A DNA stretch of 35,967 nt from Paracoccus sp. (in: a-proteobacteria) (GTDB taxonomy: Bacteria; Pseudomonadota; Alphaproteobacteria; Rhodobacterales; Rhodobacteraceae), in the NCBI GenBank assembly GCA_030538705.1, contig JAUNTL010000022.1, forward strand, positions 1 to 35,967, given 5' to 3'. The notes beneath the pieces are model-generated. The model had not been told where the DNA came from. It did not search any database and was given only the letters and a program-made list of their open reading frames with translations. Both the position numbers and the translations under genes were made by a program. Shown here in pieces: positions 1-35,967 of this stretch (positions within the stretch are counted from its first letter, which is position 1; every line of letters begins with the position of its first letter).

Positions 1-24
1 GGCGAGGCCGTTCTGCCTGCGCCT

Positions 25-279
25 TCAGCCGCCACGCGGTGGGCGCTGGCGGGTCATCCGATAGACACCCTCAGGCATGTTCAGCGCGGCGCGCAATTCG
101 TCCAGCTGATGCGCGCTCAGGGTGATTTCGCTATAGCTGTCGCTGTCGGGATCGTCCTGACGCAGAACCACGCGGTCGTCAAAGGCGGTGATGATGATAT
201 CGCCCAACAGGGGCGCCCCGGCCGGTTCGTCGATCAGGGTGATGACCGTGGCGTCGAAATCGTGCTCGATGGTGAACAT
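25..279 (-). CDS. Small conserved hypothetical protein (84 aa)
   Basis: An 84-residue acidic, probably soluble protein with no signal peptide or membrane segment. It starts MFTIEHDFDATVIT and ends with a short basic tail. The ATG at 279 is chosen because an AAAGGT stretch lies just upstream; longer readings on this strand run backwards through the divergent metalloprotease gene and are not credible. From memory, similar short proteins with the pattern FTIEH-FDATV-TL ... ITLS--Q--DLRAALN-PEGVY are common in Rhodobacteraceae, but I know no function. It is divergently arranged with the M48 lipoprotein gene, about 100 bases apart, so the two may share a control region. The reading frame itself is fairly certain; the role is unknown. 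Confidence 0.7.
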   Translation of the reverse strand: MFTIEHDFDATVITLIDEPAGAPLLGDIIITAFDDRVVLRQDDPDSDSYSEITLSAHQLDELRAALNMPEGVYRMTRQRPPRGG

Positions 280-381
280 GGTGGACCTTTCGCGGTTTCT
301 GGCGTCAGCGTGACCGGAAGTGGTTTGCCTCGCAAGGGGGGCTTGTCTATTCTGGCCGGGCCATTCCAGCCGAGAGTCGTC

Positions 382-1161
382 ATGTCCGCCAGCACCCTTC
401 GTTTGACCGCCCTTTTTGCAACTCTGGCGGCGCTGCTCGCTGCCTGTACGCCGGTTGTGGTGTCGGACACGCCGACCCTGCCCGCGCCGCGCCAGCCGAC
501 GGCGGAAACGACGGTGATGCGTCCGGCCGTCGGCACCACCCCGCACAGCCCGCGCGAGGCGGCACGGAACTTTCTTGCCGTCATCAACCGCATGGAACCG
601 GCGATTGAACGGGAATGCGTGGCGCGACGCACGACGAATATCAATTGCGATTTTCAGTTCGTCGTCGATGACCGCCTGGATATGGAGCCGAACGCCTTTC
701 AGACGCTGGACAATGCTGGCCGTCCGGTCATCGGCTTTACCGTTTCGCTGATTGCGGCGGCGCGCAATGCCGATGAGCTGGCCTTTGTCGTCGGGCACGA
801 GGCAAGCCACCACATCCTGAACCATCTCAGCCATAAATCCGGCTCGGCTACGGCGGGGGCGATTATTCTGGGCGGGATCGCGGCGGCGGCCGGTGCCGAT
901 GCCGGAACGGTCGGCACGATCCAGCGGGTCGGCGCCAATGTCGGCTCGCGCGTTTATTCCCGCGACTGGGAATTGCAGGCGGATTACCTTGGCGCGATCA
1001 TTACGCTGAATGCCGGTTATGATCCTGTCAATGGCGCCGAGTTCTTCCGTCGCCTGCCTGATCCGGGCGACCGCATCCTTGGCTCGCATCCGTCGACTTC
1101 GGCGCGGATGGGGCAGGTGCGCCGCGCGGTCGAGGATGTGCGCGCGGGCCGCACGCGCTAA
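382..1161 (+). CDS. M48 family zinc metalloprotease, predicted lipoprotein
   Basis: A 259-residue protein of the peptidase M48 (Ste24/HtpX/BepA-like) family, which cleaves or quality-controls envelope proteins. The N-terminus is a lipoprotein signal: a hydrophobic stretch ending in the lipobox LLAAC with Cys22, so the mature protein should be lipid-anchored, probably facing the periplasm. The zinc site is visible as HEASH (H139, E140, H143), with the third ligand probably E197 in WELQADYLG, typical of M48. Between them lies a Gly/Ala-rich hydrophobic stretch (about residues 155-175). The ATG at 382 is chosen because it directly begins the signal peptide; no strong ribosome site is seen. The family assignment is firm; the substrate is unknown. 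Confidence 0.9.
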   Translation: MSASTLRLTALFATLAALLAACTPVVVSDTPTLPAPRQPTAETTVMRPAVGTTPHSPREAARNFLAVINRMEPAIERECVARRTTNINCDFQFVVDDRLDMEPNAFQTLDNAGRPVIGFTVSLIAAARNADELAFVVGHEASHHILNHLSHKSGSATAGAIILGGIAAAAGADAGTVGTIQRVGANVGSRVYSRDWELQADYLGAIITLNAGYDPVNGAEFFRRLPDPGDRILGSHPSTSARMGQVRRAVEDVRAGRTR

Positions 1162-1370
1162 GCTTTTCGGCGACTGGATGCGCTGATGGCCCGGCCGGCT
1201 GATCATCAATATCGCTGTGCCGATCATGAAATTTTCATGACGCGACGTGTTTTTTTACGGAACCAAAGACATCATACGTCAAAATTGGTTGTGCGCGATC
1301 ATTTTCAGGTTAATGCTAAATCAACTTGCAAGAAAGATGATGCAGGCAACTTGATTGTACAGGAGACGGC
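1162..1370. other. AT-rich intergenic region with an 8+8 palindrome
   Basis: This 209-base gap is clearly richer in A and T than the surrounding genes. It holds a near-perfect palindrome at 1224-1240 (arms TCATGAAA and TTTCATGA around a single T), followed by a T7 run at about 1250-1257. The palindrome is A/T-rich and makes a poor terminator stem, so it could equally be an operator for the small gene at 1371. I see no convincing -35/-10 pair. No coding sequence is supported here. Confidence 0.4.
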
Positions 1371-1733
1371 ATGATCGGCGTCGTGATCTGGAGCAGCGAG
1401 GAAACTCGCAATGCCGTTATCTGGTGCGAGGATCAGGGACCATTAGCCTATTTGCGCGATTGCGACGGTCTGCTTGAAATGCCTGATCAGCAGGAATGGC
1501 CGGTGCCGGGGGATCTGCTGCGGCTGCAATGCGAAACGGTCGGCAATCTGCGCCTTGCCCGCTCTGTCAGCCTGATTGCGCCAAAGGTCTGCCCGCAATT
1601 GCCTGATGCGCTTTTGGGTCAGACCAACCGCCCGGCCTCGCATCTGCAAGTCGTCACCAGTTCGGCGCCGGAATGCACATCACTTTCGCAGGGCGAGATG
1701 ACAGAGCCATGCGCCAAGGCCGCCGGCCGCTGA
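1371..1733 (+). CDS. Hypothetical protein (120 aa)
   Basis: A 120-residue protein that I do not recognise. It has an excellent ribosome-binding site, AGGAGA at 1361-1366, four bases before the ATG, which supports translation. The first 70 residues look like a small folded domain (MIGVVIWSSEETRNAVIWCEDQG ... VPGDLLRLQCE), with several Trp and Cys residues. The last 35 residues are low in hydrophobics and probably disordered. No signal peptide or membrane helix is present. It stands alone between the M48 gene and the convergent ilvH, preceded by an AT-rich leader. The pattern W---D-GPLA-L ... GD-L-L might be an SH3-like or cold-shock-like beta barrel, but that is only an impression. Confidence 0.7.
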   Translation: MIGVVIWSSEETRNAVIWCEDQGPLAYLRDCDGLLEMPDQQEWPVPGDLLRLQCETVGNLRLARSVSLIAPKVCPQLPDALLGQTNRPASHLQVVTSSAPECTSLSQGEMTEPCAKAAGR

Positions 1734-1747
1734 GCGATGGCCGCATG

Positions 1748-1781
1748 AAAAGGCCGGACGCAGGAATGCCCGCGCCCGGCC
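1748..1781 (-). terminator. Terminator downstream of ilvH
   Basis: Read on the minus strand, GGCCGG (from 1781) pairs with CCGGCC (to 1752), enclosing a partly paired inner segment, and is followed by TTTT (1751-1748). It lies about 20 bases past the ilvH stop, and fits a rho-independent terminator for the ilvIH operon. Confidence 0.55.
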
Positions 1782-1802
1782 GTTCAGGTGACCCGCCCGC
1801 TC

Positions 1803-2363
1803 TCAGCGTCCGCCGCGTGCCAGCGCCGCAACCCCCGTGCGTGCCATGTCGAACAGGCCCAGCGGGCGCATGAGATCGGCAAATGCGTCCAGCTTTTCCG
1901 GCGTTCCGGTGATTTCAAAGACAAAGCTTTCCAGCGTCGAATCGACCACACTGGCGCGAAAGATCTCGGCGATGCGCAGGGCCTCGACACGGCGTTCGCC
2001 GGTGCCTGCGACCTTGAACAGGCCCAGTTCGCGTTCCACGCTGGGGCCTTCGGCGGTCAGGTCATGGACCTCGTGGACCGGGACGATACGGCCGAGCTGC
2101 GCCTTGATCTGCTCGATCACCGCGGGCGTGCCGCGGGTCACGACATTAATGCGCGAGCGGTGGCCCTCGTGGTCCGTTTCGGCCACGGTCAGGCTGTCGA
2201 TATTATAGCCGCGCCCCGAAAAAAGCCCGATCACGCGGGCCAGCACGCCCGGCTCGTTCTCGACCAGAACGGCGAGGGTGTGACGCTCTTCGATCGGTGA
2301 ATTCGGGTCGCGCAGATCATAGGCGGAATGGCTGGACGCGCCCTGCCGGATATTCAGTGACAT
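1803..2363 (-). CDS. ilvH: Acetolactate synthase small (regulatory) subunit
   Basis: A 186-residue regulatory subunit of acetohydroxyacid synthase, which activates the large subunit and confers valine feedback inhibition. An N-terminal ACT domain is evident (ERHTLAVLVENEPGVLARVIGLFSGRGYNI, residues about 26-55), followed by a second ACT-like C-terminal half (ELGLFKVAG ... LDAFADLMRPLG). The N-terminal extension of about 25 residues before the ACT domain is usual in alphaproteobacteria. The start at 2363 has a strong site (AAGGAG) that overlaps the end of ilvI; the gap to ilvI is 12 bases, so the two are co-transcribed and probably translationally coupled. It ends just before a terminator. The gene may also be called ilvN; the assignment is firm. 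Confidence 0.95.
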   Translation of the reverse strand: MSLNIRQGASSHSAYDLRDPNSPIEERHTLAVLVENEPGVLARVIGLFSGRGYNIDSLTVAETDHEGHRSRINVVTRGTPAVIEQIKAQLGRIVPVHEVHDLTAEGPSVERELGLFKVAGTGERRVEALRIAEIFRASVVDSTLESFVFEITGTPEKLDAFADLMRPLGLFDMARTGVAALARGGR

Positions 2364-2375
2364 GATCCCGTCTCC

Positions 2376-4121
2376 TTACACAAGGGCCGCGCCGCCCGAA
2401 AAGGCCGAAGCCTCGGGCGAGAGCAGCATCTCGTTATGTGGCTTGCCCGAGGGGATCATCGGGAAGCAATTTTCGTGCTTTTCGATCAGCACATCCAGAA
2501 TGAACGGGCCGTCATAGTCGATCATTTCCTGAATTGCGTCGTCCAGTTCCGCCGGGTCGCTGACCTGACGGCCCCGGCAACCGAATGCCTCGGCCAGCTT
2601 GACGAAATCGGGCAGGCTTTCGGACCACGACTGGCTGTAACGCTCGCCATGCAGCAACTGCTGCCACTGGCGGACCATACCAAGGCGCTCATTGTTCAGG
2701 ATGAACTGCTTGACCGGTGCGCGGAACTGGATTGCGGTGCCCATTTCCTGCATGTTCATCAGCCAGCTGGCATCACCGGCGACGTTGATCACCAGCGCCT
2801 CGGGATGGGCGACCTGCACCCCGATCGAGGCCGGCAGACCATATCCCATCGTCCCCAGCCCGCCCGAGGTCATCCAGCGGTTCGGGTCGTCAAAGCGCAG
2901 ATATTGCGCCGCCCACATCTGATGTTGACCGACCTCGGTCGCGATATAGCGGTCGCGCCCCTCGGTCAGCGCTTGCAGGCGCTCCAGCGCGTATTGCGGC
3001 TTGATGACCTTGTCCGAGGGGATATAGGCCAGACAGTTCGTCGTCTTCCATTGTTCGATCTGTGCCCACCATTTGCGGATCGCGTCAGAGTTGGTGCGGC
3101 TGCCGCGGGATTTCCAGATCGCCAGCATTTCCTGCATGACCTGCCCGACATCGCCCTGAATCGGGATGTCGACGCGGACGATCTTGTTGATGCTGGACGG
3201 GTCAATATCGACCTGCGCCTTGACCGAGCCGGGGCTGAAATCCGCCACGCGGCCGGTGATGCGGTCGTCAAAGCGCGCGCCGAGCGCGATCATCAGATCG
3301 CAGCCATGCATGGCCAGATTTGCCTCATAAAGGCCGTGCATGCCCAGCATCCCCAGCCAGTTCCGGCCCGATCCGGGATAGGCGCCCAGCCCCATCAGGG
3401 TCGAGGTGACGGGAAAACCCGTGCCGTCAACCAGTTCGCGCAGCACGTCGCTGGCCTGCGTGCCCGCGTTGATGACGCCGCCGCCGGTGTAAAAGACGGG
3501 CCGCTCGGCCTGTTCCATCAGCTCGACAAGGCGGGTGATCGCGGCCGTGTCTCCGCTGCGGTTGGGCTGGTAGTGGCCGGCCTTGACCTCGTCGGGGGCG
3601 ATATAAGCGGCCTCGGCGAACTGGACGTCCTTGGGGATGTCGACCAGCACCGGCCCTGGCCGGCCCGAGGTCGCGACGTGAAAGGCGCGGTGAATGGTCG
3701 CCGAAAGGTCGGCGGTATCCTTGACCAGCCAGTTGTGCTTGGTGCAGGGGCGCGTGATGCCGACGGTATCGGCCTCCTGAAAGCCATCGGTGCCGACGAG
3801 GAATGTCGGAACCTGGCCCGACAGCACCACCAGCGGGATCGAATCGAGCAACGCATCGGTCAGCCCGGTGACGGCATTGGTCGCGCCGGGACCGGATGTC
3901 ACCAGAACGACGCCCGGCTTGCCGGTCGAGCGGGCATAGCCTTCGGCCATGTGAACCGCGCCCTGTTCATGGCGCACCAGAATGTGCTGGATGTCGTTTT
4001 GCTGGAAAATCTCGTCATAGATCGGCAGCACCGCCCCGCCCGGATAGCCGAATACCGTGTCTACGCCCTGATCCTTCAAGGCCTGGACAACCATTTTCGC
4101 ACCCGTCATTTTTCGGGACAT
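2376..4121 (-). CDS. ilvI: Acetolactate synthase large (catalytic) subunit
   Basis: A 581-residue thiamine diphosphate enzyme that condenses two pyruvates to acetolactate, or pyruvate with 2-oxobutyrate, the first shared step of valine, leucine and isoleucine synthesis. The N-terminal ThDP-binding domain carries the catalytic glutamate E52 (RHEQGAVHMAEGYAR). The central FAD/transhydrogenase-like domain spans about 190-340. The C-terminal domain has the ThDP/Mg motif as GDAS (449-452) rather than the textbook GDGS; I recall the same change in other alphaproteobacterial enzymes. The ATG at 4121 gives MSRKMTGAKM and has a GAGAGGGTGGG stretch upstream, so it is preferred over an ATG ten codons earlier. 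It is the first gene of the ilvI-ilvH operon, with a promoter candidate at 4200-4228. Confidence 0.96.
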   Translation of the reverse strand: MSRKMTGAKMVVQALKDQGVDTVFGYPGGAVLPIYDEIFQQNDIQHILVRHEQGAVHMAEGYARSTGKPGVVLVTSGPGATNAVTGLTDALLDSIPLVVLSGQVPTFLVGTDGFQEADTVGITRPCTKHNWLVKDTADLSATIHRAFHVATSGRPGPVLVDIPKDVQFAEAAYIAPDEVKAGHYQPNRSGDTAAITRLVELMEQAERPVFYTGGGVINAGTQASDVLRELVDGTGFPVTSTLMGLGAYPGSGRNWLGMLGMHGLYEANLAMHGCDLMIALGARFDDRITGRVADFSPGSVKAQVDIDPSSINKIVRVDIPIQGDVGQVMQEMLAIWKSRGSRTNSDAIRKWWAQIEQWKTTNCLAYIPSDKVIKPQYALERLQALTEGRDRYIATEVGQHQMWAAQYLRFDDPNRWMTSGGLGTMGYGLPASIGVQVAHPEALVINVAGDASWLMNMQEMGTAIQFRAPVKQFILNNERLGMVRQWQQLLHGERYSQSWSESLPDFVKLAEAFGCRGRQVSDPAELDDAIQEMIDYDGPFILDVLIEKHENCFPMIPSGKPHNEMLLSPEASAFSGGAALV

Positions 4122-4199
4122 CTGACCCACCCTCTCACAGTGATTGCGCATGTTCTCAGCTTGGGAAACCTCCCGAAGCCCGCCATGCCGCGCCGCCGC

Positions 4200-4228
4200 A
4201 AATTATGGGTGACGCCTGATCGCGTCAA
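4200..4228 (-). promoter_or_regulatory. Promoter candidate for ilvIH
   Basis: On the minus strand there is TTGACG (4228-4223), a 17-base spacer and TAATTT (4205-4200). This gives a start of transcription near 4193 and a leader of about 70 bases before ilvI. The leader contains no run of Ile/Val/Leu codons that would indicate classical attenuation. Confidence 0.55.
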
Positions 4229-4286
4229 TGGTCAATTTTCGCGAAAATGGCGTAAAATTCACTTTTGAAGCAATAATATTGCGCGA

Positions 4287-5129
4287 TCAGGGCAGGGTGA
4301 TGCGGGCGACCTGCTCGACAATCGGGTCCACGGCAAGGGGATGGGCCTCGTCACAGTGATCGGCGGGATTGCCGATATCCTGCCAGACCCCGCCCTTATA
4401 GATCTCCAGCGCGGCAAAGCGGGATTTATAGTCCATCTTGCGGCTGCCGGGCACCCAATAGCCCAGATAGACATATGGCAGCCCGCTTTCACGCGCCAAT
4501 GCGATATGATCAAGGATGATATGCGTCCCCAGACTTTGCTCGGTCAGTCGCGGGTCGAAAAAGCTGTAAACCAGCGACAGCCCGTCATCAAGAACATCGG
4601 TCAGGCAGACGGCCGCCAGATCGGGCGCATTCGCGACCGGATCGGCACCGGGATCGGGCGGATCGAACAGGTCGCGGCCACGGTATTCGATGACGCGGGT
4701 GCGCACGGCGGTTTCCTCGATCATGGCGGCGAATTCAAAGATATCCATGTCGGCCATGCCGCCATCCGCGTGGCGGCGGTCGAGATAGCGGCGAAACAGC
4801 TCGAACTGTTCTTCGGTCGCCCATGCGCTTGTCGCCAGCCGGCGCAGACCGCTGTTGCGCCGCCCGATCCGGCGCTGTGTCCGCGAGGGCGTGAAATCCG
4901 CTACCCGGATACGTGCCGACATGCAGGCAACACAGCTTTCGCAACTGGGCCGGTAAAGCACATTCTGCGAGCGGCGAAAGCCCTGTCGTGACAGCGCGTT
5001 GTTAAGATCCTGCGCGTTTGCGGCATGCAGCGCGGTGAACAGCTTGCGTTCTGCCCGGCCGTGCAGATAGGGGCATGGCTGCGGCGCGGTGACGTAGAAC
5101 TGTGGCGCCTGCGTCAGGTTATGGCGCAT
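4287..5129 (-). CDS. bpt: Aspartate/glutamate leucyltransferase (N-end rule)
   Basis: A 280-residue leucyl/arginyl-tRNA-protein transferase of the Bpt/Ate1 family. It attaches leucine from Leu-tRNA to N-terminal Asp or Glu, marking proteins for ClpS/ClpAP degradation. Visible family features are the N-terminal [13 protein letters not shown] segment, the cysteine-containing [24 protein letters not shown] block, and the C-terminal DIFEF ... [24 protein letters not shown] block typical of the GNAT-like fold. Two ATG codons lie side by side at 5132 and 5129; the second gives [12 protein letters not shown], which matches relatives as I remember them. A GTG at 5156 would add nine residues but has no ribosome site. 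The gene is divergent from glnE. The assignment is firm. Confidence 0.92.
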
Positions 5130-5299
5130 CATCTTGCCCGTCCATCCGGCCCGCACAGGGCAGCAAGGCCAAGAGTTTCACCGATGCCAGCCGTCATGAG
5201 TATCCGCGCCCTGCTTCCTCATCGGAACGGTAGCAACAGAAAAGCCCAAGTCCAAGCAGGTTATTCCACCTGTCCGGGCTGCCGCCTGTGCTGCGGTGA

Positions 5300-5328
5300 T
5301 TGACGCGGCGGGGCCTTGGGGCCTAACT
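5300..5328 (+). promoter_or_regulatory. Candidate promoter of glnE (possibly leaderless)
   Basis: TTGACG at 5300-5305 is followed by a 17-base spacer and CTAACT at 5323-5328 (or TAACTC with an 18-base spacer). The -10 match is weak. If used, transcription would start at or next to the A of the glnE ATG (5335), giving a leaderless message. No ribosome-binding site precedes that ATG. Confidence 0.3.
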
Positions 5329-5334
5329 CGGCCC

Positions 5335-8199
5335 ATGGATTTCGCTGCCCGTATCACCCGCACCCCGATCGCCCATGACACGGCCCGCGCCAGCGAGGCC
5401 CGCGCCCTGTTCGCCGGCACAGATGCGCCTGTCGCCGATCTGATCGCCGCGACCGCCGGTTGCAGCCCCTATCTGTGGTCGCTGATGCAGAAAGAGGCCG
5501 AGTGGCTGGTCGACGCATTCGCGACCGCCGATGACGGGCTGATCGCGCGCGAGACGGCGGGGTTCGACGCGCTTGACGGTGATGCCCTTGGCCCCGCGCT
5601 CCGGCAGGTCAAGCGCCGTGTGGCCCTGCTGGCCGGGCTGGCTGATCTGGGCGGCGTCTGGCGGCTGGAACAGGTGACCGGCGCGCTCAGCGATCTGGCC
5701 GATCGCGCCACTGATCTGGCCCTGCGCGCCCATCTGCGCACCGAGACCGCGCGCGGCAAACTGCCGGCAAGCGATGCCGATGCCGGCGGGATCTTTGTCA
5801 TGGCCATGGGCAAGATGGGCGCGGGAGAGCTGAACTACAGCTCGGATATCGACCTGATCGTTCTTTATGATGATGGCGCCTATGATCCCGCCGATCAGCA
5901 CGAGGCCCGCGCGGGCCTGATCCGCGTGACGCGCAAGATGGCGGCGACGCTGTCGGATAATACCGAGCATGGATATGTCTTTCGCACCGATCTGCGGCTG
6001 CGCCCCGATGCGGCGGTGACGCCGGTCTGCATCTCGGCCTCGGTGGCGCTTGCCTATTACGAGGCCGAGGGCCGGACATGGGAACGCGCCGCCTATATCA
6101 AGGCGCGGCCCTGCGCGGGAAATCTGGCGGCGGGGCAGCGCTTTCTGGCCGATCTGCGCCCGTTTGTGTGGCGCCGCCATCTGGATTTCGCGGCGATTCA
6201 GGATGCCCATGACATGCGGCTGCGCATCCGTGATCACAAGGGCCTGCACGGCCGGCTGGAGATCGCCGGCCATAATATGAAACTGGGACAGGGCGGCATC
6301 CGCGAGATCGAGTTCTTTACCCAGACCCGCCAGCTTATCGCCGGGGGGCGCGACGAGGCGCTGCGCGAGCGCGGCACCGTGCCGGCCCTTGCGGCATTGG
6401 CGAAAAAGGGCTGGGTGCCGCAGGCCATCGCCGATGAACTGAGCGATCACTATCGCCGGCACCGCGAGATCGAACATCGTATCCAGATGGTCAACGACGC
6501 CCAGACCCATGACCTGCCGCGCGATCCCGAGGGGTTGCTGAACATCGCGCGGATGGAGGGCTGCGATGATCTGGACGGCTGGACCGCGCGGCTGCGCGCC
6601 CGGCTGGAGCGGGTCGAGGCGCTGACCGATGCGTTCTTCGCGCCCGCGGATGACGCCCCTTTGCCTGAGTTGTCCGATGAGGCCCGTGCCATCATCGCCC
6701 GCTGGGACGGCTATGCGGCGCTGCGTTCGGCGCGCGCGCGCCAGATCTTCCGGCGCATCCAGCCGGACCTGCTGGCGCGGATGACCCGCGCCGCCCATCC
6801 GGTCGAGGCGCTGACACGCTTTGACGGCTTCCTTCAGCGCCTGCCGGCAGGCGTTCAGATCTTTTCCCTGTTCGAGGCCAACCCCTCGCTGATCGACCTC
6901 ATCGTCGATATCTGCGCGACCGCACCGGGTCTTGCCGCCTATCTCGGCCGCCATCCCGAAGTGCTGGATGCGGTGGTCGGCGGGACGTTCTTTGCCCCAT
7001 GGCCGGGAGAGGCAGGGCTGAAGCAGGATCTGACCGCGCGGCTGGATGCGCGCATGCAGGCGCGTGACGGCGGCTATGAGCGCGCCCTGGACGAGGCGCG
7101 CAGATGGGCGCATGAATGGCAGTTCCGCGTCGGGGTGCATCATCTGCGCGGGCTGTCCGATGCGGCACAGGTCGGGCGCGAATATGCCGATATCGCGGAT
7201 AGCGCGATTGCCGCCCTGTTGCCGCTGGTGGTCGATGAGCTGGCCGTTCGCCACGGGCCACCGCCCGGTCGCGGGGCGGTGGTGATGGGTATGGGTTCGC
7301 TGGGCGCGCGGCGGCTGAACGCGGCCTCGGACCTTGATCTGATCGTGATCTATGATGCGGCGGGGGTCGAGGAATCGCAGGGCCGCAAGCCATTGGCGCC
7401 GCGTGCATGGTATGCGCGGCTGACGCAGGCGTTGATAACCGCGCTGTCGGCCCAGACCTCGGCGGGGCGGCTTTACGAGGTCGACATGCGGCTGCGCCCC
7501 TCGGGGCGGCAGGGGCCGGTCGCGACGTCGGTCCAGTCGTTTCGCGACTATCAGCTGACCGAGGCCTGGACATGGGAGCATCTGGCCCTGACGCGTGCCC
7601 GTGTGATTGCCGCCTGCGGGGCGGATGCGGCAATTCTGCCCGACGAGATCGAGGCGCTGCGGGTCGAGGTTCTGGCCACGCGGGGCGGCGACGCGCGGGT
7701 GATGCCGGATCTGGCCGATATGCGCGCCCGGATCTTTGCCGCGAAACCGTCTGACGGGGCATTGGAGGCCAAGATCGGTCGCGGACGGTTGCAGGATATC
7801 GAACTGCTTGGCCAGAGCTTTGCGCTGCGCGCCGCCGATCCCGCCCGCACGCCCGAGGCGCAGTTGCGCAGCGGTGCGCGTCATGGCCTGCTGCCGCGCG
7901 CTGAGGCCGAGGCGCTGATGGCGGCGCAGCGGTTCTTGTGGCGTTTGCAGGCGGCAGGACGGCTGATCAGCGAAAAACCCCTGAGCATGGATAATCTGGG
8001 CGCCGGCGGGCAGGATTTTCTGCTGCGCGAGACCGGCTGTGACAGTCTGGACGCGCTTGGCACATCTCTGGCCGGGATGATCGCCTCGGCCGGGCGGATC
8101 GTTGATGACGGGCTGGCCGTGGCCGAGGGGGGCCGCGCGGCGGAGGGCGATGTCGTGGTGGAGGGGGATATGCCCGGGGACCGCGCCGCGGACGGCTGA
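5335..8199 (+). CDS. glnE: Glutamine synthetase adenylyltransferase / adenylyl-removing enzyme
   Basis: A 954-residue bifunctional enzyme that adds AMP to, and removes it from, glutamine synthetase, so coupling its activity to nitrogen status through PII. Two nucleotidyltransferase domains are visible. The N-terminal (adenylyl-removing) one has GKMGAGELNYSSDIDL at residues 159-174. The C-terminal (adenylyltransferase) one has GSLGARRLNAASDLDL around residues 654-669. Each is followed by a helical GlnD-PII-uridylylase-like region, for example RIRDHKG and GQGGIREIEFFTQ after the first and GRGRLQDIELLGQ after the second. The length is normal for the family. A GTG at 5296 would add 13 residues, but relatives begin near MDFAARITR, so the ATG at 5335 is chosen despite lacking a clear ribosome site. 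It stands alone, convergent with the glycosyltransferase gene. Confidence 0.95.
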   Translation: MDFAARITRTPIAHDTARASEARALFAGTDAPVADLIAATAGCSPYLWSLMQKEAEWLVDAFATADDGLIARETAGFDALDGDALGPALRQVKRRVALLAGLADLGGVWRLEQVTGALSDLADRATDLALRAHLRTETARGKLPASDADAGGIFVMAMGKMGAGELNYSSDIDLIVLYDDGAYDPADQHEARAGLIRVTRKMAATLSDNTEHGYVFRTDLRLRPDAAVTPVCISASVALAYYEAEGRTWERAAYIKARPCAGNLAAGQRFLADLRPFVWRRHLDFAAIQDAHDMRLRIRDHKGLHGRLEIAGHNMKLGQGGIREIEFFTQTRQLIAGGRDEALRERGTVPALAALAKKGWVPQAIADELSDHYRRHREIEHRIQMVNDAQTHDLPRDPEGLLNIARMEGCDDLDGWTARLRARLERVEALTDAFFAPADDAPLPELSDEARAIIARWDGYAALRSARARQIFRRIQPDLLARMTRAAHPVEALTRFDGFLQRLPAGVQIFSLFEANPSLIDLIVDICATAPGLAAYLGRHPEVLDAVVGGTFFAPWPGEAGLKQDLTARLDARMQARDGGYERALDEARRWAHEWQFRVGVHHLRGLSDAAQVGREYADIADSAIAALLPLVVDELAVRHGPPPGRGAVVMGMGSLGARRLNAASDLDLIVIYDAAGVEESQGRKPLAPRAWYARLTQALITALSAQTSAGRLYEVDMRLRPSGRQGPVATSVQSFRDYQLTEAWTWEHLALTRARVIAACGADAAILPDEIEALRVEVLATRGGDARVMPDLADMRARIFAAKPSDGALEAKIGRGRLQDIELLGQSFALRAADPARTPEAQLRSGARHGLLPRAEAEALMAAQRFLWRLQAAGRLISEKPLSMDNLGAGGQDFLLRETGCDSLDALGTSLAGMIASAGRIVDDGLAVAEGGRAAEGDVVVEGDMPGDRAADG

Positions 8200-8277
8200 G
8201 CGGCATGTCATCGCGCCGCCCGGCCCGATCGGTGCGGCCCCCCGTGGCCATGTTGCATTGCGTGATCGTGCATCGGC

Positions 8278-10353
8278 TTATCCGGCAGCACTGACAGGCG
8301 GCCGCGCCACCGCCGGCCGGATCACGGGGCAACCGCCTGCGGGCATTATGTTCCCGGCGTCGCCGGGGGCGGCCGGCCCGTCTTCGCCGCCCTCCGTCTC
8401 GCTTTCATCGAAAAGGCCATGGCTGGTCTTGTCCCAATAAAACGGGTTGCGCAGAATTTCATAGACGGCCTTCCACCCTGCAAGGCAGCCAAGCGGGAAA
8501 TAGAAATGCATCAACGGCACCCAGGGCCGCAGGTGACGGTGTTTGGCGTCGCGCACGGCCCACAGCCCGATCACCATGCCGATCAGTTCCGAGACAATGA
8601 ACAGTGTGAACAATGCCGGGATCGCCACGCCGCCCCAGTTCTGGCTGAGCGGATGGTGCAGGATATGGGGCAGGCCAAGCGCCAGCAGCCAAAAGCTCCA
8701 TAACAGCGGGGCCAGCAGATATTGCGAGATCGTGCCGACGAACTGCACCTGAAAGGCGATGAAACGTCGCGCGCCCAGATCGCGCCACAGCGCCAGCGGA
8801 TCACGCATATGGACCCCCCAGGTCATCGCATAGCCCTTGAGCCAGCGCGAACGTTGCCGCACCCAGGGCAGAACGCGGCAGTTTGCCTCTTCGTCGGTGG
8901 TTGTTGCGATCACCTCTGTGCGCCAGCCGCGCCGCGCCAGCCGGACGCCGAGATCGGCATCCTCGGTCACGTTCCAGGCATCCCAGCCGCCCAGATCCTC
9001 CAGTATCTCCCGGCGAAAGAACAGCGTCGTCCCCCCCAGAGGCACGACCAGACCCAGACGCGCGACACCGGGCAGCATGGCGCGGAACCAGGACGCGTAT
9101 TCGATGGTAAAACAGCGCGCCAGCCAGTTGCTGCGCGGGTTGAAATAGTCAAGCTGCCCTTGCAGGCAGGCGACATCAGATGCGGCCGCCGCAAATCCGC
9201 GCGCGACCCGGTGCAACTGGTCAGGATCGGGCCGGTCCTCGGCATCCCAGATCCCGACGATTTCGCCCCGGCAGAAGTTCAGCGCATAGTTCAGCGCGCG
9301 CGGCTTGGTCTGAACCCGGCCGGGCGGCACGATGACGGTGCGGATCCAGCGGGGCAGGGTGAGATCGCGCAGCGCCTCAAGCGTGACGGTATCGCCCGCC
9401 TCGGCCACCAGCAGGATATCGGTCAGCTCGCGCGGGTAATCCAGCCGCTCAAGCCGCGCGACCAGCCTGCCGGCGATGTCGCTTTCGCGCAGCAGCGGCA
9501 CCATGACCGAGATGAGCGGCAGCGGTCCCTTGTGCTGGGGTGGTGATCGCAGCCCGGCGGCGATCAGCCGGGCCTCGGCCTGTGCCTCGGTCCGGGCGCG
9601 CAATGCGGCGGCAAAGGCCATGATCCGCAAACCGGCGCAGGCCAGCAGCGTCAGCGCGGCCCATGCCGTCAGCATCCCCACCAACACCGCCGGCGCAAGG
9701 ACCAGCCCGACAAGAACAGCCGCGATCAGCGCGCCCGCAATGCGGGCGATCCGGGTCTCGCTGCGGGTGCGGCAGCTTTCTGCGGGGGCGACGCTGGCTT
9801 CGGCCGCGCGCGTCAGCGCGGTTGAACGCCGCGCCATCACCGCTTCGTGGATATGGCTCTCGCGGGCCAGCAGCATCCGCAGTGGTCCGAAATCGGCGGG
9901 CAGGATCTTGCGCAGCCGGCCGAATGATTCGGGTCGTGCGCAGGCGATAAAGGTGACACCGCCGACACGTCGCCATGGCAGAAAGCCGTGCTTGAGGCAC
10001 AGCCCCGCGCCGACCCGGTCAATCAGCCGCGAATCAGGGGGGAGGGCGACCGGATCAACGGCAGAGGTCCGCCATTGCCGCGTCAGGGCATGGATCAGCG
10101 CCTCTTCGCTGACCCAGTCATGGGCGAGCAGGATCTGACCCAGCGGCACATTCTCGCGCCGGCGGATGACGGTTGCGCGGAAAAGCTGGCTTTCGGTGAT
10201 GGCGCCATCTTCCAGCAGGATCCGGCCCAGCGGGCGCAGATCGCGCGGCGCGAGGGTCGCGGCACCGGATGGCGGCGCGCCCTTGCCAGCAGCGGGCGCG
10301 GTCTCGGGCGGCGCCGGGGGGCGTAACTGGTAGGCAGCAGCTTGGCTGGACAT
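8278..10353 (-). CDS. Membrane glycosyltransferase (GT2) with N-terminal MshEN-like domain
   Basis: A 691-residue fusion protein. Residues 1-38 are a Pro/Ala-rich disordered tail. Residues about 40-90 match the MshEN/GspE-N pattern (RPLGRILLEDGAITESQL ... VPLGQILLAHDWVSEEAL), a fold that binds cyclic di-GMP in MshE-like proteins. Two membrane helices lie at about 205-250. A processive GT2 catalytic domain spans about 278-510, with the nucleotide-sugar motifs DAED (370-373), TEDAD (463-467) and QRSRW (500-504, the QxxRW motif of cellulose/hyaluronan-type synthases). Three or four more helices follow (about 530-630), then a conserved RNPFYWDKTSHG. This is close in idea to E. coli NfrB, where the MshEN domain is C-terminal. 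AGGG precedes the ATG. It lies 79 bases after carA, with a TTAA-N7-TTAA box between them. The sugar and product are unknown. Confidence 0.9.
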   Translation of the reverse strand: MSSQAAAYQLRPPAPPETAPAAGKGAPPSGAATLAPRDLRPLGRILLEDGAITESQLFRATVIRRRENVPLGQILLAHDWVSEEALIHALTRQWRTSAVDPVALPPDSRLIDRVGAGLCLKHGFLPWRRVGGVTFIACARPESFGRLRKILPADFGPLRMLLARESHIHEAVMARRSTALTRAAEASVAPAESCRTRSETRIARIAGALIAAVLVGLVLAPAVLVGMLTAWAALTLLACAGLRIMAFAAALRARTEAQAEARLIAAGLRSPPQHKGPLPLISVMVPLLRESDIAGRLVARLERLDYPRELTDILLVAEAGDTVTLEALRDLTLPRWIRTVIVPPGRVQTKPRALNYALNFCRGEIVGIWDAEDRPDPDQLHRVARGFAAAASDVACLQGQLDYFNPRSNWLARCFTIEYASWFRAMLPGVARLGLVVPLGGTTLFFRREILEDLGGWDAWNVTEDADLGVRLARRGWRTEVIATTTDEEANCRVLPWVRQRSRWLKGYAMTWGVHMRDPLALWRDLGARRFIAFQVQFVGTISQYLLAPLLWSFWLLALGLPHILHHPLSQNWGGVAIPALFTLFIVSELIGMVIGLWAVRDAKHRHLRPWVPLMHFYFPLGCLAGWKAVYEILRNPFYWDKTSHGLFDESETEGGEDGPAAPGDAGNIMPAGGCPVIRPAVARPPVSAAG

Positions 10354-10395
10354 GGCGAATCCCTGTCGGTTTCGCCATGCCTGACATGCAAGCCC

Positions 10396-10410
10396 TTAAA
10401 TTTCCGTTAA
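10396..10410 (-). promoter_or_regulatory. CtrA-type box upstream of the glycosyltransferase
   Basis: TTAA at 10396-10399 and TTAA at 10407-10410 are separated by exactly seven bases, matching the full CtrA consensus TTAA-N7-TTAA. It is 43 bases upstream of the glycosyltransferase ATG, a position suitable for the -35 region of a CtrA-activated promoter. It lies in the gap between carA and this gene, which suggests the glycosyltransferase is transcribed separately from carA. Confidence 0.5.
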
Positions 10411-10432
10411 GCCGTGCGCCTGAATGCCGCGC

Positions 10433-11599
10433 TCAGCCTGCGGCGGCGCGGCGGGCCTGCATTGCCTCGGCAAAACGGGTGAACAGATAGGCCGAATCCT
10501 GCGGGCCGGGGCTGGCCTCGGGGTGATATTGCACCGAAAACACCGGCCGCCCCTCGACCGCAAGGCCACAGTTCGAGCCGTCAAACAGGCTGACATGAGT
10601 TTCGCGCACGCCCTCGGGCAGGGTCTGGGCATCGACCGCAAAACCATGGTTCATCGACGTGATTTCGACCTTGCCGCTGTCGATGTCGCGCACCGGGTGG
10701 TTGGCGCCGTGATGGCCGTGGCCCATCTTGACCGTCCGGGCGCCAAGCGCCAGCGCCAGCATCTGATGACCAAGGCATATGCCAAAGATCGGCAGGTCAC
10801 GTTCCAGCAGCGCGCGGATCATCGGCACCGCATATTCGCCGGTCGCCGCAGGATCACCGGGGCCATTCGACAGGAACACCCCCTCGGGATCATGGGCCAG
10901 CACCTCCTCGGCCGTCGCCGTCGCCGGCAGAACGGTCACATCCGCACCCGAGGCCACCAGCGAGCGCAGGATGTTGCGCTTGGCGCCGTAATCCAGCGCG
11001 ACCACACGAAAGGGCCGGTCGCTGGCCGGGCCGCCGAAAACGCCGGGCCAATCCCAAAGACCTTCTTCCCAGCGATAGCTTTGCCGGGTCGAAACCTCGC
11101 GCGCCAGATCCAGCCCGACCAGCCCCCGCCAGGCGCGCGCGCGCGCGACCATCGCCGCGATATCGAACTCGCCCGAGGGGTCATGCGCCAGCACGACATG
11201 CGGGCTGCCCTGCTGACGGATTGCACGGGTCAGGCGGCGGGTGTCGATCCCGCCGATACCGATGCGGCCACGCTTTTCCATCCAGTCTTGCAGATCGGCG
11301 GTGGCGCGCCAGTTCGACGGCTCGGTCGGGTCCCATTTGACCACGATGCCCGAGGCGACGGGATCGGGCGCTTCGTCATCCTGTGCGGTGATGCCGGTAT
11401 TGCCGATATGGGGAAAGGTAAAGGTGACGATCTGGCTGGCATAGCTGGGATCCGTCATGATCTCCTGATAACCGGTCATGGCGGTGTTGAACACCAGCTC
11501 GGCCACGACATCGCCGGTGGCACCGAAACCCCGGCCGGTAAAGATCGTCCCGTCCGCAAGGGCAAGGCAGGCGGTCGGTTTCGCGTCATGCGCGGTCAT
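10433..11599 (-). CDS. carA: Carbamoyl-phosphate synthase small subunit
   Basis: A 388-residue glutaminase subunit that hydrolyses glutamine and channels ammonia to CarB for carbamoyl phosphate, the precursor of arginine and pyrimidines. The N-terminal CPSase small-chain domain (about 8-150) contains TGYQEIMTDPSY and FPHIGNTG. The C-terminal class I glutamine amidotransferase domain (about 197-380) shows the nucleophile C275 in GICLGHQ and the H359/E361 pair in QYHPEASPGP. AGGAG precedes the ATG at 11599. carB is not in the window, which is common in alphaproteobacteria. The gene is divergent from yqeY with a well-formed promoter. The assignment is firm. Confidence 0.97.
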   Translation of the reverse strand: MTAHDAKPTACLALADGTIFTGRGFGATGDVVAELVFNTAMTGYQEIMTDPSYASQIVTFTFPHIGNTGITAQDDEAPDPVASGIVVKWDPTEPSNWRATADLQDWMEKRGRIGIGGIDTRRLTRAIRQQGSPHVVLAHDPSGEFDIAAMVARARAWRGLVGLDLAREVSTRQSYRWEEGLWDWPGVFGGPASDRPFRVVALDYGAKRNILRSLVASGADVTVLPATATAEEVLAHDPEGVFLSNGPGDPAATGEYAVPMIRALLERDLPIFGICLGHQMLALALGARTVKMGHGHHGANHPVRDIDSGKVEITSMNHGFAVDAQTLPEGVRETHVSLFDGSNCGLAVEGRPVFSVQYHPEASPGPQDSAYLFTRFAEAMQARRAAAG

Positions 11600-11629
11600 G
11601 GCTGGCTCCTGACATCGGTAATCGGGCGG

Positions 11630-11658
11630 AACCTAGTCAAGCCCCCGGCCTTGGTCAA
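11630..11658 (-). promoter_or_regulatory. Promoter of carA
   Basis: On the minus strand TTGACC (11658-11653), a 17-base spacer and TAGGTT (11635-11630) give a textbook alphaproteobacterial sigma-70 promoter. Transcription should start near 11622, about 20 bases before the AGGAG site and carA ATG. Confidence 0.75.
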
Positions 11659-11670
11659 GCGAGCGCAGGC

Positions 11671-11699
11671 TTGAACAGTGCGTCAAGCCGGCCTATCTG
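11671..11699 (+). promoter_or_regulatory. Promoter of yqeY
   Basis: TTGAAC at 11671-11676, a 17-base spacer and TATCTG at 11694-11699. The predicted start of transcription is near 11706, leaving a leader of about 12 or 24 bases depending on which start codon is used. It faces away from the carA promoter, with only 12 bases between the two -35 elements. Confidence 0.7.
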
Positions 11700-11729
11700 A
11701 CTGCGCTTAGGCCATAGATGGGGGCTACC

Positions 11730-12185
11730 GTGGATCTGAAGACAAGAATCCAGACCGAGACCAAGGATGCGATGAAGGCCCGCGACAGTCTGCGCTTGTC
11801 GACGCTGCGGCTGATCTCGGCCGCGATCAAGGACCGCGAGATCGCTGCGCGCGGCGATGGCGGGGACGGGCTGACCGATGCCGATCTGGTCGCGATCCTT
11901 GCCCGGATGGTCAAGCAGCGCCAGGAATCGGCCCGCAGCTATGAAGAGGGCGGGCGGCTGGAACTGGCGGAAAAGGAAAACACCGAGATCGCCATCATCG
12001 AAGAGTTCCTGCCCCGCCGGTTGACGCCCGAGGAAAGCCGCGCCGCCGTCGATGCCGTGCTGGCCGAGCTTGGCGCCAGTTCGGTGCGCGACATGGGCCG
12101 GGTCATGGGCGAGCTGAAGGCACGCTACGGCGGGCAGATGGATTTCGGCGCGGTGGGCCAGATCGTCAAGGAAAAGCTGCTGTAG
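11730..12185 (+). CDS. yqeY: GatB/YqeY domain protein
   Basis: A 151-residue YqeY-family protein, related to the tail domain of the GatB subunit of Asp/Glu-tRNA amidotransferase, but of unclear function on its own. The sequence DLKTRIQTETKDAMKARDSLRLSTLRLISAAIKDREI is the family signature, followed by the ENTEIAIIEEFLPRRLTPEE block and a C-terminal VRDMGRVMGELKARYGG-MD. The GTG at 11730 is chosen because relatives start at the equivalent of MDLKTRI and GGGGGC lies five bases upstream. An ATG at 11718 would add four residues and is possible. It has its own promoter, divergent from carA. The family is certain; the start is not. Confidence 0.88.
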   Translation: MDLKTRIQTETKDAMKARDSLRLSTLRLISAAIKDREIAARGDGGDGLTDADLVAILARMVKQRQESARSYEEGGRLELAEKENTEIAIIEEFLPRRLTPEESRAAVDAVLAELGASSVRDMGRVMGELKARYGGQMDFGAVGQIVKEKLL

Positions 12186-12302
12186 GGCAGGACTGCGATC
12201 CCTGATCCGGGTGCAGCCCTTGGGCGGGGCCGGCTTCTGCCGGTCCCGTGCCCGACGACGGCCACCGGCCGCAGCCATGCCATGGCCGGGCCGGCCTTGT
12301 GC

Positions 12303-12308
12303 TATGCT
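12303..12308 (+). promoter_or_regulatory. Possible extended -10 element of the DUF3008 gene
   Basis: TGC-TATGCT (TATGCT at 12303-12308) resembles an extended -10 element about 35 bases before the start codon. No good -35 hexamer is found 16-18 bases upstream, so this is tentative. Confidence 0.25.
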
Positions 12309-12342
12309 CACGCCGGTTGATCGGTTCGGACGGAGAGCTTCC

Positions 12343-12531
12343 ATGGCTGCGAAATCCAAAGCCCAGCAACGCGCCGCCGGCGCCGCATTGGCGGCAAAGC
12401 GAGGCGAGGCCAGGGTGGGCGACCTGCAAGGCGCCGCGCGTGATATGTATGACAGCATGACCGAGGCCGCGCTGGAAAGGCTGGCCTCGACATCGCATGA
12501 CGATCTGCCAGAGCATTCGGGCGACGATTAG
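12343..12531 (+). CDS. DUF3008 family small protein (62 aa)
   Basis: A 62-residue Ala/Lys-rich soluble protein beginning MAAKSKAQQRAAGAALAAKRGE, followed by LQGAARDMYDSMTEAALERLAS and HDDLPEH. This is the whole DUF3008 pattern as I know it (SKAQQ-AAGAALSAKRGE ... MYESM-E-EL--FA-T-H--LP). The true start is the ATG at 12343, with GGAGAG six bases upstream; extension further upstream is not supported. The function of the family is not known; several members sit near stress genes, but nothing here shows that. It lies between yqeY and the convergent DUF2244 gene. Confidence 0.88.
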   Translation: MAAKSKAQQRAAGAALAAKRGEARVGDLQGAARDMYDSMTEAALERLASTSHDDLPEHSGDD

Positions 12532-12644
12532 CCTTGGTCGGGCAACCGCGATTGCGGCGCGCACCTGTCACCGCAAAGGGCAGGGGCGCCGCGGCGCGAC
12601 GTGGCGATGCGGCCGTCATGACAGGGATGTCCTGACGCGCCGGC

Positions 12645-13136
12645 CTATCTGCCGCGATGGCTGCGCAGATCGGCCAGACGCTGCGTGATCTGCTGGTGCA
12701 GGCTGCGCCGCTCTTCGGGGGTCAGGAAGGCGCCCAGCTCCAGCTCGCGCTGACCGTCGGTCAGGGTCAGGTAATCGTCAACCGGGCCTTTGCGCAGCGC
12801 GGGGCGGACCCAATAGGGATTGGCCTGCCAGCAGCGGTCCGGGCGGCCGGGGTCGTGACGTGTGAGGGTAAGGCCCTCGGGCGTCAGCCTCAGAACCTCA
12901 TGACTGTGGCCGCTGCGATAGCTGCGTTCAATCGCCCACCACAGCCCGGCCACCATTGCCAGCATGAAGGGCAAAAGCCCCCACAGAACCGCCCGCCCCA
13001 GCACGGCGACAAGCGGCGCAGACGCCAGCAGGGCGGTGATGGCAATGAACCAGACGAAGCCACGCCGGGGCAAAGACCTGTGCGGCCAGGCTTGCAGGGT
13101 GCTTTCCCCGTCCCCGTCATACCATTGATAGGGCAT
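12645..13136 (-). CDS. DUF2244 domain membrane protein
   Basis: A 163-residue inner-membrane protein of the DUF2244 family. Two adjacent transmembrane segments (FVWFIAITALLASAPLVAVLG and LWGLLPFMLAMVAGLWWAIE, about residues 27-70) are followed by a cytoplasmic beta-rich domain with EVLRLTPEGLTLTR, NPYWVRPAL and ELGAFLTPEERRSLHQQI. The ATG at 13136 (MPYQWYDGD) is preferred over a GTG at 13160 because GGAGG lies upstream of it. Members are often found close to cytochrome oxidase genes in alphaproteobacteria, and here it is just downstream of ctaD on the same strand, but a strong terminator separates them. The function is unknown; I infer at most a loose link to respiration. Confidence 0.85.
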   Translation of the reverse strand: MPYQWYDGDGESTLQAWPHRSLPRRGFVWFIAITALLASAPLVAVLGRAVLWGLLPFMLAMVAGLWWAIERSYRSGHSHEVLRLTPEGLTLTRHDPGRPDRCWQANPYWVRPALRKGPVDDYLTLTDGQRELELGAFLTPEERRSLHQQITQRLADLRSHRGR

Positions 13137-13185
13137 GATACGGCCCTCCGGGACTGGCACGGCCTGCCCGTGCCGGGGCTGAACG

Positions 13186-13212
13186 AAAAACGGCCCCGGA
13201 TATCCGGGGCCG
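13186..13212 (-). terminator. Terminator of ctaD
   Basis: A perfect stem (CGGCCCCGGAT pairing with ATCCGGGGCCG, 13191-13212) is followed on the minus strand by TTTTT (13190-13186). It lies 18 bases past the ctaD stop. The near-perfect palindrome makes it a very strong rho-independent terminator. Confidence 0.9.
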
Positions 13213-13230
13213 TTTGCTGTGCGGCTGGCC

Positions 13231-15590
<2,360 letters not shown>

Positions 15591-15678
15591 CGTGTTTTCC
15601 TTTCTTGTGCCGCAGCGAGCGGCGCTTGGGACCGAAAAGTAATGTTGATTCCGGTGTTAGGGTATGACTTCGGTCAAA

Positions 15679-16362
15679 TCATGTCGCTGCGCCGAAGGTT
15701 CCCGCGAAACTGTGATACAACGCATGATCAAGATCCGCCATGCCGACTGGCAGGCCCAGATCAACAAGACTGGTGACGCCATGGCCGGTGATTCCACAAG
15801 GCACGATGCCGGAATAATGCGACAGATCCGGCTCAACATTGATCGAGATGCCGTGAAAACTGATCCAGCGCCGCAGTTTGATGCCGATGGCGGCGATCTT
15901 GTCCTCATGCATGGTGCCATCGGGCAGGGGGGGCAGCTCGGGCCGGGCCACCCAGACGCCGACGCGCCCCTGACGGATCTGACCCGAGATGCCGAACCCC
16001 GCCAGCGTGTCGATCACCCAGCCCTCAAGCATGGTGACGAATGCGCGCACATCGCGCCCGCGCCGGTTCAGGTCCAGCATCGTATAGATGACGCGCTGCC
16101 CCGGCCCGTGATAGGTGAACTGTCCGCCACGCCCGGCCGCGTGAACCGGAAAACGTGCATCCAGAAGATCTGCCGGCCGGGCCGAGGTGCCGGCGGTATA
16201 AAGCGGCGGATGCTCGACCAGCCAGATACGTTCGCGGGCCTCGCCCCGGTTCATGCGGGCGACATGATCCTCCATCGCGGCAACTGCCTGTGCGTAATCG
16301 GTCAGCCCGTCCGAGACCACCCATTCAGGCATCGGCAGATCGTGGCGGGCATTGTGGATCAT
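15679..16362 (-). CDS. lipB: Octanoyl-[acyl-carrier-protein] transferase
   Basis: A 227-residue LipB that moves the octanoyl group from ACP to lipoyl domains, the first step of lipoate assembly on 2-oxoacid dehydrogenases and GcvH. The signature [12 protein letters not shown] is at 78-89, the catalytic lysine is K155 (DKIAAIG) and the acyl-thioester cysteine is C189 (VPCGI). The length is normal. The ATG at 16362 has only a weak ribosome site; a second ATG at 16332 (MPEWVV) would still leave the whole domain and cannot be excluded. It lies downstream of tRNA-Leu and its terminator, and upstream of cycA. Confidence 0.94.
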
Positions 16363-16420
16363 ATGGCTGGCTCGGGTCCGGGCGGGGCTGTGTCGGAACC
16401 GAGGTAATCAGCGCGGCGCA

Positions 16421-16446
16421 AAAAGAAAAGGCCCGCTGTGCGGGCC
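16421..16446 (-). terminator. Terminator of tRNA-Leu
   Basis: A perfect 7-bp stem (GGCCCGC at 16430-16436 and GCGGGCC at 16440-16446) with a three-base loop is followed on the minus strand by TTTTCTTTT. It is about 60 bases downstream of the tRNA 3' end and upstream of lipB. Confidence 0.85.
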
Positions 16447-16508
16447 GCTGGCGGCACGGGGCCGGCCGGGTTTGCGACGGGCGGCAGTGCCGGCCCGAAA
16501 TCTGTGTC

Positions 16509-16595
16509 TGGTGCGGTCGAGAAGACTCGAACTTCCACTCCGGTTAAGGAACAGCGACCTCAACGCTGCGCGTCTACCAATTCCGCCACGACCGC
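16509..16595 (-). tRNA. tRNA-Leu (anticodon GAG)
   Basis: An 87-base type II tRNA that includes its own CCA end. The acceptor stem pairs GCGGTCG with CGACCGC. The anticodon stem-loop is CAGCG-TTGAGGT-CGCTG, giving anticodon GAG (reads CUC/CUU leucine codons). A long variable arm follows, as required for leucine. The T-loop is TTCGAGT. The discriminator is A, as expected for leucine. Confidence 0.95.
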
Positions 16596-16609
16596 TTCGC
16601 GACTGGGTG

Positions 16610-16638
16610 CAGATAACCGCTTCGCCCCGGCTTGAAAA
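16610..16638 (-). promoter_or_regulatory. Promoter of tRNA-Leu
   Basis: On the minus strand TTTTCA (16638-16633), a 17-base spacer and TATCTG (16615-16610), ending 15 bases before the tRNA 5' end. The -10 is good and the -35 moderate. Confidence 0.5.
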
Positions 16639-16671
16639 GGGGGATTCGTCTTTCCTGCCCGCGATTTTGGC

Positions 16672-16703
16672 ATGCGGTCCGCATCCTGTCATGTGGCCAC
16701 ATG
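16672..16703. promoter_or_regulatory. Two tandem palindromes upstream of the ABC operon
   Basis: ATGCGG-T-CCGCAT (16672-16684) and CATGTGGCCACATG (16690-16703) are both perfect inverted repeats and share the plan ATGnGG...CCnCAT. Their centres are about 18.5 bases apart. They sit just upstream of the probable -35 element of the ABC transporter operon and 35-65 bases from the tRNA-Leu promoter. They look like operators for a dimeric regulator; none is encoded nearby. Confidence 0.45.
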
Positions 16704-16710
16704 CATGTTG

Positions 16711-16739
16711 TTGCAATCCGGCCGCGCACCCGCTTAACC
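16711..16739 (+). promoter_or_regulatory. Candidate promoter of the ABC transporter operon
   Basis: TTGCAA (16711-16716), a 17-base spacer and TTAACC (16734-16739). Transcription would begin near 16746, about 43 bases before the TTG start codon. The match is moderate. Confidence 0.4.
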
Positions 16740-16788
16740 TGCCTGCAAATGACAATGGTGATCACAACCGTCACGAGGGGGCCGGAAC

Positions 16789-17892
16789 TTGACGACCGCA
16801 AGCAGCGACAGTGACTTCGTCGTCTTTGATCACGTTCAGAAAAGCTATGATGGCCAGACGCTTGTCGTCAAAGACCTGAATCTGTCCATCGGCAAGGGCG
16901 AGTTTCTGACCATGCTCGGCCCGTCGGGTTCAGGCAAGACCACCTGCCTGATGATGCTGGCCGGGTTCGAGACCGCGACCCATGGCGAGATCCGGCTGGA
17001 GGGGCGCAACATCAACCATGTCCCCCCGCACCGGCGCGGCATCGGTATGGTGTTTCAGAACTATGCCCTGTTTCCGCATATGACCGTGGGCGAGAACCTG
17101 TCCTTTCCGCTGGAGGTGCGCGGCCTGTCGCGCCACGAGCGGACCGCGCGCATCGCGCGGGCGCTGGATATGGTGCAGATGGGTGGTTTCGCCAGCCGCC
17201 GTCCGGCGCAGCTGTCGGGCGGGCAGCAGCAGCGTATCGCGCTGGCGCGCGCGCTTGTGTTCGACCCCAAGCTGGTGCTGATGGACGAGCCGCTGGGCGC
17301 GCTGGACAAGCAGCTGCGCGAACATATGCAATTCGAGATCAAGGCGCTGCATGACCGGCTGGGGATCACGGTGGTTTATGTCACCCATGATCAGGGCGAG
17401 GCGCTGACCATGTCGGACCGCATTGCCGTTTTTAATGACGGCCGCATCCAGCAGCTTGCCCGCCCCGCCGATCTGTATGAGCGGCCCGAAAACAGCTTTG
17501 TCGCGGCGTTCATCGGGGAAAACAACGCGCTTGACGGCGTCATCGCCAGCCTCTCCGGCGCGACGGCCACCGTGCGTCTGACCAGCGGCGAGGTCATCGA
17601 CGCCACCGCCCCGGCCGGCGCCGCGGTCGGCCAGCCGACGACCGTGTCGATCCGCCCCGAGCGGGTCGAGTTCAAGCCCGGCCTGATGCCCGAGGGTGCC
17701 CATATGATCGACGCCGAGGTGCTTGAGACGATTTATATGGGGGACATCCTGCGCGCGCGGCTGCGTGTTGCCGGACAGGACGATTTTGTGATGAAATTCC
17801 GCAATACGCTGGGCCAGACACGGCTGACGCCCGGCGAACATATCCGCGTCGGCTGGCATCCGCAGGATGCCCGTGCGCTTGACCCGGTCTGA
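16789..17892 (+). CDS. ABC transporter ATP-binding protein, polyamine type (PotA/PotG-like)
   Basis: A 367-residue ATPase that energises uptake by the two permeases downstream. Walker A is GPSGSGKTT (44-52), the Q-loop FQNYALFPH (about 89-97), the signature LSGGQQQR (142-149), Walker B LVLMDE (162-167) and the switch histidine H200 (VTHDQGEAL). A C-terminal TOBE domain (about 265-360) is typical of the spermidine/putrescine and Fe(III) importer group. The start is TTG at 16789: GAGGGGG lies about eight bases upstream, and no ATG or GTG in this frame lies before the domain begins. It is the first gene of the four-gene operon. The substrate is inferred from the neighbouring binding protein, and is not certain. 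Confidence 0.93.
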   Translation: MTTASSDSDFVVFDHVQKSYDGQTLVVKDLNLSIGKGEFLTMLGPSGSGKTTCLMMLAGFETATHGEIRLEGRNINHVPPHRRGIGMVFQNYALFPHMTVGENLSFPLEVRGLSRHERTARIARALDMVQMGGFASRRPAQLSGGQQQRIALARALVFDPKLVLMDEPLGALDKQLREHMQFEIKALHDRLGITVVYVTHDQGEALTMSDRIAVFNDGRIQQLARPADLYERPENSFVAAFIGENNALDGVIASLSGATATVRLTSGEVIDATAPAGAAVGQPTTVSIRPERVEFKPGLMPEGAHMIDAEVLETIYMGDILRARLRVAGQDDFVMKFRNTLGQTRLTPGEHIRVGWHPQDARALDPV

Positions 17893-17952
17893 CGCGATCC
17901 TGCGTCCAACGATAACGGCCAATGTGCCGGACCCATGCAACAGGAGATTGCG

Positions 17953-19026
17953 ATGAAAAAGACCCTGATCCTGACCACCGCGCTGTGCGGGCTGGCCCTC
18001 GGCGCCTCGGCGCAGGAGGTCAATCTGCTGTCCTGGGGCGGTGCCTATGGCAACTCTCACCTTGAAGCCTATGCCAAGCCCTTCGAGGCCGAGACCGGCA
18101 TCAAGGTGAATATCGCCGATGCCGACAATCCCGCCACGCCGATCAAGGCCATGGTCGAGGCCGGCAATGTGACCGCCGATATCGCTTCGGTCGAATATGC
18201 CGATGCGGTGCGGTTGTGTGACGAAGGGCTGGTCGAGGAAATCGACCTGTCGATTCTGGTCGCGGCCGAGGATGGAACGGCGGCCTCGGATGACTTTATC
18301 GAAGGCGGCGTCACCGAATGTTTCGTGGCCACGGATGTCTATTCGATGGTCATGACCTATGACGACAGCAAATTCGCCGACGCCAAGCCCGCGACGCCGG
18401 CCGATTTCTTTAACCTCGAATCCTTCCCCGGCAAGCGCACCATGCGCAAAGGCGCGAAATTCAACCTGGAATTCGCGCTGATGGCCGACGGTGTTCCCGC
18501 AGCCGAGGTTTATGACGTGCTGGCCACGCCCGAAGGTGTCGACCGCGCATTCGCCAAGCTGGATACGATCAAATCAGACGTGATCTGGTGGGAGGCCGGC
18601 GCGCAGCCGCCGCAGCTGCTGGCCGATGGCGAGGTGACGCTGGCCTATGCCTTTAACGGCCGGATCTTCAATGCCGCCGTGCAGGATAACAAGCCCTTTA
18701 TCATCGTCTGGGATGGCCAGATCTATGAGATGGAGGGCTGGGTGATCCCGAAAGGCGCGCCCAATATGGAACAGGCGCTGGATTTCATCGCATGGTCGAC
18801 CTCGCCCGCGCCGCAGGCCCGCGCGGCCGAGTTCATCAGCTATGGCCCGCCGCGCCGCTCGGCCGCGGCGCTTGTCGGAAATATGGAAGGAACCGACATG
18901 GCGATGGGTCCGCATCTGCCCACCTTTGAGGCGAATATGGGCAATGCCCTTGGCTCGAACCTCGAATTCTGGGTCGATCACGATTCGGAGCTGAACGAGC
19001 GTTTCAACGCCTGGCTTGCCGGCTGA
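17953..19026 (+). CDS. Periplasmic polyamine-type substrate-binding protein (PotD/PotF-like)
   Basis: A 357-residue binding protein with a Sec signal peptide (MKKTLILTTALCGLALGASAQ, residues 1-21). The mature protein begins EVNLLSWGGAYGNSH and continues AYAKPFEAETGIKVN, a form of the family's start seen in PotD/PotF and related putrescine, spermidine or choline-type binding proteins. Later segments VIWWEAGAQPPQLLADGEV and WVIPKGAPNMEQALDFI also fit the family. The ATG at 17953 is preferred because AGGAG lies six bases upstream; an ATG 18 bases earlier would precede the signal peptide. It stands between the ATPase and the permeases. Which polyamine or related amine it binds cannot be read from the sequence. 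Confidence 0.92.
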   Translation: MKKTLILTTALCGLALGASAQEVNLLSWGGAYGNSHLEAYAKPFEAETGIKVNIADADNPATPIKAMVEAGNVTADIASVEYADAVRLCDEGLVEEIDLSILVAAEDGTAASDDFIEGGVTECFVATDVYSMVMTYDDSKFADAKPATPADFFNLESFPGKRTMRKGAKFNLEFALMADGVPAAEVYDVLATPEGVDRAFAKLDTIKSDVIWWEAGAQPPQLLADGEVTLAYAFNGRIFNAAVQDNKPFIIVWDGQIYEMEGWVIPKGAPNMEQALDFIAWSTSPAPQARAAEFISYGPPRRSAAALVGNMEGTDMAMGPHLPTFEANMGNALGSNLEFWVDHDSELNERFNAWLAG

Positions 19027-19081
19027 TCTGACAGGCCGCGCCCGTCATAGGGCGGGCGCGGCCGCATCCGGGGGAACAGGA

Positions 19082-20380
19082 ATGGCGACACCGCTCGATC
19101 CTCATGCCGCGATCGTGACCGAGGCCGGCGGCAGCGGCGACGGCACCTTGCGCACGGCCGCCGGTGAACCGCTGGGCCGTGCGCTGGCACGTTCGTCGCG
19201 AAAGGCGCGGTGGCGGGCGTTCCTGCTGGTCGCGCCGCTTTTGCTGTTCATCCTTGTGACCTTTCTCACGCCGATCGCGCAGATGCTGCACCGCTCGGCC
19301 TATAATGACGGGTTTTCCGCAAATATGCCCCGCATCTCGGGCTGGTTCGCCGAAAACCCTGCCGGCACCCCGCCTGATAATGCTGCATGGGAGGCGCTGG
19401 CGCTGGATCTGGGCGACGCGGCACGTGACCGCACCATCGGGCTGGCCGGCACGCGGATCAATTATGACATGGCGGGGACGCGCTCGCTTTTCACCTCGAC
19501 CGGGCGCGCCCTGCGCGGCGGAGTCGAGCCGCCTTACCGCGAGGCATTGACCGGGATCGACGCGAAATGGTCCGATCCGCAGCTCTGGCAGGTCATGCGT
19601 GGTGCCTCGACCGCCTATACGGCCGGTTTTTATCTGGCCTCTGTCGATCTGACCCGGAATTCTGATGGTGATATCGTTCGGGTGGCCGAGCAGCGCCGCG
19701 TCTATGTCATGCTGTTCATGCGCACGCTGTGGCTGTCCGCGCTGATAACCGCCCTGACCTTTGTTCTGGGCTTTCCGGTCGCGCATCTGCTGGCGCGGCT
19801 GCCGCTGCGGCAATCCAACCTGCTGATGATCCTTGTGCTGCTGCCGTTCTGGACCTCGCTTCTGGTGCGCACGACAAGCTGGGTCGTGCTGCTGCAACAG
19901 CAGGGCGTGCTGAACGGGCTGCTTGTCTGGCTGGGCGTGATCGACGATGGCGGGCGGCTGGTGATGATGCATAACCCCGTCGGCACGGTCGTCGCGATGA
20001 CCCATATTCTGCTGCCCTTCATGATCCTGCCGCTGTATTCGGTGATGCGGACGATCAACCCCGCCTATGTCCGCGCCGCGCGCAGCCTGGGCGCGACCAG
20101 CTGGACCGCATTCCGGCGCATCTATTTCCCGCAGACCCTGCCGGGACTGGGGGCGGGGGCGCTGCTCGTCTTTATTCTGGCGGTTGGGTATTATATCACC
20201 CCGGCGCTTGTCGGCGGGGCTTCGGGACAGCTCATCTCGAACATGATCGCCGAGCATATGTCACGCACGCTCAACTGGTCGATGGCGGCGGCCCTTGCGA
20301 CGATCCTGCTGGGCGGTGTTTTGCTGCTTTACTGGGTCTATGACCGCCTTGTCGGTATCGACAACCTCAAGCTGGGATAG
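19082..20380 (+). CDS. ABC transporter permease, PotB/PotH-like
   Basis: A 432-residue inner-membrane permease of the binding-protein-dependent family. A cytoplasmic N-terminal tail (about 1-45) is followed by a first helix (FLLVAPLLLFILVTFLTPIAQML). A long periplasmic segment of about 130 residues comes next, then the usual five-helix core from about residue 200. The EAA-like loop contacting the ATPase is visible as VRAARSLGATSWTAFRRIYFPQTLPG. The enlarged first periplasmic loop makes the protein longer than PotB of E. coli (about 285 residues); I recall this in some alphaproteobacterial relatives. AGGA lies directly before the ATG at 19082. It is followed three bases later by the second permease. 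Confidence 0.92.
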   Translation: MATPLDPHAAIVTEAGGSGDGTLRTAAGEPLGRALARSSRKARWRAFLLVAPLLLFILVTFLTPIAQMLHRSAYNDGFSANMPRISGWFAENPAGTPPDNAAWEALALDLGDAARDRTIGLAGTRINYDMAGTRSLFTSTGRALRGGVEPPYREALTGIDAKWSDPQLWQVMRGASTAYTAGFYLASVDLTRNSDGDIVRVAEQRRVYVMLFMRTLWLSALITALTFVLGFPVAHLLARLPLRQSNLLMILVLLPFWTSLLVRTTSWVVLLQQQGVLNGLLVWLGVIDDGGRLVMMHNPVGTVVAMTHILLPFMILPLYSVMRTINPAYVRAARSLGATSWTAFRRIYFPQTLPGLGAGALLVFILAVGYYITPALVGGASGQLISNMIAEHMSRTLNWSMAAALATILLGGVLLLYWVYDRLVGIDNLKLG

Positions 20381-20383
20381 GAC

Positions 20384-21355
20384 ATGGCGCTTCCTCCATA
20401 TGCCTCGCGGCTGGAACGGGTCTGGCACTGGACCTATCTGGCGATCTGCACGCTGATCTTTCTGTTCCTGATCGCGCCGATCCTTGTCATCATCCCGCTG
20501 AGCTTTAACGCCGAGCCTTATTTCACATTCACCCGTGACATGCTGGCGCTGAACCCGGACGGTTATTCGCTGCGGTGGTATGACACGCTGGCCACCTTCG
20601 GGATGAGTCAGCCTGACGCGCCGCGTGGCTGGGCATGGCTGTCGGACATGTGGGCGAATGCCCGCTGGGTGCAGGCGGCAAAGAACTCGGTGGTGATCGG
20701 CATTGCCGCGACACTGGTCGCGACCGTGCTGGGGACGCTGGCCGCGCTTGGGCTGGCCCGGCCGGAAATGCCGTTCCGGCGGCTGATCATGGCGATGCTG
20801 ATCTCGCCCATGATCGTGCCCTTGATCATTACCGCGACGGGTCTGTTCTTTTTCTATTCCTCGGCCTGCGTGCCGCCGGGATCATGGCTGCATCAGATCT
20901 TTGGCGCGGTGCTGTCGAAAGAGGGCTGTCTGGCCAATACCCGCCTTGGCGTCATCCTTGCCCATGCGACGCTGGGCATTCCCTTTGTCATCATCACCGT
21001 CACCGCAACGCTGATCGGGTTCGATCAGTCGCTGAACCGCGCGGCGGCCAGCCTTGGCGCCAGCCCGCGGCGGGTGTTTTTCCGCGTGACCATGCCGCTG
21101 ATCCTGCCCGGCATCATTTCGGGCGCGCTGTTTGCATTCGTGACCTCGTTCGATGAGGTGGTGGTGGTGCTGTTCATTGCCGGGCCGGAACAGCAGACCA
21201 TCCCGCGCCAGATGTGGATCGGCATCCGCGAACAGATCAGCCCGGCGATCCTTGCCGTGGCGACGCTGCTGGTCGGTTTTTCCATTGCGCTGCTGGCCAC
21301 GGTCGAGTTGCTGCGCCGCCGGTCCGAACGCATCAGGGGCGTCTCGCCCGGCTAG
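20384..21355 (+). CDS. ABC transporter permease, PotC/PotI-like
   Basis: A 323-residue second permease with six probable helices (first at about 20-40: TYLAICTLIFLFLIAPILVIIPLSF). The EAA-like loop is NRAAASLGASPRRVFFRVTMPLILPG, and the FVTSFDEVVVVLFIAG segment is typical of PotC/PotI. It has a short periplasmic insertion containing two cysteines (CVPPGSWLHQIFGAVLSKEGC). The ATG begins three bases after the stop of the first permease, so translation is probably coupled. It is the last gene of the operon. Its stop codon overlaps that of the convergent AEC transporter gene inside the tetranucleotide CTAG. Confidence 0.92.
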   Translation: MALPPYASRLERVWHWTYLAICTLIFLFLIAPILVIIPLSFNAEPYFTFTRDMLALNPDGYSLRWYDTLATFGMSQPDAPRGWAWLSDMWANARWVQAAKNSVVIGIAATLVATVLGTLAALGLARPEMPFRRLIMAMLISPMIVPLIITATGLFFFYSSACVPPGSWLHQIFGAVLSKEGCLANTRLGVILAHATLGIPFVIITVTATLIGFDQSLNRAAASLGASPRRVFFRVTMPLILPGIISGALFAFVTSFDEVVVVLFIAGPEQQTIPRQMWIGIREQISPAILAVATLLVGFSIALLATVELLRRRSERIRGVSPG

Positions 21356-22293
21356 GGCAGGATCTCCAGCCAGACCGAGATCGTCAGGATCGAAACGGCG
21401 GTCGCGACCAGCACGGTCGAGGCCGCGACCCGCTTGGCCACCCCGTAGATCGAGGCAAAGAGATAGGCGTTCACCCCCGGCGCCATCGCCGCAGTCAGCA
21501 CGGCCGAGCGCAGCGCCGGCACCTCCAGCCCGAAGGTGCGGCCAAGGCCATAGGTCACGACCGGATGCAGGATCAGGGATGCCGCGCAGCATAATGCGAT
21601 GGCCCGGCTGTCGCCCTCGGGGCGATAGCGAAACAGGATACCGCCAAGCGCGAACAGTGCCGCCGGCAGGGCGGCCGTGGCCAGCATGCGCACCGCCTCC
21701 CAGAAACCGCCCGGCAGGATCAGCCCGGCGCTCAGCAATATGTTCATCACCAGCCCGGCAATGATGCCGATCACCAGCGGCGTGCGCAGCACACCTGTCA
21801 GCGCGCGCAGGGCAACACGGCCGACTGACAGGTTCTGGCCGCGGGCGCGCGTGAACTCCATCACCGTGATGCCAAAGGTATAAAGCAGCGGCGAATGGAC
21901 CGCGATGATCATCCAGTTCGCGGCGAGGGCCTCGGGTCCATAAGCGCGCTCGGTGATCGGAATACCCAGCAGGACCGAATTGGAAAACAGGCAGGCAAAG
22001 CCGATTGCCACCGCATCCTCGGGCGGCCGGCCCAGCCAGCGCGCGCCCGCGACGCCAATGCCAAAGGATGCAAAGGCCCCGGTATAAAAGGCCAGCAGCA
22101 TCGGGATATTGAAATCGGCCGACAGATCCAGCCGGGCAATGGACTGAAACAGCAGCACCGGCAGGGCAAAGCTTTGCGCGAAACGCATCACGCCTTCGAC
22201 GGCAGTTTCGGACAACAGCCCGCGCCAGGCGACGACATAGCCGAAACCGATGACCAGAAAGACCGGCAGAACGACATCGAAAAGCGCCGTCAC
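21352..22293 (-). CDS. AEC (auxin efflux carrier) family transporter
   Basis: A 313-residue membrane protein with about ten transmembrane helices in two inverted halves, as in the AEC/bile-acid-sodium-symporter fold. Family features include the N-terminal VVLPVFLVIGFGYVVAWRG, FALPVLLFQSIA, LFSNSVLLGIPI (the N-x-x-x-x-G-I-P segment of the family) and TAAMAPGVNAYLFA near the end. Members export or exchange small organic acids; the substrate here is unknown. Its start overlaps the stop of the MBL hydrolase gene by four bases, so it is the last gene of the dac-tmk-holB-tatD operon. The family is clear. Confidence 0.92.
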   Translation of the reverse strand: MTALFDVVLPVFLVIGFGYVVAWRGLLSETAVEGVMRFAQSFALPVLLFQSIARLDLSADFNIPMLLAFYTGAFASFGIGVAGARWLGRPPEDAVAIGFACLFSNSVLLGIPITERAYGPEALAANWMIIAVHSPLLYTFGITVMEFTRARGQNLSVGRVALRALTGVLRTPLVIGIIAGLVMNILLSAGLILPGGFWEAVRMLATAALPAALFALGGILFRYRPEGDSRAIALCCAASLILHPVVTYGLGRTFGLEVPALRSAVLTAAMAPGVNAYLFASIYGVAKRVAASTVLVATAVSILTISVWLEILP

Positions 22294-23093
22294 GGCCGCG
22301 CCTCCAGCACCAGCCCGTCATGGGCGGGGGTGATATGGGCGGGCGTGGCCGCATCCGTTTCCCGGTAATCAATGTCGATGTGCATATTCGTCAGCACACC
22401 CTGCCGCGCGCCCGAATGTCCGATCCATTCCAGCGCGAGGTCGAGATGGGCGTGGCTGGGATGGGGGGCGTGACGCAGCGCGTCGCAGATAAATATCTCG
22501 GGCCGGCCGATGATATCCCATGCCGGGCCGGGAATATCCTGCACATCGGGCAGATAGATAATCCCCCCGCCCGATGTGCCGATCTTCAGCCCAAGCGCGC
22601 TGATCTCGCCATGCGGGACGCTGAACGGTGTGATGCGGACCGGCCCGCCCGCGCCGTCGATACAGAGCGGGCCGTCCAGCGGGTGCAGGTCACAGATCGG
22701 CGGATAGCCCGAGCCGGGCGGCGTCGCGAAGATATAGCCAAAACGCCCCAGCAGCGCGCGGCGCGTCGCCGCGTCGGCATAGCCGGGGACGCGGGCGCGG
22801 GCGTTATAGGCAAGCTGGCGCAGATCGTCGATACCATGGACATGATCGGCATGGGCATGGGTCCAGATCACCGCGTCCAGCGTGACGACACCGGCATCCA
22901 GCATCTGCGGCACCAGATCGGGACCGGTATCGACCAGCACCCGCGTCACCCCGTCCGGTCCGATGCGGTCGATCAGGATCGCGCAGCGGCGGCGGCGGTT
23001 TTTCGGCTCGGCCGGGTCGCAGGCGCCCCAGTTCCCGCCGATGCGCGGCACGCCCCCGGACGATCCGCAACCCAGGATGGTGACGCGGATCAT
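22290..23093 (-). CDS. MBL-fold metallohydrolase (PhnP-like)
   Basis: A 267-residue metallo-beta-lactamase-fold phosphodiesterase-like enzyme. The metal motif is H79-A-H81-A-D83-H84 (THAHADHVHGID), with further ligands likely from FSVPHGE, LPDVQD and the C-terminal NMHIDIDY. The N-terminal GCGSSGGVPRIGGNWGACDP is characteristic of the group containing PhnP (a cyclic phosphodiesterase). It overlaps tatD by four bases (ATGA), and the same pair tatD-MBL is common in alphaproteobacteria. There are no phn genes nearby, so a role in C-P lyase metabolism is not suggested. The natural substrate is unknown. Confidence 0.9.
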   Translation of the reverse strand: MIRVTILGCGSSGGVPRIGGNWGACDPAEPKNRRRRCAILIDRIGPDGVTRVLVDTGPDLVPQMLDAGVVTLDAVIWTHAHADHVHGIDDLRQLAYNARARVPGYADAATRRALLGRFGYIFATPPGSGYPPICDLHPLDGPLCIDGAGGPVRITPFSVPHGEISALGLKIGTSGGGIIYLPDVQDIPGPAWDIIGRPEIFICDALRHAPHPSHAHLDLALEWIGHSGARQGVLTNMHIDIDYRETDAATPAHITPAHDGLVLEARP

Positions 23094-23896
23094 CGCGCCG
23101 CCTTTGAGAACAGGCGGTCAAAGTTTGCCGAACTCTGCGCGGCAAAACCGGCGTAATCCATGCCATAGATCTCTGCCCCGACGGCAGCGGTGCGGGTAAC
23201 GAAGGCAGGTTCATTGCGCCGGCCACGGTGGGGCGGCGGGGCCAGATAGGGGGCATCCGTCTCGATCAGGATGCGATCAGGCGGAGCGGCGGCAAAGATC
23301 TCGCGCAGCTCGGTCGAGCGCGGGAATGCGGCGATCCCCGACATCGACAGATAGAACCCCAGATCCAGTGCCGCCCGCGCCAGCCCCGGCCCCGAGGTGA
23401 AACAATGCATCACGCAATCATAAGCGCCGGCGCGGTGTTCCTCGGTCAGGATGCGGGCCATGTCCTCGTCGGCGTCGCGGGCGTGGATGATCAGCGGCAG
23501 GCCGGTCTGGCGCGCGGCCTCGATATGGATACGCAGGGATTGCTGCTGTGCCGCCGCGCTTTCGGCGGTGTAATGGTAATCCAGCCCGGTTTCCCCGATG
23601 CCGACGAATTTCGGATGCGCTGCCAGCGCCACCAGTTCCGCAACCGTGACCATCGGTTCCTCGGCCACGCTCATCGGATGGGTGCCGGCGGCGTAAAAGA
23701 CACCCTCATGGGCCTCGGCAATGGCGCGGACCTGCGGTTCCTGACGCAGCCGCGTGCAGATCGTGACCATGCGCATGACCCCGGCGGCATGGGCGCGCGC
23801 GACCACCGCGTCAAGCTCGCCGTTGAAATCGGGGAAATCCAGATGGCAATGGCTGTCCACCACAGGGACGGCCGGGCCGGCATCGGGCAGGGGCAT
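23090..23896 (-). CDS. tatD: TatD family metal-dependent DNase
   Basis: A 268-residue TIM-barrel hydrolase of the TatD family (3'-5' exonuclease activity in E. coli TatD). The metal ligands are visible: H16 and H18 in DSHCHLDF, the glutamate in GIGETGLDYHY, the histidines in IIHARDADEDM and MHCFTSG, and the aspartate in IETDAPYLAP. The length is typical. It begins three bases after the holB stop and overlaps the MBL hydrolase gene by four, so it is tightly coupled within the operon. The gene name follows the family; this one is equally often annotated ycfH, after the E. coli paralogue that also lies next to holB and tmk. Confidence 0.93.
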   Translation of the reverse strand: MPLPDAGPAVPVVDSHCHLDFPDFNGELDAVVARAHAAGVMRMVTICTRLRQEPQVRAIAEAHEGVFYAAGTHPMSVAEEPMVTVAELVALAAHPKFVGIGETGLDYHYTAESAAAQQQSLRIHIEAARQTGLPLIIHARDADEDMARILTEEHRAGAYDCVMHCFTSGPGLARAALDLGFYLSMSGIAAFPRSTELREIFAAAPPDRILIETDAPYLAPPPHRGRRNEPAFVTRTAAVGAEIYGMDYAGFAAQSSANFDRLFSKAAR

Positions 23897-23899
23897 GGA

Positions 23900-25000
23900 T
23901 CAGGCTTTCGCGTGCGCCGGGGCCAGCCCGGCCAGTTGAATCAGCATATCCATCACAAGCGCCGCAGGGTCAAGATTGACTGCCCGCCCGGCGCGCGCGC
24001 GCGCCGACAGATCGGCCTGCGCACCGGCCCAGATGCGCGCGGCACCGGCATCGGGGCACAGCCGCGCCATCAGTTCGGCCTCGCCCCTTGCCGCCTCGGG
24101 GACAGGGGCGCCCATCAGCCCGGCACGCGCCAGCCGGCTGAGAAAGCGGTCAAGCAGCGTGACCGCCAGATCAAAAGGATCGCCATCCGCCGTGGCCCGC
24201 CCGCCGGCCGCGTCGGCCAGCACGCGTGCCTTGACGCGGTCGAAACGCGGCAGCGTCGCGAACAGCTCGATGATACGGGCATAGACCGCCAGCCCGTCCT
24301 GTCCCGCCAGCCGCAACGCCTCGCCCGCTGATCCGCCCGACAGCGCTGACAGCGCCTGCGCATCGGCCTCGACCCCCAGACCGGTCAGGATATCTGCCAT
24401 GACCGCGGGCGGCAGGGGCGACAGGCGCAATTCGCGGCAGCGCGAGCGGATGGTCGGCAAAAGCCGCGCCGGCTGATGCGCGATCATCAGGATAACCCCG
24501 CCCTTCGGCGGCTCTTCCAGCATTTTCAGCAAGGCATTGGCGGCGGCGTTGTTCAGCTCGTCCGCGGCGTCGATGATCGCCACGCGCCGCCCGCCCTCGG
24601 CCGCGCTCATGTGAAAGAACGACAGCAGGGCGCGGATGTCGTCGACCGAGATTTCGGCGCGCATCCGGCCGGTCTTGTCATCGAACCCCCGCCGGACCAG
24701 ATGCAGCCGCGGTTCGGACAGGGCGGCGGTGCGGCGCGCGACAGGGTGATCGGGCGCGATGGCCAGCCCGTCCCCGGCCGTCCCCTCGGCCAGCAGCCAG
24801 CGCGCGATCGCCCATGCCAGCGTCGCCTTGCCGACCCCGCGCGGGCCCGAGATCAGCCAGGCGTGATGCAGCCGGTGCGCCTGTGCGGCGCCAAGGAAAT
24901 CGGCAATGGCCGCGTCATGGCCAAGTGGTGCGGCGGTATGGCGCGGATGCGGCGCACCGGGGACGCGGTCGGATTCGGGCGGATCGGCGCCATCGCTCAT
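23900..25000 (-). CDS. holB: DNA polymerase III delta-prime subunit
   Basis: A 366-residue clamp-loader subunit, AAA+ fold, that helps load the beta clamp during replication. Walker A is GPRGVGKAT (52-60), the Walker B-like segment is VAIIDAADELNNAAANALLKMLEEP, and the SRC sensor is in TIRSRCRELRL. The four-cysteine zinc module found in the E. coli protein is absent here: the segment after Walker A contains no cysteine. I believe this is usual in alphaproteobacteria. The ATG overlaps the tmk stop by four bases. The N-terminus carries about 25 extra residues that look disordered. The assignment is firm. Confidence 0.94.
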   Translation of the reverse strand: MSDGADPPESDRVPGAPHPRHTAAPLGHDAAIADFLGAAQAHRLHHAWLISGPRGVGKATLAWAIARWLLAEGTAGDGLAIAPDHPVARRTAALSEPRLHLVRRGFDDKTGRMRAEISVDDIRALLSFFHMSAAEGGRRVAIIDAADELNNAAANALLKMLEEPPKGGVILMIAHQPARLLPTIRSRCRELRLSPLPPAVMADILTGLGVEADAQALSALSGGSAGEALRLAGQDGLAVYARIIELFATLPRFDRVKARVLADAAGGRATADGDPFDLAVTLLDRFLSRLARAGLMGAPVPEAARGEAELMARLCPDAGAARIWAGAQADLSARARAGRAVNLDPAALVMDMLIQLAGLAPAHAKA

Positions 25001-25662
25001 AACGCGGCCCGGACGCGCGCGGCGACCTCATCGGCCGGGCCGTTGCCGTCGATCAGGCGCACCCGTTCGGGTGCGGCGGCGGCCAGTGCCGCGAAACCCG
25101 CCCGCAGCTGCGCCTGAAATCCGGCACCCATGGATTCGAACCGGTCCTCGGCCGTGACCGGCATGGCGGCCGCGGCCGGGCGCAGACCTGGCGCGGTCAG
25201 AACCTGTGCCGCCTGCATGGCCGATTGCCGCGCGAGCGAGCGCGCCAGACCTTCGGCCGGGTCGATGTCGATCACAAAGGTGCGCGCCGGTTCGATTCCG
25301 ATCATCATCTGGTGGAGCGTTTCAACCATGGCGGACAGATCGCCGCGCGTAACGCCCTGATAGACGCGGGTCGAATCGGCAAAGCGGTCGGTGATGACCA
25401 CCGCCCCCCGATCCAGCGCCGGGCGGATCGTGCGCTCCAGATGGTCGCGCCGCGCAGCATTGAACAGCAGGATTTCGGTTTCGGGCGACCAGCGTTCGGC
25501 GCCACCCTCGACCAGCAGGCGGCGAATCGCCTCGGCCCCGTCCGATCCGCCCGGCTCGCGCGTCAGGACGACCTCTTGCCCACCGGCCCGCATGGCTTCG
25601 GCCAGCATTCGTGCCTGGGTCGTCTTGCCGCTGCCGTCGATGCCTTCGAAGCTGATGAACAT
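24997..25662 (-). CDS. tmk: Thymidylate kinase
   Basis: A 221-residue kinase that phosphorylates dTMP to dTDP, needed for both the salvage and de novo routes to dTTP. The P-loop is EGIDGSGKTT (6-15), the TREPGG loop is at 34-39 and the DRF motif at 92-94 (TDRFADSTRVYQG). Length and motifs are those of normal bacterial Tmk; the lid region (residues 145-170) has Arg residues and some extra Ala/Pro. It lies 12 bases downstream of the dac gene, and overlaps holB by four. A salvage partner, tdk, is encoded about 1.3 kb away on the same strand. Confidence 0.96.
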   Translation of the reverse strand: MFISFEGIDGSGKTTQARMLAEAMRAGGQEVVLTREPGGSDGAEAIRRLLVEGGAERWSPETEILLFNAARRDHLERTIRPALDRGAVVITDRFADSTRVYQGVTRGDLSAMVETLHQMMIGIEPARTFVIDIDPAEGLARSLARQSAMQAAQVLTAPGLRPAAAAMPVTAEDRFESMGAGFQAQLRAGFAALAAAAPERVRLIDGNGPADEVAARVRAAL

Positions 25663-25674
25663 GGGGCGTGCGCG

Positions 25675-26817
25675 CTATTGCCGGATCATGCTGATTGCAT
25701 CGCCGCCAAGGCGCATCGCCGCGCCCCGCAGCCGGCCGACAAAGCCCGCCGCCTCGATATCCTCGGCCGCGACGAGGGGGACGTTGGCGGGTCCGACGCC
25801 CGGGATCTGGATCTGAAGCGTGCCCAGCCGGTCGCCACGTGCAACCGGTGCCTCGATCGGGCCGGTAAAGACGGCCTCGGCGGTCACGCCGGCCTCGGCC
25901 CCGACGGGCACCAGCACATTCAGCCCCGCCGAGGTGGTCAGCGCGACATTCGATTTCGACCCCAGCCAGACCGGCACGGTCACGACCGTTTCGCCCTGGG
26001 GGACGACCTCTTTCATGGTAAAATCGCGGAATGCCCAGGCGGTGATCCGCTCGGCCTCTTCGGCGCGCTGACGTTCGCTGTCCAGCCCGCTGATGACAAA
26101 GATCACCCGTCGTCCGCCCTGCACGGCCGAACCCACCAGCCCGTATCCGGCCTCTTGCGTGTGCCCGGTTTTCAGCCCGTCAGCCCCGATCCCCAGCTTG
26201 AGCAGCGGGTTGCGGTTAAAGCGGTTGGCGGGCGCGCGATTGTCATACGGAAACTCTGTCAGCGCGAAATATTTATAAAGCTCGGGAAAGTCCTCGATCA
26301 GCCGTTCGGCGACAATGCCCAGATCATGCATCGACATCTTGTGATCGGGATGCGGCCAGCCCGAAGAGTTGATGAAATGCGATTCGTTCATGCCAAGCGC
26401 CGCTGCGCGGTCGTTCATCTGGCGGGCGAACGCCTCTTCGGTGCCGGCCAGCCCTTCGGCCACGACAACGCAGGCATCGTTCCCGGACAGCACGATGATA
26501 CCCTTGATCAGCTCTTCGACCGTGGGACGATCCTGCTCGTTGAGGAACATGGTCGAGCCACCCATCTGCCGGGCCTTGCCGGATACGGGCAGGCGGGTGT
26601 CCATGTCCATGCGCCCATCGCGCACCGCCTCGAACAGCATATAAAGCGTCATCAGCTTGGACATCGACGCAGGCGGCAGCGGACGCTCGGCATCCTTGGC
26701 CAGCAGCACCGTCCCGGTGCCGACGTCATAGACCCAGGCCGAACGCGCGTTGGTCTCAAAGCCAAGCGCCTGCAATGGCAGGACAAGGATAAGAAGGGCG
26801 GTCAGGGCTGCACGCAT
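25675..26817 (-). CDS. dacA: D-alanyl-D-alanine carboxypeptidase (PBP5/6 family)
   Basis: A 380-residue low-molecular-weight penicillin-binding protein that trims the terminal D-Ala of peptidoglycan pentapeptides. A signal peptide covers about residues 1-19. The serine active-site motifs are S51-M-S-K54, S111-G-N113 and K216-T-G218. The C-terminal PBP5-associated beta domain (about 275-360) is present, but a clear C-terminal amphipathic membrane anchor is only weakly seen (residues about 360-380, FVGRLRGAAMRLGGDAISMIRQ). The start at 26817 begins the signal peptide directly. It is the first gene of the operon leading to tmk and holB, with a promoter candidate at 26860-26888. The subfamily name (dacA or dacC) is not certain. 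Confidence 0.94.
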   Translation of the reverse strand: MRAALTALLILVLPLQALGFETNARSAWVYDVGTGTVLLAKDAERPLPPASMSKLMTLYMLFEAVRDGRMDMDTRLPVSGKARQMGGSTMFLNEQDRPTVEELIKGIIVLSGNDACVVVAEGLAGTEEAFARQMNDRAAALGMNESHFINSSGWPHPDHKMSMHDLGIVAERLIEDFPELYKYFALTEFPYDNRAPANRFNRNPLLKLGIGADGLKTGHTQEAGYGLVGSAVQGGRRVIFVISGLDSERQRAEEAERITAWAFRDFTMKEVVPQGETVVTVPVWLGSKSNVALTTSAGLNVLVPVGAEAGVTAEAVFTGPIEAPVARGDRLGTLQIQIPGVGPANVPLVAAEDIEAAGFVGRLRGAAMRLGGDAISMIRQ

Positions 26818-26859
26818 GGGATCTGCCTGTATATGGGCGCTTGGGCCGGTTTTGGGTCA

Positions 26860-26888
26860 GGATTACCCGATAAGGCCACCTGTCGCAA
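26860..26888 (-). promoter_or_regulatory. Promoter candidate of the dac-tmk-holB-tatD operon
   Basis: On the minus strand TTGCGA (26888-26883), a 17-base spacer and TAATCC (26865-26860). This would place the start of transcription near 26853, 35 bases before the dac ATG. A perfect GATCGC-GG-GCGATC inverted repeat (26890-26903) lies directly upstream of the -35 and could be an operator. Confidence 0.45.
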
Positions 26889-26918
26889 CGATCGCGGGCG
26901 ATCATGGTTCACGATCGC

Positions 26919-27494
26919 TTAACCCGCGCCCACGGCCGCGCGCCAGTGGCGGCGGCAAAGTGCCACATAGGTCTCATTCCCGCCGACCTGCACCTGCGCA
27001 CCGTCGGTCACCGCCTGCCCGTCCGCGCCGCGCCGGATCACCATGGTCGCCTTGCGGCCGCAATGGCAGATCGTGCGGACCTCGCGCAGATCATCCGCCA
27101 GCGCCAGAAGCGCGGCCGAGCCGGGAAAAAGCTCGCCGCGGAAATCGACGCGCAGGCCATAGGCCATGACCGGGACGCCCAGATCGTCGGCCACGCGGGC
27201 CAGTTGCCAGACCTGATCACGCGACAGGAACTGTGCCTCGTCGACAAAGACACATGAAAGCGCGCGTGGCTCGGCGGCGATCAGGGCGAAAAGGTCGGTC
27301 CGGGGTCCGAAGGCCGTCGCGTCCTCGCTGATCCCGATGCGCGAGCCGATGCGCCCGGCGCCGGCACGCTCATCCAGCGCGGCGATCAGCAGCAGCGTCT
27401 CCATCCCGCGCTCGCGATAGTTATAGGATGCCTGTAAAAGCAGCGTGCTTTTGCCGGCATTCATGGTTGAGTAGTGGAAATAAAGCTTGGCCAT
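26919..27494 (-). CDS. tdk: Thymidine kinase (type II)
   Basis: A 191-residue salvage kinase that phosphorylates thymidine to dTMP. The P-loop is MNAGKST (11-17), the catalytic base is E86 in VFVDEAQFL, and the lasso loop GGNETYVALCRRHW is at 171-184. Probable zinc ligands are C143, C145, C180 and H183. The length is normal for the type II (E. coli-like) enzyme. It lies between the rhlE helicase and the dac operon on the same strand. A long perfect inverted repeat sits directly upstream (27555-27612). I see no obvious promoter of its own. Confidence 0.95.
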   Translation of the reverse strand: MAKLYFHYSTMNAGKSTLLLQASYNYRERGMETLLLIAALDERAGAGRIGSRIGISEDATAFGPRTDLFALIAAEPRALSCVFVDEAQFLSRDQVWQLARVADDLGVPVMAYGLRVDFRGELFPGSAALLALADDLREVRTICHCGRKATMVIRRGADGQAVTDGAQVQVGGNETYVALCRRHWRAAVGAG

Positions 27495-27554
27495 GGCGCC
27501 CGATACCCCGACCCGCCGGTCAAGGCAACGCAGCGGCGCCCGCCCCTGAGCGCA

Positions 27555-27612
27555 CCGGTCCGCACCGGCCCGCGCGCGCCTTGGCCAAGGGCGGCGGGCC
27601 GGTGCGGACCGG
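27555..27612. repeat. 19-bp perfect inverted repeat between rhlE and tdk
   Basis: CCGGTCCGCACCGGCCCGC (27555-27573) is exactly repeated in inverse at 27594-27612. The 20-base centre itself contains the perfect palindrome CCTTGGCCAAGG (27579-27590). As RNA this would form a very stable hairpin. It lies eight bases past the rhlE stop codon on the minus strand, with no U-tract on either side, so it may be a terminator without a tail, an mRNA-stabilising hairpin or a repeat element. Confidence 0.8.
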
Positions 27613-27619
27613 GCGTGGA

Positions 27620-29005
27620 TCAGTTCTGTGCCTGCCGGGATTTCGGCTGACGCGAGGGGCGCCGCGCGGGCCGCTTTTGCGGCGCGCTATGACCACCCGC
27701 CGTCGGTTTCGCGCCCTGCTGCGGGCCGCGCCCGCGGCCACGGTTGCGCGGCGCGGGGGTGGCTTCGGGCGGGGCTTCGCCGCCGATGACCGGAATGCGG
27801 GCCTTCATCGCCTTTTCGATGGCGCGCAGGTCCGCGATCTCGCTGGGCGCGCAGAATGCCACGGCGCGGCCGTCGCGGCCGGCGCGGGCGGTCCGCCCGA
27901 TGCGGTGGACATAGTTTTCCGGCACGTTGGGCAGGTCAAAGTTATAGACATGCGCGACCTCGGGGATATCGAGACCGCGTGCCGCCACATCGGTCGCAAC
28001 CAGCACATGCGTCTTGCCGGCGCGGAAGGCCGCCAATGCGCGCTCGCGTTGGCCCTGGCTTTTGTTGCCGTGGATGGCATCGACCGAAAAGCCCCATTTA
28101 TCCAGCAGTTTGGCCAGCTTTTCGCTGCCGTATTTGGTGCGGCCGAAAACGATCGCCAGCTCGCCGGGATGTTTCGACATATATTCCGCCAGCAAGGCGG
28201 CCTTGTCGCCCTGATTGACGAAATGGACACCCTGATCAATCTTGTCCGCAGGCCGGCCGGGGGGGTTGGCCTCGACCCGGACGGGATCGTTCAGATAGGT
28301 GCTGGCCAGTTCCTCCATCAGCTTGGGCATGGTGGCGGAAAACAGCAGCGTCTGGCGCCGTTCCGGCAGGCTGCGCGCGATCCGGCGCAGCGCATGGATA
28401 AAGCCGATGTCCAGCATCTGGTCGGCCTCATCCAGCACCAGATATTCGGTGCTGGACAGATCGACGGCACGCTGGTCCATCAGGTCGATCAGCCGGCCCG
28501 GCGTTGCGATCAGCACGTCAACGCCGCGCTCCAGCCGCTGGATCTGCACATTGATCGAGGCCCCGCCGACGACGCGGAAGGCGCGGACCGGGGTGCCCTC
28601 GGCATAGCTTTCGACCGAGGCGGCGATCTGGGTCGCCAGTTCGCGCGTCGGCGCAAGGATCAGCGCGCGGCAGGTCCGCGGGTCGGGTTTGCGGCCATGG
28701 GCCAGCAGCCGGGTCAGCATGGGCAGCGAGAACGCCGCCGTCTTGCCGGTGCCGGTCTGGGCAAGGCCCAGCAGATCGGCGCCGCCGACAATATGGGGGA
28801 TCGCGCGGCTTTGAATCGGCGTCGGCTCGATCAGGCCCAGCGGCGGCAGGTTGGCATTGATGCGCGCATCAATGCCCATATCGGCAAAGGGGCCGGTTTC
28901 CAGCGGTTCGCGCGCGGGCGCACGGCGTGCGGCGACATGGCCGGCACGCGGTGTCTGTTCAGGGCGCGGACGCGGTTTCTGCCCCCGGCGGGGGTGGCGG
29001 TTCAT
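27620..29005 (-). CDS. rhlE: DEAD-box ATP-dependent RNA helicase (RhlE-like)
   Basis: A 461-residue helicase that unwinds RNA in ribosome assembly or mRNA decay. A basic N-terminal tail of about 40 residues is followed by all core motifs: Q-motif (GLIEPTPIQ), I (AQTGTGKT), Ia (PTRELA), Ib (TPGRL), II (DEAD), III (SAT), IV (IVFGRTK), V (ATDVAARGLDI) and VI (HRIGRTARAGRDG). A C-terminal tail rich in Arg, Pro, Lys and Gln (about 55 residues) probably binds RNA. Either the ATG at 29005 or a GTG at 29017 could be the start; neither has a strong ribosome site. A promoter candidate at 29204-29232 would give a leader of almost 200 bases, which resembles cold-regulated helicase genes. Confidence 0.93.
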   Translation of the reverse strand: MNRHPRRGQKPRPRPEQTPRAGHVAARRAPAREPLETGPFADMGIDARINANLPPLGLIEPTPIQSRAIPHIVGGADLLGLAQTGTGKTAAFSLPMLTRLLAHGRKPDPRTCRALILAPTRELATQIAASVESYAEGTPVRAFRVVGGASINVQIQRLERGVDVLIATPGRLIDLMDQRAVDLSSTEYLVLDEADQMLDIGFIHALRRIARSLPERRQTLLFSATMPKLMEELASTYLNDPVRVEANPPGRPADKIDQGVHFVNQGDKAALLAEYMSKHPGELAIVFGRTKYGSEKLAKLLDKWGFSVDAIHGNKSQGQRERALAAFRAGKTHVLVATDVAARGLDIPEVAHVYNFDLPNVPENYVHRIGRTARAGRDGRAVAFCAPSEIADLRAIEKAMKARIPVIGGEAPPEATPAPRNRGRGRGPQQGAKPTAGGHSAPQKRPARRPSRQPKSRQAQN

Positions 29006-29203
29006 CTGAGTATTCACAGTTCATTCCAATCACATGCCGCGCATCCCCCGAACGGGCGCGGCGAAACGCGGCAGAGCGCCGCGCAGGCAAGGGAGGGGCC
29101 GTATATCGAGGGCGGCCCTGGTGCCCCTGCGTGACGGTGGGAACCGGACAAGACCGGGGGCGGATGGCTGCTCACGCGGCAGCACGCCTGTCGGTCAGAG
29201 GCT

Positions 29204-29232
29204 CAGATGGGCGAGGCGCGCGACAAAGTCAA
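29204..29232 (-). promoter_or_regulatory. Promoter candidate of rhlE
   Basis: On the minus strand TTGACT (29232-29227), a 17-base spacer and CATCTG (29209-29204). The -35 is excellent and the -10 moderate. The leader to the helicase start would be about 180-190 bases. Confidence 0.4.
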
Positions 29233-29312
29233 GTGCCGCGCGTGGGTGGGGCCGCAGGTATCTGGCATGGTGCGCCGTTTTGCGATCAGGCGGTGATTCT
29301 TGCGGATATTCC

Positions 29313-29341
29313 GGGCGCCCCTGTGATCAGGGCGCCCTTTT
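29313..29341 (+). terminator. Orphan rho-independent terminator
   Basis: GGGCGCCC (29313-29320), a nine-base loop and GGGCGCCC (29330-29337), self-complementary arms, are followed by TTTT (29338-29341). It points along the plus strand, but there is no plus-strand gene upstream; the nearest is tRNA and coding sequence on the minus strand. It may end a small RNA or stop antisense transcripts. Confidence 0.7.
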
Positions 29342-29655
29342 GCGCAAGAGCGGGCAGTTGGATCGGCATCTGTGGCCGAGGTCCGGGTTCCTTGAGGGCC
29401 ATTTTAATTTATTGAAAAATAACAAGATAATTCTACGTCTGGCGCCCGCATACAGGGCCGACGAAGATGTGGCCCTGCGGTCAGTATTGCTTAAGGCTGA
29501 AAATTAGACTAGCCGTGGAACCGATTGCCTGCGCTTTTGCGTGATTGGCGGTCCCCTGTGTTTGCGCAGGGCAGGCGGTCTTTGCGCTCTTGCGCAGCGG
29601 ATGCCGGATATATTGCAACGATGTGGCTGCGGCCCGTCTGACAGGAGCAAGATAC

Positions 29656-30990
29656 GTGGCTAATGAAACGTTTACCCATTTGCGGACGAACCCCGGTGTG
29701 GTCCAGAACGGCAGCAGCGGTTTCACCTTTCGCACCACCACAGCAGGGGGCGGCGCGGGCACGCAGCAGGTCAAGGTCACGACCGGCGATTACGATATGA
29801 GGCAGGCCAATGACGCCGGCGTGGGGCGGCCATACGGAAATATCGCCGGGTCCTTTGGTGACAGACTCAATCTGGCATCGGCCGGCGGCGGAACACAGGG
29901 CAAAGGCGGTGTGGCCAAGGTTACCTATGATTTCCAGAACCTTGCAGGTCAGCCAGACCCGGTGACGGGCGTCAGCTTCACGATTGCTAACATTGCCAGC
30001 GGCAGCGCACACGATTCGCCGAACCGGCCGGTCATCCGGATCGTCGCCTATGACCCGGATGGCAACATAATACCCGATAACAAGATCGAGTCGTCTCTGG
30101 GTTCGAACGTTCAGCGCAGCGATAACGGTACGAACTATCTCCAGAGCAACGGCTACAAGACCTATGATGGAAAATACGACACACGCGACGGGGTGTCGTT
30201 CTCATCCAAGGGTGGGTATGGGTATACCAATACCGACCCGAGGGGGACGGCCACGATCACGGTCAAGGGTAACGTGGCACGTATCGAGATATTTTATTCG
30301 CAAGAGGCAGCCCCCGGTTACGCCGGTTCTGTTGGTCAGCAGTCGGTCTTTATCGGCCCGATGACCTTTAACCCGAATGACGTCTGCTTTGCCCGCGGCA
30401 CGCTGATCATGACCGACCGGGGCGAGGTTGCTGTCGAGGATCTGCGCGTGGGCGATCTGGTCGCGACCCGCGACAACGGGATGCAGCCGATCCGCTGGAT
30501 CGGTGGTTCGGCCATTCGTTTTCTTGACAGCGCCTCGCATCTCGCCCCGATCCGCATTGCGGCCGGCGCGCTTGGCAATGGCATACCGACCGCCGATCTG
30601 CTGGTCAGCCCGCAGCACCGGGTTCTTGTCCGCTCGAATATCGCGCAAAAGATGTTCAGCGCGCCCGAAGTGCTGGTCGCCGCGAAACAGCTTTGCCAGA
30701 TCGACGGGATCGACATCGCCACCGATCTGACCGAGGTCGAGTATTTCCATATCCTGTTCGATCAGCACGAGATCGTGCTGGCGAATGGCGCGGAGACCGA
30801 ATCGCTCTTTACCGGTCCGATGGCGCTGGCGGGTGTCGGCGCTGCGGCACGCGAGGAAATTCTTGAGATTTTCCCCGAACTGCGTGATCGCGACTATACG
30901 CCTGAACCGGCCCGCATGCTGGCCTCGGGCCGTATGGGCCGCAAGCTGGCGGTGCGTCACAGTCAGAACCGCAAGCCGCTGGTCATGTAA
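29656..30990 (+). CDS. Hint-domain protein (Hint_2 family) with unknown N-terminal domain
   Basis: A 444-residue two-part protein. Residues 1 to about 240 form a Gly/Thr/Asn-rich, beta-type domain that I do not recognise, with no signal peptide. Residues about 242-385 are a Hint domain of the Hint_2 kind common in Rhodobacteraceae: it opens with C244 (DVCFARGTLI) and continues EDLRVGDLVATRDNGMQPIRWIGG, SPQHRVLV and EYFHILFDQHEIVLANGAETESL. A basic C-terminal tail follows. The start is a GTG at 29656, with AGGAG eight bases upstream; the longer reading from 29545 contains unlikely residues. Related proteins are often thought to be exported by type I systems, but none is encoded here. The first half uses rarer codons (for example ATA) and is less GC-rich than the second. 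A strong terminator follows. Confidence 0.85.
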   Translation: MANETFTHLRTNPGVVQNGSSGFTFRTTTAGGGAGTQQVKVTTGDYDMRQANDAGVGRPYGNIAGSFGDRLNLASAGGGTQGKGGVAKVTYDFQNLAGQPDPVTGVSFTIANIASGSAHDSPNRPVIRIVAYDPDGNIIPDNKIESSLGSNVQRSDNGTNYLQSNGYKTYDGKYDTRDGVSFSSKGGYGYTNTDPRGTATITVKGNVARIEIFYSQEAAPGYAGSVGQQSVFIGPMTFNPNDVCFARGTLIMTDRGEVAVEDLRVGDLVATRDNGMQPIRWIGGSAIRFLDSASHLAPIRIAAGALGNGIPTADLLVSPQHRVLVRSNIAQKMFSAPEVLVAAKQLCQIDGIDIATDLTEVEYFHILFDQHEIVLANGAETESLFTGPMALAGVGAAAREEILEIFPELRDRDYTPEPARMLASGRMGRKLAVRHSQNRKPLVM

Positions 30991-31004
30991 TCAGCAATCC
31001 TTGG

Positions 31005-31038
31005 CACCCCCGCCCGGCCTGCCCGGCGGGGGTGTTTT
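31005..31038 (+). terminator. Terminator of the Hint gene
   Basis: A 10-bp perfect stem (CACCCCCGCC at 31005-31014 and GGCGGGGGTG at 31025-31034) is followed by TTTT (31035-31038). It begins 14 bases past the stop codon of the Hint gene and lies between it and the convergent dtd gene. Confidence 0.9.
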
Positions 31039-31047
31039 CATGCCCCG

Positions 31048-31536
31048 TCAGGCCGCGCCGTTTTCCGCAATGCCCCGATGGCCGGGCCTGCCGCCCGTAT
31101 CGTCGTCAAGCCAGATCGTGACCGGGCCGTCATTGGTCAGGCTGACCTGCATTGCCGCACGAAAGCGGCCGGTTTCGACATGCAGGCCAAATCCGCGCAG
31201 CGCCTCGGCCAGGCGCAGATACAGCGTCTCGGCCAGATCGGGCGGGGCGGCGGCGGAAAATCCGGGGCGGTTGCCCGACCGGGTATCGGCGGCAAGGGTG
31301 AACTGGCTGACGACCAGACATCCGCCGCCAACGTCAATGACCGAACGGTTCATCTTGCCGGCCTCGTCATGAAAGATGCGTAGCCGCGCGATCCTGGCGG
31401 CCATCTTGTCGGCCGAGGCTTCGCTATCGCCCTGCATGGCACAGATAAGGATCACAAGGCCGGGACCGGTCCGGCCGACGCATTCGCCATCAACGGTCAC
31501 GGCGGCGGCGCTGACTCTCTGGATCAATGCGCGCAT
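31048..31536 (-). CDS. dtd: D-aminoacyl-tRNA deacylase
   Basis: A 162-residue enzyme that removes D-amino acids (and glycine from tRNA-Ala) from mischarged tRNA. The active-site motifs SQFTL (77-81) and NDGPVT (135-140, the Gly-Pro of the cross-subunit motif) are present. The N-terminal [18 protein letters not shown] is characteristic. About 15 residues beyond the usual end ([15 protein letters not shown]) form a short extra tail. It is the last of four minus-strand genes (metallopeptidase, pfkB, unknown, dtd), 64 bases after the unknown gene. The assignment is firm. Confidence 0.95.
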
Positions 31537-31600
31537 CGGATATGCCTGTCATGAACGGCAGGGGTGGCAGTTCCGGCCGCGATTATGGGGCGCGCGCGGA

Positions 31601-32242
31601 TCATGGCGCGGCACCGGGATGGGGCGCCTTTGGCTCTGCCGCCAGCACATACCAGCCGGTCGCCGGATTGCCCCGGCGCTGCCAGCCGGGCGCAAAGACC
31701 GCCGGTTCGAAATGCCGGCGATACCAGTCTTCAACCTCGGGCGAGGGGGCAAGATCGCCGTCCAGCTGCCCGCTTTTCGCCTCGACCGAGGTCAGCCGGG
31801 CCGGGGTGTCGATGCGAAACCGCCAGCCAGATATGGTCTCTCCCTCGGCGCGGAGGCGGTAATCCGCGCCGCCGAGGCTTGTCAGTTCCATCGTGGCGCG
31901 CAGGAATGGATCGTGCATGTATTGATAGATCGCGCCCGGTGCCTGATCCTGAGACGCGTCATCGCCGGGATCATAGCTCATGCGCCAGCCGTCCAGTAAC
32001 CCGGCGTCACCGGACCTCAGCGCGGTCAGCGGAATGGACAGGTAATCCGTATAAAGCTGAGGCGCGATCAGATGGGTCTCTCCATCCTCGCCCGGTGCCG
32101 TTACGTCGCGCGCAACCGCGTCAATGGCAATATTGAGGTCGATCCGGTCCTCATAGGGGGGCACATGGGCAAACAGCGTGATCCGGGCACGCGCGATGTC
32201 CAGCGTCACCGGTGGCAGATCGTCGAAATGAAATTCGAACAT
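31601..32242 (-). CDS. Uncharacterised protein (213 aa)
   Basis: A 213-residue acidic protein that I do not recognise. It starts MFEFHFDDLPPVTLDIARARITLFAH with a good GGGGGCGAGG sequence directly before the ATG, and lies 12 bases after pfkB, so it is probably co-transcribed. The sequence is rich in Asp, Pro and aromatics, with no signal peptide, membrane helix or obvious catalytic motif. The pattern of alternating short hydrophobic stretches (LYTDYLSIPLTAL, ATMELTSLGGADYRLRAEG) suggests a beta-rich fold. The ending WYRRHFEPAVFAPGWQRRGNPATGWYVLAA is rich in Trp. Codon use looks like its neighbours. No function is proposed. Confidence 0.75.
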   Translation of the reverse strand: MFEFHFDDLPPVTLDIARARITLFAHVPPYEDRIDLNIAIDAVARDVTAPGEDGETHLIAPQLYTDYLSIPLTALRSGDAGLLDGWRMSYDPGDDASQDQAPGAIYQYMHDPFLRATMELTSLGGADYRLRAEGETISGWRFRIDTPARLTSVEAKSGQLDGDLAPSPEVEDWYRRHFEPAVFAPGWQRRGNPATGWYVLAAEPKAPHPGAAP

Positions 32243-32254
32243 CCTCGCCCCCGG

Positions 32255-33205
32255 TTACAGCCGCGTGACGACGCGTTCGGCATAAAGGCGTTCGACATCC
32301 CCGCGCCGGCACAGCTCGGTCGCCGGTGTCATGCAGGCGGCCGAGGCCATGGCCGCACCAAGGCCAAGCGCATCGGGCATGTCCAGCCCCCGCGCCATGC
32401 CAAGGGTAAAGCCGGCGACAAAGCTGTCACCGGCGCCGACCTTGCTGATGACCTCGACCGGGGCGGCCTCGGCATGCCAGCAGCCGTCCGGCGAGGCGAT
32501 GATATTGCCATCCGCGCCGCGTGCGACAATGGCGGCACGCGCCGCCCCGGCTTTGAGCAGCGAGGCGGCAAAGGCTGCGGTGTCGGCGCGTCCGGGCAGG
32601 GGGCGGCCGGCAAGATCCTCGGCCTCGGTATCATCCATGCGCAGCAGCGCGACCTGATGCCCGCCACCCGCCACCGCATGCAGGGCGGCGCCAGAGGTGT
32701 CGACGATCAGACCCGCGCCTTCGCGTGCGACGCGGGCGGCCAGCATGGCGGCGAATTCTGGCGGCACGCCGGGCGGGTTCGACCCCGACAGAACGACCAG
32801 CCCGCCGGCGCGCGCGGCATCGGCGATCATGCTCAGCGCCTCTTCGACATTATGGGGGCGCCATTGCGGCCCCGGCATGACAAAGCGGTATTGCTGCCCC
32901 GATGCGCGGTCGGTGACGGCCAGCGACTGGCGCGTCTCGCCGGGCGCCGACATCCGCAAAAGCCGAAGCTCGGCCTTGCCCAGCATGTCGGACATCCGCA
33001 TCCCGGTCGTCCCGCCAAGCGCGACAAGCGCGGTCGAATCACCGCCCATGATGTCGATGGCACGGCTGACATTGATGCCGCCGCCGCCCGGATCGACCTG
33101 CGGCGCGTCGCAGCGCAGCTTGATTTCGGCCGCGACCTCATCGACGCCGGTCGAGATATCCAGCGCCGGATTCAGGGTCACCGTCAGGATCGGCGTCTGT
33201 TTCAT
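32255..33205 (-). CDS. pfkB: PfkB-family hexose-phosphate kinase (6-phosphofructokinase II-like)
   Basis: A 316-residue ribokinase-fold sugar kinase, closest in motif pattern to E. coli Pfk-2: KLRCDAPQVDPGGGGINVSRAI (29-50), TRQSLAV, QYRFVMPGP, LSGSNPPGV and the catalytic GAGDS (257-261, base D260). It should phosphorylate fructose 6-phosphate, although 1-phosphofructokinase and tagatose 6-phosphate kinase are close relatives. The NxxE motif of the family (KPNxxE in Pfk-2) reads R-M-D191-D-T-E194, an Asn-to-Asp change. The ATG at 33205 overlaps the metallopeptidase stop by four bases (ATGA); a GTG three codons upstream is less likely. Paracoccus usually relies on the Entner-Doudoroff route, so the role may be special. 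Confidence 0.85.
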   Translation of the reverse strand: MKQTPILTVTLNPALDISTGVDEVAAEIKLRCDAPQVDPGGGGINVSRAIDIMGGDSTALVALGGTTGMRMSDMLGKAELRLLRMSAPGETRQSLAVTDRASGQQYRFVMPGPQWRPHNVEEALSMIADAARAGGLVVLSGSNPPGVPPEFAAMLAARVAREGAGLIVDTSGAALHAVAGGGHQVALLRMDDTEAEDLAGRPLPGRADTAAFAASLLKAGAARAAIVARGADGNIIASPDGCWHAEAAPVEVISKVGAGDSFVAGFTLGMARGLDMPDALGLGAAMASAACMTPATELCRRGDVERLYAERVVTRL

Positions 33206-33609
33206 TCCCACCACCGGTCGATCTTTGCGATATCGTCATCCGACCAGCCGAAATGATGGGCCAGTTCGTGGACTGTGACATGGGCCACAAGATCGGGCAG
33301 GGTGACATCGCCGCGCTCGGCCCATTCGTCAAGGATGGCGCGGCGGAACAGCCAGATCGTATCAGGGAACTGCTGCGGCACCGAGGCCGATTTCTCGGTC
33401 ATCGGGATCCCGTCGTAAAGCCCGGTCAGATCCAGCGGGTCGTCGATCTCCAGCTCATCAAGCATGTCGTCGCCGGCGAAATCCTCGACCCGCAGCATGA
33501 CCTCGCGCGCATGGGGCGCGAAGGCATCGGGTAATGTGGCGATGACGTGGCGGGCGATCGCCTCGATCTCGTCGCTGGTGGGGGCATTGCGGTCGGTCCA
33601 GTCGGTCAT
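33202..33609 (-). CDS. Metallopeptidase family protein (zincin-like, HExxH)
   Basis: A 135-residue small protein of the 'metallopeptidase family' (zincin_1/DUF1025) group. The HExxH motif is H114-E-L-A-H118, directly followed by H-F-G-W-SDDDI, which is the family signature. The upstream part LYDGIPMTEKSA ... PDTIWLFRRAILDEWAERG is also conserved in the family. No third zinc ligand can be named confidently; an Asp in SDDDI is the likely one. Substrates are not known. It overlaps pfkB by four bases, is first in this four-gene group, and is divergent from gltX with an 80-base spacer. Confidence 0.9.
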   Translation of the reverse strand: MTDWTDRNAPTSDEIEAIARHVIATLPDAFAPHAREVMLRVEDFAGDDMLDELEIDDPLDLTGLYDGIPMTEKSASVPQQFPDTIWLFRRAILDEWAERGDVTLPDLVAHVTVHELAHHFGWSDDDIAKIDRWWE

Positions 33610-33623
33610 CGTGCTTCTCCGGC

Positions 33624-33644
33624 TTTGTCCCTGATATGGACAAA
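33624..33644. promoter_or_regulatory. Inverted repeat in the gltX / metallopeptidase divergent spacer
   Basis: TTTGTCC (33624-33630) and GGACAAA (33638-33644) are separated by seven bases (CTGATAT). It lies in the 80-base divergent control region and may be an operator. No strong promoter pair is seen; the best minus-strand candidate is TTTCAC-N17-CATATC, which overlaps the repeat. Confidence 0.35.
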
Positions 33645-33689
33645 ATCGACCCCATGTGAAAGAGCAAGCGGGTTCAGAGGATAACAGCC

Positions 33690-35021
33690 ATGACCATCAC
33701 CCGCTTTGCCCCCTCGCCCACGGGGCATATCCATGTCGGCAACCTGCGCGCGGCGCTGTTCAACTGGCTTATTGCGCGCAAGGCCGGCGGCACATTCATC
33801 CTGCGGTTCGATGATACCGACCGCGAGCGGTCAAAGCAGGAATATATGGATGGCATCCGCCGCGATCTGGAATGGCTGGGGCTGGACTGGGACCGGACCG
33901 AACAGCAGTCAAAACGGCTTGACCGTTACGAGGCGGTGGCGGCGGATCTGCGCGGCGCGGGCCGCCTTTACGAGGTGTTCGAGACGCCGGCCGAGCTGGA
34001 TCTGAAGCGTAAAAAGCAGCTGAACATGGGCCGCCCGCCGGTTTACGACCGCGCCGGTCTGGCGCTGAGCGATGACGACCGCGCCCGGCTGCGTGCCGAG
34101 GGGCGCGATGGTTACTGGCGTTTCCAGCTGGATCAGAACCGCATCGAATGGCACGACGGGATCCTTGGCCCGATCTCGATTGACGCGGCCTCGGTCAGTG
34201 ATCCGGTGCTGATCCGCGCCGACGGGCAGGTGCTGTATACCTTTGCTTCGTCCGTGGATGATACCGATATGGGTGTCACCGATATCGTGCGCGGCGCGGA
34301 TCATGTGACCAATACCGCAACCCAGATCCAGATCATTCAGGCGATTGGCGGCGTCGTGCCGCGCTTTGCCCATCACAGCCTGCTGACCGGCGCGCAGGGC
34401 GAGGAGTTGTCAAAGCGCCTTGGCTCGCTGGCGATCCGTGACCTGCGCGAGGCCGGCGTGGCGCCCGAGGCACTGGTTTCGATGATGTCGCGGCTGGGGT
34501 CGTCACAGCCGGTCGAATTTTTGTCGATGGATGAGATCATCGCGAGCTTTGATCTGTCGCATTTCGGGGCATCACCGACGAAATTCGATGCCCAGGACCT
34601 GTGGCCGCTGACCCGCGCGCGCAATCAGGCCCTGCCATTTTCGGCGGTGGCCGATCGCATCGCGGCGCTTGGTGTGCCGGACGATCTGGCGGAACGGTTC
34701 TGGCATGTGGCCAGCCAGAACATCACGAAACTGGATGATCTGGCCGGCTGGTGGCAGATCTTCAGCCAGGGCGCGACGCCCGAGATCGCGCCCGAGGATG
34801 CCGATTTCATCGCGCAGGCCCTGACCCTGCTGCCGCCCTTGCCCTATACGGATGCCACCTGGAGCGAATGGACCACCGCCGTCAAAGAGGCCACCGGCCG
34901 CAAGGGCAAGGCGCTGTTCATGCCGCTGCGCAAGGCGCTGACCGGGCAGGCGCATGGGCCGGAAATGGCCGATGTGATGCCGCTGTTGCAGACCGCCCCC
35001 GGCGCCCGCCCGCGCGGCTGA
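33690..35021 (+). CDS. gltX: Glutamyl-tRNA synthetase
   Basis: A 443-residue class I synthetase that charges tRNA-Glu. The HIGH-type motif is HIHVGN (13-18), the KMSKS-type motif is ELSKRLG (239-245), and FDDTDRERSK is the conserved acid-rich segment after the first motif. It is the shorter (about 440-residue) of the two types that alphaproteobacteria commonly carry, so a second gltX elsewhere in the genome is expected; one may charge tRNA-Gln with Glu for amidation by GatCAB. GAGGA lies eight bases before the ATG at 33690. It stands alone and is convergent with the phosphatase gene. The assignment is firm. Confidence 0.96.
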   Translation: MTITRFAPSPTGHIHVGNLRAALFNWLIARKAGGTFILRFDDTDRERSKQEYMDGIRRDLEWLGLDWDRTEQQSKRLDRYEAVAADLRGAGRLYEVFETPAELDLKRKKQLNMGRPPVYDRAGLALSDDDRARLRAEGRDGYWRFQLDQNRIEWHDGILGPISIDAASVSDPVLIRADGQVLYTFASSVDDTDMGVTDIVRGADHVTNTATQIQIIQAIGGVVPRFAHHSLLTGAQGEELSKRLGSLAIRDLREAGVAPEALVSMMSRLGSSQPVEFLSMDEIIASFDLSHFGASPTKFDAQDLWPLTRARNQALPFSAVADRIAALGVPDDLAERFWHVASQNITKLDDLAGWWQIFSQGATPEIAPEDADFIAQALTLLPPLPYTDATWSEWTTAVKEATGRKGKALFMPLRKALTGQAHGPEMADVMPLLQTAPGARPRG

Positions 35022-35028
35022 ACCCGAA

Positions 35029-35071
35029 CCCGGACCCGGCCAGCAGCCCGCGCGCACCGGCCGGGACCGGG
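35029..35071. repeat. GC-rich inverted repeat after gltX
   Basis: CCCGGACCCGGCC (35029-35041) and GGCCGGGACCGGG (35059-35071) pair with one A-A mismatch around a 17-base loop. It begins seven bases past the gltX stop codon. It has no T-run, so it is a weak terminator candidate; its composition is like the repeat after rhlE. Confidence 0.5.
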
Positions 35072-35127
35072 GCCGCCCGTGCATGTGCCGTGCGACCGGC
35101 CATGATCCGTTGCCTGCGGTATCGGGA

Positions 35128-35694
35128 TCAGCTGTCGTAAAAGCCCAGTTCCGGTTCCATCCGTTCCCATGTCCGGTCCATCGCCCAGGCCCGGCTGAGC
35201 CAGGGGATGCCGACATGGCCGAAGGCCGGCGAGAGATGCCATTCGGCCTGTGCCTCGCTGCCGCCATCAATCCCCGCGACATAAAGCGCGGCGGCCAGAC
35301 CTGTCCGGTCTGCCCCGCCCATGCAGTGAATCAGCAAGGGCTTTGGCGCGTCTCGCATGATCTCGATCAGGCGCAGCGCCTCGGGGCTGTCCAACTCACG
35401 TGCTGCGGACATGCGAAAGTCGATATGGGTGATGCCGAGGCGGTCGGTGACGGCGCGCTCGGTCTCATACCAGTCGCTGCCGGGGTTTGCGCCGCGCAGG
35501 TTCAGCACGGTGGCAATGCCATGCTCGCGCTGCCACCGGACCAGAGCCTGGCCATCCATCTGGGCCGCGCGATAGGCCGAACCGGGGCTGATCTCGTGAA
35601 AATTTCCGCTGGCATGCAGCCAGCCGAACCAGCCCATCGCCACCACCACAGCCGCCGCAACAAGGATTGCTGTCCGTTTAAGCCAGCGCCACAT
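35128..35694 (-). CDS. Membrane-anchored protein tyrosine phosphatase-like protein
   Basis: A 188-residue protein with a short N-terminal membrane anchor (about residues 8-26, TAILVAAAVVVAMGWFGWL), which leaves the catalytic domain outside the inner membrane. The domain is of the dual-specificity/tyrosine phosphatase kind: the active-site loop is H123-C124-M-G-G-A-D-R130-T-G, the CX5R signature. ATVLNLRG and SPGSAYRAAQ upstream also fit the DSP-like group seen near exopolysaccharide genes in some bacteria, although none is next to it. The ATG at 35694 has GGAG seven bases upstream and is preferred to an ATG at 35709. An extended -10 element TGC-TAGGTT (35728-35723) is a possible promoter. Substrate unknown. 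Confidence 0.88.
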   Translation of the reverse strand: MWRWLKRTAILVAAAVVVAMGWFGWLHASGNFHEISPGSAYRAAQMDGQALVRWQREHGIATVLNLRGANPGSDWYETERAVTDRLGITHIDFRMSAARELDSPEALRLIEIMRDAPKPLLIHCMGGADRTGLAAALYVAGIDGGSEAQAEWHLSPAFGHVGIPWLSRAWAMDRTWERMEPELGFYDS

Positions 35695-35844
35695 TGATAT
35701 CTCCACCATGGGAACCGGCGGGAACCTAGCACATTTCCTGACCCGCGCAGCATCCGCGTCGCCCGGTGCAGATCACATTCTGCGGCGCGGCCACGGCCAG
35801 CCGTGCGGACCGCCCGGCGGCGCGGGATTTTCGCCAGAAACCGC

Positions 35845-35873
35845 TTGACGGCCCCGGCCCTCTCACATACATC
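35845..35873 (+). promoter_or_regulatory. Promoter of tRNA-Met
   Basis: TTGACG (35845-35850), a 17-base spacer and TACATC (35868-35873). Transcription would begin near 35880, 17 bases before the tRNA. This is one of the best matches to the alphaproteobacterial consensus in the window. Confidence 0.7.
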
Positions 35874-35896
35874 GCCTGCACCCATGTGGCGCTTGG

Positions 35897-35967
35897 GGCG
35901 GAGTAGCTCAGCTGGTTAGAGCAGAGGAATCATAATCCTTGTGTCGGGGGTTCAAATCCCTCCTCCG
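35897..35967 (+). tRNA. tRNA-Met (anticodon CAT), cut by the window edge
   Basis: The 5' acceptor strand is GGCGGAG, the D-arm is GCTC-AGCTGGTTA-GAGC, and the anticodon stem-loop AGGAA-TCATAAT-CCTTG has anticodon CAT. The T-arm is GGGGG-TTCAAAT-CCCTC. The sequence ends inside the 3' acceptor strand (CTCCG), so the last two or three acceptor bases and the CCA end are beyond the window. The G1-C72 type pairing (G at position 1) and absence of the initiator's three G-C pairs in the anticodon stem indicate the elongator form. Confidence 0.93.

Follow-up and report, generated by a model that had tools for sequence, protein, structure and literature searches.

An orphan MshEN-glycosyltransferase downstream of carA as a candidate c-di-GMP receptor of Rhodobacteraceae

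Members of the family Rhodobacteraceae make c-di-GMP, though the receptors that would read this signal are little described in the literature that we found. A gene in a Paracoccus genome, in which an MshEN domain precedes a glycosyltransferase, raises the question of whether one such receptor has been overlooked. The original prediction for this gene was a stand-alone, c-di-GMP-switched exopolysaccharide synthase of Rhodobacteraceae; here, we ask how much of this holds for the protein itself, and how much for its family. Throughout, "the window" means the whole stretch of DNA that was analysed (35,967 nucleotides).

Our best explanation is that the synthase is an orphan, inner-membrane, processive-type GT2 enzyme that would carry an NfrB-kind c-di-GMP switch in its N-terminal MshEN, a reading to which domain and motif comparisons lend a probability of about 0.6. 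We regard it as a candidate for the missing c-di-GMP receptor of the family.

Architecture of the fusion protein and its surroundings

The open reading frame was found exactly where it had been predicted (Table 1), on the minus strand, which the prediction left unstated. It is the only match in a search of its own genome (3.4 Mb, 86.6% complete), and its closest relatives are Paracoccus records.

Table 1. Features of the fusion gene and its neighbours, in positions of the window
Feature	Residues	Positions	Strand	Basis or remark
MshEN-glycosyltransferase fusion gene		8278..10353	minus	691 aa, ATG start
MshEN motif I (PLGRILLEDGAITESQLFRATVIR)	41-64	10162..10233	minus	NF053729 match and mapping
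MshEN motif II (PLGQILLAHDWVSEEALIHALTRQ)	70-93	10075..10146	minus	NF053729 match and mapping
MshEN C-terminal subdomain	98-172	9838..10062	minus	Pfam PF05157
Conserved linker AExxVxxxESCR	184-195	9769..9804	minus	Family alignments A1, A2
Hydrophobic stretch	200-253	9595..9756	minus	Hydropathy
GT2 catalytic domain	281-506	8836..9513	minus	PF13641, motif conservation
C-terminal hydrophobic stretches	546-565 and 573-602	8548..8718	minus	Hydropathy
WDKTxH motif, common to NfrB	640-645	8419..8436	minus	Motif comparison
carA, carbamoyl-phosphate synthase small chain, directly upstream		10433..11599	minus	Pfam
glnE, convergent neighbour (context only)		5296..8199	plus	Pfam

The twin MshEN motif that had been proposed at the N-terminus is borne out by a match to the whole of the NCBIfam model NF053729 (c-di-GMP motif, MshE-related), in which the two 24-residue motifs (53 residues in all, 41-93) score 47.0 bits (E 1.6e-12), above the curated cut-off of 38 bits. 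The Pfam MshEN model PF05157 follows (34 bits; cut-off 23.1), and the AExxVxxxESCR linker, whose A184, S193, and R195 are invariant in both family alignments, leads from MshEN to the first membrane segment. Judging from hydropathy, residues 200-253 are probably two membrane helices.

The catalytic domain is matched by GT2 models (best E 2e-27) and contains DAED (370-373), TED (463-465), and QxxRW (500-504). By its motifs and hydropathy, the protein has all the marks of a processive-type GT2 enzyme, namely a DxD-type motif, TED, QxxRW, and membrane segments. Among solved structures, the enzyme part comes nearest to cellulose synthases and the first part to PilF, PilB, and MshE; EpsU, PgaC, and CelA are among the best named models, all of them far under their cut-offs.

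The end of carA lies 79 bases upstream of the fusion gene. Among 39 further ORFs of the window, some of which lie antisense to a real gene, a Pfam scan found no outer-membrane, NfrA-like, export, or polysaccharide families, in agreement with the prediction that the window holds no export partner; the gene is flanked directly by carA and glnE. Promoter-like sites (none at 8000-10700) and terminator-like sites (one there, inside carA) were no more numerous than in shuffled sequences and gave no proof of an operon.

The c-di-GMP site in the window protein and in its relatives

Mapping of the window protein onto the numbering of Vibrio cholerae MshE shows that the contacts Leu10, Gly11, Gly18, Leu25, Leu39, Gly40, Leu54, Leu58, and Gln61 are kept. 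Pro41 takes the place of Arg9, Thr61 of Leu29, Arg64 of Gln32, Pro70 of Arg38, and Asp79 of Gly47, and both motif-opening arginines are thus absent. In MshE, the R9A change lowers binding by 83% and Q32A by 61% (PMC4624772). The view that motif I is dead, given the missing Arg9 and Gln32, was nevertheless withdrawn because motif I of Escherichia coli NfrB (PLGQILLENQVITEEQLDTALRNR) has Pro and Arg at the same positions as the window family, and NfrB binds c-di-GMP with a Kd of 1.0 uM (PMC8669469). Similarly, PilF GSPII-C binds although Pro opens one of its three motifs, and PilF GSPII-B, in which Lys and Leu replace both arginines, binds at 6 nM (PMC11731258). The contact pattern of the family is therefore NfrB-like, and relatives were compared using a 14-position contact score that tolerates Pro41 and Arg64 because NfrB carries them.

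On this score, the window protein keeps 11 of 14 positions, with T61, P70, and D79 deviating; judged by the strict MshE motif, Pro41 and Arg64 are further deviations. A lack of the nucleotide-contacting Arg, Leu, and Gly residues had been named in advance as a finding that would tell against the prediction, and it was found in part, with the Arg9, Leu29, Arg38, and Gly47 positions changed. Because motif II is altered (Arg38 to Pro, Gly47 to Asp), binding of c-di-GMP by the window protein itself is doubtful and may be weakened. Two comparisons bear on this: XpsE, changed at Arg38 (R38G) and at seven other places, does not bind c-di-GMP (PMC5013675), and in engineered PilF GSPII-A constructs, binding was abolished when the position of Arg38 was returned to Ser (PMC12002112). 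The residues at both R38 and G47 are non-canonical in 13 of 135 Rhodobacteraceae rows, including that of the window, and the nearest relatives (L031 and L032) retain both. For many relatives, the motifs make binding likely.

The 135 aligned rows comprise 78 from the Paracoccus group and 57 from other Rhodobacteraceae. Within motif II, the canonical residue is present in the Paracoccus group in 58 rows at R38, 67 at G47, 76 at L54, 76 at L58, and 75 at Q61; the corresponding counts for the other Rhodobacteraceae are 29, 45, 38, 42, and 40. The contact score is at least 12 in 100 of the 135 rows and below 9 in 16. The contact columns are less variable than residues 41-93 overall, clearly so in other Rhodobacteraceae and weakly in Paracoccus: the proportion of random column sets with equally low variability was 0.0046 (11 columns), 0.0034 (with the Arg9 column added), and 0.0009 (all 14) in the former, and 0.036, 0.065, and 0.032, respectively, in the latter. 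The complete processive-type GT2 with QxxRW that had been predicted is mirrored throughout the family, with DAED kept in 135/135 rows, TED in 134/135, and QxxRW in 135/135.

Although GT2 models match 43 of 43 Rhodobacteraceae members and Pfam MshEN matches 41, NF053729 does so in only 23 (at a limit of E <= 1e-9, not the curated cut-off), and the ligand site is therefore dispensable in many members. On a tree of 82 rows built from enzyme columns only (the window, the 57 other Rhodobacteraceae, 20 of the 77 further Paracoccus-group rows, and 4 outgroup rows), the rows scoring below 9 require no fewer than eight state changes, with at least five demanded by well-supported branches; this is a quick tree, in which 25 of 79 inner branches are unresolved and two outgroup branches are long. 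Taken with the kept catalytic motifs, these changes indicate that the ligand site was lost several times while the enzyme was retained. With the catalytic motifs near-invariant, such repeated erosion would reveal the way in which a second-messenger switch is taken apart.

Motif scores did not correlate with the number of GGDEF domains (Spearman -0.13, p 0.29) in 65 of 67 genomes, those labelled G012 and G021 having no full-length frame. Nor were they significantly associated with the presence of PilZ (Mann-Whitney p 0.90; Fisher p 0.11, 0.18, and 0.54 for scores of <=8, <=9, and <=11). Dropping two genomes with PilZ in a cellulose-synthase-like frame gave p values of 0.04 and 0.07, a post hoc result that is not counted.

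Distribution, fixed place, and known relatives

The survey of this fusion that had been suggested for Rhodobacteraceae proved positive: at E <= 1e-60, the synthase is present in 266 of 295 genomes (265 of 294 genera) in a family draw of about one genome per genus, and in 25/25 genomes of its own genus. In this genus, the G015 copy matches from residue 89 onward only, the G021 copy is in two pieces on two contigs, and among the copies L021 (G015), L025 (G021), L010 (G012), and L058, one in-frame TAG was seen. At the same limit, 37 of 385 genomes in a class draw match, five of which are the own genome and its family; in a phylum draw, 87 of 398 match at E <= 1e-50, and some of the matches outside Rhodobacteraceae span the enzyme part only.

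The place of the gene is equally constant. In 118 of 122 Rhodobacteraceae loci, carA lies directly upstream on the same strand, with a median gap of about 90 bases before the frame's first ATG; for genera other than Paracoccus, the count is 40 of 42 (exceptions, L154 and L158). Neither carA nor yqeY was found near homologs outside the family (0/18 loci, L181-L198, within the stretch examined).

The bacterial cellulose synthase BcsA works with BcsB, and like the window protein, it has a GT2 core with the same catalytic motifs. Of 66 Rhodobacteraceae genomes carrying the synthase, only 6 yielded a BcsB gene, and the own genome, at its 86.6% completeness, yielded none; in Rhodobacteraceae, the gene stands as an orphan with neither a BcsB partner nor its own operon. 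BcsA is controlled via a PilZ domain (PMC8461298), which the window protein lacks.

NfrB is the second obvious comparison. It too combines GT2 with MshEN, and it shares the Pro...Arg form of motif I and the WDKTxH motif after the membrane part. As had been predicted, however, its MshEN is at the other end of the protein (NF053729 at 489-540, C-terminal; PMC8669469). The GT domains are distant (22% where they align), the window protein reaches 43.7 bits against the NfrB model NF008411 (cut-off 1170), and NfrB is encoded with nfrA and ybcH, whereas no NfrA-like family occurs among the window ORFs scanned. By these sequence comparisons, the window protein is neither NfrB nor a cellulose synthase. 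MshE and the PilF GSPII domains likewise have twin 24-residue motifs with a 5-residue spacer (PMC5013675 and alignments), but these proteins are pilus or secretion ATPases and their contact residues differ.

The closest architecture is that of Sfz2, from the xag-like cassette of stalk-forming Zetaproteobacteria, in which an N-terminal T2SSE_N/MshEN-type domain (IPR007831) precedes GT2 with QxxRW and TED (PMC8250860). The MshEN-first order is therefore not a novelty, and the existence of MshEN-glycosyltransferase fusions had already been pointed out in 2016 (PMC5013675). What is new is that the synthase is an orphan across the family, that its locus is fixed, that PilZ is scarce beside it, and that the switch was lost repeatedly.

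In the phylum draw, one genus with genomes of about 2-3 Mb carries full-length homologs of the window protein (L207-L212 and L214); it is probably zetaproteobacterial, a placement that for L207 comes from its gene cluster. By eye, the N-terminus of these homologs holds a tandem pair of MshEN_N units, both of them possible c-di-GMP sites, and NF053729 confirmed the two units in L207 (2 stretches, 110.2 bits). L207 is 33% identical to the window protein over 644 residues, and its cluster reads BcsB, GT, a 499-aa protein, GH113, a 287-aa protein, and CotH, the 499- and 287-aa proteins having no family. This fits the sfz cluster as described in PMC8250860 in order and in the first three gene sizes, with differing lengths of the last genes; L207 is a probable Sfz2. 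The MshEN-first order and full-length homology thus link the window protein to the Sfz2/XagB type, with L207 rather than XagB itself as the protein compared. The BcsB-like and hydrolase genes of that type are absent at the window, and where L207 has two c-di-GMP-motif units in a BcsB cluster, the Rhodobacteraceae gene encodes a single unit and follows carA on its own. For the N-terminal part of Sfz2, the authors of PMC8250860 proposed an EpsE-like nature and perhaps a role in translocation, a reading that they themselves called questionable.

In an alphaproteobacterial locus (L213), too, the homolog has a BcsB gene next to it. On the Geobacillus plasmid CP128455.1 (L201; typed as conjugative), a relative of the GT core is annotated beside BcsB-like and sugar nucleotidyltransferase genes; the plasmid neighbours of GT-core homologs in Frigoribacterium and Mycobacterium were not telling, and three further plasmid homologs had neighbours that carry no annotation.

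Signalling context and competing explanations

GGDEF domains are present in all 67 Rhodobacteraceae genomes tested for them, the own genome having two. A PilZ match was obtained in 13 of these 67, the own genome not being among them. In the family draw, 71 of 295 genomes have PilZ and 224 have no match, whereas MshEN is found in 247 (once in 231, twice in 16). No PilZ match was obtained in 197 of the 266 synthase-bearing genomes, a count in which nine genomes were assigned by elimination. Of the two receptor domain types searched (MshEN and PilZ), the MshEN of the synthase is usually the sole one present.

In the mechanism that we favour, c-di-GMP would bind between the two 24-residue motifs of a cytosolic N-terminal MshEN. 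The binding signal would pass via the MshEN C-subdomain and the AExxVxxxESCR linker, the likely coupling element, to the membrane-bound catalytic core, which may then extend a polysaccharide through its own channel. Gating by c-di-GMP is favoured because of the NF053729 match, the NfrB-like motif I, the motif II kept in the family, the constrained contact columns, and the kept catalytic motifs, together with GGDEF in 67/67 genomes and MshEN in 247/295 versus PilZ in 71/295. It is weakened because the window protein deviates at 3/14 positions, in the light of the mutant data for MshE, XpsE, and PilF GSPII-A, and because NF053729 matches only 23/43 members, scores do not follow GGDEF number, no export partner was identified, and cyclase loss raises biofilm in Paracoccus denitrificans. 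In sum, the stand-alone nature of the predicted synthase, its wide presence in the family, and NfrB-like contacts at the family level stand, and the contacts of the window protein itself are weakened.

Several other explanations should be kept in mind. In the window species, MshEN could be a relic that folds and holds the enzyme together without binding c-di-GMP, leaving the synthase constitutive or controlled by expression or a protein partner. The loss of both motif arginines and Gly47, the 13 of 135 rows without canonical R38 and G47, and the recurrence of such losses (at least eight changes for rows scoring below 9 on the 82-row tree) all suit it; we nonetheless consider it unlikely, though a serious contender, as the window protein retains 11/14 scored positions (including Gln61, Gly11, Gly40, and five of the six leucines), PilF GSPII-B binds at 6 nM although neither of its motifs opens with an arginine (PMC11731258), and the nearest relatives keep R38 and G47. 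The enzyme might also make a short envelope glycan or glycolipid instead of an exopolysaccharide, which would explain why export genes are missing and why the distribution is near-core. With no operon partner, BcsB in 6/66 carriers and none in the own genome, a fixed place by carA, and a presence in 266/295 genomes that is unusual for an optional biofilm polymer, this product has some appeal. It is rather improbable when set against TED and QxxRW (134/135 and 135/135), which are signatures of processive GT2 enzymes, the cellulose synthases as best solved relatives, the homologs that adjoin BcsB genes elsewhere, and best named models that include EpsU, PgaC, and CelA, though far under their cut-offs.

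The direction of the presumed switch could be the reverse of what is expected, with c-di-GMP inhibiting the synthase, or the product could be anti-adhesive, so that the signal lowers attachment. P. denitrificans without both of its diguanylate cyclases shows a rise, not a fall, in biofilm (PMC5588039), as either version would have it. This overproduction is accompanied by more of the adhesin BapA (PMC5588039), so the synthase need not be involved, and c-di-GMP activates NfrB in the model of its authors (PMC8669469); we consider both versions very unlikely.

Returning to an NfrB-kind switch, a broader proposal may be put forward tentatively, with the odds leaning against it: that most Rhodobacteraceae, having cyclases and mostly no PilZ, use the orphan MshEN-synthase as their main dedicated c-di-GMP effector, and that the synthase forms a natural series in which the switch is kept in some genera and independently lost in others with the enzyme intact. 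No published account of a Rhodobacteraceae MshEN synthase was found in the open-licence literature. For P. denitrificans, the sole receptor candidate named in section 9 of PMC5588039 is a catalytically inactive EAL protein. The pxm gene of this species is not the same gene as the synthase, pxm being Pden_0842, a phosphoglycosyltransferase. A single-copy synthase with an NfrB-like site, found in about nine of ten genera sampled, P. denitrificans DSM 413 included, is a testable receptor candidate, and the DSM 413 ortholog (L053) keeps 14/14 scored positions and reaches 51.1 bits with NF053729.
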